This document shows, piece after piece, positions 1 to 64,000 of a stretch of DNA of 64,000 nucleotides. This DNA comes from Anaerobacillus isosaccharinicus (lineage in GTDB: Bacteria > Bacillota > Bacilli > Bacillales > Anaerobacillaceae). Under the pieces are notes generated by a model. It did not search any database, had not been told where the DNA came from, and saw only the letters and a list, made by a program, of their open reading frames with translations. The stretch lies in the NCBI RefSeq assembly GCF_001866075.3, contig NZ_CP063356.1, positions 3,958,164-4,022,163 on the forward strand, written 5' to 3'. Position numbers and translations under genes: made by a program. Numbering within the stretch: position 1 is the stretch's first letter; every line of letters starts with the position of its first letter.

Positions 1-1786
1 TCTTCTTCAATTGGAAATTAATTGTTGAAAAATATCATAAAAAAACTAAAAAAACACTTGACTTTTTAGTGGAACCCCAATAATCGCCGAGGAGGAATTG
101 ACTTCCTAACAATACGGTGAAATGGGGGATTTAAATGAAACCTGCGCTAATACCACATATCTCATATCAAAACTTCGTTTTAGACCAATTAAATACTCAT
201 TACTCAGGCGGTATACTGACTCTCGTACAAAAAGATTGGACTATTATCTCGAAGTTATGGATCACGGATCTTTCGTTTACCACTACGTGGCTTCATGATT
301 CATATTCAGTTAAAGGTCCTGAGCCACGTGATCCTGCTTCCATGCTTCGCTCTTATCTTTTGTGTTTATTGACAAGTCCGACCCTGAGTATTACAGAATG
401 GGTGAACCAACTCCATCGTGTTCCTCTTTACACGATCCTTAGCGGCTTTGAACCTGGGGATGTTCCAGGTGTCGGTACTTTTTATGACTTCTTCAGACGG
501 CTATCAGGTTTTGAGAAGGCTAATGTAAAACCTTTTATTAAGCTCAAACGAAAAAAGAAGAAGAAGAAAAAACCGAAAAAGGGTGAAAAAGCAACTCCTA
601 GAAACCCTGGTATTATTAGAAAATTAGTGGATCGTCATTTACGCAATGGCTCAAAACAAAAACAATTGCCGGGAGATCAATTATACGCGTTTTTTCAATC
701 TCAATTTCTTGAAGTTTCAGCGAGATTGGGTTTGCTTGGGGATCCCCATTCCCTTGGTGTTGTTGGAGATGGGACACCCGTGGAAACAGCGAGATACCCA
801 AGGAGCAAACCTATTTGTGATTGTAGTGCCCAAGGACTAACGAATTGTACTCATCCTCGTCGATATTCTCAACCTGACATCGACTCAGGTTGGGATAGTT
901 CAAGGGAGAGGTACTTCAACGGATATCATCTCTACATGATATCCACTAGCGATAGCCAATACGACTTGCCGCTATATCCACGGCTGCATCCTGCTTCCCG
1001 GCATGATTCAGTCAGCCTAGTGGTTGGTTCAATTGAATTTTCGCAACGGTACACCTTGGGCACAATTGATAAAATCCTTCTCGATGCCGCACATGATGCA
1101 GAACCGATTTACGAATTACTGGACCATCATAATGTGGAACCATTTATTGATCTTAATGTTCGAACAAAGAAAAACTTCAGTACGCAAAGTGATATTCAGA
1201 TTTCTCCCCTAGGCGTTCCTATTTGTCCAATTGGAATGGAAATGAAACCCAATGGGTTTGACAAATCTCAAAACCGCCAAAAGTGGCGTTGTCCACTAGC
1301 TTGCGGAACAAAAAATACATGTTCCACTCCGTGTTCTAAAGCGAAGTATGGCCGGACATTTCATACGTTTAAGCAAGATAATCTTCGTCTGTTCACTAAA
1401 ACACCGAGGTCTTCTGAAAAGTGGAAACTGATTTATAAACGAAGAACTTCAGTTGAACGTTCGAACAAAAGAGAAAAAGTCGACTATCACTTAGAATCTG
1501 GGCGTCATCGCTCTACAAAAATGTGGTATGTCCGCTTATATTCAATCATGATGTGTCAACACATAGATGCTTGGTACAGTAGTCAGAAAGAGACTTTGAA
1601 CATCCAAGAAATCATCTTTTCTAAGAGCGCCTAGTCATTTTTAAAAAATAGCAGCCGTAGGCTTATTTGGTATACACTTTTTTGAAAACACTATGAAAAC
1701 ACATCACTTTGCTGTCCTGTTAATGAAATTCCCAGTAAATTTTTTACAAATCTTCGATAAACTCATCATTTATTCCGAGAGTCTAT
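1..1786 (+). mobile_element. IS4-type insertion sequence, copy 1 (left end outside window)
   Basis: This segment matches 17231-19016 almost base for base; I found one difference (G at 803, A at 18033, silent). Identity stops after the terminal GTCTAT at 1786, where the flanks diverge, which fixes the right end. By comparison with copy 2, about 99 bp of the left end lie before the window. The element carries one transposase gene. Near identity of the two copies implies very recent transposition or gene conversion. Confidence 0.93.
135..1634 (+). CDS. IS4-family DDE transposase (copy 1)
   Basis: A 499-residue transposase that would cut and join the ends of its own element. Visible catalytic signature: D212 in GDGTPVE, an aspartate near 317-321 in LLDAAHDAE, and E441 inside Y434-x2-R437-x3-E441-x6-K448, the YREK signature typical of IS4-family enzymes. 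A lysine-rich stretch (about 137-152) and a Cys-rich stretch (about 386-400, possibly metal-binding) are also visible. The ATG start has a GGGGGA ribosome binding site. The product is identical to that of the copy at 17365-18864. Family assignment is from the motif; the exact IS name is not known to me. Confidence 0.92.
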   Translation: MKPALIPHISYQNFVLDQLNTHYSGGILTLVQKDWTIISKLWITDLSFTTTWLHDSYSVKGPEPRDPASMLRSYLLCLLTSPTLSITEWVNQLHRVPLYTILSGFEPGDVPGVGTFYDFFRRLSGFEKANVKPFIKLKRKKKKKKKPKKGEKATPRNPGIIRKLVDRHLRNGSKQKQLPGDQLYAFFQSQFLEVSARLGLLGDPHSLGVVGDGTPVETARYPRSKPICDCSAQGLTNCTHPRRYSQPDIDSGWDSSRERYFNGYHLYMISTSDSQYDLPLYPRLHPASRHDSVSLVVGSIEFSQRYTLGTIDKILLDAAHDAEPIYELLDHHNVEPFIDLNVRTKKNFSTQSDIQISPLGVPICPIGMEMKPNGFDKSQNRQKWRCPLACGTKNTCSTPCSKAKYGRTFHTFKQDNLRLFTKTPRSSEKWKLIYKRRTSVERSNKREKVDYHLESGRHRSTKMWYVRLYSIMMCQHIDAWYSSQKETLNIQEIIFSKSA

Positions 1787-1864
1787 TTATGTAGTTTGCC
1801 CATTCTGAATGAAACAATTGAAAAGTTGGAAAAATAACAGTGAACTTACAAAGGAGGAAGTTAT

Positions 1865-2002
1865 ATGGCAAAAGAGGCTATGAAGCAATATAAAGTTACA
1901 CGGGGGAATGCCAAGGATAGTGGGATTTCAGCAACTTATGAATTTACAACTGGCAACAAGACGAGTAAAACTAATGGTCTTAAAGCAAGGAGGAGTAAGT
2001 AA
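1865..2002 (+). CDS. Small basic hypothetical protein (45 aa)
   Basis: A 45-codon frame beginning MAKEAMKQYKVTRG and ending KARRSK, with a strong AAAGGAGG ribosome binding site at the right distance. It is basic and polar with no membrane segment. Its TAA overlaps the ATG of the next small gene, so the two look translationally coupled. I do not recognise the family; size, charge and arrangement are reminiscent of small sporulation-associated proteins, but that is only a guess. It lies just right of IS copy 1. Confidence 0.55.
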   Translation: MAKEAMKQYKVTRGNAKDSGISATYEFTTGNKTSKTNGLKARRSK

Positions 2003-2154
2003 TGAAAGGTGAAAAGGTTAAATGTGAAAACGAAAAGAAAAGTAACTTAGTCGAGAATTATGGGTTAGAGCCAGAGATGAGTCTCCAAAATGTTAAATTT
2101 GCAACAACTGATAATAAGTACTTAAATGAGTATGAGGACGAAAAAGAGGAATAA
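2002..2154 (+). CDS. Small acidic hypothetical protein (50 aa)
   Basis: A 50-codon frame starting MKGEKVKCENEKK and ending NEYEDEKEE, overlapping the previous small gene by one base, with AAGGAGG eight bases before its ATG. It is charged and soluble with an acidic C-terminus, complementing its basic neighbour. A terminator-like hairpin follows directly. The function is unknown. The shared ribosome-binding and overlap arrangement is the main evidence that both small frames are real genes. Confidence 0.5.
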   Translation: MKGEKVKCENEKKSNLVENYGLEPEMSLQNVKFATTDNKYLNEYEDEKEE

Positions 2155-2156
2155 TG

Positions 2157-2206
2157 AAAAAACAGGTTGTCCCAAAATAGATATCCTTGGAGCAGCCTGT
2201 TTTTAT
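2157..2206. terminator. Bidirectional terminator hairpin
   Basis: AACAGGTTGTCCCAA pairs with TTGGAGCAGCCTGTT around a short AT-rich loop, with T runs on both strands. It sits between the convergent small-gene pair (plus strand) and the bactofilin gene (minus strand). Confidence 0.7.
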
Positions 2207-2223
2207 ATGTGATCTTCTTTTTC

Positions 2224-2634
2224 TTAGTTTACAGCTTTTGTTTTCTTTTTTTCTGGGTTTACTTCCGAAATTTCGATTGGGCTATTACCCTTCATTAAAC
2301 TTTCACCGTGGAAGTAGCCGTTTTCGTCAATGACGATCACACTCATTTCTGCTTTTCCATCCAATTTCCCAGTATCATAAATATGAATTTTATGTTCCAC
2401 AATGACATTTCCTTTAACTTTTCCTGCAATAAATAAATTTCTAGCAGTAATCGAATTTTCGACGTAGCCGTCTTTCCCAACTGTTACATCACCGCTACAC
2501 TTTATTTCCCCATAAACTTTACCTTCAATACGGATGCTTGATTGAACATTTAATGTTCCTTCAACGGTTGTTTCTTCACCGATAATTGTTGATATTTCAT
2601 TTAATTTTTTATCATTTTTTTGCTTAGAAAACAT
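2224..2634 (-). CDS. Bactofilin family cytoskeletal protein
   Basis: Bactofilins polymerise without nucleotide and act as membrane-associated scaffolds, often for cell-wall enzymes. The central region (TTVEGTLNVQSSIRIEGKV, then repeated V-x-G-x-I/V turns) has the regular hydrophobic-glycine periodicity of the right-handed beta-helix. A basic KKKTKAVN tail follows. I chose MFSKQKND as the start because family members begin this way; the frame is open back to a GTG at 2682. The GGAGGT site is about 24 bases before this ATG with a small CCAGC/GCTGG hairpin between them, which may shorten the effective spacing. It lies directly downstream of an M23 peptidase gene, a common bactofilin partner. Confidence 0.85.
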   Translation of the reverse strand: MFSKQKNDKKLNEISTIIGEETTVEGTLNVQSSIRIEGKVYGEIKCSGDVTVGKDGYVENSITARNLFIAGKVKGNVIVEHKIHIYDTGKLDGKAEMSVIVIDENGYFHGESLMKGNSPIEISEVNPEKKKTKAVN

Positions 2635-2684
2635 GCTATACCAGCTATTTGCTGGTTCACCTCCTGAAAGTGGATAAAACACGA

Positions 2685-3425
2685 TTAGTTAGAATTTGCT
2701 CGTTCATGGAAAGTCATATAAAGATAAGGATCAATCCGATCTCCGTCTCTCTTGATCTCATAGTGTAAGTGAACACCTGTACTTCGCCCAGTCGTTCCCA
2801 TTCCACCAATGACATCACCTTTTTTTACCGTTTCCCCAACTTGAACATCGATTTTATTTAAATGGGCATAAAGTGTTTCGTATGTATCACCATGTTCAAT
2901 GATCACCGTTAACCCGTAGCCGCCATTTCTTCCGGCATGGATCACCTTCCCATCAGCTGCGGCAAGGATTGGTGTGTTTAATGGGGCTGCAATATCAATT
3001 CCTGAATGAAATGTACGTTTCCAATTAAAAGGGTCTTTTCGATTACCATATTTAGAAGTGAGGCGACCTTCTGTTGCTGGAAAAAGTGTTGGAATTGTTT
3101 TTAACTCATTCTCGTACTCTTGTAGCCGTTTTAATGATTCTTCAAATTTTTCGATGAGGTCAGGTAACTCTTCTTTCATCTCTATTATTTTTAGAGAAGT
3201 TTCATTAGGTTCCAATGATGATAATTCAGGAAATGGAATTCCACCACTGCCATCATTTTCGTTTGAATTTAGGTTTCTTGGCATTTGTAGGTTTAAATTA
3301 CTTATCTGTTCTTCGAATAGTTTAAACTCTTCAATTGTTTGTTGAACGGTTTTGGTTTCTTGCTGCAAAATAGCATAGTCTTGTTTCATTTTTTCTACTT
3401 CTTCTGTTTGTTCCTCTAGTTGCAC
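2685..3425 (-). CDS. M23 family peptidoglycan peptidase (C-terminal part of a frameshifted gene)
   Basis: The frame holds a coiled-coil segment (about residues 1-120) and a complete LytM/M23 endopeptidase domain that would cleave peptide crosslinks in peptidoglycan. Zinc-ligand motifs are visible: H-x3-D in FHSGIDIAA and HLHYE near the end. The frame opens at a GTG without a ribosome binding site, and the expected N-terminal cytoplasmic stretch and membrane anchor are found upstream in another frame (3426-3624). The catalytic domain is intact, but the protein would lack its anchor if the frameshifts are real. The bactofilin gene starts immediately downstream. Confidence 0.8.
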   Translation of the reverse strand: MQLEEQTEEVEKMKQDYAILQQETKTVQQTIEEFKLFEEQISNLNLQMPRNLNSNENDGSGGIPFPELSSLEPNETSLKIIEMKEELPDLIEKFEESLKRLQEYENELKTIPTLFPATEGRLTSKYGNRKDPFNWKRTFHSGIDIAAPLNTPILAAADGKVIHAGRNGGYGLTVIIEHGDTYETLYAHLNKIDVQVGETVKKGDVIGGMGTTGRSTGVHLHYEIKRDGDRIDPYLYMTFHERANSN

Positions 3426-3624
3426 AACTAAAAAGCTCTTTCATTTTCGGATTCAGAAAGTAAATGCATGAGTCCCCCTATTAAAACAATCAACGTCGGA
3501 ATGATACAAAGACTAAGGTAAAAAACTAATTTTGAAAGACGAAATTGTTTAATTGGTGTCTGGGGTCCTGAAGATAGAATTACGGTCCATGTTCTTTTAG
3601 TAGCCAACGATTTTCCTTAGCCAA
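3426..3624 (-). pseudogene. Frameshifted N-terminal segment of the M23 peptidase gene
   Basis: Reading the minus strand from a TTG at 3624, after an AAAGGAGGG site, gives AKENRWLLKEH, then a shift of frame gives WTVILSSGPQTPIKQFRLSK followed by a hydrophobic anchor, ending SENERAF before a stop. The WTVxL...KQFRLSK pattern plus one membrane segment is how many Gram-positive M23 coiled-coil peptidases begin. Adding one T to the T5 run near 3432 joins this frame to the peptidase frame, and one base near 3590 joins it to the start. Two single-base lesions in one gene mean pseudogene or base-calling error. Confidence 0.7.
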
Positions 3625-3748
3625 TTTGCCTAAGGATTCCCTCCTTTCTACTTTAAAAATACATTTCCTCAACAATTATCGACAATAATTGCCACTAATT
3701 CTAATTCTATCAATTTTCTCAAAATTTAAAAAGAAAAATTTATAAATT

Positions 3749-3787
3749 AAAAAACCAGTACGCTACGAATCTTTCATTTGCGTACTG
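3749..3787 (-). terminator. Intrinsic terminator
   Basis: On the minus strand CAGTACGC and GCGTACTG form an 8-bp stem followed by TTTTTT. It lies downstream of the gene ending at 3846. Confidence 0.75.
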
Positions 3788-3845
3788 ATCTTTAGTATTT
3801 TCTATATTTAGTAACTCACTTATGCGTCGTAACAATTAGAAATGA

Positions 3846-4304
3846 TTATTGTTTTTTTTTCAAAATCTCTTTTTGTAATTCAGCTACACCAATAATCATC
3901 AGCGCTTCTAGCTCTGCTTCTGTTAGTCGCTCTTTTAATTGATTAGCCAGTTCATATTGTTCAGCAGTAGACAAGCCTCCCTGAACTTGTGTAGCAATTT
4001 CTTTCATTTCTCCTAATGAAAATTTAGTTAAAACAACTTTCACGCCTTCTTCCTTTGTTGTAAAGGGTAAGTTCACCTGACTTTTGTTTGTATTTGTGTT
4101 TCCTTTTTCGTTGACAAGGGATTGGACCATTTCTTCAATTGCTGGATCGCTTAACAGTTCTTCAATTAGTTGTTCATCTAGTAAGTCATTGACAACATGT
4201 TCAATCACCTTATCAGAAGCAAAGCCTACCATGTAGTTGTACGTATAGTTACCTAAAAAGGCGATCATGACAAGAATGGAAGCAATAATTACGATCTTTT
4301 TCAC
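3846..4304 (-). CDS. Hypothetical membrane-anchored protein (152 aa)
   Basis: Starts at a GTG preceded by AGGAGAG. Residues 5-27 form a hydrophobic anchor or uncleaved signal; the rest is predicted outside the membrane, rich in Glu/Leu helices (for example DEQLIEELLSDPAIEEMVQSL), with a low-complexity NTNTNKSQ linker and a basic KKKQ tail. I see no catalytic motif. It is monocistronic with its own terminator. The function is unknown. Confidence 0.7.
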   Translation of the reverse strand: MKKIVIIASILVMIAFLGNYTYNYMVGFASDKVIEHVVNDLLDEQLIEELLSDPAIEEMVQSLVNEKGNTNTNKSQVNLPFTTKEEGVKVVLTKFSLGEMKEIATQVQGGLSTAEQYELANQLKERLTEAELEALMIIGVAELQKEILKKKQ

Positions 4305-4443
4305 TTAAGTCTCTCCTACCACAAAATTAATCTTTATCTATTTTGTAACATATTTCAAAGGGTTTGGATACTAGTAACAGTTGGCTCTATTAGTAAACAA
4401 TGTACTATTCAATCACCATTTTTACATCGTAGCCTTTAGAATT

Positions 4444-5328
4444 TTATAGATCCACAATGCTATTTTCGCCAACTAAATGAAGTGCGCCTACGACAACAAA
4501 ATAAGTTTCATACTGCCCATTTTTTAAGAATTCTTCAATTTTTGCAGTCATTTTCAAGTCTCGATCAACTGTTAACGCTTCATAGTAGGCTTTGAAATCT
4601 TCACTTTCTTCCTCTTCTAAACTACGTAACTCAGCAAGACGATTAATGTCACCTGCTATCCACATCTCCATTAATTCTGCAATCTTCTCATGATTTTCTT
4701 CTTGTTCAAACAAAGTGGAGTGGAGTGCTTTTTCCTGAGATTCAGGCGTTAAGATTGTATAATGGCCTAACTGATCTTCGATTGTTTCTAAACTAATAAT
4801 CTCTTTCTTTTCTATCGCTGCTTTTTTAAGAAAATATTGATCGATTCCTAGCTCTAAATCGTAGCCTGCCTTTTCTAGAATGAGTGATTCTAGCATATCC
4901 GAGACAAGCCATGGCTTGAAAATAATGACTCCTTCTTCTTGTAAACTAAAATCTTTAATAGTGCTTATTAATTCATCATACAACTCGGTACTGATGTGAT
5001 CTCGGATGGTTGTTCCATCATTGTAGACACCAATTTCACTTATTTGTGCAATCATTTCTTCTGGTTTTAAATCATTGATGTCCATCTCCACTACTAAATA
5101 CTCAGAGGAATTGTATGCAGCATCAATTTTTTCATGGAGCGGATACAATTTTGGAACACCTATATGAATTGAACCAAACAAATAAACGGTATTGTCTTTA
5201 TAATTGACTTCATAAAATACTCCTTTTGAACCTGGAGTTTCTAGTCCAGAGTCCATCACTTGTTTCCCATTGCAACTAACGAGAATACTAATCATGATGG
5301 TTAAAAAAATTAATCTTATAGTTTTCAT
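4444..5328 (-). CDS. TraB/GumN family lipoprotein, C-terminally truncated by a stop codon
   Basis: The N-terminus has a lipoprotein signal with lipobox LVSC. The body fits the TraB/GumN family: an early GSIHIG motif and a late VVVGALHLVGE motif carry the conserved histidines suspected to bind metal. The enzymatic role in bacteria is not established. The reading frame stops with TAA after SIVDL, yet the same frame continues for 13 more codons (NSKGYDVKMVIE) to a TAG at 4405. That continuation resembles the usual family C-terminus, so a TTA-to-TAA change is likely. The start ATG has a weak GAAGGAT site. Confidence 0.8.
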   Translation of the reverse strand: MKTIRLIFLTIMISILVSCNGKQVMDSGLETPGSKGVFYEVNYKDNTVYLFGSIHIGVPKLYPLHEKIDAAYNSSEYLVVEMDINDLKPEEMIAQISEIGVYNDGTTIRDHISTELYDELISTIKDFSLQEEGVIIFKPWLVSDMLESLILEKAGYDLELGIDQYFLKKAAIEKKEIISLETIEDQLGHYTILTPESQEKALHSTLFEQEENHEKIAELMEMWIAGDINRLAELRSLEEEESEDFKAYYEALTVDRDLKMTAKIEEFLKNGQYETYFVVVGALHLVGENSIVDL

Positions 5329-5420
5329 ACTAATAATCCTTCATCCCTTTCTTCGACTGCTGATAAGTATTATTTACGTATTACGGTCATTTAGGTTTCA
5401 AAAAAAGTTTCTGGAAATTA

Positions 5421-5454
5421 AGTACGAACAAACTAGTTCGGATTTGTTCGTACT
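5421..5454. repeat. 12-bp inverted repeat
   Basis: AGTACGAACAAA and TTTGTTCGTACT are perfect inverted repeats around a 10-base spacer, between the helicase gene end and the TraB gene start. There is no T run long enough for a clear terminator, so it may be a terminator relic or an operator. Confidence 0.6.
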
Positions 5455-5514
5455 ATGACGTAACTACTTGAGTTTTCTAGAAATGCTGTATTTCCAACTA
5501 TTTATACTGTAAAA

Positions 5515-7749
5515 CTAAGTTCGTATTTGATTCAAAGAAAGAACTGATAATAAATATTCAACAAAGGTTGGTGAAACCAGTCTTGCTGCTACATAAGGAG
5601 GATGATTGTTTTTTACTCCTTCAAGTGGCAGGCCAAGCCAAAGTATCTGTTCATCAATAATCACAAATGGAAATGGGACTTCTTGGTCATTGAATGATGC
5701 TTTCAATTTAGATGTTCGTGTTTGCTCTGAAATGATCGTTAGCTTAACGCGCTCCCCTTTTGTCGCTAAAACATCTAGCCATTCGTTTGGTAACGGAGAT
5801 GGGCACGAAATAGTGATCGATTTTGTTGCCGATTTCAGGTCACGAAACACTTGTTCTAATTTTAAGGCGTGTATCCATTGAAGCTTAGGGTGTTGGTGTT
5901 TAATCCATGTTCCGATTTGTTGGTGAGTGATAACTTGTTTAGCTTGTTCTTGATGTTCCACAAGCTGGCGGATCGTTTTCCCTTTGTATACATTATTTTT
6001 AATAAATGTTCGGTCACTTACTTGAATAAACTTACCTTTTGTTCGTGTAATGGCCACATTAACGAGGCGCTCGCTATCTTTTCCTGTTAGGAGCATACTT
6101 GATCTCTCGGTTGGATAACTGTCCACGGTATCAAAAATCATCACATCTCGTTCGCTTCCTTGAAATCTATGGACAGTTGCAGAAATGATGTCAGCAACGG
6201 CTTTTTCTTGTTCATAGAGACTTTGGAGAAGTTGTTCCATTAGAAGTGCTTGAGCTCGGTAAGGGGTGACATAACCAATTGATTTCGCTCCACCGTGATA
6301 TGCTTCGTGAATAAGTTGAAACGAAAGAAACAATTGCCACAAATTTAGTCTTGAATTGGACGATTTTTCTTGAATGCAATGCTGCCCTGTAAAGCTTGTA
6401 TCGATTAAAATCGAAGCTAAATTTGGAAATGGCCTTTGAGCGATTAATTCATTTCGTTTGCTAATCATACTTGAATGATCAAACACTTTTCCAGCGTATA
6501 TATACTGATTTGTAAATGCTGAGATTTGAGGATGCATCCGCCGTTGCTCCTTTAACAGCATTAAATGGGGGTGTAACGTACCGTTTTCCATCGAATCTAC
6601 GACACCAGAGCGATGAAAAATATCTTCCTTCAGCCATTTTTCAACTAAAGAATGTCTAGCAGCGGCAATGGGAGGCAATTGTTTAAAATCACCTGAGACA
6701 ATAACCCGCTTCCCTAATGATGCAGCAAAAGCTATTTGCGGAACATAAGCCATACTCGCTTCATCAACAATGACGATATCAAACTCTTTTTCATAGATAG
6801 CTGCGTCTGTTGCGGCCTTGGCTAATGTAGTGCCGACAATTTTAGCTTCTTTTAAAAAGGTCAATTCTTTTTGACGAACTTTTTCAAGTAAAGTCGCTAA
6901 CTTTTTCTCCATCACAAGAAGGCTTTCACTGTCTCGCTTACTAAATGAATGGGCTAAATCATGTTTTATTAACCGCTTTTCTACGGTTATGCTCTCTTTT
7001 TCTTTCGCTAATTTCGGTTCGCGTGTTTCTAGTAACTTTTGTGTTGTTACGGGCTTTTCAATCACTTGCTTTGATCCTGTCCCATAACGAAGGACATCCC
7101 CTTCTTGAAAACGAGCTTTTTTTGTAAGGAATTGAACGATCTCCAAAAGTAAGACATCAACGGCTTGATTACTATGTGACAAGATCAGAACCTTTTTTCC
7201 TTGAAAATACTTGTTTGCCGCAACTCGAGCTAATGTGTATGTCTTTCCGGTTCCAGGTGGCCCCCAGACAAACGTAGCTGGATTATATTTTGACCTGTAA
7301 AATAATTCGTGGAAATTTGTTTTGTTTTTTTCAATCGGGTGTTTTGGTGGTATTGTTGGCTCTAAAAGTTGTTTAATGCGGTTTCGTTTTTTTTTACTTT
7401 TATTTGAATCGTATAAACGTTGGCTAAGTTCTTCTAACAGTTCCCAGGGGTCGTGAAAGAGAAACGCTTCATTAATGAGATCCCCTATCGACTTTTCTAA
7501 TGATAGTAATAGGCTTCTACCTTCAGAAGACCTCATTCTCCCTTCAAGCTTTTGGTTTCCCCATAGGATACGAATGCTTGAGCCAACAGGAATAGAGACT
7601 TGTACAGCCGTTTCGAAATAGTACGTAAAATCATTATGATTAGCCGTAATTAAATGACCGTGTCTAACAGTATATTTTGTACTTCCATATTTCTTTAAGT
7701 GATTAATTTCAACTGAGAGTGCTTCTTGCCACTCATTCATGTAGTCCAT
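5515..7749 (-). CDS. Superfamily 1 DNA/RNA helicase (Upf1/DNA2-like)
   Basis: A helicase-like ATPase of about 744 residues. Walker A is GPPGTGKTYTLA; motif II is DIVIVDEASMA, followed by SGDFKQLPP (motif III); the C-terminal motor shows EQRRMHPQI, VTPYRAQ, TVHRFQGSERDVMIFD and NVAITRTKG. This motif set fits the Upf1/SMUBP2/DNA2 branch of SF1. The last 110 residues resemble a PLD-like fold but without an HKD motif. I started at MDYMNEW because AAAGGATG lies eight bases upstream; an upstream in-frame start at 7788 is less likely. It looks monocistronic, and its substrate is not predictable from sequence. Confidence 0.85.
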   Translation of the reverse strand: MDYMNEWQEALSVEINHLKKYGSTKYTVRHGHLITANHNDFTYYFETAVQVSIPVGSSIRILWGNQKLEGRMRSSEGRSLLLSLEKSIGDLINEAFLFHDPWELLEELSQRLYDSNKSKKKRNRIKQLLEPTIPPKHPIEKNKTNFHELFYRSKYNPATFVWGPPGTGKTYTLARVAANKYFQGKKVLILSHSNQAVDVLLLEIVQFLTKKARFQEGDVLRYGTGSKQVIEKPVTTQKLLETREPKLAKEKESITVEKRLIKHDLAHSFSKRDSESLLVMEKKLATLLEKVRQKELTFLKEAKIVGTTLAKAATDAAIYEKEFDIVIVDEASMAYVPQIAFAASLGKRVIVSGDFKQLPPIAAARHSLVEKWLKEDIFHRSGVVDSMENGTLHPHLMLLKEQRRMHPQISAFTNQYIYAGKVFDHSSMISKRNELIAQRPFPNLASILIDTSFTGQHCIQEKSSNSRLNLWQLFLSFQLIHEAYHGGAKSIGYVTPYRAQALLMEQLLQSLYEQEKAVADIISATVHRFQGSERDVMIFDTVDSYPTERSSMLLTGKDSERLVNVAITRTKGKFIQVSDRTFIKNNVYKGKTIRQLVEHQEQAKQVITHQQIGTWIKHQHPKLQWIHALKLEQVFRDLKSATKSITISCPSPLPNEWLDVLATKGERVKLTIISEQTRTSKLKASFNDQEVPFPFVIIDEQILWLGLPLEGVKNNHPPYVAARLVSPTFVEYLLSVLSLNQIRT

Positions 7750-7840
7750 TTTTAAACATCCTTTAAGTAAAGATAAAAGAACGCCCAATCTAGAAACGAC
7801 TCGGCGAACTTAGTTATATTAATATAGCATAGTTTAAGAA

Positions 7841-8812
7841 TTAGTTTAAGTTAAATCCGCCTGAAGAAGTACGAACTTTAATTTTATAGTCCCCAGAGCC
7901 AATTTTTCCGTAAATAAGGTTATTTGATTTTTCTTCAATGGTCATGCCTGGAACGGATACATTGCCTCTACCGGAGCTTGCTTTGAAGTCGACGATGGCT
8001 GATGAAAGGTCTTGGACATTAATTTCGACTCGACCGCTGGACGTCGCAACGCTAATGTTTCCGTTTAATTGTTTGTTATTAATTGTAATTCTTCCAGAAC
8101 TTGCTGCTGCTGTAATCTCCCCCATACTATCGCTCAATTCTATACTTCCTGATGAAGTAGCGATATTCATTGTAGAGGTTTGAATGTTTTTCAATGTTAT
8201 CGAACCACTGCTTGCACTAGTATTCAAGGAAGCTGCCTCACTATTTGATACTTCAATTCGGCCACTAGATGTTCGAGCATTGAAATTTTTTTCGGCAATG
8301 ATATTACCGATGTCGATTTTTCCAGAGCTTGCTCTTAAATCAAAACTTTTTGCGTGAAGGTCTTCGATTTCAATCTTCCCAGAAGATGTATTAATACTAA
8401 TTGAGTCATACATTTTTTCTGGTACATAGATTTCAAGTTTTGTCCGAATGACGATCGTTCCAAAAATGTTTCTAATCGTCTCACTTTTTCTATTAACTTT
8501 GACACTTAATTTGTCCCTACTAGTATCAACATCTAATGAAAATGAGTTTTTTAATTTACTGCTTACCTCACCTGTTAACTCAATGATTATTTCATCGCTG
8601 TCAGATGGAATTAGGTACACATTTGGTGATGATGAATGAATGTCAATGGAAGTGATTTTATCACCGTCTACTACTTTACTTTCATTTATCTCCACGTTAC
8701 CGCTAGAAAAAAAGTTAAATACAGATGATGATTGTTGTTGAGTTGAATTGAATACTAAAGCGAAAATACCAATCGCAATAAGTGCTAAACCTAAAAGAGC
8801 TCCTTTATTCAT
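7841..8812 (-). CDS. DUF4097 family beta-repeat protein
   Basis: Starts at MNKGALLG, preceded by TTAGGAGG; the longer frame to 8884 lacks a binding site. A single membrane segment (residues about 3-20) precedes an external domain of repeating SSGxI/V units (SSGKIDIG, SSGRIEVS, SSGSITLK, SSGSIELS and so on), the beta-strand periodicity of DUF4097 proteins, called putative adhesins. In related bacteria DUF4097 genes often sit with PadR and DUF1700 genes; none is present here. A long palindrome (8901-8942) lies just upstream. The biological role is unknown. Confidence 0.82.
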   Translation of the reverse strand: MNKGALLGLALIAIGIFALVFNSTQQQSSSVFNFFSSGNVEINESKVVDGDKITSIDIHSSSPNVYLIPSDSDEIIIELTGEVSSKLKNSFSLDVDTSRDKLSVKVNRKSETIRNIFGTIVIRTKLEIYVPEKMYDSISINTSSGKIEIEDLHAKSFDLRASSGKIDIGNIIAEKNFNARTSSGRIEVSNSEAASLNTSASSGSITLKNIQTSTMNIATSSGSIELSDSMGEITAAASSGRITINNKQLNGNISVATSSGRVEINVQDLSSAIVDFKASSGRGNVSVPGMTIEEKSNNLIYGKIGSGDYKIKVRTSSGGFNLN

Positions 8813-8900
8813 CTTATTTCCTCCTAATTTTTTTATAAGAAATTTATTTTGTGTCCTTCTTAAAGTGAATTTCATAATTACCAAAAATGAGCTATATCAA

Positions 8901-8942
8901 ACTATATGTAGTTGCGAGCGGTTTTACGCAACTACATATAGT
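8901..8942. repeat. 16-bp perfect inverted repeat upstream of the DUF4097 gene
   Basis: ACTATATGTAGTTGCG and CGCAACTACATATAGT flank a 10-base loop. It lies about 90 bp upstream of the DUF4097 start, with no T run. The TATGTAG/CTACATA core could be an operator, or the structure could act in the leader RNA. Confidence 0.75.
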
Positions 8943-9174
8943 ATCTTAATAGCGAGAATATGGAATTATGAAATTCATTAATCTATGTATTAATTGTAGG
9001 TTATTTAGCTGGTTTCCATAATCAACCTTAGATATATTTTCCTCTAAGCCTTGAGGCGTATGGTCTAGTAGACTAAAAAAATCGTTTATGGTGAACATGG
9101 TAATCATACCATATTTTGGTTAGTGGAGAATGTACGATTATTTGTTATTTTCCAAGAGTGATATGAGTTGATAC

Positions 9175-9206
9175 AAAAAGAGCCTAACCATTTCAGGTTG
9201 GGCTCA
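9175..9206 (-). terminator. Intrinsic terminator of the nhaC-type gene
   Basis: On the minus strand GAGCCCAACCTG pairs with the following TGGTTAGGCTC, then TTTTT. It directly follows the antiporter stop codon. Confidence 0.85.
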
Positions 9207-9212
9207 AAGATG

Positions 9213-10586
9213 TTACGTAGCGATTTTTTGTTGAAGCTCGATTTGTTGCTTTGGTTTGTAAAAGTAACTGACGAGGATTGTCATCACTGGTCCAACCCAT
9301 AAGAAGGCAGCAAACAAAGCATAATCTAATGTGGAAACACCGATGGCTGCGGCAGATAAAATCGCCACCATATTCCATGGAACTAATCCAGATGTAACAA
9401 GGGCGGAATCACAGACGACTCTGCCAAGATCTTCTTTTGTAAAGCCTGCGTCAACCCACGTGTCTTTTAGTGAGCGGCCAGTAAGCATGACAGGAAAAGC
9501 TTGGTTACAACCGACAATGGCAAAGATGATCCCAATGACAACAGTTTTGGCTGTGTAATTTGTTAAAGAGAATGCTTTTTCAAACATTTTTTTCATAAAT
9601 ACTTTAAATAGTTGTGTCTTATCTAAAATACCGTTCATCATACTTGCTAGTGTAATAAAAATGAACAACTGCCACATCGTTATAATCCCGCCACCTCTTA
9701 ATATCGCTTCTAGTCCTTCATTGGAATGGTGGTAACCGAAAGCTAAGTTTTCAAGGATATCGACACCTGGTAGCTTTTGAAAGAATATAGCGAGTACAAC
9801 TCCTGTGAGCACCCCTAAACCTAATGAATAAATCGTGCGAATTTTTAAAAGGATACTACCGAATAAGACGACAATTGGTAGTAAGCTAATGAATGAAATT
9901 TGAAAGAATTCGTTTAAAAGGCTCGTTACCTCGACATTCTCTACTACACCTTGTGGTTCAATGAAAAATCCAATAATAAAGTAAAAAATAGTAGAAAACG
10001 AAAGCATTAATAGGGTAGTTGGGATCATTTTTTTAAATAAACTCTTAGGGTCTACTTCAACGGAATTAGCCGCTAAGTGGAACGCAGATGATAGTGGTGA
10101 ACTGCGGTCGCCAACAAATGCCCCTGAAACAAGTGCTCCTGCTACAAGGGCAATGGGAACCTGCACAGTGATTGCTACCCCGATAATAATAATGCCTAGC
10201 GAACCGAGTGTGCCAATCGCTGTTCCTAACACAAATGAAGTTAAGGCAGCAATCATAAAAGCAAATAATAAAATCCATGTAGGCTCAATCCAATTTACGA
10301 TATAAAAGATCATTGTTGGTACCGTACCACTCATAATCCACGCTGGAATGAGTAGTGTGATGAGTGCCAAAATATATAAAACTGGTTTAATTCGCTTAAT
10401 CCCGTCTAGACTTGCTAGAGCAACGTCTTTGGTCGTAAACCCTTTTCGTAAAACAAGTGAAATGACTAATATTAAAGCAACAGCAAAGCCAATCACTAAT
10501 GGGATTTCAAAAATAGCGGCGAACGCTAGGCTTATGACGATAAATAAAAATGTTAAAATAGCGTCCTTCAACGAAAACTCCCCCAT
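9213..10586 (-). CDS. NhaC-type Na+/H+ antiporter
   Basis: A 457-residue polytopic membrane protein with roughly 11-12 hydrophobic segments. Motifs such as GAFVGDRSSPLSSAFHLAAN and CNQAFPVMLTGR match the NhaC antiporter family, which exchanges cytoplasmic Na+ (or, in some members, other substrates such as malate/lactate or amino acids) for protons. In alkaliphiles this supports pH homeostasis. The ATG at 10586 has no clear binding site, while a TTG five codons later follows GGGGGAG at ideal spacing and may be the real start. The gene is monocistronic with its own terminator. The substrate is inferred only. Confidence 0.85.
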   Translation of the reverse strand: MGEFSLKDAILTFLFIVISLAFAAIFEIPLVIGFAVALILVISLVLRKGFTTKDVALASLDGIKRIKPVLYILALITLLIPAWIMSGTVPTMIFYIVNWIEPTWILLFAFMIAALTSFVLGTAIGTLGSLGIIIIGVAITVQVPIALVAGALVSGAFVGDRSSPLSSAFHLAANSVEVDPKSLFKKMIPTTLLMLSFSTIFYFIIGFFIEPQGVVENVEVTSLLNEFFQISFISLLPIVVLFGSILLKIRTIYSLGLGVLTGVVLAIFFQKLPGVDILENLAFGYHHSNEGLEAILRGGGIITMWQLFIFITLASMMNGILDKTQLFKVFMKKMFEKAFSLTNYTAKTVVIGIIFAIVGCNQAFPVMLTGRSLKDTWVDAGFTKEDLGRVVCDSALVTSGLVPWNMVAILSAAAIGVSTLDYALFAAFLWVGPVMTILVSYFYKPKQQIELQQKIAT

Positions 10587-10771
10587 GAAATGTAATCACT
10601 AACCCATTTTATACCTTATAGGCATAAACCGGCAATGAAAAATATGAATTGAGGAAGTCATTCGTTTAAATAGAGTAAACGGTGTAATCGTTTTCAAACT
10701 GATAGCCTAATTTTCAGCAAGGGCGACCGAACCTAAATTTTTTATAGATTAAGACTATAAAAATGTGTAGT

Positions 10772-12118
10772 TTAAAACGCAAAAACATGATTACCAATGA
10801 CGGTTGAAACTGTTCGACTTCTAACCCATTGGTCACTCGTTTTACTAGGGTTGTAAAAGTACAACGAGCCATTTGTCGGGTCTTCACCGGCTAATGCACG
10901 GCGGGCCGCCTCGTAATTCGTAGTATTCGGGTTAGCGCGATCAAGTTCTCCATTTCCTGCTGGAGAAAATTGAAAGTGGCCATGACTTCGTTCATAAATG
11001 ACATTTCTAACCGTGTTCGGAAACTGATTATGTTTCACTCGATTTAAAATAACAGCGGCCACAGCAATTTGTCCTTCTAGAGATTCTCCCCGAGCTTCTG
11101 CAAAGATTATTCTGGCTAACAGATCTAGTTCAGCTTGGTTAATATTGGTTTGGACTTGTGTCGTTGGTACCGAGCGTGCTTCCCCACTCGTTGGTAGCGT
11201 AAGTACTTGTCCAATTCGTAGAAAGTCAGAGGTTAAATTGTTGCTTCTTTTAATGGCATCAACGGTAGTCCCATTTCTAGCCGCAATTTGAGACAAGGTG
11301 TCACCAGAAACAACGGTATAGGTTGTTTGCTGCTCAGGTGTTGTTGTTCTCGCTTCTGATGGGATGACTAAGGTTTGTCCAATTCGTAGAAAATCAGAGG
11401 TTAAGTTGTTACTTCTTTTAATGGCATCAACGGTAGTCCCATTCCTAGAGGCAATTTGAGATAGGGTGTCCCCTGAAACAACTGTATAGGTCGATTGCTG
11501 GGTTGGTGCTTGTGTTTGCGTTGCCCCATTTGGAATCGTTAATGATTGCCCGACCCGTAAAAAATCAGTTGTTAAGTTGTTTGCTTGTCTAATGGCATCA
11601 ACTGTTGTTCCAAAACGGTTGGCAAGTTGAAATAAACTATCTCCAGAAACAACAATATAATTTGTTGGAGTTCCAATAGTTCCGTTTGGAATCGTTAATG
11701 TCTGTCCAACTCGAATGATATCTGAATTAAGGTTATTACTTGTACGAATTGCATTAACCGTTGTTCCAAACCTTACTGCAATCTGTGAAAGTGTATCTCC
11801 CTGAACAACTGTATATGTTCTGGAAACAGTTTGTTCTGTTCCGTTATGGGTCGATGCCTCAGCTTTTGTTGTGAGATTAGTAAACCCTAGTGTTGTGATA
11901 AGTAACGTCCCAGCGACAATTTTAATCGCTTTGACTTTTAAATTTGGTAGATGTTTCTTTGTGTAGCATTCCGCTTGTTCTTCTATGGATTTTGACTCTT
12001 GACCTTCTTTTGTTCCTAACTCGGTCGAAAATTCGGCCATGTGTTCATTTAGATATAAAATAATTTCATAGCTACCATCATCTGTTGGGGTTAACCGATA
12101 GTGAGAAAATGATTCCAT
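10772..12118 (-). CDS. SleB-type cell wall hydrolase with four LysM domains
   Basis: Residues 1-60 are a cytoplasmic-looking polar segment, 62-80 a membrane anchor, then four LysM peptidoglycan-binding repeats (about 100-146, 153-198, 209-253, 266-310; the last two nearly identical), then a Hydrolase_2/SleB-CwlJ catalytic domain (about 328-448) with FAEARGE, the likely catalytic glutamate region, and HGHFQFSP. SleB-type enzymes are lytic transglycosylases that degrade spore cortex muramic-lactam peptidoglycan or act in wall turnover. The N-terminal cytoplasmic extension is unlike the plain signal peptide of classical SleB, suggesting a membrane-tethered wall hydrolase. The start ATG follows AGGAGGG. 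Confidence 0.88.
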   Translation of the reverse strand: MESFSHYRLTPTDDGSYEIILYLNEHMAEFSTELGTKEGQESKSIEEQAECYTKKHLPNLKVKAIKIVAGTLLITTLGFTNLTTKAEASTHNGTEQTVSRTYTVVQGDTLSQIAVRFGTTVNAIRTSNNLNSDIIRVGQTLTIPNGTIGTPTNYIVVSGDSLFQLANRFGTTVDAIRQANNLTTDFLRVGQSLTIPNGATQTQAPTQQSTYTVVSGDTLSQIASRNGTTVDAIKRSNNLTSDFLRIGQTLVIPSEARTTTPEQQTTYTVVSGDTLSQIAARNGTTVDAIKRSNNLTSDFLRIGQVLTLPTSGEARSVPTTQVQTNINQAELDLLARIIFAEARGESLEGQIAVAAVILNRVKHNQFPNTVRNVIYERSHGHFQFSPAGNGELDRANPNTTNYEAARRALAGEDPTNGSLYFYNPSKTSDQWVRSRTVSTVIGNHVFAF

Positions 12119-12170
12119 TCTCTTCCCTCCTTCTCAGTTACTATCCCCAACAATTACATTTTTTAGAAAT

Positions 12171-12202
12171 AAAAAAATGTGCCTCTCTAAAAAGAGAAGC
12201 AC
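12171..12202 (-). terminator. Intrinsic terminator of the DAACS symporter gene
   Basis: GTGCCTCTCT and AGAGAAGCAC pair around AAAA; the minus-strand transcript continues into a T run. It sits 12 bases after the symporter stop codon. Confidence 0.8.
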
Positions 12203-12213
12203 AAATTTACTAA

Positions 12214-13356
12214 CTAATTTTTTGAATTTACTTTATCGATAATCACATTAATAGCTCCATCACCTGTAACATTAGTTGCAGTACCAAAGCTATCTTGTGC
12301 CATATAAAGAGCAATCATTAAACCTATTGCCGCTTCGCTAAAGCCAAGCATTGTTGTTAATATCCCTAATGCTGCCATGATCGCGCCACCAGGAACACCA
12401 GGAGCTGCAATCATGATTAGACCAAGCATAAATATAACTGGTAACATCGTTGCAAAAGTTGGAGAAGCTAATTCTGGAGTTAAAAGCATAACTGCAACAG
12501 CTGTTGTCACAATCGTGATGATACTTCCTGATAAATGAATGGTTGCACAAAGTGGTACACCAAAATCAGCGATCTCATCTTTGACCTTATTATTTTTTAC
12601 TGATCGCAATGTTACAGGAATTGTTGCTGCACTACTCATTGTTCCAATTGCTGTAAAGTATGCTGGTAACATATTTTTTAGTAAGGTAAACGGATTTTTA
12701 CCACTAATCGATCCTGCTGTTACGTATTGAATAAGTAGCCAAATCCAATGAGTAGCAATGGCTAGAAGAAGAACGACTCCAAATACTTTTAATGTATCAA
12801 AAACGGTGCCTTCTGCTGCAAGTTGAGCAAAAATACTTGCAATGTAAATTGGTAAAAAAGGAATAATAATGTAACTTATTACGAGATCAATAATTCTTTT
12901 CCCTTCATCAAAAACATCTTTTAAGATTTTGCTTTTGATTTTTGTCATACCAATTCCGAATAAGAACGCAGCTACAAGTGCTGTAACAACACCCATGACT
13001 GGAGCTATTTCCAGTTTTAAAAATGGAGTTAGTGCAGATCCTTCAGAAATTGATGATTGTTCAGGTGAAAACATGGGAACAAAAGTAATTGCGACAAAGA
13101 ACGCTAATAAACCAGCAATAATAGTTGAAACATAAGCGATACCTACTGTCGTACCAACTAATCTCCCAGATTTTTGCCCTAAGTTTGCAACACCACTAGC
13201 AATGAAGAATAGAATAATAAAAGGAATAATAAATCCAATAAAACTACCAAAAACAGTTTTAATTGTAATAAGTAATCGAACGATAAACTCAGGTGCAATT
13301 AATCCTACGATGATCCCAATTACAATTCCTGCAATTAGCTTTAGTACGAGTTTCAT
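12214..13356 (-). CDS. Dicarboxylate/amino acid:cation symporter (DAACS family)
   Basis: A 380-residue membrane protein with about eight membrane segments and re-entrant-loop features: the serine-rich GTMSSAATIPVTLRS (hairpin 1), GVPGGAIMAALG, and the family-typical NVTGDGAINVIIDK near the C-terminus. DAACS proteins import glutamate, aspartate, dicarboxylates, or serine/threonine with Na+ or H+. The substrate cannot be assigned here. The start ATG has AGGAGGTAAC upstream; the gene is monocistronic with its own terminator. Confidence 0.87.
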   Translation of the reverse strand: MKLVLKLIAGIVIGIIVGLIAPEFIVRLLITIKTVFGSFIGFIIPFIILFFIASGVANLGQKSGRLVGTTVGIAYVSTIIAGLLAFFVAITFVPMFSPEQSSISEGSALTPFLKLEIAPVMGVVTALVAAFLFGIGMTKIKSKILKDVFDEGKRIIDLVISYIIIPFLPIYIASIFAQLAAEGTVFDTLKVFGVVLLLAIATHWIWLLIQYVTAGSISGKNPFTLLKNMLPAYFTAIGTMSSAATIPVTLRSVKNNKVKDEIADFGVPLCATIHLSGSIITIVTTAVAVMLLTPELASPTFATMLPVIFMLGLIMIAAPGVPGGAIMAALGILTTMLGFSEAAIGLMIALYMAQDSFGTATNVTGDGAINVIIDKVNSKN

Positions 13357-13479
13357 AATGTTACCTCCTTGAAGTATGTGTTTTTTAGAAAAACAAATGT
13401 ACCCTCATTGTATACAATATTTTTTATAATGCAATACTATTTCGTTTTTTCAGAATAATTAAATTAATCATAAGATAAA

Positions 13480-13515
13480 GCAGTAATTAGAGAATAAGTC
13501 TAATTACTGCTTTTT
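13480..13515. terminator. Terminator hairpin after the 206-aa gene
   Basis: GCAGTAATTAGA and TCTAATTACTGC form a 12-bp stem just beyond the stop of the gene ending at 13518. The T run is best on the plus strand; it may work in both directions. Confidence 0.65.
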
Positions 13516-13517
13516 AC

Positions 13518-14138
13518 TTATAAAATGCCACCCATTTCAAGGTCGATACCGTCTCCACTTTCCATAAATTCATCATATCCATCAAAAACATGAAGAACTA
13601 CAAAGCTAGAGGCAATAAATGCATAATGGTAACCATTGACGATTAATTGCCGATTTCTTGTTAATGTAATTTTGTACTTATTTTTTAAGTCGCCTCGGTC
13701 TACAAGGTCTTCCCGAACAATTATAGCCCCTTGATGTAGAGCGCTTTCTAGCACGACTTCCATGATGAAGGCTTCTTCATGACTAGGATTTTGTCCTTCA
13801 AGGAAAGCTTTTTTTGAAACGAGCATCATTCCGTCGCTAATGACGCAATCACTGCCTTTTCGCACTCTTGTATAAGTAAATTCACCAGAGGTTTTATCAC
13901 GAAAGCCGATGACACAATGGAAGTACTCTTCTTCTTCTGCGACAATATCAAAAAAACTCATGCGTTTGATTGGTTCATTTGGATCAAAACCGATGATGCG
14001 ATCAAGAAATGATTTTTTTTGTGTGGTTGTTTCATTTCTCACTTCAAGTTCCCAATCTGTTTTTCCAATTTGAAAAAGGAGCATTCCGTCTGGGTACTTG
14101 ACGTTTGGTTTTTTTTGTATGTTCGTTAACTCAGACAT
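13518..14138 (-). CDS. Hypothetical protein (206 aa)
   Basis: A soluble 206-residue protein starting at an ATG after AAAGGTGGG. No signal peptide or membrane segment is visible. It is rich in aromatic and acidic residues (FDIVAEEEEYFHCVIGF) and ends GDGIDLEMGGIL. I do not recognise a family. It is monocistronic between two terminators and next to, but not in, the ABC transporter operon. Confidence 0.7.
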   Translation of the reverse strand: MSELTNIQKKPNVKYPDGMLLFQIGKTDWELEVRNETTTQKKSFLDRIIGFDPNEPIKRMSFFDIVAEEEEYFHCVIGFRDKTSGEFTYTRVRKGSDCVISDGMMLVSKKAFLEGQNPSHEEAFIMEVVLESALHQGAIIVREDLVDRGDLKNKYKITLTRNRQLIVNGYHYAFIASSFVVLHVFDGYDEFMESGDGIDLEMGGIL

Positions 14139-14333
14139 GCAAATCCCACCTTTATCGTTTTATCGTAAGGTATTTATTCATTATACATCAAAATATTATC
14201 TGATTGTTCATAATTGTTTATATCCATATGTATTCAATTTTGTCGAGTCTAATTCTTCTTACTTAGGAGTTCGCTTTGACAACGAGAAATATGCTATAGA
14301 AAGATGGTTGTTGCTGAAAAAAGTCATCTAGTA

Positions 14334-14390
14334 GACAAAAAGCGCATAATGTCCACCTCAAATGGACTTTATGCGCTTTTTGTCTTTTTT
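14334..14390. terminator. Strong bidirectional terminator
   Basis: A 22-bp near-perfect stem (GACAAAAAGCGCATAATGTCCA and its complement) around a CCTCAAA loop, with T runs on both sides. It lies beyond the ABC permease stop and would end the SGNH-ABC operon. Confidence 0.85.
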
Positions 14391-14391
14391 A

Positions 14392-14404
14392 GGTGTCTGA
14401 CACC
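14392..14404. repeat. GGTGTCTGACACC palindrome
   Basis: A 13-bp palindrome three bases before the permease stop on the complementary side; a near-identical copy (GGTGTCAGACACC) is at 37451-37463. This motif type is recurrent in Bacillaceae intergenic regions. Confidence 0.6.
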
Positions 14405-14406
14405 AC

Positions 14407-15390
14407 CTAGAAAACATCTCTTCTAACAAAGGTTGTAAACGATATGACAAGGGCGGCGATGCCCCATAATAGTAAGATCGTGAATGAAAATAGTAATGAC
14501 ATTCCTTCAATTGGTGGTGCTGAGCCACTCAAGTAATGAATTAAGTTTAAATTTACCATAAAGAAATACTTTGCTGATTCCCATGAGGAAACCATGCTAC
14601 TTAAAATTGTTCCTGAGATGAGACATGACAACATAATGCCCATGCCAGCCGCTGTACTTTTGACAAGAACAGACAACATAAATGATAACGTTCCGACAAC
14701 TAAGGTAACAAACCATGCTAACCCAAAAGCCATTAATAAATACTGCCATTGGGGCAAGAGGGTGACATTGGTTACATTTAAGACCCCCCCGTCTGTTTGG
14801 AACCCAAGTAAAATTGGTGCAGACCAGCCTTGATAGCCAAAGACAAGCCCTGAGATTAAGTAAGACAAAACACCAAAGATGAAAACGGTTAATGATACGG
14901 TCAAAACTAAGGTTATATATTTACTTAATAGCACTTTCCACCGTTTCACAGGTCTTGTTAAAAGTAGTTTTACAGTTCCTAAACTAAATTCAGAGGATAC
15001 GAGATCTGCAGCAATGATCATAATTAACAATGGAAGCAACAAACTTACAGAGCTTTCTAAAAATCGTCGAACAAAGGTTGGTGCACCAGGTTCAAGTGGA
15101 TTTATATCATGATCAAGATAATACTGTTGCTGCTGGATTCGGATCTCTAGCTGTTGACGCCATTCTTCAGATGTAATCCGATTACCGTCTAATCGATTGC
15201 GTGTATCAGCAATTTGTAATTCAAGTGTCGTCCGCCAGTCCGTCGTGTTGTAGCGATCTGCCATTCGTTCTGCTTCTTTAAATTGGGCGTACGTAAAGAG
15301 TGAGATTAACGTTGCGATGATCAGAGTGATGACTATTAGTTTCTTTTTACTAATAAGCTTTAGCAACTCATTTTGGATTAAACTAATCAA
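14407..15390 (-). CDS. ABC-2 type transporter permease
   Basis: A 327-residue integral membrane protein with an N-terminal membrane helix (about 17-35), a long external coiled segment (about 36-105, rich in Arg/Gln), and five further helices, the usual ABC2_membrane_2/NosY-like plan. It would form the channel for the adjacent ATPase. The TTG start overlaps the ATPase stop by eight bases, with GGAGGAGAG just upstream, so the two are translationally coupled. Such pairs commonly export antimicrobial peptides or toxic compounds; the actual substrate is unknown. Confidence 0.85.
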   Translation of the reverse strand: MISLIQNELLKLISKKKLIVITLIIATLISLFTYAQFKEAERMADRYNTTDWRTTLELQIADTRNRLDGNRITSEEWRQQLEIRIQQQQYYLDHDINPLEPGAPTFVRRFLESSVSLLLPLLIMIIAADLVSSEFSLGTVKLLLTRPVKRWKVLLSKYITLVLTVSLTVFIFGVLSYLISGLVFGYQGWSAPILLGFQTDGGVLNVTNVTLLPQWQYLLMAFGLAWFVTLVVGTLSFMLSVLVKSTAAGMGIMLSCLISGTILSSMVSSWESAKYFFMVNLNLIHYLSGSAPPIEGMSLLFSFTILLLWGIAALVISFTTFVRRDVF

Positions 15391-16294
15391 TCGACTCTCC
15401 TCCAGTCAGTTGTAAAAATAACTCTTCCAAGGCGGGAACTTTTCTCGTTATTTCTGTCACTGTAACTCCCCGTTCTACTAGTTTACGATTCCACTCACCA
15501 ACGTCTTCCTCGCGATATGGTGTTGAAATGTACTCACCAAAAACTCGCGCTTCAACTTCTAACAGGGTAAAAACTGTCATCGCCTCTTCGATTGGAGAGA
15601 CTCGCCATAATAGCTCTTCTTGCTCAGACATTAATGAGCGAACTTCCCCAACCTTCAAAACAGCTCCATTTGAAATAATCGCGACCCGGTCACACATCAA
15701 TTGAATTTCACTCAATAGATGACTAGAAACAAAGACGCTTAAATTTTCACTTGTAGCTAGAAATTTAATTAATTCTCGCATTTCTCTTATGCCGGACGGG
15801 TCTAACCCATTTGTTGGTTCATCTAAAATTAATATTTTTGGTTTTCCTAACAGAGCTTGGGCAATTCCAAGACGTTGTTTCATTCCTAACGAATACGTAC
15901 TGACTTTGTCGTTAATTCTTTTTGTTAAGCCAACAAGCTGTACAACTTCTTGTAATCTACGTTCCTTAATCTCTTTCATCATCCCTGAAAATAGTTTCAA
16001 ATTTTCCCAACCAGTTAAATATGGGTACAGTTCTGGGTTTTCAACGATACAACCGAGATTTTCCATCGCTCTTGTAAAATTTTTTTGAATATCATACCCA
16101 CAAATTTCAACAGAACCAGCAGTAGGTTTAATGAGCCCAACGATCATTCGAATCGTCGTCGTTTTTCCTGAACCGTTTGGGCCTAGAAATCCAAACACTT
16201 CTCCCTCTTTAAGTTCGAAATCGATCCCTTTAATAATTTTCTTACCTTTTATCTCTTTTTTAAGTCCTTTTACTGAAAGCGTAACATTACTCAT
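15383..16294 (-). CDS. ABC transporter ATP-binding protein
   Basis: A CcmA/DrrA-type ATPase of 303 residues. Walker A GPNGSGKTT, signature YSLGMKQRLG, Walker B KILILDEPTNGLD, and the H-loop SSHLLSE are all intact. The C-terminal extension (about 220-300) is typical of the ABC-2 exporter ATPases. I start at MSNVTLSV, whose ATG overlaps the TAA of the SGNH gene by eight bases and follows GGTGAG; the longer frame to 16327 lies inside the SGNH gene. It drives the downstream permease. Confidence 0.9.
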   Translation of the reverse strand: MSNVTLSVKGLKKEIKGKKIIKGIDFELKEGEVFGFLGPNGSGKTTTIRMIVGLIKPTAGSVEICGYDIQKNFTRAMENLGCIVENPELYPYLTGWENLKLFSGMMKEIKERRLQEVVQLVGLTKRINDKVSTYSLGMKQRLGIAQALLGKPKILILDEPTNGLDPSGIREMRELIKFLATSENLSVFVSSHLLSEIQLMCDRVAIISNGAVLKVGEVRSLMSEQEELLWRVSPIEEAMTVFTLLEVEARVFGEYISTPYREEDVGEWNRKLVERGVTVTEITRKVPALEELFLQLTGGESID

Positions 16295-17105
16295 TTTTCT
16301 CACCATCCCACGTAATGAGTGCGGCAATTCGGTTTGCCATTTGCTGATAACCTTCTGTACTAGGATGAAAGCGATCGTGAGACAAATGCGTAGTTAGATT
16401 GTTTTGAAACATATCAAACGTTGGAACGAATACAGCTTGTTTATATCTTGCAATTTCCAATGCAGTGTGATGGTTCCAATCCAAAATAATTTTCGTTGTA
16501 ATCTCAGCGTTCGGTAAATGTGTAAAAGGATGATACAATCCGCTAAAATATATAGTTGCATTTCCATTTAGTTGACGGATATCACTCATAATTTGCGATA
16601 AGTTTTCTAAAAAATGTTGTTCGATCTGGGCAATTTCTTCTAAATTAAGCTCGACAAGCGTTTGCCCACCCTGAAATAAGTCATTGCCACCAATAGTAAG
16701 GAAAATCAGGTCAGCATCTTTTATTCCTTGTTGTACATCCCTTTCTTCGATAACCTTGACGAGACCTTCTGAAGTCAGTCCATTAATCGCAAAGTTTTGT
16801 AGTGAAACTTCTTCAGTTGTTCTATCCTTTAACTGCTCTAATACATTTCCGACATAGCCTTTTCCGTTTGGATCACCGGCCCCTACGGTAAGAGAATCAC
16901 CTAAGGCAACAATATGGTAGCCTGATTTCTTAGTTTCATTGATAGGCTCTTCTAACGTTTCTATAATCTCTGTTTTTACAGATTGATTCACTTCAGTAGC
17001 TCCTTTATAAAAATAGTGCTTAAACGTCATTCCAAGCCCGACTAACCATAGGACACAAAAGATACTACCAAAAATACCGATTATTTGTACCCATCTAATT
17101 TTCAA
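16287..17105 (-). CDS. SGNH/GDSL hydrolase (YpmR-like), membrane-anchored
   Basis: A membrane anchor at residues 7-27 is followed by an SGNH esterase/lipase domain with all four blocks: GDSLTVGAG (nucleophile Ser), NGLTSEGL (Gly), GGNDLF (Asn) and DRFHPSTEG (Asp-x2-His). It would hydrolyse ester bonds, perhaps of lipids or acetylated wall polymers, at the outer membrane face. It starts at a TTG with a strong AAGGAGGAGG site and overlaps the downstream ABC ATPase. The IS4-type element ends only 27 bp upstream, separating this three-gene operon from whatever promoter it used before. Confidence 0.88.
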   Translation of the reverse strand: MKIRWVQIIGIFGSIFCVLWLVGLGMTFKHYFYKGATEVNQSVKTEIIETLEEPINETKKSGYHIVALGDSLTVGAGDPNGKGYVGNVLEQLKDRTTEEVSLQNFAINGLTSEGLVKVIEERDVQQGIKDADLIFLTIGGNDLFQGGQTLVELNLEEIAQIEQHFLENLSQIMSDIRQLNGNATIYFSGLYHPFTHLPNAEITTKIILDWNHHTALEIARYKQAVFVPTFDMFQNNLTTHLSHDRFHPSTEGYQQMANRIAALITWDGEKNE

Positions 17106-17131
17106 CGGAAAACCTCCTCCTTATTCATTAT

Positions 17132-19016
17132 ATAGACTCTCGGCATTTGCCGAGCCTTGTGGCTCAAGGTTTTCTTGAACCAATTTATTTGTATCCCTCC
17201 TATTTCTAGGTGGGATTTTTACTTTAGTTTTCTTCTTCAATTGGAAATTAATTGTTGAAAAATATCATAAAAAAACTAAAAAAACACTTGACTTTTTAGT
17301 GGAACCCCAATAATCGCCGAGGAGGAATTGACTTCCTAACAATACGGTGAAATGGGGGATTTAAATGAAACCTGCGCTAATACCACATATCTCATATCAA
17401 AACTTCGTTTTAGACCAATTAAATACTCATTACTCAGGCGGTATACTGACTCTCGTACAAAAAGATTGGACTATTATCTCGAAGTTATGGATCACGGATC
17501 TTTCGTTTACCACTACGTGGCTTCATGATTCATATTCAGTTAAAGGTCCTGAGCCACGTGATCCTGCTTCCATGCTTCGCTCTTATCTTTTGTGTTTATT
17601 GACAAGTCCGACCCTGAGTATTACAGAATGGGTGAACCAACTCCATCGTGTTCCTCTTTACACGATCCTTAGCGGCTTTGAACCTGGGGATGTTCCAGGT
17701 GTCGGTACTTTTTATGACTTCTTCAGACGGCTATCAGGTTTTGAGAAGGCTAATGTAAAACCTTTTATTAAGCTCAAACGAAAAAAGAAGAAGAAGAAAA
17801 AACCGAAAAAGGGTGAAAAAGCAACTCCTAGAAACCCTGGTATTATTAGAAAATTAGTGGATCGTCATTTACGCAATGGCTCAAAACAAAAACAATTGCC
17901 GGGAGATCAATTATACGCGTTTTTTCAATCTCAATTTCTTGAAGTTTCAGCGAGATTGGGTTTGCTTGGGGATCCCCATTCCCTTGGTGTTGTTGGAGAT
18001 GGGACACCCGTGGAAACAGCGAGATACCCAAGAAGCAAACCTATTTGTGATTGTAGTGCCCAAGGACTAACGAATTGTACTCATCCTCGTCGATATTCTC
18101 AACCTGACATCGACTCAGGTTGGGATAGTTCAAGGGAGAGGTACTTCAACGGATATCATCTCTACATGATATCCACTAGCGATAGCCAATACGACTTGCC
18201 GCTATATCCACGGCTGCATCCTGCTTCCCGGCATGATTCAGTCAGCCTAGTGGTTGGTTCAATTGAATTTTCGCAACGGTACACCTTGGGCACAATTGAT
18301 AAAATCCTTCTCGATGCCGCACATGATGCAGAACCGATTTACGAATTACTGGACCATCATAATGTGGAACCATTTATTGATCTTAATGTTCGAACAAAGA
18401 AAAACTTCAGTACGCAAAGTGATATTCAGATTTCTCCCCTAGGCGTTCCTATTTGTCCAATTGGAATGGAAATGAAACCCAATGGGTTTGACAAATCTCA
18501 AAACCGCCAAAAGTGGCGTTGTCCACTAGCTTGCGGAACAAAAAATACATGTTCCACTCCGTGTTCTAAAGCGAAGTATGGCCGGACATTTCATACGTTT
18601 AAGCAAGATAATCTTCGTCTGTTCACTAAAACACCGAGGTCTTCTGAAAAGTGGAAACTGATTTATAAACGAAGAACTTCAGTTGAACGTTCGAACAAAA
18701 GAGAAAAAGTCGACTATCACTTAGAATCTGGGCGTCATCGCTCTACAAAAATGTGGTATGTCCGCTTATATTCAATCATGATGTGTCAACACATAGATGC
18801 TTGGTACAGTAGTCAGAAAGAGACTTTGAACATCCAAGAAATCATCTTTTCTAAGAGCGCCTAGTCATTTTTAAAAAATAGCAGCCGTAGGCTTATTTGG
18901 TATACACTTTTTTGAAAACACTATGAAAACACATCACTTTGCTGTCCTGTTAATGAAATTCCCAGTAAATTTTTTACAAATCTTCGATAAACTCATCATT
19001 TATTCCGAGAGTCTAT
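17132..19016 (+). mobile_element. IS4-type insertion sequence, copy 2 (complete, 1885 bp)
   Basis: The ends are the 12-bp perfect inverted repeats ATAGACTCTCGG (17132-17143) and CCGAGAGTCTAT (19005-19016). A 5-bp direct repeat ATTAT flanks the element at 17127-17131 and 19017-19021, so the ends and target duplication are both defined. The element carries one transposase gene, reading away from the SGNH gene. It is almost identical to copy 1 and in the same orientation, about 15.3 kb apart. Confidence 0.95.
17365..18864 (+). CDS. IS4-family DDE transposase (copy 2)
   Basis: The same 499-residue protein as at 135-1634, with the D212, D317/321 and E441 catalytic residues and the YREK signature. 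The only base difference noticed (18033) is silent. The gene is intact inside a complete IS with matching ends and a target duplication, so this copy should be transposition-competent. Confidence 0.93.
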   Translation: MKPALIPHISYQNFVLDQLNTHYSGGILTLVQKDWTIISKLWITDLSFTTTWLHDSYSVKGPEPRDPASMLRSYLLCLLTSPTLSITEWVNQLHRVPLYTILSGFEPGDVPGVGTFYDFFRRLSGFEKANVKPFIKLKRKKKKKKKPKKGEKATPRNPGIIRKLVDRHLRNGSKQKQLPGDQLYAFFQSQFLEVSARLGLLGDPHSLGVVGDGTPVETARYPRSKPICDCSAQGLTNCTHPRRYSQPDIDSGWDSSRERYFNGYHLYMISTSDSQYDLPLYPRLHPASRHDSVSLVVGSIEFSQRYTLGTIDKILLDAAHDAEPIYELLDHHNVEPFIDLNVRTKKNFSTQSDIQISPLGVPICPIGMEMKPNGFDKSQNRQKWRCPLACGTKNTCSTPCSKAKYGRTFHTFKQDNLRLFTKTPRSSEKWKLIYKRRTSVERSNKREKVDYHLESGRHRSTKMWYVRLYSIMMCQHIDAWYSSQKETLNIQEIIFSKSA

Positions 19017-19077
19017 ATTATTTTTAACTATATCACTTCCATATGAACGGTATATGAACAGATTTTTAAAATAAAAA

Positions 19078-19118
19078 ATACCACATCTCACAATTGTTTT
19101 TTGTAAAATGTGGTGGTC
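19078..19118 (-). terminator. Terminator of the thioesterase gene
   Basis: ACCACAT and ATGTGGT arms surround a loop, followed on the minus strand by a run of T and A. It lies just past the thioesterase stop. Confidence 0.6.
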
Positions 19119-19124
19119 TTTAAT

Positions 19125-19556
19125 TTATTCAGGTAGCGAATAAAATGTTGCAGTCGTTTTTGCAAGGAGTTGATCTTTATCATCTTTAATATCACATTCA
19201 ACAAACTGAACTTGTTTTCCCTTTTTCACAAAGAATGCTTCAGCCTTTAAAGTCCCAGTTTTTGCAGCACGTAAAAATTGAGTTTTTAGTTCTAAAGAGA
19301 CACCAGGTCGATAAGCAAATGCAGCGCATAAATGCCCCATCGCAGTATCAGCCATATATGTAATGATGCCTCCATGAATGTAACCGATAGGATTGTACAT
19401 CATCTCAGAGATAGGTGCCTCAATACGAACGACTTCATGTTCTTCATCATAATCAAATGTAAAGTTTAACAAAGAATATAAAAATAACTGGCCTGTCCCT
19501 TCTTGATGGGTGTTTAATGCATGTTCAAACTGCTCTCTTAGTTTTTCTTTATCCAT
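19125..19556 (-). CDS. PaaI family hotdog thioesterase
   Basis: A 143-residue hotdog-fold protein. The motif IGYIHGGIITYMADTAMGHL carries the HGG-x-aspartate arrangement of PaaI/YbdB-type acyl-CoA thioesterases, which hydrolyse aryl- or acyl-CoA thioesters in the cytoplasm. The length is typical. The ATG follows AAAGGGCGGG. It is monocistronic, so the physiological substrate is unknown. Confidence 0.85.
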   Translation of the reverse strand: MDKEKLREQFEHALNTHQEGTGQLFLYSLLNFTFDYDEEHEVVRIEAPISEMMYNPIGYIHGGIITYMADTAMGHLCAAFAYRPGVSLELKTQFLRAAKTGTLKAEAFFVKKGKQVQFVECDIKDDKDQLLAKTTATFYSLPE

Positions 19557-19625
19557 GTTTGTCCCGCCCTTTATGTCTATTTATTTTCATCTGAATTTGT
19601 CATAACTTTCTTATATCATAAAAAA

Positions 19626-19654
19626 GAAAAAAACACTAAGGCTAGACCCTAGTG
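19626..19654 (-). terminator. Terminator overlapping a stop codon
   Basis: On the minus strand CACTAGGG-TCTAG-CCTTAGTG is followed by TTTTTTT. The TAG stop of the upstream gene lies inside the left arm. Confidence 0.75.
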
Positions 19655-19993
19655 CTCGTTAATGGATGATTTTTCTTCGTGGTCAGCTTGTTCCTGCTCG
19701 TCGTACCAATTATCAAGAACTTTTGCATCTAATACTTTGCTTTTAATATAGTCTGTTTGCATGTCAGTAAATAGTTTTTCCCATGAGACTTCAAGTTCAC
19801 TAGACAGTTTAATAATTGTCAGTAACTCTTGCCAAGCAACATAACGCTTATACCAGAAAAACTGTGGTTGCTCACTCATGTATGGATAGAGAGTATCAAA
19901 TTCCGTATGCTTACAATCAATGGTTCGTTCAAACTGGGTTTTTGCTGCGGCAATTTTCCCTTCAAAAAATGGTTTAAAATCAAATTCACTCAT
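19649..19993 (-). CDS. Hypothetical protein (114 aa)
   Basis: Starts at MSEFDFKPFF because GGAGGGG lies directly upstream; the longer frame to 20017 lacks a site. The protein is soluble, acidic, rich in aromatic residues (PQFFWYKRYVAWQEL) and mostly helical. I do not recognise a family. It is monocistronic, with a terminator that contains its stop codon. Confidence 0.65.
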   Translation of the reverse strand: MSEFDFKPFFEGKIAAAKTQFERTIDCKHTEFDTLYPYMSEQPQFFWYKRYVAWQELLTIIKLSSELEVSWEKLFTDMQTDYIKSKVLDAKVLDNWYDEQEQADHEEKSSINEH

Positions 19994-20190
19994 TTTTTCC
20001 CCTCCAGAACTGAACATTTGTTATATTGTAATACTTGTAAATTGTATCACATCCATCGTCTATCATACAGAAAATAATTCATTATTTTTTAACAAAAAAA
20101 ATAGCTAATGAAATGAATTTTTATTTTGCTAGTTTATTGCTATCAACTGCTAGCTAATTGATAATTCAGTTAAGTGCCATACTTAAACAT

Positions 20191-20214
20191 AAAACCAAGC
20201 TTTTGAGCTTGGTT
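20191..20214. terminator. Terminator hairpin
   Basis: AAACCAAGCT and AGCTTGGTT pair around TTTTG, just past the stop of the gene ending at 20217. Confidence 0.6.
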
Positions 20215-20216
20215 CA

Positions 20217-20465
20217 CTACACAATTTGGTCTTTCTCAACTTCGTCGTTTAAGAAATCTCTTTTATTTGTGGCTTTAGTAATCTGATTTTTCTTCATTAA
20301 ATATTGTAAGTGTTGTAGTGGCATCGAACCGTGACCATTTAGGTCGTTAAGGGTAAATTGAATGATATTTCCAGTCTGTCTGATAACAGTTATCGCCTTA
20401 GCAGAGTTAAAGTTTTTTTGAATGCATTCTGATAGTTGGTATTCTGTGCCCGCTTCTATTGTCAT
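20217..20465 (-). CDS. Hypothetical protein (82 aa)
   Basis: A soluble 82-residue protein preceded by AAAGGAG. The middle (TVIRQTGNIIQFTLNDLNGHGSMPLQHLQYLM) looks like a small alpha/beta domain. No family is recognised. The strong binding site and downstream terminator support a real gene. Confidence 0.6.
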   Translation of the reverse strand: MTIEAGTEYQLSECIQKNFNSAKAITVIRQTGNIIQFTLNDLNGHGSMPLQHLQYLMKKNQITKATNKRDFLNDEVEKDQIV

Positions 20466-20702
20466 TATTATGTATACTCCTTTATAGTCATTTCATCTTA
20501 TTATTCCAAAAATGCTCTAATGTATACATGTTTTTCCATTATTAGTAATTTAAGATCCGTATAGGCATTTGCAACGCCAATTAACCTGCTAAACTAAGGA
20601 TATTGTCCCCAACTATGTCCATGATGGTTTCTACTGCTCAGCGAAAAAAAAGTGGCTCAAAAAGCAAAGCAAGCTTTTCGTCCACTCTTTATAATCATTC
20701 TC
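20466..20702. other. Intergenic region with a weak hairpin
   Basis: No gene seen. A weak imperfect hairpin (AGTGG...AAAAGC...GCTTTT...CCACT, about 20650-20690) just before the GH18 gene end may serve as its terminator. Confidence 0.4.
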
Positions 20703-21992
20703 TTATCTTTTCACTACATCAAAATTCGCATCAATTAACAACCAATTTTGTGGAAATGGTAAACCTAGTTTCCAATAGCTAATTCCCCTTAACCCTAAGC
20801 GCTTTATGAGATCAAACTTGGCTTGAATTGATCTTGCATCTTCAAACCATACTTTGTGACTTCTACCTTCTTCGTCTACATAGTCAAAGTGAGGTGCTTG
20901 AGCTTCTATGTCATATTGAATTGGAACATTGTATTGTTTAGCAAGTTCAATGGCTTGTTGCGGGCTCAGAGCACGTGCATACTCGCCACCAGGAACAAAC
21001 GGCAATGTCCAATCATAGCCATATAAATTTTGTCCCATCATAATTTTTGAAGCAGGCATTTCAGTTAAGGCATACTGGATGACTTCCTCAACTGGGCCAA
21101 TTGGTGACACGGCCATTGGTGGCCCTCCAGAATAACCCCACTCATAGGTCATAAGAACAACGAAGTCAACGATTTCCCCGTGTGCTTGATAATCATGAGC
21201 TTCATACCATTGTCCCGGTTGATCTCTTCTCGTTTTCGGAGCTAGCGCACTTGAAATTAATAACCCTTCTGCCCGTAATCGCTCAGCGGCTCTTCTTAAA
21301 AAGTTATTATACGCAACGCGTTGATCTCCAGGTAAGAATTCGAAATCAAAATGAACATCAGTAAACCTACCCACCCGTCTTGCTTCAGCAATGATATTGT
21401 CTAATAGCAATTCTTGAACAGCTGTACTTTGAAGTATTTCCTTGCCTAGCTCACCGCTAAATTCGCCTCCTTCTAAGTTGGTGACGACCATCATTAGAGA
21501 AGCCCCTGTTTCGGCTGCTATCTCTGGAATCCCTTGTAATGGTTGGGCTTTCAATGTACCATCTCTTCTTACCTCATAGCTAAACGGAGCTAGGTAAGTT
21601 AAAAATGGCCCCGCCTGGCGTGCATCAGCTAATAGTTCTGGACTAACGGTTGTCCCTCGTGGTTCAATATAAGCATTTGTTTCAGCCGGTGTTTTAGGTT
21701 GTGGTGGTATATACAATCTGAGACCGATCCATAAACCATTAGTTGGGTCAATTTGGTTTATCTGTGCCAATCTTAAGTAATCAATTCCAAATCTTTGTCC
21801 AATCGACCATAAACTATCACCAGGTTGTACCCAGTAAAAACTCCCAATTATCGGGATGACAATTGCCTGACCTACTGCCAATTGATCAGGTTCTGGAATT
21901 TGATTGGCTTCGATTATATTTTGGACAGTTGAATTATACGCTTGGGCAATTTGCCAAAGCGTATCTCCTTGTTGGATGACATGAATTTGCAT
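20703..21992 (-). CDS. LysM-GH18 glycosidase (YaaH/SleL-like)
   Basis: Two N-terminal LysM repeats (about 1-46 and 51-95) are followed by a glycoside hydrolase family 18 domain. The catalytic signature is VHFDFEFLPG, giving the D-x-D-x-E arrangement with the glutamate acid catalyst. There is no signal peptide, as is usual for YaaH/SleL, which are deposited in the spore during sporulation; SleL is an N-acetylglucosaminidase acting on cortex fragments at germination. The length of 429 residues is the normal size. The ATG has GGAGG upstream. Together with the SleB-like gene this supports an endospore former. Confidence 0.9.
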   Translation of the reverse strand: MQIHVIQQGDTLWQIAQAYNSTVQNIIEANQIPEPDQLAVGQAIVIPIIGSFYWVQPGDSLWSIGQRFGIDYLRLAQINQIDPTNGLWIGLRLYIPPQPKTPAETNAYIEPRGTTVSPELLADARQAGPFLTYLAPFSYEVRRDGTLKAQPLQGIPEIAAETGASLMMVVTNLEGGEFSGELGKEILQSTAVQELLLDNIIAEARRVGRFTDVHFDFEFLPGDQRVAYNNFLRRAAERLRAEGLLISSALAPKTRRDQPGQWYEAHDYQAHGEIVDFVVLMTYEWGYSGGPPMAVSPIGPVEEVIQYALTEMPASKIMMGQNLYGYDWTLPFVPGGEYARALSPQQAIELAKQYNVPIQYDIEAQAPHFDYVDEEGRSHKVWFEDARSIQAKFDLIKRLGLRGISYWKLGLPFPQNWLLIDANFDVVKR

Positions 21993-22079
21993 GGTTGAAC
22001 CTCCTTCATTTAATAAACTCCCATTAAAAGTCTATGAAGGAAAGATAGGATGGTGACCATGAAATTATGATTTTACGAT

Positions 22080-22529
22080 TTACCTTTTGAACAAATCAAC
22101 GCCATAATAAGAAGAGATGGTCAATAAAATTGTCCATAACGCTAGACTGATTGTTGTCCATACCAAAGTGGCTTTCTTTTTTGCACCTAAGGAGATGGCA
22201 ATCACGACGGCTAAATGGGCACCAGTTAGAAACGGACCTGCTAGTGATAACCCTGGCAAACCATATTTATTCCAAATTTCAACAGCTCGTTTTGTGCGCT
22301 TCTTTTCTTTTTTCTTCTTCTTTTTTGCGCGCCACTGTTCATATTTTTCAAAGAAAAAAATAAGTAAGTAAACCGTTGACAAATTACCTAAAAACGATAA
22401 TAGACCTACTAAGATCGGATTTAAACCATTTATAATTCCAATCGGTATAATAATTAAAATTTCGACCCATGGCACAGCTGCCAAAATAAAGATGACTATG
22501 TACTCCCATAATGACAAGAAAAAATCCAC
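22080..22529 (-). CDS. Small multidrug export family membrane protein (PF06695-like)
   Basis: A 149-residue membrane protein with four helices and a highly basic cytoplasmic loop (about 68-85, a lysine run). The motifs AAVPWVEILIIIPIGI and GPFLTGAHLAVVIAISLG match the family called small multidrug exporters, whose transport role is only weakly established. The ATG follows AAAGGAGG. It is monocistronic. Confidence 0.75.
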   Translation of the reverse strand: MDFFLSLWEYIVIFILAAVPWVEILIIIPIGIINGLNPILVGLLSFLGNLSTVYLLIFFFEKYEQWRAKKKKKKEKKRTKRAVEIWNKYGLPGLSLAGPFLTGAHLAVVIAISLGAKKKATLVWTTISLALWTILLTISSYYGVDLFKR

Positions 22530-22618
22530 AGCTTTGCCTCCTTTAAAAGATTGACGTATTATTTATTTTAGCCGATCAAGGATTTATTTGCTAATATATC
22601 GCTATCAATTAATCTTAA

Positions 22619-22660
22619 AAAAAACAGAAGCTTGGCATAAATAGCCAAACATCTGTTTTT
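22619..22660 (-). terminator. Terminator of the GGDEF gene
   Basis: AAAACAGA-TTGGC and GCCAA-TCTGTTTT arms with a small internal bulge, flanked by A/T runs, lie directly after the cyclase stop. Confidence 0.7.
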
Positions 22661-22670
22661 GAGTTTTTTA

Positions 22671-23672
22671 TCAACTTGGACTTTTTTCTTCTTCAACATA
22701 AAAACAAATCTCGTTCTTGCCTTGTTTTTTAGCTCGGTACATGGCGAAATCGGCTCTTTTGATCATCTCGTTAAGGTCTTCAGCCATATCTGCATAACGA
22801 TAAATACCAATGCTTGTTGTAATGGTGATTTCCTTGTTTTCAATCGAGTATGGAGAAGCTAACGTTGTTTTTATTCGGTTGGCGATGATCATTACATCAT
22901 CTTCGGTAACTTCTGACAGGACGACAACAAATTCATCCCCTGAAATTCTTGAAACAATATGGCTGCCACGAATACAATTTATTAACCTTTTCGCGACTAT
23001 TTTTAATAATTCATCACCTAAAATATGGCCATACGTATCATTAATGCTTTTAAATTCGTCTAAATCAATGAAGATTAAAAATACGGCTTGTTTTTTAGCG
23101 GCTAATAAAAGAGAAAACTCATCTTGTAGCTTTGAGCGGTTTGGTAACCCTGTTAATTGATCATGAAAAGCTAAATAGGTCATTTTTTCTTCTTTAAATT
23201 TTTGTTCAGTAATATCAACTAAAACCCCTTCAATTTCCCTTGTTGTTGCATTCTCAATAATAGGAATTAATCGGCATTGCACCCAAATTGTGTTATTTGT
23301 CGGTAGAACAAGTCTGTACTCGACATTTCGCACCTTCCCTAGTAATAGTTGTTCGTCTAGATGCTGCAGCTTATCTATATCGTCTGAATGAACAAATTGC
23401 CTCCAAATAATCGCGCTTTTTGAATGGTATTCACTTGGAAATTGAGGAAAAGCTTTTCGTCCTGATTTTACAAATAACTCCTCCGAAGAAAGATCGTACG
23501 TATATGTTACGATCTTCGAACTGTCTAGGATGAAGTTTAATTTCTCTTTACTTTGCTTCGCTTCTACATACAATCGACTAACAAAACGGTTAAAGAAAAT
23601 AAAAAACATAGTAATAAACAGACCAAACAAAATTAAATAACTTAAATGGATTAAATATAAGTTTTGCTCCAT
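22671..23672 (-). CDS. PAS-GGDEF diguanylate cyclase
   Basis: One N-terminal membrane helix (about 9-29), a coiled linker, a PAS/PAC sensory domain (about 40-155) and a GGDEF domain (about 165-327). The active-site loop is SGDEF, a functional variant of GGDEF, within RISGDEFVVV; substrate-binding DLDEFKSINDTYGH is present. It would make c-di-GMP from two GTP. The inhibitory I-site position reads R-x-x-H rather than R-x-x-D, so product inhibition may be weakened. It is monocistronic; the PAS ligand is unknown. Confidence 0.88.
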   Translation of the reverse strand: MEQNLYLIHLSYLILFGLFITMFFIFFNRFVSRLYVEAKQSKEKLNFILDSSKIVTYTYDLSSEELFVKSGRKAFPQFPSEYHSKSAIIWRQFVHSDDIDKLQHLDEQLLLGKVRNVEYRLVLPTNNTIWVQCRLIPIIENATTREIEGVLVDITEQKFKEEKMTYLAFHDQLTGLPNRSKLQDEFSLLLAAKKQAVFLIFIDLDEFKSINDTYGHILGDELLKIVAKRLINCIRGSHIVSRISGDEFVVVLSEVTEDDVMIIANRIKTTLASPYSIENKEITITTSIGIYRYADMAEDLNEMIKRADFAMYRAKKQGKNEICFYVEEEKSPS

Positions 23673-23791
23673 AGATAATTCCTTTCAGATGAAAACGTCC
23701 ATTAAGTGTAAATATTATGATTATTATGGTACGAGACTATTTTACTGCATAAATCACAAAAAGAATGTCGAATCTTGTTTCAGTAAAAAAT

Positions 23792-23818
23792 AAAAAAACT
23801 GTTGCAACGCAACAGTTT
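23792..23818 (-). terminator. Terminator of the ThiXYZ-TenA operon
   Basis: On the minus strand AAACTGTTGC-GTT-GCAACAGTTT is followed by TTTTT; it lies after thiY. Confidence 0.85.
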
Positions 23819-23862
23819 AAGAGTTATTTTCATATATTTCAAAATATAATTGATTATTGTTC

Positions 23863-24858
23863 CTATTCAACAATATTTACGAAGATCTCAGCTAACGCCG
23901 GTTCTTTCGTAATTAATTTAAAATCCATCATCCAATCAATCGTTTCTTGCCATGATGTTTCATCTTGACTTCCAAATCCATTATCTGATGCCATTTTTGG
24001 TAAGAGAATTTCTAAGCTTTGCTTTTCAACTTCCTCAATTAAAGGAAAGTTTGATTTGTCTTGATTACTTAATAAAATCGCAAGGGCCTCATCAGGATTT
24101 GCTTTCATAAATTCATATCCTTTAGTTGCAGCTCGCCAGAACGCTTTAATATCCTTTTCTCTTTCATTCCATGTCTTATCATTTGTTACGACAACTAATT
24201 CATAAAAACTAGGAACCCCGTAATCTACTGGATTGAAATAACGTGTTTCATAGCCTTTATGTTTTAAGACTGGTACTTCATGGTTAATATAAGCGCCAAT
24301 GACGCCATCAACACGACCACTAACAATGGAAGAACCTAATTCAAAGCCAACATCGATCATTGATATATTGTCAGGGTTACCACCGTCAGTTTTGATCATT
24401 GTTTTTAATAAAGCTTCGTTTAAAGGAATTCCCGGGAAGCCAACCGTTTTGCCTTCAAGGTCTTTTGGTGTTTGAACTGGGCTATCTTCTAAAATGACGA
24501 CATGATTTAATGGTGAGCGAACAATCGCTCCTACTGATTTAACAGGAACCTCTTGATTAGCACGAGCAATAACAACATCTGGTTGATAGGAAATACCTAA
24601 TGTAATTTGCCCAGCTGCTGCTAGATTAATTGGGTCTGTTGGATTAGCTGGAAATTGAATATTAAGTTTAATCCCCTCTTCTTCAAAATAACCTTTTTCG
24701 ATGGCAGCATATAAATAACTATGTACAGCATTTGGGTACCAATCTAGCATTAAATCAATTTCTGCTAATTCTCCTTTACCTGTCGTTGCTTTTTGGCCAC
24801 AAGCTGCGATTATAAAAACGAACATGATACTCAATAAAAGTATTAAATCTTTTTTCAC
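23863..24858 (-). CDS. thiY: Thiamine-pyrimidine precursor ABC transporter, substrate-binding lipoprotein
   Basis: A NMT1/ThiY-type binding protein of about 331 residues with a lipoprotein signal (lipobox IIAAC). DLMLDWYPNAVHSYLYAAIEKGYF is the usual start of the pyrimidine-binding fold. It captures formylaminopyrimidine-type thiamine degradation products outside the cell for import. I start at the GTG (MKKDLIL) because TTGGAGGAAAACA precedes it and its GTGA overlaps the permease stop; the longer TTG frame to 24873 would place the start inside the binding site. It is the last gene of the TPP-riboswitch operon. Confidence 0.88.
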   Translation of the reverse strand: MKKDLILLLSIMFVFIIAACGQKATTGKGELAEIDLMLDWYPNAVHSYLYAAIEKGYFEEEGIKLNIQFPANPTDPINLAAAGQITLGISYQPDVVIARANQEVPVKSVGAIVRSPLNHVVILEDSPVQTPKDLEGKTVGFPGIPLNEALLKTMIKTDGGNPDNISMIDVGFELGSSIVSGRVDGVIGAYINHEVPVLKHKGYETRYFNPVDYGVPSFYELVVVTNDKTWNEREKDIKAFWRAATKGYEFMKANPDEALAILLSNQDKSNFPLIEEVEKQSLEILLPKMASDNGFGSQDETSWQETIDWMMDFKLITKEPALAEIFVNIVE

Positions 24859-25610
24859 TCTGTTTTCCTCCAATGTAGTGTAATTTTTTCTAGTAAGACA
24901 ACGGCTAAAAATAAGCCAATTCCAATCGCTGATAACAAGACAATTGGGGCAAAAACTCCTGCACCGTCAAATTGGGTCATCATTCGTCTGCTAAAATACC
25001 CTAGCCCCTTTTGTGCTCCTAACCATTCTCCGATAGCGGCACCAATAACACTTAATGTCACAGCTACTTTTAAGCCAGAATAGAAAAATGGTAAAGCCGA
25101 TGGAACATTTAATTTAAAGAATATATCTCGTTTAGTGGCACCCATTGTTAGTAGCAACTCTTTCAAATCTTTGCTGCTTGAACGAAGCCCGTCAAACGTA
25201 CTTACTGTAATCGGAAAAAACGTAATAATTAAAGTTACGGCTACCTTACTCCAAATTGAATAGCCAAACCAAAGGACAAAAATAGGTGCAAGGGCAATAA
25301 TCGGAATCGTTTGTGAAGCAACGATGATTGGATAAAATGCTTTTTCAACGACCTTACTAAAATTCATCCAAACCGCTAAGCCTACCCCTAAGATGATGGA
25401 GATCGTCAGCCCAGTAATAATAATAAGTAATGTTGCTGGAAGGTGAACCAACAATAAAATCTCTTTTAAGTCCCAAAGTTTTAGTACGACTTGGATTGGT
25501 GTAGGCAAAATAAACGTCATTCCAACGAACATTCCAACCAACTGCCAGAAAATCAGAAGGGTTGATACTAATAAGAACGGAGCCATCCACTGCTTTCCAT
25601 ACTTCATCAT
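24855..25610 (-). CDS. thiX: Thiamine-precursor ABC transporter permease
   Basis: A 251-residue BPD-type permease with about six membrane helices and the cytoplasmic EAA-like loop (LLLTMGATKRDIFFKLNVPSALPF) that docks to the ATPase. In the ThiXYZ system it forms the channel for formylaminopyrimidine uptake. The start codon overlaps the ATPase stop and the stop overlaps the thiY start, so the genes are translationally coupled. Confidence 0.88.
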   Translation of the reverse strand: MMKYGKQWMAPFLLVSTLLIFWQLVGMFVGMTFILPTPIQVVLKLWDLKEILLLVHLPATLLIIITGLTISIILGVGLAVWMNFSKVVEKAFYPIIVASQTIPIIALAPIFVLWFGYSIWSKVAVTLIITFFPITVSTFDGLRSSSKDLKELLLTMGATKRDIFFKLNVPSALPFFYSGLKVAVTLSVIGAAIGEWLGAQKGLGYFSRRMMTQFDGAGVFAPIVLLSAIGIGLFLAVVLLEKITLHWRKTE

Positions 25611-26368
25611 GTCACCTTCACCCGTAACTGCTCGATTAACTGCTCTTTTACTTCAATAACTGCAGGGGTGTGAATATCTCTAATAGTCCTCGGGCGTGAT
25701 AATGGCACTTCAACTTCTACAAACTGTGTGACTGGTTGTTCTGTAAATATGAAAATTCGATCGGATAAAAATAAGGCTTCATCAACATCATGGGTAATAA
25801 ATAAAATTGATAAGTTCCATTTTTCCCACTGAGCAAGTAACCACTCCTGCATCGATAGTCTAGTGATTGCGTCAAGTGACGAGAAAGGTTCGTCTAATAA
25901 CAAAACATTAGAACCACTTAATACCGTTCGTAAAAATGATATTCGCTGTTTCATCCCGCCTGATAACTTACTTGGATACTCATTTTCTACCCCTTTTAAC
26001 CCAAATTGATCAAGGAGTGTTAATACCTTTTCATAGGCCACTTGTTTTTTCATACCTTGAATCTCAAGGGGCAACGCTGCATTTTCAAGGACGGTTCGCC
26101 ATGGCATGAGCAAATCTTGCTGTGGCATATAGCCTACACGTCCTAAACGACTAGCATAGGTTTGACCATTAATGTGAATTTTGCCTTCGTCTGTGTCTTC
26201 AAGACCAGTAATTAATTTAAAAATCGTGCTTTTTCCAGAGCCACTCGGACCGATAATACTAACAAATTCACCTTCATTTACATGAAAATTAAATTTTTCT
26301 AGTAGCATCGCTTGCCTTGGTTCATATGCAAATGAAACATTTTCAAACTGTAAAGAAAGCTTACTCAT
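25607..26368 (-). CDS. thiZ: Thiamine-precursor ABC transporter ATPase
   Basis: A 253-residue NitT/TauT-type ABC ATPase: Walker A GPSGSGKST, Q-loop YMPQQD, signature LSGGMKQR, Walker B LLLDEPFSSLD and the H-loop THDVDEA are intact. It powers the ThiX permease. The ATG overlaps the tenA stop. The specific assignment rests on the riboswitch and tenA, because these ATPases look alike. Confidence 0.88.
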   Translation of the reverse strand: MSKLSLQFENVSFAYEPRQAMLLEKFNFHVNEGEFVSIIGPSGSGKSTIFKLITGLEDTDEGKIHINGQTYASRLGRVGYMPQQDLLMPWRTVLENAALPLEIQGMKKQVAYEKVLTLLDQFGLKGVENEYPSKLSGGMKQRISFLRTVLSGSNVLLLDEPFSSLDAITRLSMQEWLLAQWEKWNLSILFITHDVDEALFLSDRIFIFTEQPVTQFVEVEVPLSRPRTIRDIHTPAVIEVKEQLIEQLRVKVT

Positions 26369-27035
26369 CTGTCGGCCACATCGCTAAATTGTAAGACATA
26401 TCCCAAAACATATATTCAAACCTCGTCGTGTTCAGGAAAATCTCTTCTAGGCGTTTTAAGTCTTTTTCAGGTAATTCGGTTGTTAACTGATCAAGAAGAT
26501 CGATGCACCAAATGGCTAATTGACCAAACTCTTTCGAGCTATACATTTGGATCCATTCACCATAAAATTCATTTTCGTTAGCACCTGGGATTTCGTTTAA
26601 CTCTTTACCAATTTCCCAATAGCTCCACATACAAGGCAGGATCGCTGCTACTAGGTCTGCCAGTGTGCCATTTTGACCAACATGTAACATGTAGTGAGTA
26701 TAAGCTAAAGTTGTCGGTGATGGTGTTGCTTTAGCAAACTCTTCTTCGGTGACATCGAATTTTTTTGCATACTCTCGATGCAATGACATTTCTTCATTAA
26801 GTGTTGAGTTTAATAAACTAGCAAATCGTCCCATAGTTTCTACATCTGTTGCCTTTACAGCACCAAGGGCAAATAGTTTCGCATAATCAATTAAATATAA
26901 ATAATCTTGAACCATAAAAAACCGAAATTTCTCTTTTTCAAGAGTTCCATCACCAATCCCTTGGACAAATGGGTGTGCATGATTTTTTCGCCAAATTGGT
27001 TGTAATTCTTGATAAAGTCGTTCACTAAATTTCAT
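26361..27035 (-). CDS. tenA: Aminopyrimidine aminohydrolase (thiaminase II)
   Basis: A 224-residue TenA-family protein. TenA deaminates 4-amino-5-aminomethyl-2-methylpyrimidine to the thiamine precursor HMP, salvaging degraded thiamine. Visible family residues: FMVQDYLYLIDYAK, ILPCMWSYWEIG (the catalytic cysteine), YSSKEFG and the C-terminal TTRFEYMFWDM with the catalytic glutamate. It is the first gene of the operon, directly behind a TPP riboswitch and its terminator, and is followed without gaps by thiZ, thiX and thiY. Confidence 0.93.
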   Translation of the reverse strand: MKFSERLYQELQPIWRKNHAHPFVQGIGDGTLEKEKFRFFMVQDYLYLIDYAKLFALGAVKATDVETMGRFASLLNSTLNEEMSLHREYAKKFDVTEEEFAKATPSPTTLAYTHYMLHVGQNGTLADLVAAILPCMWSYWEIGKELNEIPGANENEFYGEWIQMYSSKEFGQLAIWCIDLLDQLTTELPEKDLKRLEEIFLNTTRFEYMFWDMSYNLAMWPTDE

Positions 27036-27126
27036 CTGTTACACGCTCCTCACTTTTTGTTGTATGATTTCATTCATAAATAAATTGCGCTAACACTTTT
27101 GAAAACTCGCCCCTCCAATTTTATAA

Positions 27127-27159
27127 AACAAAAACCACTTCCCGAAAAAAGAAGTGGTT
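27127..27159 (-). terminator. Riboswitch-controlled terminator
   Basis: On the minus strand AACCACTTC and GAAGTGGTT form a 9-bp stem followed by TTTGTTTT, between the TPP aptamer and tenA. It is the likely expression platform: TPP binding favours termination. Confidence 0.88.
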
Positions 27160-27207
27160 GTAAACAAGACAATGATAATTAGACGTGATATTGCTAATTA
27201 TATATCC

Positions 27208-27296
27208 GCACTTCTTCCCTACGCTAGTATGATCTAGATCAGGTTATAAGGGTTAAGACATTCGTCTCTCTCAGCTTTACAGCGCCCCTAGAGTGA
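27208..27296 (-). promoter_or_regulatory. TPP riboswitch (THI box)
   Basis: On the minus strand the conserved elements appear in order: CTAGGGGCGCTG, then CTGAGAGAG, then CTTAACCCTTATAACCTGATCT, and GCGTAGGGAAG closing P1. This is the thi-box consensus for thiamine pyrophosphate sensing. It controls the tenA-thiZXY operon. Confidence 0.95.
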
Positions 27297-27299
27297 TAA

Positions 27300-27487
27300 T
27301 TTATGAAGTTATTAATCAAGTAACTATACTATCTAGTTCTATCATACTTGAGAGTTTTTTTCAATAAGGTTGTTTGGATAAAAATGACTATGATCAAATT
27401 TAATATCTATTGGTTTGGGAATCTTCGAGCAGTTACGCTTTATTTCAGTATCATATTACGGTTTCAATTTTAGATTTTTTCAATACT
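27300..27487. other. Operon promoter region
   Basis: No coding potential seen. The promoter of the TPP-controlled operon should lie here on the minus strand, AT-rich, but I cannot assign a firm -35/-10 pair. Confidence 0.4.
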
Positions 27488-27524
27488 AAAAACAGTGATT
27501 AGTATGTCTGCTAATCACTGTTTT
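27488..27524. terminator. Terminator of the 150-aa membrane protein gene
   Basis: AAAACAGTGATTAG and CTAATCACTGTTTT pair perfectly around a short loop, directly after the stop at 27532; it could act on both strands. Confidence 0.8.
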
Positions 27525-27531
27525 GGCTACA

Positions 27532-27984
27532 CTATACTGACTCTTTTCTATTAAGACGACGTTGAAAATAGATGAAAATTGGAAGTGGGATAACAATCCA
27601 TCCAAAGCTTTTAATTAAACTATTTTTCGATCTTTCAATGGATGTTTGTTTATGAGAATGGACCATCGATTGATAGTTTTCTAATAGCTCTGCATCAGAT
27701 AGTTTAGTTGGCTCTTCTCCTACTGCCTTTTCATGCCCCCAACGTTTGAATTCTTCGAAAGACTGATAATACGGTGTAGGTGCAACTATATCAGCTACAG
27801 CCATAAAAGCAGCCACACTACCACCGATTGTCATCATCAGTGTCGCAAACAATACTAAATAAATATAAACATTTTTAATCACATCTTCTCCCCCTTTTTC
27901 TGAACCTGCTTTTATTCCAGCGCCAATAAGTAAAAAAATGAAAATAATGAGGACGACCGCTACTAACAAAATAATTGACACCAC
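27532..27984 (-). CDS. Hypothetical membrane protein (150 aa)
   Basis: Three hydrophobic helices (about 2-22, 40-66 and 125-141) surround an acidic and polar loop (EEFKRWGHEKAVGEEPTKLSDAELLENYQ). It begins at tandem GTG codons behind GGAGTCGGTGAG. No family is recognised. It is monocistronic with its own terminator. Confidence 0.65.
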   Translation of the reverse strand: MVSIILLVAVVLIIFIFLLIGAGIKAGSEKGGEDVIKNVYIYLVLFATLMMTIGGSVAAFMAVADIVAPTPYYQSFEEFKRWGHEKAVGEEPTKLSDAELLENYQSMVHSHKQTSIERSKNSLIKSFGWIVIPLPIFIYFQRRLNRKESV

Positions 27985-28079
27985 CTCACCGACTCCTTTT
28001 GTACTAGGTGATCAAAACACGACTCTATATATATAGTCGTCTATTTCTGTTTTTAGTTACAACAAAATAAATTAATTAT

Positions 28080-28415
28080 TTAAGGCATTAATTGCCCACG
28101 GGAAGCGACATAAAGACTGTACCATTCTTCTCTCGTCATCAAAGCTGATTGTCTTGCAGCATCCTGACAATTAAGGATTCGTTTTTCATTTGCCGTTCCA
28201 ATCACAGGCTGGATCATCGCTGGATGTTTCATAAGCCAACCGAGAACGATTGCTTCTAAAGTCGTTTCTTTATTTTCCGCCATTTCCTCAATTAATTGTT
28301 TCGTTTTCAAATAAGCTTCAGATGGGTTTTCTAAGGTGCGACCGGAATAAATACCGTTTGCTAATGAGCCCCATGCTTGAATTTGAATTTTTTCTAAGCC
28401 TTCGACAATCGATAT
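28080..28415 (-). pseudogene. Aldo/keto reductase, C-terminal fragment
   Basis: The longest start-bearing frame covers only 76 residues (28080-28310), but the frame stays open upstream and reads KIQIQAWGSLANGIYSGRTLENPSEAYLKTKQ before joining GWLMKHPAMIQPVIGTANEKRI. This is the C-terminal third of a YdhF/YrpG-type NADPH-dependent aldo/keto reductase, including the cofactor-binding IGTAN region. The catalytic N-terminal barrel half is missing. Similarity ends near 28415-28435, exactly where a VanW gene fragment begins on the other strand, so a deletion or rearrangement removed the front of both genes. Confidence 0.82.
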
Positions 28416-28440
28416 TCCAACTACTCCAACTTACCCCAAA

Positions 28441-28974
28441 GTGGACAGTGAGTTACTTGCAAATATTCGTGTAAAACAAATTGGCCAATACATTACTTAT
28501 TTTAATCATCGAAAAAAAGGACGGGCGCAAAATATCGCACTAGCCACAGAAGCAATTAATAATCATGTTGTCTTTCCTGGTGAGAGCTTTTCATTTAATG
28601 AAGTTGTTGGAAAAAGGACTTTTGAAAAAGGGTACTTACCAGCACCAGTCATTATTCGGGGAAAGGTTTATCGTGATTTTGGCGGAGGGATTTGCCAAGT
28701 GTCTTCGACTTTGTTCAATGCCGTCGATCGAGCCGGAGTACAAATTTTACAGCGCTACTCCCATAGTAAACGTGTGCCATATGTTCCCCCAGGACGAGAC
28801 GCACAAGTTAGCTGGTATGGTGCTGATTTCAGGTTTAAAAATATTCATAATCAACCGATTTTAATTCGGGCAAAAGTGTATGGTGGGTCTTTGATCATTA
28901 CGATACATTCTTCGGATGTCATTGAGATGAAACAGAGGGATATTCCGAATGCACCGGAGGATCCTATATTATAG
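28441..28974 (+). pseudogene. VanW family protein, 5-prime truncated
   Basis: The 177 residues from a GTG hold the VanW core: QIGQYITYFNHRKKGRAQNI, FPGESFSFNEVVGKRT, GGGICQVSSTLFNAVDRAG and YVPPGRDAQVSW. The frame is open upstream to about 28410 but runs into the aldo/keto reductase remnant, so the signal/anchor and domain usually preceding VanW are gone. There is no ribosome binding site before the GTG. VanW proteins are of unclear function, linked to wall or glycopeptide resistance clusters. Probably not functional in this form. Confidence 0.78.
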
Positions 28975-29046
28975 AAAGAACTTCCAAAATGGCGAATAAT
29001 TTATGACCGTATACAAACAATACATGTAAAAAAGTGGAGTGTATGT

Positions 29047-29634
29047 ATGAGAACTGACCAATTGGCTTCTTTGGAAAAAATAAAAAATATGACTGAACAA
29101 TTAAGCAAAATTCAAATGGAATATTGGCAACAATTTTCTCATATAGAAACTTGGGGCTTTAAAATAGTTCTCCTTATGTTTACTCTTCCTTTAGTTTATT
29201 TGTATTTTGCTATTGATAGAAAGAATATTTTCCTATTAGGATTTTATGGGTTTAATGTTCACGTATGGTTTAGCTACATTAATATTTGGGGCGTTAGACA
29301 GGGCTTTTTTGTCTATCCGTTTGAACTAATTCCATTCATTCCGGGGAATCTTGCCTTGGATGCGGCATTAATCCCAGTTCTGTTTATGCTTGTTTATCAG
29401 TGGACAATTAACCTCAATAAAAATTTTTATCTTTATTCAACAGCATTGTCGCTTTTTCTATCATTTGTTTTTAAACCCATCCTTGTCAGTACTGGTATGT
29501 TTGTTTTATATAAGGGAACAAATTATTTCCACCTTTTTCTATTGTACTGCATTATTTTTTTATTATCGAAGTTTATTACAAATTTGTTCTTAGTAATGCA
29601 AAGGAACCCTAGGGTTGCTAAAGGAGACGCTTAA
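29047..29634 (+). CDS. CBO0543-type membrane protein
   Basis: A 195-residue protein with an N-terminal polar helix followed by about five membrane helices. The pattern WGVRQGFFVYPFELIPFIPGNLALDAALIPVLFMLVYQW matches the CBO0543 family common in spore-forming Firmicutes, of unknown function. The ATG follows GTGGAGTG. It is monocistronic; the following DUF3883 gene is convergent. Confidence 0.75.
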   Translation: MRTDQLASLEKIKNMTEQLSKIQMEYWQQFSHIETWGFKIVLLMFTLPLVYLYFAIDRKNIFLLGFYGFNVHVWFSYINIWGVRQGFFVYPFELIPFIPGNLALDAALIPVLFMLVYQWTINLNKNFYLYSTALSLFLSFVFKPILVSTGMFVLYKGTNYFHLFLLYCIIFLLSKFITNLFLVMQRNPRVAKGDA

Positions 29635-29684
29635 ATGAATGCTTCTCCTCTTTTTTTATGTGAAAAATTAGGATATGTTTATCT

Positions 29685-30443
29685 TCATTTTAAAGTGACC
29701 TTATAGGAAATTGGTTGAAGTGTTAGTTTTTTTAGAAAATCTTCTCCTGAAATTCTATATATTTCGCCTGTCAATGTCTCACAATTAAAATTATAAAGTC
29801 TAACAATTTCTGCTTCTTCAGCGTATTCCTCAAGAAAAGCTTTCTCATTTTCCGATAAATAAAAGGGTGTATCCTTTGGGCCAGTTGTCGTTTTTACTTC
29901 AATGTATCTTGGCTTCCCAGAAAGGTCATAAGATAAGATATCATAGCCTGCTCCGTCCCCTTGCTCAACCGATACATGAATAATTTTTTCACCTAACTCA
30001 ACACTTAATCTTTCTTTCTCATGCTGTAAAACATACAACTCTCCTTTTAGACCGAGATCTTTATTCCTTGCATTAATCTCGTCAAAATCCACTTTTCTGG
30101 CACGAAAATTCCGTTTCTTTTCTTTTCGTGTTTCGATTTCTTGCTTTTCTTTTTCACCACGTCCGTCTTGTGCCAGAGATTTCGATCTTAAAATACCATT
30201 TCTACCAAAACGCTCATACTCACAATACTTTAGTAGTTCGTTATGGTCTCTGTGCGAAATCATATTTCTAACTTTTTGCTCAAAGTTCGTGTCATTTCGA
30301 TTTAAATTAATCGCCAAATCATTCCCACCTGGGTTCATTTCGTCCATTAACGCTTCTTTTAGTTCAGTGGTCGTCATTTCCCCAGTTTCTTCTAATATTT
30401 TTATTGCAACTACCAAAATTTCTTTTTCACTGTAATTACTCAA
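29685..30443 (-). CDS. DUF3883 protein, probable restriction endonuclease
   Basis: The N-terminal 90 residues look like a winged-helix domain (SEKEILVVAIKILEETGEMTTTELKEALMDEM) of the kind found in Mrr-like restriction proteins. A charged helical linker follows. The C-terminal domain has GYDILSYD-x-SGKPRYIEVKTT, the D...ExK arrangement of PD-(D/E)xK nucleases in the DUF3883 family. It starts at a TTG with GGGAGG upstream and ends a two-gene unit behind an adenine methyltransferase 53 bp away. I infer it is the nuclease of a restriction-modification pair. Confidence 0.78.
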   Translation of the reverse strand: MSNYSEKEILVVAIKILEETGEMTTTELKEALMDEMNPGGNDLAINLNRNDTNFEQKVRNMISHRDHNELLKYCEYERFGRNGILRSKSLAQDGRGEKEKQEIETRKEKKRNFRARKVDFDEINARNKDLGLKGELYVLQHEKERLSVELGEKIIHVSVEQGDGAGYDILSYDLSGKPRYIEVKTTTGPKDTPFYLSENEKAFLEEYAEEAEIVRLYNFNCETLTGEIYRISGEDFLKKLTLQPISYKVTLK

Positions 30444-30496
30444 AAAGGTTCCTCCCTATATAATTTTATTAAAAAAAGATAGAGTGATTGCTCTAT

Positions 30497-31624
30497 CTAA
30501 TAATTCGTTATTAATATATGTTCCACCTTTTTATCATTTCGATCCATAAAACTAACACTATAAGCCTTATCAAAACCAATAATATTTATCCCTGGTTTGT
30601 TATATAGTTGATAGATAAAATCTGTATTTTTTATGATTAACATAAATTTACAAGGACAATTATTTAACAAATAATGAGCAAGTCGTTCTTGATCACTACT
30701 CCCAAATGAATTATTGGCATAAGTTGAAAAATCACTATCGTACGGAGGATCTAAGAAAATAAAATCTCCCTCTTGAAGCGTGATACTTTTAAAAAACTGT
30801 TCGAAGTCTAGGTTGTAAATCAATGTTTGCTGTAAAATTTCTTGCAGCTCAGTTGTTCTTAAGAAATCAATTTTATTAATGAAAGCTTTGCTATTATATG
30901 AGGCGCCACCATAAGGAACATTGAACCCCCCACTGCTGTTATAACGAAACATTGAAGAGTAACAAAATTCCCTCAAGTAGAAAAATAACGCAATATGAAG
31001 CTCATGATCAATCTTATACTTGTCTCGTTCATTGTATATATAACGATAGTACGTATAAACCGTTGCTCGAATACTAGCTTCGACGTTTTTTTGATAATCT
31101 ACTTCAGGTAAATCACCTTTTTTTAGTTCATTTTTCTTTGTATTATCAAACTTGGAAACGACTGATGTTATTAACTCTTTTATTAAGCGGTCTGCATTAA
31201 TGTTTAAGCTTGCCGGGGTTCTTGTTTCAATTTCGATTCGTTTTGCCTTTGCAAATTGCTCGACTTCTATTTTTAATGCTTCTTTCGTTAGCTCTTCATC
31301 TTTGTAGCGCCCATAAAGAATACGTAACTGTTGAAAATGTTGATCGGAAAATGTACCGAAATAACTCCAAAGTCCCCAAATTTCATGAAGATATTGATGG
31401 AATAGCGGATTTTTCTCTTTTATGAGCTTATACAATGAAATTAATTCACTAGAGAAGTCATTTACAAAAGCTTGCTCATATTGCTCTTTTTTTAATGAAA
31501 AAAAACAAGCGCCTCCTCCTAAGAAAGGCTCTATGTAGTTGTTCATTTTTTCAGGCATGTATCGGTGAATGATTTCCAGTTCGGTCGTTTTACCCCCTGG
31601 CCATTTAACAAACGGTTTTACCAA
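30497..31624 (-). CDS. DNA adenine-N6 methyltransferase (Dam/D12 class)
   Basis: A 375-residue D12-class methyltransferase: motif X KWPGGKTTE, motif I YIEPFLGGGACFF (AdoMet binding) and motif IV FLDPPYDSDF (catalytic DPPY). It methylates adenine N6 in a defined site. It is longer than Dam (about 280), with an insertion around residues 110-200 that could hold the target recognition domain. The TTG start follows AGGAGGAAG. It is followed at once by a DUF3883 nuclease candidate, so protection of host DNA is the probable role. The recognition sequence is not predictable. Confidence 0.88.
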   Translation of the reverse strand: MVKPFVKWPGGKTTELEIIHRYMPEKMNNYIEPFLGGGACFFSLKKEQYEQAFVNDFSSELISLYKLIKEKNPLFHQYLHEIWGLWSYFGTFSDQHFQQLRILYGRYKDEELTKEALKIEVEQFAKAKRIEIETRTPASLNINADRLIKELITSVVSKFDNTKKNELKKGDLPEVDYQKNVEASIRATVYTYYRYIYNERDKYKIDHELHIALFFYLREFCYSSMFRYNSSGGFNVPYGGASYNSKAFINKIDFLRTTELQEILQQTLIYNLDFEQFFKSITLQEGDFIFLDPPYDSDFSTYANNSFGSSDQERLAHYLLNNCPCKFMLIIKNTDFIYQLYNKPGINIIGFDKAYSVSFMDRNDKKVEHILITNY

Positions 31625-31696
31625 AGTATTCTTCCTCCTGCTGCTATTAATCTATCTTTTTATTATAACATTGTACTATAAATAGTAGGAGAGCTA

Positions 31697-31733
31697 TAAA
31701 AAAATAAGGATACCCAAATGTTATGGGTACCCC
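31697..31733 (-). terminator. Terminator of the protease gene
   Basis: On the minus strand GGGGTACCCATA pairs with TGGGTATCC, followed by TTATTTTTTT, immediately after the protease stop. Confidence 0.7.
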
Positions 31734-31741
31734 TTTCATCT

Positions 31742-32878
31742 TTAATATTGAATGGCAGCAAATGCTTGCACTAATCCATGACCGTATTGGCTAGCTGTTC
31801 CTAGATCTTTTGCTGTTTGATTTAAAAGTTGCCGTAATTCTACATTCGTTAAATTTGGTTTTGCTTCCCAAACAAGGGCTGCAACTGCGGCCACGTGTGG
31901 AGATGCCATTGACGTACCATTGTAAGAAGCATAATTATTATTTGGAGTTGTGCTCAGAATGCTAACACCTGGAGCTGAAATTTCAACCGCAGGTCCAGTA
32001 CTTGAAAAAGTACCTCTATTATCATTTTGGTCTGTTGCAGCAACAGCGATGACAGAATCATACTTAGCAGGGTAGCCAACGTTGTCTCCACGTCCTGGTC
32101 TAGTTCCACTATTTCCAGCAGCTGCAACTAGTAATACTCCTTCGTTATAGGCAAGGTCGCAAAATTGTTCTAAGATAGATGAGCTAGAAGATCCTCCTAA
32201 ACTCATATTAATAATATCCATCCCATTTTGAATGGACCACTCAATTCCTTTGGCGATCCCTTCGTATGAACCACTTCCGCTATTATTTAAGACTTTGACG
32301 GCATATAAGTCTGTATGATAGGCAACACCAATTACACCTAAATTATTATTAACAGCAGCTACAGTCCCTGCAACATGGGTACCATGGCCACTTCCATCGT
32401 AGTAAGGATCGCTATTAGCTGAATCAGTAAAAACTGAAAACCCACCTTGTACATTTGCTGATAAGTCTTCATGATTTCTATCAATACCTGTATCTAATAT
32501 CGCTACTTTCATTCCTTTTCCCGTAAACCCTAGGTCGTTAACTTCTGTGCTTTGGACTTTAGGTACCCCCCACGGAATTGGTTGTCCTAATGCCTGGGCA
32601 GCTGCGTTCTCCTCAACAAATTTGATTTTCGGGTGATTTGACAAACCTTTTGCTTGGCGTTCAGAAAGTTTTAATGTAACGACTGGCAGCAAATCAAATG
32701 TGTGTAAAATCTCCTCATCTTTAACACCAAACGCCTTAAGTAATCCTTTTTCAACTTTTCCATCAAATTGAACTAAGTATTCTCCTGTACTCGTATCTTT
32801 TGCAAAAATGCTTGCTGGAGAAAAGACCATTCCTAACAACAAGACAATGGCAAAAAATGCTGAAAATAATTTTTTCAT
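31742..32878 (-). CDS. Subtilisin-type secreted alkaline protease (S8)
   Basis: A 378-residue pre-pro-subtilisin. There is a signal peptide (about 1-26), an I9 propeptide (about 30-105: YLVQFDGKVEKGLL...VKFVEEN) and a mature domain from about AQALGQPIPWG. The catalytic triad is visible: Asp in VAILDTGID, His in GHGTHVAGT and Ser in GTSMASPH, plus the oxyanion Asn in AAAGNSG. The length and motifs match the high-alkaline subtilisins. The ATG follows GGAGGTCATGAG. A palindrome shared with the promoter of the nearby PlcR-like gene lies about 150 bp upstream, so quorum control is plausible. Confidence 0.93.
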   Translation of the reverse strand: MKKLFSAFFAIVLLLGMVFSPASIFAKDTSTGEYLVQFDGKVEKGLLKAFGVKDEEILHTFDLLPVVTLKLSERQAKGLSNHPKIKFVEENAAAQALGQPIPWGVPKVQSTEVNDLGFTGKGMKVAILDTGIDRNHEDLSANVQGGFSVFTDSANSDPYYDGSGHGTHVAGTVAAVNNNLGVIGVAYHTDLYAVKVLNNSGSGSYEGIAKGIEWSIQNGMDIINMSLGGSSSSSILEQFCDLAYNEGVLLVAAAGNSGTRPGRGDNVGYPAKYDSVIAVAATDQNDNRGTFSSTGPAVEISAPGVSILSTTPNNNYASYNGTSMASPHVAAVAALVWEAKPNLTNVELRQLLNQTAKDLGTASQYGHGLVQAFAAIQY

Positions 32879-33027
32879 CTCATGACCTCCATAAAAAGTA
32901 TTTGGTGTTACAACTTAACTATATTTCAAATGTTCAGAAAATTAAAATCTATTTATAACGTAATCAGGGTGAGATATTCTATTAAACAGGTTATTGTATG
33001 AAATCATTTCGATTCTCGTAATTAAAA

Positions 33028-33041
33028 ATAACTATGGTTAT
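33028..33041. promoter_or_regulatory. Candidate operator of the PlcR-like regulator (protease side)
   Basis: ATAACTATGGTTAT, a 14-bp near-palindrome embedded in an AAAAATAACTATRGTTATA stretch shared with 33371-33390. It lies about 150 bp upstream of the protease start and downstream of the peptide gene terminator, fitting an activator site for the protease. Confidence 0.6.
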
Positions 33042-33050
33042 ATCCAAGGG

Positions 33051-33082
33051 CAAAACAAAAAGCGAAGGATGTCCTCCGCTTA
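33051..33082 (-). terminator. Terminator of the peptide gene
   Basis: On the minus strand AGCGGAGGA and TCCTTCGCT form a stem followed by TTTTTGTTTT. It separates the peptide gene from the protease transcription unit. Confidence 0.75.
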
Positions 33083-33109
33083 CTGTTTTTTCCTTAGTAT
33101 TCAAACAAC

Positions 33110-33226
33110 CTATACTTCATGTGGTAAATCTGTTGGTGTAACATTCGTAGCCGGTGATGCAGTTGTAAGCACTGCACCAGTAAATAATAAATTGATAAGT
33201 AGGAAGCCAACTAAGACTTTCTTCAT
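33110..33226 (-). CDS. PapR-like signalling peptide precursor (38 aa)
   Basis: A 38-codon gene with an ATG behind GGATGGTGATACC. It begins MKKVLVGFLLINLLF, a secretion signal, and ends PTDLPHEV. The last seven residues TDLPHEV resemble the B. cereus PapR signal ADLPFEF (shared D-L-P and E at the same positions). In PlcR/PapR systems the peptide is exported, trimmed, re-imported by an oligopeptide permease and bound by the regulator TPR domain. Here the gene is divergent from the regulator, not downstream of it as in B. cereus. It is too short for standard gene callers. Confidence 0.75.
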   Translation of the reverse strand: MKKVLVGFLLINLLFTGAVLTTASPATNVTPTDLPHEV

Positions 33227-33375
33227 AGGTATCACCATCCTGTTTTAATAGTAACTTTTTTGTTATTATACTATTCAATAAGAAATGTTTAAATATTCAA
33301 ATAATACAACCTCGTTTTCTTTTAGTGAGTATTAACCTCAATGTCATTCAATTTCAGCACTTTACGAAAGGAAAA

Positions 33376-33389
33376 ATAACTATAGTTAT
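33376..33389. promoter_or_regulatory. Candidate operator of the PlcR-like regulator (autoregulatory)
   Basis: ATAACTATAGTTAT is a perfect 14-bp palindrome that ends one base before the GGAGGTC ribosome binding site of the regulator gene. Nineteen bases around it are shared, with one change, with the site at 33028. This location suggests autoregulation. Confidence 0.6.
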
Positions 33390-33401
33390 AGGAGGTCAGA
33401 G

Positions 33402-34307
33402 ATGAATTTGAAACATTTTAGCAAAGAACTTGCATGGCTAAGAGTTAAAAATGGATTTTCTCAAAAAGAGCTAGCAAAAGGTATTTGTACACAGCCAGCT
33501 ATTAGTAAGATTGAAAATGGTGATGTTTGTCCGCAACTAGACACATTATATTTACTAGCTTTAAAGTTAAAAGTACCCCTTGGCTATTTAATTAATCTCT
33601 TGTTGTTTGAAAATAAGGAATATATTGACCAAACGATTATGTATATTGAAGAATTAACCTCAAGACATCAGTATGAAGAAGCATTTCAGTTAGTAAAGGC
33701 TGAATTGATCGTTGGCAATCAAGATGCCTGGTTTGAAACTTACTTGTTGTGGCAACGTTTATATAATGGCTACCAGTTGAAATACTATTCTGCGGATGAA
33801 TGCATTAAAGGGCTAAAGAAGTTACTTGAGAATGAAGCTGTGATTATGGAACGATTTTTAGATATAAAAATTCTTAATACAATTGGAACGATCTATTCTA
33901 ATCAAGGAAAATTTAAAGAAAGTATTTTTTATTATGAAAAAATTCTAAGTAATTATCGGCAGGAGTTTATAACTCCTATAATAGAAAGTAAAAATATTTA
34001 TATGTTAAGAGTGATCTATAATAAAGCCAAAACTCTGTATGATGCAGGGGATTTTGAACTTGCATCAGAAGCAGTGCAAAAAGGCATTCAGTTATCAGTT
34101 AAAAATCAAAATATGTCACTACTTGGGCAACTTTATTATTATCAAGGGCAATGTTTTGAACGGCTTAATCATTCTAATGAGACGATTAGAAAATCATACA
34201 CCCAGGCTTTATATTTCTTTGAATTACTAGGGAATTATACATATGTTGAAATTATTAAGAAGCTAAAAGCCAGATTTTTAAAGGTGGAAGTGGAAATGGA
34301 AATTTAA
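33402..34307 (+). CDS. PlcR-like HTH-TPR quorum-sensing transcription regulator
   Basis: Residues about 8-62 form an XRE-type helix-turn-helix (RVKNGFSQKELAKGICTQPAISKIENGDVCPQ); residues 70-290 form TPR-like helical repeats (for example LNTIGTIYSNQGKFKESIFYYEKIL and LGQLYYYQGQCFERL). Length and layout match PlcR and relatives, which bind an imported peptide through the TPR domain and then activate secreted-enzyme genes. The ATG has a strong GGAGGTC site. A peptide gene with PapR-like C-terminus lies divergently 176 bp away and a secreted protease gene follows it. I infer that the three form a quorum-sensing circuit. Confidence 0.85.
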   Translation: MNLKHFSKELAWLRVKNGFSQKELAKGICTQPAISKIENGDVCPQLDTLYLLALKLKVPLGYLINLLLFENKEYIDQTIMYIEELTSRHQYEEAFQLVKAELIVGNQDAWFETYLLWQRLYNGYQLKYYSADECIKGLKKLLENEAVIMERFLDIKILNTIGTIYSNQGKFKESIFYYEKILSNYRQEFITPIIESKNIYMLRVIYNKAKTLYDAGDFELASEAVQKGIQLSVKNQNMSLLGQLYYYQGQCFERLNHSNETIRKSYTQALYFFELLGNYTYVEIIKKLKARFLKVEVEMEI

Positions 34308-34360
34308 TACTTGGGGCAAATGTTAATGCAACTAATTTCATATTTATTATTAGCATTTTT

Positions 34361-34895
34361 GGGAACGTGGGGCCTTCAATGTGACCGTAATGAGGTTTCT
34401 TTCATCAATAGGGTCACATAGGAGCTTTCAATGCGACCGTAATCAAGTTTCGTCCATCAATAGGGTCACATAGGAGCTTTCAATGTGACCGTAATCAAGT
34501 TTCTTTCATCACTAGGGTCACATAGGAGCTTTCAATGTGACCGTAATCAAGTTTCGTCCATCGTTAGGGTCACATAGGAGCTTTCAATGTGACCGTAATC
34601 AAGTTTCTTTCATCACTAGGGTCACATAGGAGCTTTCAATGTGACCGTAATCAAATTTCGTCCATCATTAGGGTCACATAGGAGCCTTCCATGTGACCTT
34701 AATCAAGTTTCGTCATCATTAGGGTCACATAGGAGCTTTCAATGTGACCGTAATTAAGTTTCGTCCATCATTACGGTCACATAGGGGCCATCAATGTGAC
34801 CGTAATCAAATTTCGTCCATCATTACGGTCACATAGGAGCCTTCCATGTGACCTAAATCAGGTTTTCCCCCTCATTACGGTCACATGGGAACTTC
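34361..34895. repeat. 52-bp palindromic tandem repeat array (about 10 units)
   Basis: The motif GGTCACATAGGAGC recurs at 34411, 34463, 34515, 34567, 34619, 34671, 34722, 34774, 34826 and 34878, a strict 52-bp period with one 51-bp step; a degenerate first unit starts near 34361. Each unit holds GGTCACAT and ATGTGACC, which pair, and in the right-hand units ATGTGACCGTAAT and ATTACGGTCACAT pair across the unit border. Units differ by scattered substitutions. There are no unique spacers, so it is not a CRISPR. No open frame crosses it. Confidence 0.93.
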
Positions 34896-34931
34896 AAAAG
34901 CTCCTCTTGCAGTATCTTTAAACGACATTCA

Positions 34932-36038
34932 TTAACCTGCCGATGTTTTTATTTTTACGATGCCCTCGGACTTTGGCGTTAAAACTAAAGCTAGCATAAC
35001 AGCACTTAGACCTCCTGCCAATTTGCCTATAATCATCGCGAATACTAACTCTGGGTTTATGCCTGCTACAAACCCTAAGTGACTTCCGAAAACGAAAGCA
35101 CCACTAACGGCAAAAGCGACATTGATCACTTTACCCCGTGGTTCCATATCTTTTAGGATCGTAAACATGGGGATATGGTGAGCTAGTGAGGCAATCAAAC
35201 CGGTTGTTGAAGTTTCACTAATCCCTAGTAAAGTTCCGATTTTTATTAATGGTTTTTTAAATAGGATTGAGATCAATTTAACCATTGGAAAAGCACCGGC
35301 AAGAAAAATAGCAATCATTCCTACTATTTTTATTCCTTCCTCGATTGGTGTTAAGTTTGGAATGATGGTGATATTTGTAAAGGTCTCAATAACGATCGCA
35401 ACAAGACCGAATAGCGCTAGTATTTCAATACACTTTGCAAAGATAGTAAACCCTATGATCATCTTCTCTGGCTTTTTCCATAATCCAACTGAAATTAAAA
35501 GGGATATTATGATTGTCGGGATGAGATTGCTTACAATGATCATTATAGGTATGTTAGCAACTAGTCCACCAATTAGACAACCAACTGGCACAGTAATAAT
35601 TCCTAATAGAACTCCTTTTGCAAAATATTGCTGATCTTCTTTTTCAATAATTCCTAAGGCGACTGGAATCGTAAATACGATCGTCGGTCCCATCATCGTT
35701 CCTAGAAAGACCCAGGCAAAAATAGCGGCATCAGGATGCTTGGCCATTTCCTCGGCTAAGGCGTAACCGCCCATATCGATTGCTAGAATTGTATTGGCAA
35801 AGGCAGCAGGGTCTGCTCCAACTAAGCCATAAATCGGGGAAATAATTGGCGTAAGGATACTAGCTAGCACGGGTGCTAAGGAAATAATCCCAATCATAGC
35901 TAATGCTAGAGAACCCATTGTCATAAAACCATCCGTAAAGCGTTGACCAATTCCAAGTTTATTACCTAACGATTTATCTAATGCACCTAAACAAAAAAAT
36001 CCAATGACAATCATGACAATTACTTCGTTTATGCTCAT
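34932..36038 (-). CDS. eutH: EutH-type ethanolamine transporter
   Basis: A 368-residue membrane protein with about ten helices. DMGGYALAEEMAKHPDAAIFAWVFLGTMMGPTIVFTIPVALG and ETSTTGLIASLAHHIPMF are typical EutH sequences. EutH moves ethanolamine across the membrane for use as carbon or nitrogen source. No other eut gene is visible in the window, so this is an orphan transporter and the substrate is inferred from family. The ATG has GGGGAC upstream. The 52-bp repeat array lies directly downstream. Confidence 0.87.
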   Translation of the reverse strand: MSINEVIVMIVIGFFCLGALDKSLGNKLGIGQRFTDGFMTMGSLALAMIGIISLAPVLASILTPIISPIYGLVGADPAAFANTILAIDMGGYALAEEMAKHPDAAIFAWVFLGTMMGPTIVFTIPVALGIIEKEDQQYFAKGVLLGIITVPVGCLIGGLVANIPIMIIVSNLIPTIIISLLISVGLWKKPEKMIIGFTIFAKCIEILALFGLVAIVIETFTNITIIPNLTPIEEGIKIVGMIAIFLAGAFPMVKLISILFKKPLIKIGTLLGISETSTTGLIASLAHHIPMFTILKDMEPRGKVINVAFAVSGAFVFGSHLGFVAGINPELVFAMIIGKLAGGLSAVMLALVLTPKSEGIVKIKTSAG

Positions 36039-36113
36039 CTAAAGTCCCCATTCTAACAATGAATTCTTTCATTACTGTACCATATACTGAGTCACTTTCC
36101 CTTAAAAAAATAA

Positions 36114-36153
36114 AAAAACACCTAGAATTTTCTGGTGAGAAAATAAGGTGTTT
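36114..36153 (-). terminator. Terminator of the OsmC gene
   Basis: AAACACCT and AGGTGTTT arms around an AT-rich loop, flanked by A/T runs, 12 bases beyond the OsmC stop. Confidence 0.6.
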
Positions 36154-36164
36154 TAAAGGGTTTC

Positions 36165-36590
36165 TTATTGCAACGCTTTGGCAGGTGTTCCGTTAATCGA
36201 ATAACTTACTTCTATTTTACAACTAAGAGAGTGAGAAACTGAACAATATTTATCCTTTGATAATTCAATGGCACGAACGACCTTATCTTCTGGCAAATCC
36301 CCTTCAAATGAGTAATGAATATGTAATGTCGTAAACTTCTTTGGATGATCTTCAGCTCGAGTTCCTTCAACATCCATCTTAAATGTACTTGGTGTAAGCC
36401 GCATTTTAGCAAGTATTGAGATAATGTCGATACCGGTGCAGCCTGCAACGGCATTTAAAAGTAACTCAGTGGGTCTTGGACCACTATTTTCTCCGCCAAC
36501 TTCTTCTGATGCGTCCATGGCCAGTTGATGGCCTGACGGTGTTGTACTAGTAAACCCCATTTTTCCGGCCCATGCAATTGTCGTTTTCAT
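36165..36590 (-). CDS. OsmC/YhfA family protein
   Basis: A 141-residue OsmC-like protein. The conserved first cysteine is in NAVAGCTGIDI and the second in KYCSVSHSLS; the paired cysteines act as peroxidatic residues in true OsmC/Ohr, while the YhfA subgroup function is less clear. I start at MKTTIAWAG with AAAGGGG upstream; the longer frame to 36650 has no site. It is monocistronic. Confidence 0.85.
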   Translation of the reverse strand: MKTTIAWAGKMGFTSTTPSGHQLAMDASEEVGGENSGPRPTELLLNAVAGCTGIDIISILAKMRLTPSTFKMDVEGTRAEDHPKKFTTLHIHYSFEGDLPEDKVVRAIELSKDKYCSVSHSLSCKIEVSYSINGTPAKALQ

Positions 36591-36648
36591 ATAGCAAATC
36601 CCCTTTACAGTTTTATAATAGGATATACTAATTTTCAATTCATATGCC

Positions 36649-36694
36649 AAAAAAGAGCAAAATGCCCACTACGGGCGGACATTTTGCTCTTTTT
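36649..36694. terminator. Strong terminator-like hairpin
   Basis: AAAAAGAGCAAAATG and CATTTTGCTCTTTTT pair with T runs on both strands. No gene clearly ends here, so it may be a relic of a gene displaced by the IS200-type element to the right. Confidence 0.65.
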
Positions 36695-36739
36695 GTTCTT
36701 GTGAAATTGAAAACCCTAGGCTCGGCCTAGGGTTCCAAA

Positions 36740-37445
36740 AAGCTTCCAGCGAGGTATTAAAAAAACTCCCCCGTGGTGCTAAAATATATTTGGTTCGCCA
36801 ACCAATATATCAAGCAAACGGGGGAGTTTTATGTCAAAAGACATTAACAGTTTAGCACATACAAAATGGAATTGTAAGTATCACATTGTATTTGCACCAA
36901 AGTATAGAAGACAAGTAATATACGGAAAATTAAAGAAAGACATAGGAGAAATATTAAGAACACTATGTGAAAGAAAAGGCGTTGAAATAATCGAAGCAAC
37001 CGCTTGTAAGGATCATGTACATATGCTAGTAAGTATTCCACCAAAAATAAGTGTGTCCTCATTTGTTGGGTATTTAAAAGGAAAAAGTAGTTTGATGATC
37101 TTTGATAGGCACGCAAATTTGAAGTATAGATATGGAAATCGGAAATTCTGGTGTACTGGCTTTTATGTAGATACGGTAGGAAGAAATAAGAAAGTCATTG
37201 AAGAATACATTAAAAATCAAATACAAGATGATATAGTCGCAGAACAGTTAAGCTTATTAGAGTACGTTGATCCATTTACAGGAGAAGAAGTGAACAAAGG
37301 AAAGAAGAGGAGAAAATAGGCCTTTGAGGTCTGGCCAGTAGAAGTAGTACAAATGGCGAACCGTTCAGTAGCCCTTTAGGGCCTGGTCAGTAACAAAGGC
37401 TTTCAGCCGCAGAACAAACCACCCGTTGTCACGGGTGGTTTTGAT
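36740..37445 (+). mobile_element. IS200/IS605-family element (tnpA only)
   Basis: A single HUH transposase gene is framed by subterminal hairpins: on the left AACTCCCCCGT...ACGGGGGAGTT (about 36764-36829) with an inner ATATATTGGTT stem, on the right a CCACCCG-TTGT-CGGGTGG hairpin (about 37422-37440). There are no inverted-repeat ends or target duplication, as expected for this family. The exact ends are approximate. Confidence 0.75.
36831..37319 (+). CDS. tnpA: IS200-type TnpA Y1 transposase
   Basis: A 162-residue Y1 single-strand transposase. The metal-binding HUH motif is HVHML, and the nucleophile tyrosine lies in the following region (GFYVDTVGRNKKVIEEYIKNQ). The N-terminus HTKWNCKYHIVFAPKYRR is highly characteristic. 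It transposes a single-stranded circle using the terminal hairpins. The start is in the foot of the left hairpin, which likely limits translation as known for IS200. Confidence 0.93.
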   Translation: MSKDINSLAHTKWNCKYHIVFAPKYRRQVIYGKLKKDIGEILRTLCERKGVEIIEATACKDHVHMLVSIPPKISVSSFVGYLKGKSSLMIFDRHANLKYRYGNRKFWCTGFYVDTVGRNKKVIEEYIKNQIQDDIVAEQLSLLEYVDPFTGEEVNKGKKRRK

Positions 37446-37450
37446 TTTTG

Positions 37451-37542
37451 GGTGTCAGACACCAACGAAAGTTCACTTTCACCAACATGGATGTATATAT
37501 GATTGGCAACAATGTCCTAATCAAAGAAGTGAACTTTCCTGT
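37451..37542. repeat. Palindrome plus long inverted repeat between IS200 and speD
   Basis: GGTGTCAGACACC (37451-37463, cf. 14392) is followed by GAAAGTTCACTT and, about 50 bases on, AAGTGAACTTTC, a 12-bp perfect inverted repeat. No gene is present. It could be a MITE remnant or a weak speD terminator. Confidence 0.55.
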
Positions 37543-37581
37543 ATAGTCTATTTAACAGGGTAGACACCAATGAAATGAAAG

Positions 37582-38412
37582 TTATTTTGCTTTCACGCTA
37601 TCACGGTTGATAATGTTCTTTCCGTAATAAAGTTCATCCATCTCTAAAGTAAGTTTTTCTGTAATTTCTTCTTGCTCCTCGATGCTCAATGTATCCTTCT
37701 TATATCCGAATAGGTAATTGTTTAAGTCAAAGTTCTTTAATTTACATTTCGTATGAAAAATGTTTTCTTGATAGATATTAACATCAATCATATCAAATAA
37801 AACTTTTACTTCATCTGGAATATAGTTTTGGATTGAGTTAATGTCATGGTCAATAAAGAGCTTGTGACCGTTAATGTCTCTTGTAAAGCCACGAACTCTG
37901 TAATCCATCGTCATAATATCTGTATCAAACGAATGAATTAAATAGTTTAAAGCTTTTAATGGAGAAATTTCTCCACATGTTGAAACGTCAATATCGGCTC
38001 TAAACGTACTGATTCCTTCATCAGGATGGTATTCAGGATACGTATGCACCGTAATATGGCTTTTGTCTAAATGGGCAAGAACTGTTTCTGGAAGCGGACC
38101 AGGAGATTCTTTAAAAAATCCTTGTGGTGCATTGTTTACAGGGCCTTCTGAAACTAAAATCGTTACACTAGCGCCTTGAGGATCATAATCTTGTTTCGCG
38201 ATATTTAAAACATGAGCTCCAATGATACTTGTTACATCTGTTAGGATTTTCGTTAATCGGTCTGCATTATATTGCTCATCAATATATTCTATATAAGCTT
38301 CACGCTCTGCTTTTGTTTTTGTGTAACAAATGTCGTACATATTAAAACTTAGTGACTTTGTTAAATTGTTAAAACCATGTAGTTGAATACGCTGTTCTGG
38401 CGTTAGTTTCAT
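37582..38412 (-). CDS. speD: S-adenosylmethionine decarboxylase proenzyme
   Basis: A 276-residue SpeD of the longer E. coli-like type. It makes decarboxylated AdoMet, the aminopropyl donor for spermidine. The self-cleavage site is [13 protein letters not shown], where Lys-Ser cleavage yields the pyruvoyl cofactor; the downstream HPDEG and CGEISPL are also conserved. I start at MKLTPEQR behind AAAAGGGGAG; the longer frame to 38472 lacks a site. No speE is visible in the window. Confidence 0.92.
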
Positions 38413-38668
38413 CTTCAAATCTCCCCTTTTCTCCGCCTTCAATGCAAATGATGCTTCGCAACAGCGCACCATTTTTTCGTCAAAGAAGATCCATTTTTAT
38501 AATAGTAATTAATTCACCACGTTATTATAACAAAACACGACGAAAAGTGATAATGAAATCTGTAAAGTATAATGAATTTTTCTCGTCTAGGCTAAATTGA
38601 CATTAAAAAGGTACAACAATTTGAGGAGACTGCTGAAATTATAAGCATTTTAAAGTTCTCACACTGAA

Positions 38669-38716
38669 ATTAAAAAGATTAGGAAGTGTTCAAATCACAT
38701 TTCCTAATCTTTTTTG
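38669..38716 (-). terminator. Transposase terminator
   Basis: AAAAAGATTAGGAA and TTCCTAATCTTTTT form a 14-bp stem downstream of the transposase stop, inside the IS. Confidence 0.8.
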
Positions 38717-38753
38717 TATTTTGGCTCTTTAAGAGTAAATTAATGGGCTATTA

Positions 38754-40214
38754 CTAACCCATTAACGTGATAATTCGTTTCATATTCACTACGAAGATGG
38801 TTGTTGCACTTTGTATGTGCATACCTAAGAGACCATGGGAATGACTTTTTTTAAACCCATGGCGATTCTTTAGCTCTGCGTTCTTAGCCTCGATCATATA
38901 CCTATTTTTCGCTAACTCTTTGAACTCTTCTGTTTCCTGATAGAGTTGGTGTTCCTCATGAAATTTATCCTTCTTCAAAGTTACGGTATATGTTTTACTT
39001 GCAGATCCTTCTTTATAACAGCCTTCTCTTAGTGGACATACCTTACATTTCTCAATATCAAAGTAATGGGTTTCTCGTAATACGGTTCCTTCCGTTGCGT
39101 GTTTTTTCTTCCCATGTAAAGCTTTTTTAATTGCCATATGCCCTGCTGTACATACATATCGCCCAGCATCCTTATTGTAATCAAATTCACCTGTTGCCCT
39201 TTTAGTGCCCTCTGATACAGTTTTACTTAATTTCGATACTAACTTAATTTCTTTTTCTTTTGTATATTCAATCATATCTTTCTCAGAGTAAGCTCCGTCG
39301 CCAATGAATGCTTTCACTTCAATTCCATTTTCAATTGATTTCTCAATTAATTCTTTTGCCTGTTTTCCGTCATTCTGTTCACCTGTTGTAACAACAGCTG
39401 ATGTCACAATACGCTCTGGAACCATAGCGATGTGAGTTTTGTATCCAAAAAAGGATGTGTCTGAACTCTTATGTCCAACTTTTGCATCTTTTTCTACAGT
39501 TGAATTTAAGTGTTCGATATCATCGTTGACAATCTCCTCTAATAAATGAGCTTTTAATCTTACGTCTTCTTTAACGTATAACTGCTCGTCCTTTTTAATG
39601 ATATCTACTAATTGATTACAATAGTTAATATGGTCAACTAATTCACTCGTACTTGGCTTAGTAGGCATTTTATCTTTATAAGTGTCGTCCTGTTTATAAA
39701 CGCTCTTCCTTAACTGTTTGGACTGTTCAATCAAGATTTCAATAGGTGATTTAGAGTTAAACATACTATTTGTATGAGTGGAATCCGCAATGATTTGGTT
39801 GGATTTAATAAGCCCTTCTTTCAAGGCAATCTCAACCGTCTTTTTAATAAGTAAATTTAATAATGATTCGTCTTGTAATCGAAGTTTTCTAAATTTAGTT
39901 AAGCTTGTTGGATGAACCATTTTATCTTCAGGTGCTACATCTAAAAAGTATTTAAATGACATATCAAACGTCGCTCTCTCAATCAAATCACGATCAGACA
40001 TTGGGTACATCACCTTGAGTAATAGTAACTTAAACATCATAATTGGACATTTGGCTGTAGCGCCAAATGCCTCATTATACATATCTTTTAATTCGTCATA
40101 GATAAATTCAAAGTCAACTAAGTTATTAAACTTCCTCAAGAAATGATTTTCTGGGATTAGTATATCGTAAAGTTCACTGTACGAACTGAGCATTAGTTCT
40201 TTTTTAGGTAGCAT
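38754..40214 (-). CDS. IS1182-family transposase
   Basis: A 486-residue DDE transposase. The N-terminal InsH-like DUF772 domain (about 14-110; FEFIYDELKDMYNE...HPTSLTKFR) precedes a DDE domain with IIADSTHT (first Asp), FIGDGAYSE (second Asp) and the final glutamate in RYMIEAKNAELKNRHG. A Cys motif (CKVCPLREGCY) precedes the last block. It appears intact. It is distinct in sequence from the second IS1182-type transposase at 53123. Confidence 0.92.
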   Translation of the reverse strand: MLPKKELMLSSYSELYDILIPENHFLRKFNNLVDFEFIYDELKDMYNEAFGATAKCPIMMFKLLLLKVMYPMSDRDLIERATFDMSFKYFLDVAPEDKMVHPTSLTKFRKLRLQDESLLNLLIKKTVEIALKEGLIKSNQIIADSTHTNSMFNSKSPIEILIEQSKQLRKSVYKQDDTYKDKMPTKPSTSELVDHINYCNQLVDIIKKDEQLYVKEDVRLKAHLLEEIVNDDIEHLNSTVEKDAKVGHKSSDTSFFGYKTHIAMVPERIVTSAVVTTGEQNDGKQAKELIEKSIENGIEVKAFIGDGAYSEKDMIEYTKEKEIKLVSKLSKTVSEGTKRATGEFDYNKDAGRYVCTAGHMAIKKALHGKKKHATEGTVLRETHYFDIEKCKVCPLREGCYKEGSASKTYTVTLKKDKFHEEHQLYQETEEFKELAKNRYMIEAKNAELKNRHGFKKSHSHGLLGMHIQSATTIFVVNMKRIITLMG

Positions 40215-40353
40215 AGTTTCACCAATTTTCTAATGATTTTCTATCTCTATAATACCATTTTTCCTTCACCAGCTAAATAATGCGTATGAAAAAAGGAAGA
40301 GTTTCCTCTTCCTTTTCTCACGAAGGCGATATTGAGACTTTTTCAGCAGTCTC

Positions 40354-40376
40354 CAATTTGAGTTGTACCTTTTTTT
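40354..40376 (-). terminator. Half of a terminator split by the IS
   Basis: GTTGTACC here and GGTACAAC at 38610-38617 were the two arms of one hairpin before IS insertion; the T run now lies at the far side (38604-38609 on the minus strand). The stop codon of the DUF6509-like gene lies directly to the right. Confidence 0.75.
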
Positions 40377-40658
40377 CTATCCAATATGTTGTTTACAATA
40401 ATCAAGTAACAATTGCTCTTCATCTTCTTCTAACAATAAATCAATGAATTTTTCTGTTGTTTTCTCAAAGATATTATACTGCAAAAGTCGTGTTTCAGTT
40501 CCTTGTACTGCAATTATAACTTTTATGTATACTCCATTTTCAGAATATAATTCATCATCTTCGTCTACTTCTATGTTTAGAATGAATTCGTAGCGATCTC
40601 CAACAATAATTCCAGTTTTGTCCTCAACTTTTTCTAATGTATGCCCAGTAATATTCAT
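40377..40658 (-). CDS. DUF6509-like small protein (93 aa)
   Basis: A soluble, very acidic 93-residue protein starting MNITGHTLEKVEDKTGI and containing VDEDDELYSENGVYIKV. I recall a Bacillus family (DUF6509) with this layout, of unknown function; the identification is moderate. The gene is complete, and the IS1182-type element abuts its terminator just behind the TAG, so transcription termination has probably changed. Confidence 0.65.
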   Translation of the reverse strand: MNITGHTLEKVEDKTGIIVGDRYEFILNIEVDEDDELYSENGVYIKVIIAVQGTETRLLQYNIFEKTTEKFIDLLLEEDEEQLLLDYCKQHIG

Positions 40659-40862
40659 AGTAAAACTCCTTTTACGTTATGTATTTTCGTAATACCTTCA
40701 TTATTATACATTTGAAATCCATTATATACTAATTTTTTAACACTGGAAATAAAATAAAAAGCCTTGAGAAAATCCTCAAGGCCGAAAATACATTATCATT
40801 TAGGCACTTCATTGCATATAGTTTAGAAAGGATATTTTTCCAGCAGCAAAGGAGGAACAACT

Positions 40863-40946
40863 ATGACTAGATCCTTAAAAATAAAATCATTCATTGGCAT
40901 ACTTATTGTACTTTATGGCTTTTATAAGCTTTTTCAACTTCTATAA
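40863..40946 (+). CDS. Small membrane protein (27 aa)
   Basis: A 27-codon frame with a very strong AAAGGAGGAACAACT leader. It starts MTRSLKIKS and continues as one hydrophobic helix (FIGILIVLYGFYKLFQLL). No family is recognised. It is convergent with the TerC gene, whose stop is seven bases away. The ribosome binding site is the main evidence. Confidence 0.5.
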   Translation: MTRSLKIKSFIGILIVLYGFYKLFQLL

Positions 40947-40952
40947 TGTTTT

Positions 40953-41756
40953 TTAGCCATGTTGTCTTTCGAGTAAATCTTTATTATGATCTGGTTCTGT
41001 TTCAGGAACATCCTTCGATAAAAACCAGCCGAGTACTGCAATCAGTACAAGAACTACATAGAATGTAATTTTCCAAGCTTTCAACTCTGCTAAATGCTCT
41101 GGTAAGAATGCTACTTCTGGGTGCGATAAAGTATAGACGGCTAATTTCACCCCTACCCAACCAACAATGAGAAATGCTGCTGTTTCTAGACCAGGTTTGC
41201 GCTGCAGTAGTTTTACAAAATGAGTGGCAGCAAAACGCATAATGACAAGCCCGATAAAACCACCGAGAAAAATAATAATAAATTTCCCGCCATCAAGCCC
41301 ACCGACCATTGGTAAATTCGTGCTAGGTAATGTTACCGCAATGGCAACGGCTGCTAAAATAGAATCTACAGCAAAGGCGATGTCAGCTAGTTCTACTTTG
41401 ATAACAGTCATCCAAAAGCCGGAACCTTTCTTCTTTGCATCCTTCATTTCATCGGTTTCCGTTTTAAACCTTGCATATTTTTTAAATAAATAGTTTAAAG
41501 CAATAAAGACAAGATATAGCGCACCAATTGCTTGGACTTGCCAGACGTTCACGAGAAACGAGATGGCAAATAAAGAACCAAATCGGAACACAAATGCTCC
41601 AGCTAATCCGTAAAATAACGCTCTTTTTCTTTCTTTTTCAGGGAGATGTTTGACTAAGATCGCTAACACTAAAGCGTTATCAGCGGCCAATATTCCCTCT
41701 AGTACAATAAGTACTAATAATACCCATGCATATTCTAATAAAATCGTTGCTTCCAA
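40953..41756 (-). CDS. TerC family Mn2+ exporter (YkoY/MeeY-like)
   Basis: A 267-residue membrane protein with about seven helices and two acidic TerC motifs: EGILAADNALVLAI and ADIAFAVDSILAAVA. Its closest functional analogue is B. subtilis YkoY (MeeY), which exports Mn2+ to metallate secreted proteins and avoid toxicity. The assignment is reinforced by a yybP-ykoY riboswitch directly upstream with its own terminator. The end EPDHNKDLLERQHG is His/Asp-rich. Confidence 0.88.
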   Translation of the reverse strand: MEATILLEYAWVLLVLIVLEGILAADNALVLAILVKHLPEKERKRALFYGLAGAFVFRFGSLFAISFLVNVWQVQAIGALYLVFIALNYLFKKYARFKTETDEMKDAKKKGSGFWMTVIKVELADIAFAVDSILAAVAIAVTLPSTNLPMVGGLDGGKFIIIFLGGFIGLVIMRFAATHFVKLLQRKPGLETAAFLIVGWVGVKLAVYTLSHPEVAFLPEHLAELKAWKITFYVVLVLIAVLGWFLSKDVPETEPDHNKDLLERQHG

Positions 41757-41784
41757 GGAAAGACCTCACTTCTATATAGATGTA

Positions 41785-41955
41785 AATAAAAAATGACCTA
41801 TACCAATTGGTATGGTCATGAAATAACATCCATAGTTAAAAATGGACAGACCGATACCGTTACGGTAAAGGTCTCGCTAACAACAATTGTTGCCAATAAA
41901 CCCGGAGGGATCTCCTCGTGATGACGAATTTACTGTACCAGCTACTCCCCTTTAA
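41785..41955 (-). promoter_or_regulatory. yybP-ykoY Mn2+ riboswitch with terminator
   Basis: On the minus strand: AAAGGGGAGTAGCTG near the start, an internal stem region and the conserved CGAGACCTTTACC, followed by an extra stem and then the terminator ATGACCATACC-AATT-GGTATAGGTCAT-TTTTTT (41793-41819). Mn2+ binding prevents termination in this class, switching on the exporter. Confidence 0.93.
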
Positions 41956-42108
41956 AGGACACTTCTTATTTGTTCTTTATTTAAATAGGAAGCTATTAGT
42001 ATGTCAATCTAGTTTTTCTTCTTATTTAATAGTCTATTTAAAAATTATGTTTTACTTTATAACTTATTTGCAAAAGACCTAATTTAAAAATAGCCTATCA
42101 CCACCAAT

Positions 42109-42369
42109 TTATAGTTTTTCAAGCATTGTTTTTAAGCAATGAAAAGCTGGTTCTACTTCTTCTCTATCTTCCAACAACTCGAGGATATCCTCCCAAAATA
42201 AAACAATGAAAGCCGTTTTTGTCCCGCGTTCATGCCTTAAATAATTTCTTAATCTCTTGTATTGGATCATTTCCTCTGGATGCTTTTTACTATCTTCCCA
42301 TATTTTCTCGGATACTAATAATACTTGGTTAGCATCTTTTCCATCCCGGTGTTGTTCAATGTAATTCAT
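42109..42369 (-). CDS. Hypothetical protein (86 aa)
   Basis: A soluble helical protein (NYIEQHRDGKDANQ...CLKTMLEKL) with AAAGGAACG upstream. It follows the 111-residue gene by eight bases, so the two probably form one unit. No family is recognised. Confidence 0.55.
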   Translation of the reverse strand: MNYIEQHRDGKDANQVLLVSEKIWEDSKKHPEEMIQYKRLRNYLRHERGTKTAFIVLFWEDILELLEDREEVEPAFHCLKTMLEKL

Positions 42370-42377
42370 TCGTTCCT

Positions 42378-42713
42378 TTACGTCAGTTTCAAACTGCCAT
42401 TTTTGCTGATATTTTGATGAATAACAACTATATTTGTAGAAGTTTTCATAAGGATGTCTTCATCTTCATATAAATCGACTTTCATGGATAAATTTTCAAA
42501 TTCTAGTTTTAGTTGATCAAGGTTGTGAAGTGTTTCATCATTAACCGATACATAAAAGTGATGACAAGTACGGTTATACGCAGATTTAAGTACATCAAAA
42601 AATCTACTATTTAACTCATTTTTATTAGTCGAATGTACATTAACCAAACAACTAGTAAATAATTTCAAAGTTAAATTCAAAAAGTCTTTTTGCGAATCAT
42701 TAAATAACATCAT
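42378..42713 (-). CDS. Hypothetical protein (111 aa)
   Basis: Starts at tandem ATG codons behind a poor binding site. The content is polar with SAYNRTCHHFYVSVNDETLHNL and a closing VVIHQNISKNGSL. It looks like a small soluble domain; no family recognised. It is co-directional and close to the following 86-residue gene. Confidence 0.5.
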   Translation of the reverse strand: MMLFNDSQKDFLNLTLKLFTSCLVNVHSTNKNELNSRFFDVLKSAYNRTCHHFYVSVNDETLHNLDQLKLEFENLSMKVDLYEDEDILMKTSTNIVVIHQNISKNGSLKLT

Positions 42714-43120
42714 TTTCTACCCCGTTTCAACTAGAATTTAGACGGAGGCTTACCTTCTCCTCTCATTAAATTTATGATAATGAAGGAAGAAAAAGTACGA
42801 GAGGTTATTTTACTTTGTGTTGAGCACGTTTCTTTAGATTACCTAACATTGCTCTTTTTTATCTTGAAATCATAACTTATATCCCCCACTCTATATATTG
42901 TATGACTAACTACTAACACTAGGTACTAATTCAAGTTTAAAGTAATCCTTAATTTTTGTAAATATTTAACTAAAAAAGTGTAAGAAGTACATAACTAAAA
43001 AGAAGTTGTTAAACAAACAACTCCTTATTCAAAGTTAAACGGACATAAACAAAATAAAGACGTTCCTCCTGAATTACTATTGATGACATTTCCAATCTCC
43101 AGACTTAATCTCAACTAAAG
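42714..43120. other. Non-coding gap of about 400 bp
   Basis: No frame with a ribosome binding site and no strong hairpin apart from a tiny GTTGTT/AACAAC loop near 43007. A minus-strand promoter for the 111-residue gene is expected at the left end. Confidence 0.4.
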
Positions 43121-43462
43121 CTATTTTTCACCCTTTGTTTCACTTCTCCTTATGAACGGAGCAAGTTGGCGGTCAATGTTCTCTACTGAATGAAAAGCAT
43201 AAAATTCATGTGCTTTTAATCCATTAACAAATACTGCTACATACGGAACACTTTTTATTTTCCAATCCATTGCAAGTTTACGATTAATGTTAAGATTAAC
43301 TGTATAAATTGTCGCGTGACTATGTTGGTGATGCCATACTTCTAGCATTTCTCTCGCTAACTTACAGGTACCACATAACGGGGTGTAACAATAATATATT
43401 TTAATTCCCTGTTTTTTATTGAGGAAATGCCAATCAATCATTTTCTCAGTAACTTCGACCAT
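43121..43462 (-). CDS. Thioredoxin-like protein
   Basis: A 113-residue thioredoxin fold. The active site is C-G-T-C in YTPLCGTCKLAREML, followed by the usual cis-proline position in IKSVPYVAVF. It would act as a cytoplasmic thiol-disulfide reductant for an unknown partner. CGTC is an unusual dipeptide compared with CGPC. A weak site precedes the ATG. It is monocistronic. Confidence 0.82.
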   Translation of the reverse strand: MVEVTEKMIDWHFLNKKQGIKIYYCYTPLCGTCKLAREMLEVWHHQHSHATIYTVNLNINRKLAMDWKIKSVPYVAVFVNGLKAHEFYAFHSVENIDRQLAPFIRRSETKGEK

Positions 43463-43497
43463 TTGTATTCAACTCCCTTACAACAAAAAGATGATAA

Positions 43498-43541
43498 CGA
43501 AAACGCAGAACATGATCTATAATCAGGCTCCGCGTTTTTTG
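43498..43541 (-). terminator. Terminator of the yisL-like gene
   Basis: On the minus strand AACGCGGAGCCTGAT pairs with ATCATGTTCTGCGTT, followed by T residues, beginning directly after the stop codon. Confidence 0.65.
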
Positions 43542-43542
43542 T

Positions 43543-43908
43543 TTAAAAACTAATTACTCGATATCCCAGTAGGATGACGACTACGAGAGTTACTAGAAAT
43601 ATAAGCCAATAAGATGTAAGCATTTTTTGAGAAAAGCCCTTTTTAGTTTTTACTAGGATCATTTCCATAGAATAAACTAAAATAATTGCGATAACAGCCT
43701 TTAGTATATGGGTTGCTGGAAATTGAATTAAGTACAGTAAAGTAATGCCTGTCCCAACCATGATTACATAAAGTAATCTTACAACCATATGAGTAATTTT
43801 AGCTCCCTTAGCAATGTTAGCTCGATAAAGATAAAATGTCATAAGGAAAAGCACAATTAAGACCATCCAAAAATAGGCATGTGGATGATAAAACGCAGAA
43901 TACGGCAT
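43543..43908 (-). CDS. yisL: YisL family (DUF1516) membrane protein
   Basis: A 121-residue protein with four closely packed membrane helices, starting MPYSAFYHPHAYFWMV; this matches the DUF1516/YisL family in length and pattern. The function is unknown. The ATG has GGAGGTTTACAT upstream. It is monocistronic with its own terminator. Confidence 0.82.
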   Translation of the reverse strand: MPYSAFYHPHAYFWMVLIVLFLMTFYLYRANIAKGAKITHMVVRLLYVIMVGTGITLLYLIQFPATHILKAVIAIILVYSMEMILVKTKKGFSQKMLTSYWLIFLVTLVVVILLGYRVISF

Positions 43909-44150
43909 ATGTAAACCTCCAATTTTTTTATTGACTAGTTAATAATACCTTGTTACGTTCAAGATTGCCAAAAATATGGATTGTAATTATTGTTAATTTT
44001 TTAATTCAAACGATTAAAGGAGACAAAGTAGTTAACTAATCGAAACAAATTTAACCCCTCTGATATTAATGATTTCTAAATAGACTCGATTATAGCAGTG
44101 TGTAAACTGGCAATTTGGATTGTTCACTTTTTATTTTTGCTTAACTACAG
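43909..44150. other. Non-coding gap
   Basis: AT-rich, about 240 bp, with no gene seen. It should hold the yisL promoter on the minus strand. Confidence 0.35.
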
Positions 44151-44182
44151 CAAAAAACGTTTCTTCAAATACTGAAGAAACG
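44151..44182 (-). terminator. Terminator of the 136-aa secreted protein gene
   Basis: On the minus strand CGTTTCTTCA-GTATT-TGAAGAAACG is followed by TTTTTTG. Confidence 0.85.
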
Positions 44183-44203
44183 CAATGTCTTGTACTAGTG
44201 GTG

Positions 44204-44614
44204 TTACAGAGAACGAACCCTACTTCTGTATGAAAAAAGAACGGCAACGCTAATCAAAACTAGTAAAACGATTCCAGCGGATATCCAGCGATGTGGATCA
44301 GACTTGTAAACCACTTCTTCACCTACTGCCCACTCAGTGCGATGGCCTATGCCATCTTCTGCAACAAAACGAAATCCTCTCTGTTCGTCATAATGAAAGT
44401 AACCTTTTGAGTCGAGGGTGCCGCGCTCAATTTCTTTTCCTTGCCCATCATAAACAACAACGATCGTTCGAGTAGAAAAACTACCGTCTTCGTAAATAAC
44501 CTTGATTAAACCAGGCTCTTTCGGCTCGATAACTAAACGATGAGCAAAACTAGATGAGGGGTGGAATGTAAAAAAAAAGACTAATAAAGAGAAAAGGACA
44601 ATCCATTTTTTCAT
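44204..44614 (-). CDS. Secreted, C-terminally anchored protein (136 aa)
   Basis: The signal peptide (about 1-24) is followed by a small beta domain (AHRLVIEPKEPGLIKVIYEDGSFSTRTIVVVYDGQGKEIERGTLDSKGYF) and a C-terminal membrane helix (about 111-130). The domain looks like the carboxypeptidase-regulatory/CbiL-like folds seen with metal transporters, but that is only a resemblance. It follows the His-tailed 104-residue gene by 23 bp, so both may handle metal ions at the surface. Confidence 0.65.
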   Translation of the reverse strand: MKKWIVLFSLLVFFFTFHPSSSFAHRLVIEPKEPGLIKVIYEDGSFSTRTIVVVYDGQGKEIERGTLDSKGYFHYDEQRGFRFVAEDGIGHRTEWAVGEEVVYKSDPHRWISAGIVLLVLISVAVLFSYRSRVRSL

Positions 44615-44637
44615 GTTATCAGCTCCTCAAAAACTTC

Positions 44638-44952
44638 CTAATGACTATGACCGTGCTCGTGTCCTTCATATTCAATTGGATCTTCTGGGTTAACTACTCC
44701 TGTACTTTTTGTTATTTTCATTTGGAATTCTTCTGGATGATGTTCAGTAAAAATACGGTAGCTACCACTCTCTTCAATTGAGAATGTAAATTTAGTAGAT
44801 TCCTGATTTAGTATTAGATTATATACAAACTCATGTTTAGCCTGAAATTGTTGATTTTGTTTTACTTCTTCAGCCTCAGCTTCAAAAAGGTGGGCAGCGT
44901 GATGTTCTAAATCTGTAATATTCTTATTTTCGAGAATAAACGCCATTAACAT
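44638..44952 (-). CDS. His-tailed hypothetical protein (104 aa)
   Basis: Starts at an ATG with GGTGA upstream; a second ATG two codons on is possible. The body is acidic and helical with HHAAHLFEAEAEE and EHHPEEFQ, and it ends GHEHGHSH, a probable metal-binding tail. No signal peptide is visible in this frame, which is open only 16 codons further upstream without a start. It may therefore be a remnant of a larger secreted protein. It pairs with the next gene downstream. Confidence 0.5.
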   Translation of the reverse strand: MLMAFILENKNITDLEHHAAHLFEAEAEEVKQNQQFQAKHEFVYNLILNQESTKFTFSIEESGSYRIFTEHHPEEFQMKITKSTGVVNPEDPIEYEGHEHGHSH

Positions 44953-45160
44953 ACTTTCGTCACCAAATTCATTTTGTTGGAAAACTAATAAAAAGTAGGA
45001 TTATTAGTATAAAATTACCAACGGCTTTGCTTGTATGTAATGAAAGTGTCGTAAATAACTATCGTGCCTTTACTATACGTCCCAAATAGAAAACGAATGG
45101 CTCTAAAAACCTTAAAAATAAAAATAAGAGACGTTCGTAAACGCCTCTTAACAAAAAAAT

Positions 45161-46486
45161 TTAAACTGTTTCCGTTAACAATTTTTCTTCAACGATCGCG
45201 TCAGGAATATCTTTATCGATATTTCTAACTTTAGGTTGTAAATAAATCGTCGCAGTTACAATAACAAATAAGATACCAATGATAATAAATAATAATCCGA
45301 TTCCACGACCTTCTCCCACTCCGATGATTTGACCAACACTATTTGCGAGTAATCCACCTGGTTCCATGATTGGGTTCAGTACTTTATCAACTAGTGGTCC
45401 AGCCATAATGATCGCAAGTGGATAAAGGGAAACGCCTAGCATTCTTCTTATCGTAAATACTCGACCTTGGATTGTAGGCTCGACTTTACTTTGCCAAAGG
45501 GCCTGACTGCAAGAATTCACAATTGGAATTAAGAAAAGGAATAAGAAGAAACACGCGGTAATGAAAACAATCGATGTTGTTAACCCGGTTAAGGCAATCA
45601 TCACACCTGCTAAACCACAACTTAGAAACATGCCATTTATTCGATTCTTCGGTCCACCCCAAATACTTATTATAATGCCACCTAGCAACATTCCAAACCC
45701 TGTTATGGATAAGACAATTCCAAGGGTTTGTTCCGAAGACAGCGCGATAATTAATGGTTGCATCAATACATTTAAGAAACCAAGCAATAAATTAATTGCA
45801 GCACCGAAGATTAATAACCATTTAAAGGCTGGTCGTGCCATGAGATAATTCCAGCCTTCCTTCGCCTCGGCCAAAAACTGTTTCGGGTTTAATTTCGTTG
45901 TGTTTTTTGAGATAATCTCTGGAATTTTCGCGAAAAATAAGGTTGTAATTGCAAATGTGAAAGCAATTAAATCAATGATTATGACTGCTTGTAAACCATA
46001 TAAGTGTAAGAGAAAACCTGCAACAGTTGGTGCAATAATGATAGAAGCTGACTCCCCTATTTGAATCATTCCGTTAGCACGGCCTAATTGTTCTTTTGAA
46101 ACTAGAAGCGAGATGATAGATTGATAGGCAGGCATAAGGAACGTGTTAAAGGTCGACGCTAATGCTGCAGTTAGGTAGATATGCCAGATTTCTAAACTAT
46201 TCGTAAGTACTAATACAAGAATGATCATAGTGGAAAAGGCTGCAACACAGTTACTCAAGATCATTAATTTTTTCCTAGAAAAGCGATCAATGATGACGCC
46301 AGCAAATGGGGAGACAATGACTGTTGGAAGAACTAATGAAAGAATGATCATTGAAAACTGCGTAACTGAACCCGTTTCCGTCAACACCCAAAATCCTAAT
46401 GCGAACGACGTCAAGCTGGTACCAATAACAGAAACTAATTGACCGATCCATATGAGAACAAACATTTTAAATTTTTTATTATTCAA
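45161..46486 (-). CDS. MFS transporter
   Basis: A 441-residue major facilitator with about 12 helices. The loop 2-3 motif GVIIDRFSRKKLMI is the MFS signature A. The family (EntS/MdtH-like, MFS_3) typically exports drugs or siderophores; the substrate is unknown. It starts at a TTG behind GGAAGG. A weak AGAGACG/CGCCTCT hairpin follows the stop (about 45127-45150). Confidence 0.8.
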   Translation of the reverse strand: MNNKKFKMFVLIWIGQLVSVIGTSLTSFALGFWVLTETGSVTQFSMIILSLVLPTVIVSPFAGVIIDRFSRKKLMILSNCVAAFSTMIILVLVLTNSLEIWHIYLTAALASTFNTFLMPAYQSIISLLVSKEQLGRANGMIQIGESASIIIAPTVAGFLLHLYGLQAVIIIDLIAFTFAITTLFFAKIPEIISKNTTKLNPKQFLAEAKEGWNYLMARPAFKWLLIFGAAINLLLGFLNVLMQPLIIALSSEQTLGIVLSITGFGMLLGGIIISIWGGPKNRINGMFLSCGLAGVMIALTGLTTSIVFITACFFLFLFLIPIVNSCSQALWQSKVEPTIQGRVFTIRRMLGVSLYPLAIIMAGPLVDKVLNPIMEPGGLLANSVGQIIGVGEGRGIGLLFIIIGILFVIVTATIYLQPKVRNIDKDIPDAIVEEKLLTETV

Positions 46487-46697
46487 CCTAATTACCTTCC
46501 TTCGTTGTATTCAAATCCTCTATTTGATACCAATTATACTTTTTGACTATACTTTGTAAAACCAACCACAGATTGGTTTCTCCTCCGCCGTAAGACTGAA
46601 TTATTTCAGGGGATATCTGTCGCTTTTGTCTATCGATCAACAAGCTAATTATTTTATATAAAGGAATTATTTACAATTAATTCTTATGTATTGCCGC

Positions 46698-46733
46698 AAA
46701 AAAAGACACTTCTATTTTTGGGAAGTGTCTTTT
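46698..46733 (-). terminator. Terminator of the 75-aa gene
   Basis: AAAAGACACTTC and GAAGTGTCTTTT pair around TATTTTTG, just beyond the stop at 46749. Confidence 0.8.
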
Positions 46734-46748
46734 GAATATTGTCTGGTG

Positions 46749-46976
46749 TTATTTATTAAATTTAACAGTTCTATCGATATATTCTTTTGCATCTTTGGCT
46801 ACAAATCTAAGCGAAATACCTAAGGTAAGGCTACCTACTGCAAATATAAAAAAAGTTGAAGGATATACTTCTTGATAAGGGTCCTTCATGTAATTAATTA
46901 TAAGCAAGAATACAAAAAAACTACTCACTCCAAACAAAAAGTTGGACAATTTTTTTACTCTTTCAAAATTTGGCAC
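46749..46976 (-). CDS. Small two-helix membrane protein (75 aa)
   Basis: A GTG start after GGAGAGGG. Two membrane helices (about 10-30 and 41-60) are followed by a basic tail (KDAKEYIDRTVKFNK). No family is recognised. It has its own terminator. Confidence 0.6.
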   Translation of the reverse strand: MPNFERVKKLSNFLFGVSSFFVFLLIINYMKDPYQEVYPSTFFIFAVGSLTLGISLRFVAKDAKEYIDRTVKFNK

Positions 46977-47049
46977 ACAGTCCCTCTCCTAACCTGAAAT
47001 TTATATGACTTCCCTATTTAATTTCCTAGTATGATTTTAATTTCTGACC

Positions 47050-47130
47050 CTATAAGTTGTACTTAAACTCATATCCCCGCTCGTAAACAATATCAGCAAT
47101 AGCAAAGTTTTCTAACGCTTTTTGGATTGA
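47050..47130 (-). pseudogene. Possible C-terminal gene remnant
   Basis: The minus strand reads ISIQKALENFAIADIVYERG and then six more residues to a TAG, protein-like but with stops just upstream and no start codon. It is probably the tail of a degraded gene. Confidence 0.3.
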
Positions 47131-47163
47131 AATTACTGAGTTTTATAGCTAGTATTTTTCCCT

Positions 47164-47874
47164 TCATTTTTTTCTCTTTTTCCTTGTAAAATATAAAATA
47201 AATAGAAATATTAAAAAAATTCCCATTATAAATGGGTACCAATTAAATTGTATAGGTTTTTGTAATTTATCATCAGCGCTGTAATGTGGGGTATCCTTTA
47301 AGTATGTCTGTAAAAATTCTAATTCCTCCAGCAATTTTTGCTCAATTTCTTCTACATTTACAATGTCTAGATTTATATGGTCTTGCCAATAGATAATATT
47401 AAGAGGAACGATTGCATTTGGATTGATAGGATGATAATATCCATCCCTTTCTTCGAGAAAGAATAAAATCTCTTTTACTTTGGTCACTAACTCCTTTTCA
47501 ATACCTTCTATTAACTCATCTAATCTATACTCGTTTGAGCGTGTTATAAGTTTTGTTATCTCGTCGTTCTCATCAACACTAGGTCCCGGAGTTGATACTA
47601 ATATATGTTCACCTTCTGAGTTCCCCTTTAAGTAGGATGATACCTCTATCTTCCACTCGGTAAATCCAAGAGTATAGTCATGGATTTCTGGATCAGGGAC
47701 TTTTTCTGTTCTAACATTTACTTCTCCTGCATTTTTACCTATAACAATAAGGTCAGCTCGTTCAACCATTTCTTCATAAGTAATATAGGCATATAGTGTT
47801 GCGTGAGTTTTTTGCGGGACGATGGATATTGAGCCCAAAATAATGATAAGTACGATTATTTTCAGGAATTTCAT
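47164..47874 (-). CDS. Secreted membrane-anchored protein (236 aa)
   Basis: A signal peptide (about 1-25), an external domain starting TLYAYITYEEMVERADLIVIGKN, and a C-terminal helix followed by the stop-transfer tail TRKKRKK. The YEEMVERADLIVIGKV-like opening is seen in several Firmicutes surface proteins of unknown role. The ATG has AGAAGGTG upstream. No catalytic motif is visible. Confidence 0.65.
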   Translation of the reverse strand: MKFLKIIVLIIILGSISIVPQKTHATLYAYITYEEMVERADLIVIGKNAGEVNVRTEKVPDPEIHDYTLGFTEWKIEVSSYLKGNSEGEHILVSTPGPSVDENDEITKLITRSNEYRLDELIEGIEKELVTKVKEILFFLEERDGYYHPINPNAIVPLNIIYWQDHINLDIVNVEEIEQKLLEELEFLQTYLKDTPHYSADDKLQKPIQFNWYPFIMGIFLIFLFILYFTRKKRKK

Positions 47875-47945
47875 CCTTATTCACCTTCTTTCGTAACCTG
47901 ATTTAGAACCGAGGAATGACAGCGTAGACTATAAAGGATGTCTTC

Positions 47946-48274
47946 TCAATGACCAAAACGATCACGAGTGAATTCGTATTTGTAAACATCAGTTTCTGTA
48001 TGGTTCTTGCTCTTTTTCTTTATCCTGAGGACTACGGTCTCCTCTAGCCTATCTTCAGTATTTTCATAATGAACAAGATACGTATTTCTCCCGAGATATT
48101 TTACCTCAGTGATTTCTAATTTAACATCGCCCCGTTCCCGATCAAATCCTCCAGAAGTCGGACAATTTTTTCTGCGTTTAGATGATGATACGGATTATAA
48201 ACACCAAGTGTTAATAACAAAATAAGAGTAAATATGATAGATAATGAGACAATCATAGTTGTAATTTTTACCAT
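47946..48274 (-). pseudogene. Frameshifted small membrane protein gene
   Basis: From an ATG behind AAGGAGG the frame gives MVKITTMIVSLSIIF...NAEKIVRLLED and stops early (TAG at 48116). The other frame continues the protein smoothly as FDRERGDVKLEITEVKYLG and on to DRFGH, ending at 47946. Restoring one base after GAGGA near 48150 would give a continuous protein of about 108 residues with one N-terminal helix. It is a pseudogene or a sequencing error. Confidence 0.65.
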
Positions 48275-48415
48275 TGGTTAATACCTCCTTTATATATTAG
48301 ACGAATCAACCATTAAAAAGGTATCAATCACTAAACAAAAAAATTCACGAATGACCCTTTCGACTAACGCAGATCAGGCTGTAGTGTACAAATAAGGAAG
48401 ATTACTTTGATGATT

Positions 48416-48511
48416 TTATGAGGTATCTTTTTTAAGTGTTTTGGCTAACGTTGTTTTTCCGCTTCCAACTGATCCGATAATATGTATTCTTTTTGGGATT
48501 TTCTTTTCCAT
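48416..48511 (-). pseudogene. N-terminal remnant of a P-loop kinase-like protein
   Basis: A 31-codon frame starts MEKKIPKRIHIIGSVGSGKTT and stops after KKDTS. The GSVGSGKTT Walker A with this N-terminus is typical of the FlaR/adenylate-kinase-like topology modulation proteins of about 170 residues, so only the first fifth remains. Confidence 0.55.
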
Positions 48512-48548
48512 TAAGTCACCACTATTTTTATCTATGAAATGAATTTTT

Positions 48549-48812
48549 TTAAGCAATAAAATAATAAACACTACCTAATATCAAAATTAGAAACAGTGCT
48601 CTTATCCAGATGATTTTATCGCTAATACCGGCTTTCTTTTCTAAATGATAAATGTAATGAACAGTTATCGTTAACCCTAATATCACGAGAATAAAACCTG
48701 ATGAATTTGCTTCAACCTCCAGAAATTTAAGGAGACCCAGAAAAATAAGAATGATACCTAATGAGCCAAAAATCATATTCATATATAAGCTTCCGTTCTG
48801 ATCTTGTTTCAC
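48549..48812 (-). CDS. Small membrane protein (87 aa)
   Basis: A GTG start with GAAGGAGGAG upstream. Three membrane helices (about 11-28, 36-54 and 66-86) with little between them. No family recognised. Confidence 0.6.
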   Translation of the reverse strand: MKQDQNGSLYMNMIFGSLGIILIFLGLLKFLEVEANSSGFILVILGLTITVHYIYHLEKKAGISDKIIWIRALFLILILGSVYYFIA

Positions 48813-48884
48813 AATTACTCCTCCTTCGTTTTGTTGATTTTAAGATCGTCTTCCTAAACTCAAGCTGAAACTTTAACGAATTTG

Positions 48885-49352
48885 TTATTTGTTTTCAAAT
48901 ATTTCCCTTAACATATTCGTGTCTTCTATAGAAAGTCTATATGCATTTCCCCCTTGGGTTGGGTCATTTACGAACAAACCTTTTTCACCTTCACTATTTA
49001 AAGTTAATCGGTATGTTAACTTAGTAGTGTCATCAAAGATTAAGTCTACATCATAATCCGAATTTACAAGAATTAATTCGAATGATGAGCCTGCTTCTTC
49101 TGTTTTTGTAATGATATCTATAACCGTACTCATAGTTTCAATATCTTTTAAACTATTTGTTGTTCTAAGAGAAGATATTAATTTTACCTGATTAAATCCA
49201 GAGATTATTTTAGCTTGCCAGTTTTTGTGAAGAGTTATTTCAACAACAACGCCGTCGCCATAAGAAACACCTTCACTTGGCTTTTCTGAATTACAAGCGA
49301 TTAATAAAATGATTGTAAAAAGAAAGACGAACGATAGTTTTTTAATTTTAAT
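48885..49352 (-). CDS. Lipoprotein with a probable ATT start (155 aa)
   Basis: The first ATG/GTG in this frame is at 49133 and would give only 82 residues, but the frame is open upstream and encodes KKLSFVFLFTIILLIACNSE, a textbook lipoprotein signal with lipobox LIAC. Upstream of it is GGAAGAGGG, and the codon at the right spacing is ATT. So the gene either uses an ATT start or has lost an ATG by mutation. The mature part (GDGVVVEITLHKNWQAKI...) is a small polar domain of unknown function. Confidence 0.6.
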   Translation of the reverse strand: MKIKKLSFVFLFTIILLIACNSEKPSEGVSYGDGVVVEITLHKNWQAKIISGFNQVKLISSLRTTNSLKDIETMSTVIDIITKTEEAGSSFELILVNSDYDVDLIFDDTTKLTYRLTLNSEGEKGLFVNDPTQGGNAYRLSIEDTNMLREIFENK

Positions 49353-49502
49353 TACCCTCTTCCTAAGTTTTGTGATATTTATATAGTATCATAAAGTTCC
49401 TAATTAGGTTATTATTGGGAAATAATACACTAAACTGAGGTTTAAACATTTTAAAAAACTATGAAAGTGGTTTTTATGGCAAAATGGTAATCAGTCTGCA
49501 AA

Positions 49503-49587
49503 TTATCGGACATACGTTCCTTTATTTTACAAAAAAGCAGTATTAGTTACAATTTTTGAAGCAAATAAAGGAACCAATGTCCGATAA
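49503..49587. repeat. 25-bp inverted repeat element (family member 1)
   Basis: Arms at 49503-49527 and 49563-49587 match at 23 of 25 positions; the core is GGACATACGTTCC. A related hairpin with the same core is at 52831-52905. No gene crosses it. Confidence 0.7.
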
Positions 49588-49929
49588 AAATTAAAATTAA
49601 GCAAACTTAAGAAAAAACTGATCATATGTCCGTTAGGAAGAGCAAGCCGACCATCAAAAAAGGAGGTTGCCCCAAAAGTTAAGTAACATTCACCCTCAGG
49701 GCACAATATTGAGAGTTTCACATAGAAAACAATACAAGAGTCTGCCTAAACGATGTGAGCTGTCACTTGTGGGACAACCTTTTATTTTAAAACGGATAAC
49801 GTTGGTGCCTGCAGCTTCACTAGGGTGTTAAATAGTTTCTTGGTATGCCTAATTAAGTTGAATTTCCCGCTAATTGTATGGCCTTTTTTTCTAGAGTCCA
49901 TGACTGACGTAAAAGTTAGAAATTTTAAA
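49588..49929. other. Non-coding gap with a distant inverted repeat
   Basis: Contains AGGTTGCCCCA (about 49664) and TGGGACAACCT (about 49770), weak inverted arms 95 bp apart. This resembles a worn small mobile element end or a terminator remnant beyond KtrB. No gene is supported. Confidence 0.4.
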
Positions 49930-51282
49930 TTACCCAATAATCACCTTTTCCTTTGGGTAATGGAAATGTTCGTGGCTTTCTGTTTTGATGATATACAAGA
50001 ATGAAAAAATACCAATTCTACCAATAAACATTAGGACAATAATGACTTGTTTACCAAGTGAGCTTAGCTCAGGAGTAATTCCCATAGATAAACCTGTTGT
50101 TCCAAATGCTGATGCGACTTCAAAAATGATATACATTAATGGAAATGGCTCATAGGCAGCTAAAATAATGACTGAGGAGCCACAAATGAATACCGCAACA
50201 CAGATCACGACAAAAGATTTAATAATATCTCCAGGATCTAATTCTCTACGAAAAATCTTGACAGATTGCTTACCACGAGAAAATGAAAAAATGGCTAAGA
50301 TAACAATGGCAAAGGTTGTCGTCCGAATTCCCCCACCAACACTACTCGGAGATGCCCCAATAAACATTAGTGAACTTAACACTAATTGTGTAGCTAGCGA
50401 AAATTCACTAACATCCATCGTAGCAAGGCCACCGTTTCTTGTTGTCACCGATTGAAATAAAGCAAAAAAGATCTTTTCATGCCAAGATTTATCTAACAGG
50501 AAATTTGACCAATCAAAAATAAGGATTAAAACAAATCCAATAACAGTTAGACCAAAAAAAGTAATCGTTGTTAATTTCGTAAATAAAGAAAAGTTAAATT
50601 TTTTCTTTTCTTTTCTCTTTTTGATGAAATCTTTCACTTCCATTAAAACTGGAAAACCTATCGCACCAAGGATTAATAGAATCATATTTATTGTTTGTAC
50701 AAAGTAATCATTTGCAAATGGAACTAATGATTCTCCTGTAATATCAAACCCTGCATTCGTTGTAGCACTCACGGATGCAAAAAAACCTTGCAAGAAAGCT
50801 TCCTGCCATGTTGAAAAATAATTTAAAAAATACAAACCTAAAATGACTCCACCAATAAACTCAATGAGAAGTATTAGTTTTAGAATTTCTTTCATCAATT
50901 GAACTAGACCAGAAAACGTCCCTCTGTTTTGATCAGTCATAATAAGTTGACGTTCTCGAAGTCCAATTTTCTTCCCTAAAATAAGATAGATAAATGTACC
51001 AAGAGTCATAATCCCAATACCGCCAAACTGAAGCACAAATGCAAGAATGAACGTGCCAGCAACACTAAATGTGTCAACTGTAGAGACAACGGTTAATCCC
51101 GTAACACTAACTGCACTAACAGCTGTAAAAATCGTATCAAGTAAACTTAGCTCAACCCTAGGTTTATGCGCAATTGGAAGACTAAATAGGATTGTCGCGA
51201 CAAAAACTGCCCCAAGATAAAATAAAACGACCATCTGGATAGATGTTAAGCGGATATTCATCCCTTTTTTTTCAGTAAACAT
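49930..51282 (-). CDS. ktrB: K+ uptake channel subunit KtrB
   Basis: A 450-residue TrkH/KtrB-type protein made of four M1-P-M2 repeats; selectivity-filter segments such as SVTGLTVV, TTNAGFD, TTRNGGL and AFGTTGLS are visible, each with the conserved glycine. It moves K+ (Na+-dependent in Ktr systems). Its ATG overlaps the ktrA stop (TAATG), so the two are coupled. The c-di-AMP riboswitch ahead of ktrA controls both. Confidence 0.92.
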   Translation of the reverse strand: MFTEKKGMNIRLTSIQMVVLFYLGAVFVATILFSLPIAHKPRVELSLLDTIFTAVSAVSVTGLTVVSTVDTFSVAGTFILAFVLQFGGIGIMTLGTFIYLILGKKIGLRERQLIMTDQNRGTFSGLVQLMKEILKLILLIEFIGGVILGLYFLNYFSTWQEAFLQGFFASVSATTNAGFDITGESLVPFANDYFVQTINMILLILGAIGFPVLMEVKDFIKKRKEKKKFNFSLFTKLTTITFFGLTVIGFVLILIFDWSNFLLDKSWHEKIFFALFQSVTTRNGGLATMDVSEFSLATQLVLSSLMFIGASPSSVGGGIRTTTFAIVILAIFSFSRGKQSVKIFRRELDPGDIIKSFVVICVAVFICGSSVIILAAYEPFPLMYIIFEVASAFGTTGLSMGITPELSSLGKQVIIVLMFIGRIGIFSFLYIIKTESHEHFHYPKEKVIIG

Positions 51283-51938
51283 TAGAGTCCCTCTTCTTCA
51301 AATCGTTTTAGATCTTTATTTGATCCAATGATAATAATGATGTCCTTCTCTAATATTAGTTGGTCAGGTGGAGGAGAGATAATGATTTCTTCTCCCCTTT
51401 TAATTCCTAAGATCGTACAGCCAAATTTTGCTCGAATGTCTTGCTTAGCAATTGTTTGATTTGACACCTTCTCTGTAGCTAGTAATTCTACGATGCTGTA
51501 TTCTGGTGAAAGCTCAATATAGTCGATTATTTTCTCTGATGCTAAGTAATGAGCAATTCTAATCCCCATATCGTGCTCAGGATGGATAATGCGATCTGCA
51601 CCGATCTTTTCAACAACCTTATGATGATATTGATTTTGAGCCTTGACCCATACTTGTTTTACTTTTAACTCTTTCAAAAGTAACGTACATAGTATACTAG
51701 CTTGTATATTGTCGCCTATGGCAACAATGACATGCTCGAAATTTCTAATTCCTAAAGAAAGTAGTGTATTTTCATCAGTAGCATTCGCAACGACTGCATG
51801 TGTAGAATATCTCGCAAAATCGTTAACTTTGTCTTCATTCGTATCGATAGCTAGAACTTCATGCCCCATTTTATATAGCTCTTTACATACACTTCCGCCG
51901 AAACGACCTAGACCGACGACTGCAAATTGTTTTTTCAT
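51282..51938 (-). CDS. ktrA: K+ uptake regulatory subunit KtrA
   Basis: A 218-residue RCK protein: the RCK_N domain with Rossmann GLGRFGGSV, the acidic end of strand two in AIDTNEDK, then the RCK_C domain. It forms an octameric ring that gates KtrB in response to ATP/ADP and c-di-AMP. I start at MKKQFAVVG behind AAAGGAG; the extension to 51971 lacks a site. It is the first gene behind the ydaO riboswitch. Confidence 0.92.
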   Translation of the reverse strand: MKKQFAVVGLGRFGGSVCKELYKMGHEVLAIDTNEDKVNDFARYSTHAVVANATDENTLLSLGIRNFEHVIVAIGDNIQASILCTLLLKELKVKQVWVKAQNQYHHKVVEKIGADRIIHPEHDMGIRIAHYLASEKIIDYIELSPEYSIVELLATEKVSNQTIAKQDIRAKFGCTILGIKRGEEIIISPPPDQLILEKDIIIIIGSNKDLKRFEEEGL

Positions 51939-51969
51939 AATAAACTCCTTTAATTGATTAATAGACAAC

Positions 51970-52145
51970 AAAAAAGACCATTACAAAGAATGATCAATAG
52001 ATTCTCTATTTGACCCTCCTCTTCATAACGCTTACGAGGTTAGCTGTCGGATTAGGGACTAAAGAGTATCCCTTCTTACAAACGTAAGATTCACCCCAAT
52101 AAATTGGTTCCCCCGCTCAAGAATAATTCAGCGATTTATAGGTTA
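51970..52145 (-). promoter_or_regulatory. ydaO-yuaA c-di-AMP riboswitch with terminator
   Basis: On the minus strand: AAATCGCTGAATTATT, GCGGGGGAACCAATTTATTGGGGTGAATC, then AATCCGACAGCTAACCTCGTAAGCG (aptamer about 52022-52140), followed by GACCATT/AATGATC terminator with a T run (51970-51995). This is the c-di-AMP riboswitch class, and ktrA (yuaA) is its classic target. High c-di-AMP turns off K+ uptake. Confidence 0.94.
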
Positions 52146-52354
52146 TGATATGTAAATTTACTCCTCTGTACAGATATTGTCAACATGTTTTTTTAGAGCT
52201 GAGATAGGCGTTTCATCGTCATGAAATGTAACATTAGCATGGAAAAAAGTTCGATTTGCTTGAACTCAAAAGCCAAGTACCTCTACAAAGAAAAAAAGAG
52301 GTATGGATTACTAGCATTTTGTGCAAAATTATCAAAAAAGGAGTTTTTAAGTAA

Positions 52355-52789
52355 ATGAAGCATTTTAAAATTCTATTACTCAAGTTTGTTGTTAGCATTG
52401 TTGTATTCTGGATAAGCATAGGTTTGTTTTTCGGAGCAACATTAGTGGAAATCATCTCATTTGCCTTACTAGTTACCGTTGTTTCATATTTAATCGGAGA
52501 TCAAATACTTCTTCCTCGAATTGGAAACAGAAACTCAGTTGTCGTAGATTTTTTCCTGACGTATTTACTCGTATGGGTGTTTGGCGGGGGCTTATTGCAT
52601 AGCTATTTAATGGTTGCTTGGGGAAGTATTATATCGGCGACACTAATTGCAGGTTCAGAAGTGTTTGTCCATTCCTACATTCTAAAGAATGTTAAACCCG
52701 TCGTTCGAGAAAATCAACGCAGCTTCAATCAAAGTTTTGCTTTTGAGTTGGCTGAAGAACAAGATCCCGATCCTCGGAAAGAAAAGTAA
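52355..52789 (+). CDS. DUF2512 family membrane protein (YndM-like)
   Basis: A 144-residue protein with four membrane helices beginning MKHFKILLLKFVVSIVVFW and a C-terminal polar tail. This fits DUF2512, a spore-former family of unknown function. The ATG has AAAAAGGAG upstream. It is transcribed away from the ktr operon. Confidence 0.8.
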   Translation: MKHFKILLLKFVVSIVVFWISIGLFFGATLVEIISFALLVTVVSYLIGDQILLPRIGNRNSVVVDFFLTYLLVWVFGGGLLHSYLMVAWGSIISATLIAGSEVFVHSYILKNVKPVVRENQRSFNQSFAFELAEEQDPDPRKEK

Positions 52790-52830
52790 TCACGAATTTT
52801 ATAGGCAAAAGGACATGTGGATTTTTTCGA

Positions 52831-52905
52831 GGACATACGTTCCGTTATTTAGCTGAAAATGACTAACAAATTTGTCATTTTGGGCAAAAAGAGAAACGTA
52901 TGCCC
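52831..52905. repeat. Imperfect inverted repeat element (family member 2)
   Basis: GGACATACGTTCCGTTATTT at the left and GAGAAACGTATGCCC at the right pair imperfectly around an inner AAAATGAC/GTCATTTT hairpin. The GGACATACGTTCC core is shared with 49503-49587. It lies downstream of the DUF2512 gene. Confidence 0.6.
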
Positions 52906-53018
52906 TACTTCCTCTCCAATATCGATAATTTCTCAAAAATAACGTACCTGGTGTCTTTCAACTCCTTTCCGCTCGATCCCCCAATAAAAAAAGCAGTAAG
53001 CCCTGAGCTTACTGCTTT

Positions 53019-54727
53019 CAGAGTGTCGAGAAACCCAATGTAAAATTCATTTTTACATTGGGTTTCTTTATTTTTGTATAGTTGGTTTTATAAAAACAGA
53101 AAAAAAGCAGTTCGCAAACCACCTATGCCATCTTGGCTAGGTGGTTTGCGATCTTTTTGATGTTCTGAGCAGCTGCTGTCATTAGCGCTTGCTCTTGAAC
53201 ATGTTCTCTGCCTCGTAACCGGCAGTAGCGAAGCCCGTGGAGTTCTTTTGAATCCGCAAAGCTTCGCTCAACTGTTTCTTTTCTTTTTTTATAAAGCATC
53301 TTTCCTGTATCAGAAAGACGGTTTTTTCTAATCAGTTCTTTACTTTCTTCCCAAACATGTCTAGTCACTACCTTTTTCTGATTTCGGCTCCTTGTACATT
53401 CCGAGAGTAGCGGACAGTCCTTACATTGCTTTGGATCGGAATGGTATTCTTGATACCCTTCTCTTGAGGTAGTCTTGTAATATAAATTTTGGTTATTTGG
53501 ACATGCGTAAGTATCAGTTTCTTTATCAAATTTGAATTTCCACTTAGGAAATAGCCCTCGTGTTGGATGAAAACGACGATAACCAATGACACCCATAATT
53601 TTCATCTCTTCGAGTTTCTTACAAATCCATGCTGTATAGTAACCAGAATCAGTGGCAGCTGCTTCAACTTTAAAACCAAATCGCTCAATTTGACGTTCTA
53701 ATCTTTCAATATAAGGTTGTGAATCGTGGACATTTCCTGGAGTTACATGAACATCCGTGATGATGTTAAATTTCATATCGGTTGTACGGTGATCAAGGTA
53801 AAAAAATCCCTCAGGTTTCCCCTCTCGGTACATATACCCGCTCTCAGGGTCTGTTGTACTTTCTTTTATTTCTTTTTCTTCACTCACTTCCTCCCTAGCT
53901 TTTAAAGGCTTTTTTCCATGCTCACGACGGCTTTCTTCAATAGCTGCATCTAGCTCTTTTATATAAGTTCTAGTAGGGGATTGAACAGTTTTTTTCACAA
54001 ACTTTTTTTTATTTGCGTTCGCTTTTAAATGTGTGGAATCAGTAAATAAAACCCGGCCACCAACCATTCGATGTTTCATCGCCAATTCTACTACTTCATC
54101 AAAGATATCCTGAAAAGCACTGGTCCCATCAAACCGTTTATGTCGATTAAAACTAATCGTAGAATGATGAGGAACACGTTCTGTTATTCCAAGGCCAAGG
54201 AACCATCGGTAAGCCATATTGGTTTGAATTTCTTTTTCTAATCTGCGTTCCGACCGAATTCCGTATAAATAACCAATAAACATCATCTTAAATAGCATGA
54301 CAGGATCAATTGGTGGTCGTCCATTATCTGCACAATAGTAACCCTTTACTTTATCGTAGATAAAAGAGAAATCTATGTATTTATCAATAATTCTTAGTTC
54401 ATGATCTTCAGGGACTAGCTGATCAATGGTTACCATTTCAAACTCAATTTGTTTTTCTTTTCTAGGCTTTAGCATGAATATCACCTCAAATTAGTCTATA
54501 CAAATATTATACTACACTTATCTGAATAGTCAGTTATAATTATTGATTTTAGACCGTTTTATAAAATAAAAAGAGAGAGCCGTGAGACAATATAAATTGT
54601 CTCACGGCTCTTGTTATCTCCTAAACGCCACCTTTTGTTTGTGAAGAGCCAAGCAACGCTCGGCTACTGGAAAAATTTACATAGTTTAATCATGAAAACA
54701 GGCTGTTGAGACTTTCTCAACAGCCTG
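53019..54727 (-). mobile_element. IS1182-family element in a terminator hairpin (1709 bp)
   Basis: The ends are CAGAGTGTCGAGAAA and, inverted, CAGGCTGTTGAGAAA. A 29-bp direct repeat, AAAGCAGTAAG-CCCTGAG-CTTACTGCTTT, flanks the element exactly (52990-53018 and 54728-54756). The repeat is itself a complete hairpin, the terminator of tldE. Internal hairpins flank the transposase gene. Confidence 0.92.
53123..54484 (-). CDS. IS1182-family transposase
   Basis: A 453-residue DDE transposase: a DUF772 N-terminal domain ([30 protein letters not shown]), first Asp in [11 protein letters not shown], second Asp in [10 protein letters not shown], final Glu in [23 protein letters not shown] Cys cluster ([11 protein letters not shown]) is present. 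A start at MLKPRKEK (54475) is also possible. It is a different lineage from the copy at 38754. Confidence 0.93.
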
Positions 54728-54760
54728 AAAGCAGTAAGCCCTGAGCTTACTGCTTTTTTC
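54728..54760 (-). terminator. Terminator of the tldD/tldE operon
   Basis: AAGCAGTAAG and CTTACTGCTT pair around CCCTGAG just after the tldE stop. A second copy lies on the other side of the IS at 52990-53018 because of the target duplication. Confidence 0.85.
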
Positions 54761-54764
54761 GTAT

Positions 54765-56117
54765 TTATTCTCCAGCTACTGCTAATCCTTTAATTTTTAA
54801 TGATGGTGAGCCTACATATCCACCCATTGGTAGACCGAAAGTTAAGTCATCGGCAATGCTCTCTACTTGTTCGAGCATGGTGAAGAAATTCCCAGCGATT
54901 GTAATTTGGTTTACAGGTCGCTCTATTTGGCCGTTTTTTACGAGATATCCATTGGCGGCTAATGAAAAATCGCCGGAAATCGGGTTCGCACCTGAGTGTA
55001 ATCCTTGTAAATCGGTAATGATTAAGGCTTCAGGTTCGTTTTCAACTAATTGTTCGTAAGTTGATTGCCCTGGATTAATATATAAATTAGATGGAGCGAC
55101 CGTAATTGTTCCTTTATATGAGGACTTCGTACCATGCCCCGTTGACTCTACATTGTCTTTTGTGGCTGTTTTCAAGTTATGAAGATATGTTTTTAGAACG
55201 CCATCTTCAACAATTTGTAAACGTTTTGTGGCAACGCCTTCGCTATCAAATGATCGACTCATAAAGCCTTCTGTCAAAAATGGGTCGTCTACGATCGTAA
55301 CTAGTTGATTGGCAATCGTTGTGTCTAGCTTTTTAGCTAATCTTGATTTTCCTTTTTGAACATTGTCTGCTGAAAAAGCGGAAGTGAATGTTTGTAAAAG
55401 GGACGCTGCTGCTGTGTTTTTTAAAATGATTGGATATTCCTTACTAGCAATTGAGCTAGCACCTAAAGCACTAAGTGCCTCGTCTACGACTTCCTTAGCT
55501 AATTGTATTGGATCAAACATTGAGAAATTTCTTGATAAGGTTAATTTCCCGGCACTCTTAATATCGTCACCATCTTTAACAACGACTGATAGGTAAGTAT
55601 AAACGACATTTCCTCTCTCATGTTTCTCTAGCCCTTTCGTGTTGGCAATCATTTTCTCTGTATCATGGGATTCGAGCAAACAGTAATTTACACTAGATAC
55701 TTTCTCACTTAAAGCAAAACATTCTGCTTCAACTTTCTTGAGAAGAGCTATTTTTTCATCAGCTGAGATACTTGCTAACTCTTCTGAAAATAAGGTTAGT
55801 TCTTCGTAATGTTCTGAACCTGCAAAAATAACTTCGCTGTCTTCACTATCAATAATTTTCCCATTCTCTTTTGCTTCTTCAAGTAAAAATGAAATGGCTT
55901 CTTCGTTGATTTTTTCTGTATAGGCATAGCCCATTTGCCCATTGTAGATCCCTCTAAAAGAGACCCCACCTTCAATGGCTAGATTATAGCTATCGACTTC
56001 ACCTTTAAAGATTTTCGTGCTAAATTTTCCATTGCTTTGATAATACAATTCCATATCTGAAAAACCGTACTCTCTTCCTTTATTAAAGAGACGATCTTTA
56101 AAATTTAAAATATCCAT
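54765..56117 (-). CDS. tldE: TldE/PmbA metalloprotease subunit
   Basis: A 450-residue TldD/PmbA family protein. It lacks the metal-binding HExxxH, as expected for the TldE partner; the C-terminal beta region (GDFSLAANGYLVKNGQIERPVNQITIAGNFF) is typical. TldD-TldE forms a heterodimeric protease that unfolds and degrades peptides, known for maturing microcins in E. coli. Its ATG is three bases after the tldD stop. Confidence 0.88.
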   Translation of the reverse strand: MDILNFKDRLFNKGREYGFSDMELYYQSNGKFSTKIFKGEVDSYNLAIEGGVSFRGIYNGQMGYAYTEKINEEAISFLLEEAKENGKIIDSEDSEVIFAGSEHYEELTLFSEELASISADEKIALLKKVEAECFALSEKVSSVNYCLLESHDTEKMIANTKGLEKHERGNVVYTYLSVVVKDGDDIKSAGKLTLSRNFSMFDPIQLAKEVVDEALSALGASSIASKEYPIILKNTAAASLLQTFTSAFSADNVQKGKSRLAKKLDTTIANQLVTIVDDPFLTEGFMSRSFDSEGVATKRLQIVEDGVLKTYLHNLKTATKDNVESTGHGTKSSYKGTITVAPSNLYINPGQSTYEQLVENEPEALIITDLQGLHSGANPISGDFSLAANGYLVKNGQIERPVNQITIAGNFFTMLEQVESIADDLTFGLPMGGYVGSPSLKIKGLAVAGE

Positions 56118-56119
56118 GG

Positions 56120-57508
56120 TTAGTTCCCCTTTCTTCCGCCGACAGTAATTTCGCTAACACGGATCATCGGTTGACCGACATTTGCAGGGATCGATCCACT
56201 TACAGATCCACACATTCCTTGGCCATGGGCGAGGTTGTTTCCGACCATATCGACCTTCTGTAATGTTTTAGGACCATTTCCAATTAATGTAGCACCACGA
56301 ACTGGTTCAGCTATCTTCCCATTCCGAACAATATAGCCTTCGTTAATCGCAAAGTTATAGTCACCAGTTGCAGGATTTACTGATCCCCCACCCATATACT
56401 TGGCGTAAATGCCAAACTCAGTGTTTGCAATGATTTCTTCTGGCGTCGACTTACCAGGTGCAATGAACGTATTTGTCATTCTTGAAGTTGGTGCGTATTT
56501 ATATGATTCTCTTCGGCTCGATCCTGTTACGTCTGTTCCCATTCGTCTAGCACCTAACTTATCAATCAAGTAACCTTTTAAAATTCCATTTTCGATTAAA
56601 ACGTTTCTGCGTGTTGGTTCTCCTTCATCATCGACATTGGCAGAACCCCATTCATTGGCTAGTGTCCCATCATCAATGTACGAAACAATACTTGGCGCTA
56701 CTTGTTCGCCAATGCGATCAGCAAACACTGAATTTTTCTTAGCTACAGAAGTCGCTTCTAAGCCATGCCCGCAAGCTTCATGAAAAATAACGCCACCAAA
56801 TTCGTTATCAATGATGACCGGGAATTTTCCACTTGGGCACTCATCTGCATTAAGCATCGTCACTGCAATTCTTGCTGCTTCTTGGCCGTAGTGTTGTAAA
56901 TCGATTTGCTCTAAGAACTCAAACCCTTTATGGGCACCAGGTAAATAGGAGCCAGTTTGCATTTCGTTTCCTCTAGTAGCTACAGTTTGGATGGCTAGTC
57001 GTGTTCTAATTCTTTCATCCTCAACGAAACGACCTTCCGAATTGGCAATTAAAACTCGTTGTTGCTCATCTTTATAAGCAACAGATACTTGCGAGATAAG
57101 TTCGTGATAATTTTTTGCAATATCATAAACTTCTCTCATAACATTTACTTTCTTTGACTTCGGTACTTCTCTAGGCGTATGTATAATTGGATGTTGGTTC
57201 GTAAAGGTTTGACGGTTGAAACTTAAATTTAAGTTTATTGGTTGCCCTTTTATAGCTTGAGCAGCTTCTAGCGCGACAGCAATTAATTTATCTCTACTAT
57301 GTTCATTTGTATACGCGTAAACGCTATTTAATCCTTGAAAAATACGAATGCCTATCCCGTAATCTCGACCGGATATACTGTTTTCGACTTTTCCACCTAC
57401 TAAAGCGATATTCGTATTATACTTATCTTCAATGAATACCTCTGCAAAATCTCCACCAGTACTTAATGCTGCTGTAATGATGTCTTGAATAATTGATTTT
57501 TGGAACAT
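56120..57508 (-). CDS. tldD: TldD metalloprotease subunit
   Basis: A 462-residue TldD with the zinc-binding HEACGHGLEA (HExxxH) and the C-terminal GATLIGNGPKTLQKVDMVGNN region. It supplies the catalytic site of the TldD-TldE peptidase; natural substrates in Bacillaceae are not known. The ATG follows TAAGGAGGG. It is first in a two-gene operon. Confidence 0.9.
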   Translation of the reverse strand: MFQKSIIQDIITAALSTGGDFAEVFIEDKYNTNIALVGGKVENSISGRDYGIGIRIFQGLNSVYAYTNEHSRDKLIAVALEAAQAIKGQPINLNLSFNRQTFTNQHPIIHTPREVPKSKKVNVMREVYDIAKNYHELISQVSVAYKDEQQRVLIANSEGRFVEDERIRTRLAIQTVATRGNEMQTGSYLPGAHKGFEFLEQIDLQHYGQEAARIAVTMLNADECPSGKFPVIIDNEFGGVIFHEACGHGLEATSVAKKNSVFADRIGEQVAPSIVSYIDDGTLANEWGSANVDDEGEPTRRNVLIENGILKGYLIDKLGARRMGTDVTGSSRRESYKYAPTSRMTNTFIAPGKSTPEEIIANTEFGIYAKYMGGGSVNPATGDYNFAINEGYIVRNGKIAEPVRGATLIGNGPKTLQKVDMVGNNLAHGQGMCGSVSGSIPANVGQPMIRVSEITVGGRKGN

Positions 57509-57734
57509 CCTTTTCCCTCCTTAATTTAACAATGGACATAAACGACCATATCTAAAGGATATACGAAAACTCAGATTAATTAAACTATTTCGACTATGAA
57601 AATATTTTGATTAAATTCGACAATGTTTCATACATAAGAAAAAACATTCATTTTTCTAGTAAGTATCGTGTATAATGTTTCGTAACACGAAGTGATTGTT
57701 CAAACTCACGTATTTTAAAAAGGAGTCTTTTTTC

Positions 57735-58796
57735 ATGGTGAATTCTCAATTTGGCAGATTAATAGAAACGCTTCTCATCGGTTTCATCGGAGGATATGTA
57801 TTTAACCTTCTCCAATTGCCGTTACCTTGGGTATTAGGAGCCTTAACATTTGTACTAATATGGCAAGGGTTAACTAAACGACAGGCAAACTGGCCTGACC
57901 CGCTCAAACAAGGCGGTTTTTTGGTCCTTGGAATTTATTTTGGTCTTTATTTTACGTTAGAAACATTTATGACGATCGGTCCATATTTCTTTCCGTATGT
58001 ATTGATGACTTGTGTTCTTATTTTAGCGAGTATTTTTATTAGTATCATGGTTACAAAATGGATTAATGTTGATAAGATCACCAGTGTCTTTGCGTCCATT
58101 CCTGGTGGATTGTCAGAAATGGTGATAGCAAGCGAAGCTCTAAATGCAAAAACCTCTTTTGTCGTCATCTTTCAGACGATCCGTTTGTTAACAGTTCTCT
58201 TCACTGTCCCTGCGATTATTATTTATTTTTTTAGTGAACAAAGTCAGGCTTCAAATTTAGTAGTTGTAGCTGATTCTTTTGTATTAGGAGGCTGGGGTTA
58301 TTTATGGTATCTTATTCCAGCTGTTGTGGGAGTACTGTTTCGTAATAAAATTCCAGCAGGGATCGTCATCGTCCCCCTTGCAATTACCGCTGCCATGAAT
58401 ATTAGTACAGTGGAATTAGCGAGCATTCCTCCCCTTTTACTACTTACAGCACAAGTGTCTGTTGGTATTGGCCTAGGAAAAAACATTTCATTTCAGGATT
58501 TAAAATTGGGTGGAAAATATTGTCTTGTTTATTTTGGTGTCTCGCTTTCTCTCATTCTCGTTTCTTTTGGTCTAGGTGCACTGTTAGCCTCTTTTACGAC
58601 ACTCGATCTAGCAACTGCAATTCTGTCCATTGCCCCTGGTGGTTTAATTGAAATGGTGTTAACAGCTTCAACAGTTGGCGCAGATCCTGCCATAGTTAGT
58701 GCCTTGCAATTAATTCGTATCCTAGTCATTATCATGTTCGTTCCATCATTGTTGAAGTGGTACTTTAATAAAGAAAAGCAAAAAAAGGTAGCTTAG
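57735..58796 (+). CDS. AbrB family (PF05145) membrane transporter
   Basis: A 353-residue protein with about ten helices and an internal duplication: IPGGLSEMVIASEALNAK in the first half and APGGLIEMVLTASTVGAD in the second are equivalent loops. This is the AbrB-duplication family, sometimes labelled putative ammonia monooxygenase; its transport role is poorly defined. I start at MVNSQFGR behind AAAGGAG; the longer frame from 57696 has no site. It is divergent from tldD. Confidence 0.82.
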   Translation: MVNSQFGRLIETLLIGFIGGYVFNLLQLPLPWVLGALTFVLIWQGLTKRQANWPDPLKQGGFLVLGIYFGLYFTLETFMTIGPYFFPYVLMTCVLILASIFISIMVTKWINVDKITSVFASIPGGLSEMVIASEALNAKTSFVVIFQTIRLLTVLFTVPAIIIYFFSEQSQASNLVVVADSFVLGGWGYLWYLIPAVVGVLFRNKIPAGIVIVPLAITAAMNISTVELASIPPLLLLTAQVSVGIGLGKNISFQDLKLGGKYCLVYFGVSLSLILVSFGLGALLASFTTLDLATAILSIAPGGLIEMVLTASTVGADPAIVSALQLIRILVIIMFVPSLLKWYFNKEKQKKVA

Positions 58797-58817
58797 CACT
58801 ATAAGATTGGTGTGCAC

Positions 58818-58851
58818 TAAAAAAACCAACACTGATGGTGTTGGTTTTTTA
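58818..58851. terminator. Bidirectional terminator
   Basis: AAAAACCAACAC-TGAT-GGTGTTGGTTTTT sits between the convergent AbrB-type and DUF3231 genes, with T runs on both strands. Confidence 0.9.
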
Positions 58852-58852
58852 G

Positions 58853-59398
58853 CTATTCTGGTAATCCTGGTGGAGTGTAATAAGGTGGTACTTTTATCCA
58901 GCCTCTTTTTCGTAAAAGTGTTTTAGTCGTAGCTCCAAAAGTTAACATTTCCGTATAAAACTCTGTCCAAATCAACCCAAGATCTGTTCTGATTGATTGA
59001 GAATTCCCCATTGCACATTCCACCGAAGCCGCAGCAATTTTTAAAGAAACCCCATTTGCTATCTCATCATCCGTAAGCTTAACTCCAAGTGGAATTTCAT
59101 TTGGCTTAGATACTGGCTTTTTGGCTTGGCTAGAAGGCAGTGGAATTCCCTCTTTTTGCATAAAATTCGATAACCTCTTGGATTGACTTTCACATATCTT
59201 TTTAGCATCCACAAGTAACTCTATTACTTCATCATCAGTGGTCGTATTTAGACCTACTTCTTCGTACCTTAATGCCTCATCAAGTATCGTTAGGTAAGTC
59301 CAAATGCTCATGACTTCTCCCACATGCATTGGTGATTTAGGTTCATTATCAACGAGGAGTTTTATAGTGTTCCAAGCAGCTTCAAAAGGATTAGACAT
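58853..59398 (-). CDS. DUF3231 family protein
   Basis: A 181-residue helical protein (AAWNTIKLLVDNEPKSPMHVGEVMSIW...LGLIWTEFYTEMLTFGATT) ending in a proline-rich VPPYYTPPGLP. This agrees with DUF3231, a spore-former family resembling ferritin-like/coat proteins with usually two repeats; here only one repeat is present. The ATG has GGAGGCG upstream. The function is unknown. Confidence 0.75.
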   Translation of the reverse strand: MSNPFEAAWNTIKLLVDNEPKSPMHVGEVMSIWTYLTILDEALRYEEVGLNTTTDDEVIELLVDAKKICESQSKRLSNFMQKEGIPLPSSQAKKPVSKPNEIPLGVKLTDDEIANGVSLKIAAASVECAMGNSQSIRTDLGLIWTEFYTEMLTFGATTKTLLRKRGWIKVPPYYTPPGLPE

Positions 59399-59607
59399 AT
59401 TCTCGCCTCCAGCTTTTTAACATCTCTTTTATGATTTGTAACAATAAACAATAATATCCCAATAAATTAACTCATTTAAGTTACTTTTTGATATTCGATA
59501 CTCAATATTTTGAAAAAATGAAAAAGGAGCAATCACATATGACTGCCCCATTTGTTATAGTTGTTGGTTCACTTAAAGTCCCTGATAATTGCATACTAAT
59601 TTTATAT

Positions 59608-60579
59608 TTATCCTGTTTTTACAACGTGAAGCTCAGTTTCTCTTTTTGAAAAACGATTAAGCATTTGCCCAAAGAACGAAGCCAATAATTGCTGTATGAG
59701 CATACATGAAATGACGGGGATTGCCACTGGTGCTGGGAAAAATGTGATCGCGATTACTGCCCCAGCACTTATATTTCTCATCCCACTATTAAATGTTAAC
59801 GCGACGATATCCTCGTAGTCCCAACGAAACAGGTATTTAGCTGCTAAGCCACCAATTACATAACCACAAAAGGCTAGTAAAAATATTGTGACAATAATTG
59901 CAACTAATTTCCAACTTACCTCCGCTAAATAAGGAGCAACCGCGGCACTATTGATCGCAACAACAATTCCAAGACCTACTTTTGTAAGAGGCGCTAATTT
60001 TGGGCTTAATGTTGTCTTTACCCTTCCCTTTGTCGCTTGATTAAGCAGCATTCCAAGTAATGAAGGAACAACGATCATCCAAAATAAACCGCTCATCATC
60101 GCCCACTGATCAATTTGTACATTTGACCCAACTAATAGCTTTAAACTATAGGTGATAATTATAGGTGATAACATTGTATTTAGGAGAATAATAGACAACG
60201 TTAACGCAACATTTCCTTTATAAATCGAAACCCAAATTAAACTCATGATCCCAGTCGGTATGACAAACGCTAATACGATCCCTGTTATTGTGTATGTGTC
60301 CCCAAAGAAAAATAAATTGCCAACACCTAAAGCTATGATCGGCATTACGACATGAAGAATGACTAAACAAATAAGAATTCGTTTCGGATGAAGAACAACT
60401 CTTTTTAAATCTGAAAAGCTAGAATTTAAACTCCCTGAAAATGTCATAAAGGCAAAGATCCAAGGCACTAAATAGGTTAACGGTAATAACCATGCAGTGA
60501 GAAGTACTCCAATGACAACACTTATTGGCGTAAGGACAGGCATCATTTTTTCTAAAACTCGATTTATACGGAATAACAT
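59608..60579 (-). CDS. Bile acid:sodium symporter family transporter (YocS-like)
   Basis: A 323-residue membrane protein with about ten helices; FAFMTFSGSLNSSFSDLKRV near the start and ALTFNSGMRNISAGAVIAITFFP near residue 270 are the family cation-site motifs. BASS proteins carry organic anions with Na+; the substrate here is not predictable. The ATG has AGAAGGTAGG upstream. It is monocistronic. Confidence 0.83.
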   Translation of the reverse strand: MLFRINRVLEKMMPVLTPISVVIGVLLTAWLLPLTYLVPWIFAFMTFSGSLNSSFSDLKRVVLHPKRILICLVILHVVMPIIALGVGNLFFFGDTYTITGIVLAFVIPTGIMSLIWVSIYKGNVALTLSIILLNTMLSPIIITYSLKLLVGSNVQIDQWAMMSGLFWMIVVPSLLGMLLNQATKGRVKTTLSPKLAPLTKVGLGIVVAINSAAVAPYLAEVSWKLVAIIVTIFLLAFCGYVIGGLAAKYLFRWDYEDIVALTFNSGMRNISAGAVIAITFFPAPVAIPVISCMLIQQLLASFFGQMLNRFSKRETELHVVKTG

Positions 60580-60679
60580 AAATTGGTCCTACCTTCTAAT
60601 TAAAATCAAACTCTTCTTTTAGCATATAAGAAATTATTAAAAATGGAAACTATTTCGAGTACAAAAATATTAAATAATA

Positions 60680-60706
60680 AAAAAAGTAACTACACGATGT
60701 AATTAC
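60680..60706 (-). terminator. Terminator of hmp
   Basis: On the minus strand GTAATTACATCGTGTAGTTAC is followed by TTTTTTT, directly after hmp. Confidence 0.7.
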
Positions 60707-60717
60707 TTCATTACTTC

Positions 60718-61947
60718 CTAGAGGTCAGCAGCAGGCCCAAAGAATTCAAAGTGAATTCTCTCTTTTGGAACTCCCCATTTAGTCAAAGCTTCATTAATAA
60801 CTTTCATAAATGGAACTGGCCCACAGAAATAAAACTCCGCTTGATTAGTTTTTAAGATGGACTGTAACCAAGGCAGATCAATATAGCCTTCTTTTTGATA
60901 ATTACCGGCTTTCAGATCCGTTTCGGTGGGAGCTTCGTAACAAATGAAAGTACTTATATTTTTATTTTCACTTGCAATCTTTGAAACTTCTTCCTGTAAT
61001 GAATGTGTCTGACCACTGATTGCTGCGTGGATATAGGTAACTTCTTTTTCTGGCTTGATATCAGCTAATGTTTTCAACATACTAACCATTGGTGTAAGAC
61101 CAACTCCGCCACTGATTAGGACTATCGGAAGTTGAGTTTCCATGTTCAGAACAAAGTCACCAGCAGGAGAAGTAATTTCTAGAACATCTCCTACATTCAC
61201 CGCATCATGTAAAAAGTTTGAAACGATCCCTTCAGGTGCGTTTTCACGTTTGTCCTCGCGTTTAACGCTAATACGGTAGTAATCCTTTCCAGGTGAATCT
61301 GATAAACTGTATTGTCTTATGTGAGTATACTCTTCACCATCAATGACTGCTTTGATTGATATGTATTGGCCAGGCTCAAACTTAGCTAAGTTCCCACCAT
61401 CTTCTGGTTTTAGGTAAAAAGAAGTAATGACATCACTTTCTTTTATTTTTTCGTTGACAACAAACTTTCTGTATTCTTTCCACCCACCTGCTTCTCTAGC
61501 GGCTTCTTCATACATCTCCTTCTCTACACTAATGAATACATCAGCGATGATCCCGTATGCTTCTCCCCAAGCGTTTATAATGTCGTCCGTTGCCGCATCG
61601 CCAAGAACATCCTTAATCGCTAGTAATAAATGCTTTCCTACAATTGGATAATGTTCTGCTTTAATATTTAAACTGCGATGTTTATGTGCTATTTGTTTTA
61701 CAACTGGAATTATGGCTTCTAGGTTATCAATATGCATCGCTGCCGCATAAACCGTATTTGCTAATGCTTTAGGTTGTTTCCCCTGCTTTTGGTGTGCGTG
61801 GTTAAAAATATTTAGTAATTCGGGATGATTAGAAAACATCATTTCATAAAAACGTTTCGTAATCACCTCACCGTGTTCGGCAAGTACCGGTACAGTTGAT
61901 TTAATAATTGTAATTGTTTCTTTGCTTAAAGTTTTTGTAGCTGGCAT
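60718..61947 (-). CDS. hmp: Flavohemoprotein, nitric oxide dioxygenase
   Basis: A 409-residue flavohemoglobin: a globin domain (about 1-140; the proximal His in KQIAHKHRSL), an FAD-binding domain (about 150-255; RQYSLSDSPG) and an NAD-binding domain (about 265-409; ISGGVGLTPMVSML and YFCGPVPFM). It converts NO to nitrate using NADPH and O2. I start at MPATKTLSK behind TAGGAGG; the longer frame to 61989 overlaps the operator. Two NsrR-type sites lie in the shared promoter with nsrR. Confidence 0.94.
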   Translation of the reverse strand: MPATKTLSKETITIIKSTVPVLAEHGEVITKRFYEMMFSNHPELLNIFNHAHQKQGKQPKALANTVYAAAMHIDNLEAIIPVVKQIAHKHRSLNIKAEHYPIVGKHLLLAIKDVLGDAATDDIINAWGEAYGIIADVFISVEKEMYEEAAREAGGWKEYRKFVVNEKIKESDVITSFYLKPEDGGNLAKFEPGQYISIKAVIDGEEYTHIRQYSLSDSPGKDYYRISVKREDKRENAPEGIVSNFLHDAVNVGDVLEITSPAGDFVLNMETQLPIVLISGGVGLTPMVSMLKTLADIKPEKEVTYIHAAISGQTHSLQEEVSKIASENKNISTFICYEAPTETDLKAGNYQKEGYIDLPWLQSILKTNQAEFYFCGPVPFMKVINEALTKWGVPKERIHFEFFGPAADL

Positions 61948-61972
61948 TGTTGTTCCTCCTAAAATTTTAAAC

Positions 61973-61990
61973 AAGTATTTTAAATACATG
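61973..61990. promoter_or_regulatory. NsrR binding site 1
   Basis: AAGTATTTTAAATACATG is a near-palindrome matching the NsrR operator pattern (AxGxTGxATTTTAAATxCATxTT type). It lies 26 bp upstream of the hmp start, fitting repression of hmp. Confidence 0.75.
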
Positions 61991-62021
61991 TTTAATTAAA
62001 ACACGTTCTCAAGTTAAAAGC

Positions 62022-62040
62022 AATATTTAAAATACATCTT
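62022..62040. promoter_or_regulatory. NsrR binding site 2
   Basis: On the minus strand AAGATGTATTTTAAATATT closely matches the NsrR operator consensus. It is about 80 bp upstream of nsrR and of hmp, so it could govern both. Confidence 0.75.
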
Positions 62041-62120
62041 TAATGATTAATCATTCTTCATAATCTGTTTTGTGGTACTATTTATATGAATTAATTTGTT
62101 TTAAGATCGGAGTGAGTTTT

Positions 62121-62579
62121 GTGCACCTAACAGCATTTACTGATTATTCTTTACGGGTACTTCTATATCTAGGAAATCAACCTGAGGATAAGCTTTCAAA
62201 TATAAAAGAAATCGCAACTATCTATAAAATTTCAAATAATCACCTTAGTAAAATTGTTTTCGAATTAGGGAAACTTGATTTAATTGAAACAAACAGAGGC
62301 AGAAACGGTGGAATTAGGCTAGCTAAACCTGCAAGTCAAATTAACATTGGCTGGGTCATACAACAAACTGAAGATAATTTAGAGCTCGTTGAATGCTTCA
62401 ATAAACATAACAATGCCTGCATTTTAACTGCTGCATGTCGACTAAAACATGTCCTTAATGAAGCGTTAGTCGCCTATCTACAAGTGCTTTCATCGTATAC
62501 ACTCGAAGACTTGTTACTTAATAAAGATGAATTACAATCAATTTTTCAATTAGAAGCTAGTAAAAATCAACTGATCTAA
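62121..62579 (+). CDS. nsrR: NO-sensing Rrf2 family repressor NsrR
   Basis: A 152-residue Rrf2 protein: winged-helix residues (TAFTDYSLRVLLYLG...NNHLSKIVFELGKLDLIETNRGRNGGIRLAKP) and the iron-sulfur ligands in ECFNKHNNACILTAACRL (three Cys). NO damages its 4Fe-4S cluster and relieves repression. I chose the GTG start (HLTAFTDY) behind CGGAGTG; the frame is open upstream but without a site. It is divergent from hmp, the standard arrangement. Confidence 0.92.
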   Translation: MHLTAFTDYSLRVLLYLGNQPEDKLSNIKEIATIYKISNNHLSKIVFELGKLDLIETNRGRNGGIRLAKPASQINIGWVIQQTEDNLELVECFNKHNNACILTAACRLKHVLNEALVAYLQVLSSYTLEDLLLNKDELQSIFQLEASKNQLI

Positions 62580-62607
62580 AGTTTATGAGAAAATTTAATG
62601 ACGACAG

Positions 62608-62640
62608 AAAAAGAGCATGTTTAATAACACGCTCTTTTCT
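62608..62640 (+). terminator. Terminator of nsrR
   Basis: AAAGAGCATGT and ACACGCTCTTT pair around TTAATA and are followed by T residues. Confidence 0.75.
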
Positions 62641-62668
62641 ATAGGTAAATGGGCAAACCTAATTCATC

Positions 62669-62923
62669 TTATTCGCATAAGGATTTCTTGTTTACCCAAT
62701 GTCTCTCCAGCCTACTCCACACATATAAAGCTAAGGTTAATCCTAATAATACACAAGTGATCCAAACAATCACTAGCTCTCTAAAAACAATCTCTATTCT
62801 AAATGAAGTTAGAAAAAACTTAATTATATAATAGTCAATAAGCAAAGGTATTGATATTACCAACCCATACGATAAGACAAATCGTACTTTTCCTTTATCT
62901 CTAATTTGCCCCCAGTTAATCAT
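62669..62923 (-). CDS. Small membrane protein (84 aa)
   Basis: The ATG follows AAGGGGGG. Two hydrophobic helices (about 14-36 and 46-68) precede a basic C-terminus (SRLERHWVNKKSLCE). No family is recognised. Confidence 0.6.
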   Translation of the reverse strand: MINWGQIRDKGKVRFVLSYGLVISIPLLIDYYIIKFFLTSFRIEIVFRELVIVWITCVLLGLTLALYVWSRLERHWVNKKSLCE

Positions 62924-63011
62924 ACAAGCCCCCTAATCTTTATACAATAAAAAAGCTGCATATACAGCATCCTAGATCTTCAAATATGCAAGTATATACT
63001 TTGATAAAAAG

Positions 63012-63221
63012 CTACTGATTTCTATAGTCATATTTATCATTTGGAACATTGAGAGTCTGACCATTAATTACAACTGTTTTGTTATCTTTCCATTCAATTT
63101 TCGCAGTTTCCTGACGATATTGCCAATAGACATTTTTTGTTTTATTATTTTTTTTGTTAAATACTAACTCGCCTCTTATGGCATACGATGTCGTGGCGCC
63201 ACCGTTTGTAACATGTATATG
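63012..63221 (-). pseudogene. DUF5412-like protein, C-terminal fragment cut by IS21
   Basis: The minus strand encodes YHIHVTNGGATTSYAIRGEL...VYWQYRQETAKIEWKDN and ends NVPNDKYDYRNQ, a DUF5412-like C-terminus. There is no start codon; the frame ends where the IS21-type end begins (about 63222). The 5-prime part, with its signal or anchor, should lie beyond the IS outside the window. Confidence 0.7.
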
Positions 63222-64000
63222 GTAACTTAAAAGTGAGCCACCTTATTAATTGAAAAATGAGCCACTCTGATTGATGATTAACCCTAATGGTTTATTAGGG
63301 GGATAACAGGAGTGATTACTTTGAATGAGAAACAGACAATTATAAAAATGTACATGGAGGGGAAAAGCAAACGTAGTATAGCTAAAACAACAAAAAAATC
63401 TCGAAATACAGTGGTTAAATACATTCGAGAGTTTGAAAAAAGTAAACAAGAGGACGTACGAGATCTGCCACTACCAGAAAATATATTAAAGCCACCTACA
63501 TATAAAAAAAGAGTCGGTAGGGTAAAAGTGTTAACGGAACAAATCAAAAATAGATTACGTCAATTTATTAAGGAAAATGAGTGGAAAAGAAATCACTATA
63601 TGCGTAAACAACAAATGAAAATAATAGATATGCATGAAAAATTACTAGACGATGGTTTTTCAATTAGTTATACAACAGTGCGTAACTTTGTTAATCAAGA
63701 AACTGCAAAAGCAAAAGAGGTGTATATCCGCAGACATTGTAAATCTAGCTACGAAGTGGAGTTTGATTGGGGTGAAGTGAAACTTGTAATTGATGGAAAA
63801 CTGAGAGTATATTCTTTGGCTGTTTTTACTTTACCGTATAGTAACTATCGCTTCGCAAGAATTTATAAATCTGAATCGCAAGTTTGTGTGTTAGATGTCC
63901 ACACAAAGTTTATAGAACACGTCGAATTTATACCTACGGTATTTACGTATGACAATATGAGAACGGTAGTAAAATCCTTTGTAGGAACAGAAAAAACAAT
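63222..64000 (+). mobile_element. IS21-family element (left part; runs off the window)
   Basis: The end region shows repeated AAAAGTGAGCCACC (about 63230) and AAAAATGAGCCACT (about 63252), the multiple end repeats typical of IS21. It carries istA; istB and the right end are beyond 64000. It interrupts a DUF5412-like gene. Confidence 0.88.
63321..64000 (+). CDS. istA: IS21 transposase IstA (partial)
   Basis: The TTG start follows AGGAGTG. Visible parts: a helix-turn-helix (about 9-35: YMEGKSKRSIAKTTKKSRNTV), a linker, and the beginning of the rve/DDE catalytic core, with the first Asp in YEVEFDWGEVKL and the second in VFTYDNMRTVVK. The remaining C-terminus is cut by the window edge. The frame has no stop across 680 bases, so this copy looks intact so far. 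Confidence 0.9.
   Translation, partial: MNEKQTIIKMYMEGKSKRSIAKTTKKSRNTVVKYIREFEKSKQEDVRDLPLPENILKPPTYKKRVGRVKVLTEQIKNRLRQFIKENEWKRNHYMRKQQMKIIDMHEKLLDDGFSISYTTVRNFVNQETAKAKEVYIRRHCKSSYEVEFDWGEVKLVIDGKLRVYSLAVFTLPYSNYRFARIYKSESQVCVLDVHTKFIEHVEFIPTVFTYDNMRTVVKSFVGTEKT

Follow-up and report, generated by a model that had tools for sequence, protein, structure and literature searches.

PlcR is known above all as the master regulator of virulence in the B. cereus group, and NprR, the receptor of the NprR-NprX pair, is a longer protein of about 420 aa with nine TPRs. PlcR is an HTH-TPR receptor paired with PapR, a small exported precursor with an L-P-x-E C-terminus. The papR gene directly follows plcR in the same orientation, secreted proteases are among the targets, and a gene for a neutral metalloprotease (nprB) is often linked. 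The PlcR operator is a palindrome, the PlcR box TATGnAnnnnTnCATA, and PMC2464732 reports 28 active boxes and 45 genes. PlcRa of B. cereus, a paralogue of PlcR, is described in PMC3519770 as having its peptide gene upstream; its signal, the heptapeptide CSIPYEY, lies inside a 93-aa precursor, its targets are abrB2 and cysteine metabolism, and in that account no palindrome was found before the targets. Receptor-propeptide pairs, including a PlcR cluster, are collected in three surveys (PMC10075063, PMC12700828 and PMC9765709), two of which record orientation in figures, and the locus described here may already be among the pairs of these RRNPP surveys. The introduction of PMC9765709 places the pheromone gene upstream or downstream of its receptor, and its discussion describes the Bacillales pheromone as encoded immediately downstream, unlike at this locus.

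The locus is most probably a PlcR/PapR-type peptide quorum switch governing its own pheromone and one exoprotease, and as such a variant of PlcR-PapR rather than a system of a new kind. Like PlcR-PapR, it combines a receptor of the same fold, a small exported precursor ending in L-P-x-E, a palindromic operator and a linked secreted protease. It differs in that the peptide gene lies upstream of the regulator on the other strand, the neighbouring protease is a subtilisin, and the putative operator is ATAACTATRGTTAT, present as two exact sites, one of them 12 bp ahead of the regulator ATG. With PlcRa-PapRa it shares the upstream peptide gene and the P-x-E motif; the placement of the signal within the precursor, the targets and the presence of palindromes set the two apart. 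The regulator, with its PlcR fold, is also shorter than NprR.

Arrangement and conservation of the locus

Three genes were identified within the window (the whole 64-kb stretch of DNA that was analysed): a regulator, a divergent peptide gene and a subtilisin gene behind the peptide gene (Table 1). ORF and Pfam analyses put them where the original prediction had placed them, in a genus that differs from those of the B. cereus type, as had also been anticipated. The same neighbourhood was sought in relatives, and all three genes were present in unchanged order in two congeners (loci L035 and L036). As far as sequence can establish them, the parts of the locus, their conservation and the copy number and spacing of the operators are firm.

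Table 1 Features of the locus, with positions in the window.
Feature	Position	Strand	Evidence
PlcR-like HTH-TPR regulator, 301 aa	33402..34307	+	ORF; Pfam, PDB and AlphaFold2 matches
Putative 38-codon pheromone precursor gene, MKKVLVGFLLINLLFTGAVLTTASPATNVTPTDLPHEV	33110..33226	-	Reading frame and C-terminus conserved in both L035 and L036
Secreted subtilisin (S8) precursor, 378 aa	31742..32878	-	Peptidase_S8, 8.2e-70
Palindrome ATAACTATAGTTAT, between peptide and regulator genes	33376..33389		Same places in L035 and L036
Palindrome ATAACTATGGTTAT, ahead of subtilisin gene	33028..33041		Kept in L036; one change in L035
Promoter-like site of peptide gene, TTTAAA-17-TATAAT	33265..33293	-	First hexamer weak
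Terminator-like hairpin, between peptide gene and subtilisin operator	33060..33081	-	Hairpin and shuffle comparison

The subtilisin precursor was most similar, among solved structures, to subtilisin Carlsberg and its kin (E about 1e-85). An orthologue with at least 80% identity was found in the same three genomes as the orthologous regulator, and a 66% relative lies at a contig end in genome G003.

The regulator resembles PlcR

The regulator matched Pfam RNPP_C (4.8e-49) and HTH_3 (1.8e-13), together with TPR families, and fits the architecture of the PlcR subfamily of RRNPPA receptors (N-terminal HTH, C-terminal TPRs, five TPRs, about 290-300 aa). A search of PDB sequences returned PlcR (2qfc) at 2.3e-36 over residues 5-286 and ComR at 0.03. 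The AlphaFold2 model was all-helical (pLDDT 88.2) and aligned to PlcR across about 285 columns; Foldseek ranks 1-5 were all PlcR (TM 0.72-0.77 by query length), followed by ComR at about 0.5. Both searches ranked PlcR ahead of the other RRNPPA receptors. The predicted PlcR-type receptor is supported by sequence and predicted fold, and the predicted PapR-type precursor is supported as well.

PlcR N159, which we take to be a peptide-contact residue, and N201, K204 and Y275, which presumably match PlcRa N205, K208 and Y280, are all kept in the regulator, as N159, N207, K210 and Y281. Two overlapping alignments, one of 17 sequences and the other of 18, showed no variation at N159 or N207. The three PlcRa residues line the modelled PlcRa pocket (PMC3519770). 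PlcR K87 and K89, reported in PMC6568020 as holding the peptide Glu, correspond to S87 and H89 in this regulator, which counts against the proposed switch. The regulator of congener G005 carries a frameshift near codon 22, which may reflect a broken system or an assembly error. Two paralogues in the regulator's own genome (295 and 291 aa, 27-28% identity) form a tandem pair, beside which no obvious signal-peptide ORF was seen by eye.

The peptide gene is conserved, most strongly at its 3' end

Next to the regulator gene lies one whose small precursor product carries a Sec signal peptide, as judged by a crude custom rule rather than SignalP, followed by a short tail with C-terminal TDLPHEV; the congener peptides end in (T/A)DLPHEV. 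The Pro and Glu reported in PMC6568020 as needed by PapR are retained. A longer frame of 42 aa starts at 33238; judged by eye, the start of the 38-codon frame is served by the better ribosome site, and it is this start, unlike that of the longer frame, that is common to L035 and L036. Loss of the 38-codon frame among relatives had been named beforehand as grounds for refutation, and the frame is kept in the congeners. In three pairwise comparisons pS/pN was 0.43/0.12, 0.58/0.16 and 0.55/0.16; synonymous change exceeded non-synonymous change, indicating that the frame is under purifying selection. Constraint was strongest in the last ten codons, where pN was 0.04, 0.00 and 0.04.

The promoter-like site of the peptide gene matches 10 of 12 consensus bases and is the best of 14 such sites in the region; it is weak evidence alone, since shuffles gave 11.9. 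Its TATAAT ends 38-39 nt upstream of the peptide ATG in three of three congeners. The terminator-like hairpin is likewise weak alone, as three hairpins were found against 2.2 expected in shuffles; a comparable hairpin with a T-run was seen by eye in L035 and L036.

Paired palindromes and an apparently local regulon

A 14-bp palindrome, ATAACTATRGTTAT, at equal spacing before two putative target genes was newly found here. One copy lies 149 bp upstream of the start codon of the peptide gene and a second 149 bp upstream of that of the subtilisin gene; in the congeners it stands 147-152 bp ahead of both genes, once with one change. Place and co-occurrence suggest that it is bound by the regulator. 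The palindromes before both genes and the co-occurrence of the genes also support the prediction that the protease is a target of the switch, which we consider likely. The palindrome ends 82 bp upstream of the -35-like hexamer of the peptide gene, which is far for a simple activator.

The 5.23-Mb genome holds two exact copies of ATAACTATRGTTAT, both at the locus. The regulon therefore looks local, in agreement with the self-contained system that had been proposed; in place of the large scattered regulon of exported proteins characteristic of PlcR-PapR, two exact local sites were found, besides which weaker ones may exist. Six places in the genome match with one mismatch, five of them within reading frames. 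The remaining one (L062) runs over the end of an M16-peptidase-like frame, with 139 bp and a terminator-like hairpin separating it from the frame that follows, and is for these reasons an unlikely target. A wider regulon for ATAACYATRGTTAT was rejected: with up to two mismatches it occurred at 158 sites per strand against 213 for the reversed pattern, and ATAACTATRGTTAT with one mismatch occurred 3 and 6 times on the two strands against 9 and 7. Mismatched sites thus carry no signal, the reversed control being the commoner. None of the four remaining genomes of the genus, which include three that are 62-90% complete, has such a pair of palindromes. G004 does have one exact copy (L143), flanked by other genes; of the one-mismatch places listed, the four examined (three in G002, one in G005) are also found next to other genes.

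The classical PlcR box was rejected as the operator: no exact match to TATGnAnnnnTnCATA was found in the 64 kb, the five one-mismatch places there all lie outside the stretch between the regulator and the subtilisin start, and a different palindrome occupies the locus. Over the 100 bp immediately upstream of 50 regulators that have a divergent candidate peptide, TATRnAnnnnTnYATA had 3 perfect matches against 0.15 expected from shuffles; with one mismatch it had 5 against 4.3 expected, and for this reason no general claim is made for a PlcR box. Palindromes between peptide and regulator genes differ among loci, and several short gaps have none.

PlcR-like loci across the order

A census was drawn from places matching the regulator at E <= 1e-25 in 397 genomes of the order, 67 of which matched. 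It covered 78 of the 85 listed places, the window included and the last seven left out. A scan of genome contigs with the single protein gave no match; when the alignment served as query, 17 loci turned up in named records. The accompanying tree was of a quick kind and unrooted. A candidate peptide, called by a crude, self-made signal-peptide rule, was present at 59 of the 78 loci and divergent from the regulator at 48 of these 59 (a doubtful candidate at L042 included). The divergent layout, put forward originally as a novelty, is therefore the commonest among the loci examined. Spurious divergent candidates at L089 and L091 were corrected before this count, and L054, with a downstream peptide ending in DLKHEY and lacking the proline, was scored as having none. 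A stricter motif census of the 78 loci gave 34 divergent, 4 convergent, 2 downstream and 38 without a peptide.

Small signal-peptide ORFs ending in [DN]LPxE(x), a motif chosen after the relatives' peptides were known, numbered 18 within 450 bp of the regulator over the 78 loci; none were found in 287 kb further away or in ten dinucleotide shuffles. C-terminal DLPxE peptides at the same place and strand occur in several genera, and the supposed novelty of the signal sequence finds no support. Variants among relatives are DLPYEx and DLPHEV, with V, A, T, S, D, R, W, P or N as the last residue.

Proposed mechanism and its alternatives

We infer the following course, from export to autoregulation. 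The 38-aa precursor would be exported and its C-terminus, about TDLPHEV, trimmed outside the cell. The trimmed peptide would be re-imported by an oligopeptide permease; an opp system was looked for, and opp-type transporter genes are present in the genome. Once bound in the TPR groove, the peptide would allow the regulator to bind the ATAACTATRGTTAT palindromes and to activate the peptide gene, in positive feedback, together with the subtilisin gene. The palindrome just before the regulator start suggests that the regulator limits its own synthesis.

Some Rgg and PrgX systems use a repressor that is released or switched by the peptide. A regulator repressing the peptide and protease genes in that manner is unlikely here: a palindrome close to the regulator start, 11-15 bp ahead of it in all three genomes, would suit a road-block, but the palindromes that stand 149 bp ahead of the two target start codons and precede a promoter-like site whose first hexamer is weak suit activation, and PMC2464732 describes PlcR, the nearest solved relative, as activating its targets. 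At the thresholds applied, the peptide fell into no family of Pfam, NCBIfam or PHROGs, which would accord with its being some other small secreted product in a coincidental neighbourhood. That is very improbable given that place, strand and the DLPxE C-terminus recur in several genera, with none at a distance or in shuffles, and that the last ten codons are the most constrained.

A PlcR/PapR-type activating switch leaves room for a further role of the protease. The subtilisin may mature the pheromone as well as, or rather than, being an output, like NprB of B. cereus; we give this real weight while thinking it the lesser chance. Such a role is compatible with the switch and would join peptide, receptor and maturase in a closed loop. 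PMC4701985 and PMC10017872 describe NprB as PlcR-controlled and as helping to mature PapR, with nprB often tightly linked to plcR-papR in opposite orientation, but also some strains that keep plcR-papR without an intact nprB. A subtilase gene adjoins the regulator at 19 of the 78 census loci, and at four distant loci a gap of 24-45 bp separates the peptide gene from the subtilase gene, the two probably forming one operon. Both findings favour a maturase, and the close gene pairs speak for the switch as well. Against it, 59 of the 78 loci have no subtilase neighbour, some having other exported proteins there, and with nine S8 matches in the genome other proteases could trim the peptide.

Discussion

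More tentatively still, the three genes may form a closed loop in which the subtilisin is both sole output and pheromone maturase and the receptor is self-limiting, with the divergent pair as the older PlcR architecture. If this doubtful extension were true, the output slot behind the peptide gene would have been refilled by different exported proteins across the group, and the B. cereus arrangement and its large regulon would be derived.

The locus does not fit the discussion of PMC9765709, in which the pheromone genes of Bacillales are placed directly downstream of their receptors. It places PlcR machinery in another genus as a probable one-enzyme switch. The set of DLPYEx and DLPHEV variants could serve studies of signal specificity and of how subtilisins are controlled, and the matched operators at equal spacing make the locus a small testable model for the gain and loss of regulons by peptide-receptor pairs.

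The regulator and its peptide gene are conserved in two congeners

The window, which holds the three genes and the sites around them, covers bases 3,958,164-4,022,163 of a single contig of 5,227,144 bases that is 100% complete. The regulator (residues 5-286) matched PlcR (2qfc) at 2.3e-36 in a sequence search against the PDB. A structure predicted from an alignment of 18 sequences (mean pLDDT 88.2, pTM 0.71) had PlcR as all five of its top PDB matches, with ComR, Rgg and PrgX ranking lower. Named records with relatives of the regulator came from Alkalicoccus, Salsuginibacillus, Jeotgalibacillus, Rossellomorea, Salipaludibacillus, Texcoconibacillus, Lysinibacillus and Bacillus sp. Four PlcR pocket positions are retained in the regulator, and the two lysines reported in PMC6568020 to hold the PapR glutamate are not; reading of the glutamate must therefore differ or use neighbors such as R88 and H89. 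Elsewhere in this genome, a locus (L051, 6384-8406) carries tandem regulators of 295 and 291 aa from the same wider family, with no obvious peptide gene beside the pair.

Features of the regulator, peptide and subtilisin locus and its flanks
Feature	Position	Strand	Remarks
D12-class adenine methyltransferase and NOV_C-domain protein	29685-31624		one side of the three genes
Secreted S8 subtilisin precursor	31742-32878	-	nearest solved structures subtilisin Carlsberg and kin
Palindrome 2	33028-33041		ATAACTATGGTTAT; 149 bp before subtilisin start codon
Candidate pheromone precursor gene	33110-33226	-	product MKKVLVGFLLINLLFTGAVLTTASPATNVTPTDLPHEV
Palindrome 1	33376-33389		ATAACTATAGTTAT; 149 bp before peptide start codon
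PlcR-like regulator	33402-34307	+	RNPP_C 4.8e-49
Tandem repeat array	34375-34894		just behind regulator; ten 52-bp units with inverted halves (GGTCACAT...ATGTGACC)
IS200-type transposase (Y1_Tnp)	36831-37319		near the locus

The peptide frame and the three-gene neighborhood, both put forward for checking in the original prediction, recur in relatives. Orthologous regulators (78% and 73% identity) were present in two congeners with the identical gene order, and the peptides there end in TPADLPHEV and TPTDLPHEV. When substitutions were counted codon by codon, pS exceeded pN in each of the three pairs (pS/pN 0.43/0.12, 0.58/0.16, 0.55/0.16). Over the last ten codons pN fell to 0.04, 0.00 and 0.04, making the signal end the most protected part of the peptide. 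A remoter regulator in the same genus (G003, 37% identity) has a divergent peptide ending NDLPYEV. The regulator of one congener (G005, locus L036 near 8131) is frameshifted near codon 22, reflecting either decay or sequencing error. Subtilisin orthologues of at least 80% identity occurred in the same three genus genomes as the orthologous regulator; G003 has a 66% relative at a contig end.

Divergent candidate peptide genes are common beside the sampled PlcR-like regulators

Besides the window, 77 further regulator loci were examined, making 78 of the 85 places listed at E <= 1e-25; the search covered 397 genomes from the order, and 67 gave a regulator match. By a crude signal-peptide rule, 66 small ORFs with a ribosome site lay within 450 bp of the 78 regulators, compared with 16 beyond 1.5 kb (287 kb covered) and 2.6 per set in shuffled flanks. 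Small ORFs ending in [DN]LPxE(x), a motif picked once the relatives' peptides were known, numbered 18 near regulators, none far from them and none in shuffles, and all 18 were divergent. Under a looser rule, the candidate peptide was divergent at 48 loci (one of them, L042, doubtful), convergent at 6, downstream at 5 and absent at 19. In a quickly built, unrooted tree that joined PlcR to the 78 regulators, the divergent layout was present in both large groups; PlcR paired with the census locus L083, within a group that has 27 of 38 rows divergent. The divergent layout is thus the common arrangement in the sampled loci, and its supposed peculiarity to this locus did not hold. The discussion of PMC9765709 places the pheromone gene of Bacillales systems immediately downstream, and its introduction gives upstream or downstream. 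Because gene orientation appears in figures of PMC10075063 and PMC12700828, we do not claim the divergent layout as unpublished.

Precursors with several signal copies were observed at L118, L114, L110, L045 and L049, with the repeats ELPPIH, DLPHAG (five copies), ELPPLF and DLPYED. In one PlcR-like group (L080, L082, L084) the divergent peptides end RDHKDDPGIGWRY and bear little resemblance to PapR; after them come exported proteins of 211-212 aa that are similar to one another.

Exported proteins behind the peptide gene

Taking the nearest larger gene (ORF of at least 90 aa) as the neighbor, a subtilase adjoined the regulator in 19 of 78 loci, 18 upstream and 1 downstream. The order regulator, divergent peptide and subtilase on the peptide strand occurred at eight: the window, the congener loci L035 and L036, and L040, L043, L045, L049 and L050. 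With nine S8 matches in this 5.2-Mb genome, chance subtilase neighbors should be rare; the loci, however, share descent. Peptide and subtilase are spaced in an operon-like manner at L040 (45 bp), L043 (35 bp), L045 (31 bp) and L049 (24 bp), and at L050 the frames touch, the start position being ambiguous. The gap is 231, 219 and 230 bp in the window and two congeners, each with a terminator-like hairpin inside it.

Where no subtilase is present, a different exported protein may occupy the position after the peptide gene. Signal-like first genes, by the crude rule, were found on the peptide strand in 23 of 39 cases versus 17 of 47 on the downstream side of the same loci, a modest difference. 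At L039 (6903-7905) and L048 (7183-8198), a small exported protein and a similar 96-99-aa membrane protein follow the divergent peptide; neither locus gave a Pfam match for these proteins, which are likely another output set.

Paired palindromes and the proposed circuit

Palindrome-to-start distances for peptide and subtilisin were 150 and 152 bp in L035 and 147 and 150 bp in L036. No further copy within one mismatch was found in the 64 kb. Genome-wide, the only two exact copies were those at the locus, and five of six one-mismatch places lay inside reading frames. The sixth (L062, 1501-1514) shares bases with the last part of an M16-peptidase-like frame; the following frame begins 139 bp further on, beyond a terminator-like hairpin. 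With mismatches allowed, the palindrome showed no excess over the reversed pattern. Searching seven genus genomes with ATAACTATRGTTAT (up to one mismatch) recovered paired sites at the locus in the three with the orthologous regulator; the remaining four genomes, of which three are incomplete, had no such pair. A TATAAT lies 38-39 nt before the peptide ATG in the window and both congeners, with a weak TTTAAA upstream. Counts of promoter- and terminator-like sites in the locus stretch were not above shuffles, so the case for these elements rests on conservation.

The best evidence for joint control of peptide and protease is that the putative operator stands at the same distance from two coding sequences that are unrelated, together with the operon-like linkage of the two genes in distant relatives. 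Palindrome 1 is also close to the regulator start (12 bp in the window, 15 in L035, 11 in L036), which suggests that the regulator may limit its own synthesis, whereas plcR is reported in PMC2464732 as autoinduced.

By analogy with PlcR-PapR, the precursor would be exported, trimmed, imported via an oligopeptide permease and bound by the regulator, which would then activate its targets. The opp-type genes that this would call for are present: seven SBP_bac_5 matches, an operon at L174 that holds D-, F-, A-, B- and C-like permease genes, and parts of another at L173, with most of these permease matches scoring under the cut-offs curated for NCBIfam. In B. cereus, NprB, itself under PlcR control, contributes to PapR maturation, and its gene is frequently found close to plcR-papR and oriented oppositely (PMC4701985 and PMC10017872). 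The subtilisin, in the place matching this B. cereus protease, could also mature the pheromone.

Flanking genes and novelty

The methyltransferase and NOV_C protein could form a restriction-modification-like pair, and EutH lies on the other side, past the repeat array; none of these flanking genes showed any sign of a role in the circuit. Nine of ten genome matches to the 52-bp repeat core (up to three mismatches) fall within the array.

Among the titles and abstract openings listed from the open-access library searched, none describes a PlcR-type pair beside a subtilisin. The three-gene locus is real; its parts are ordinary and their wiring is new.
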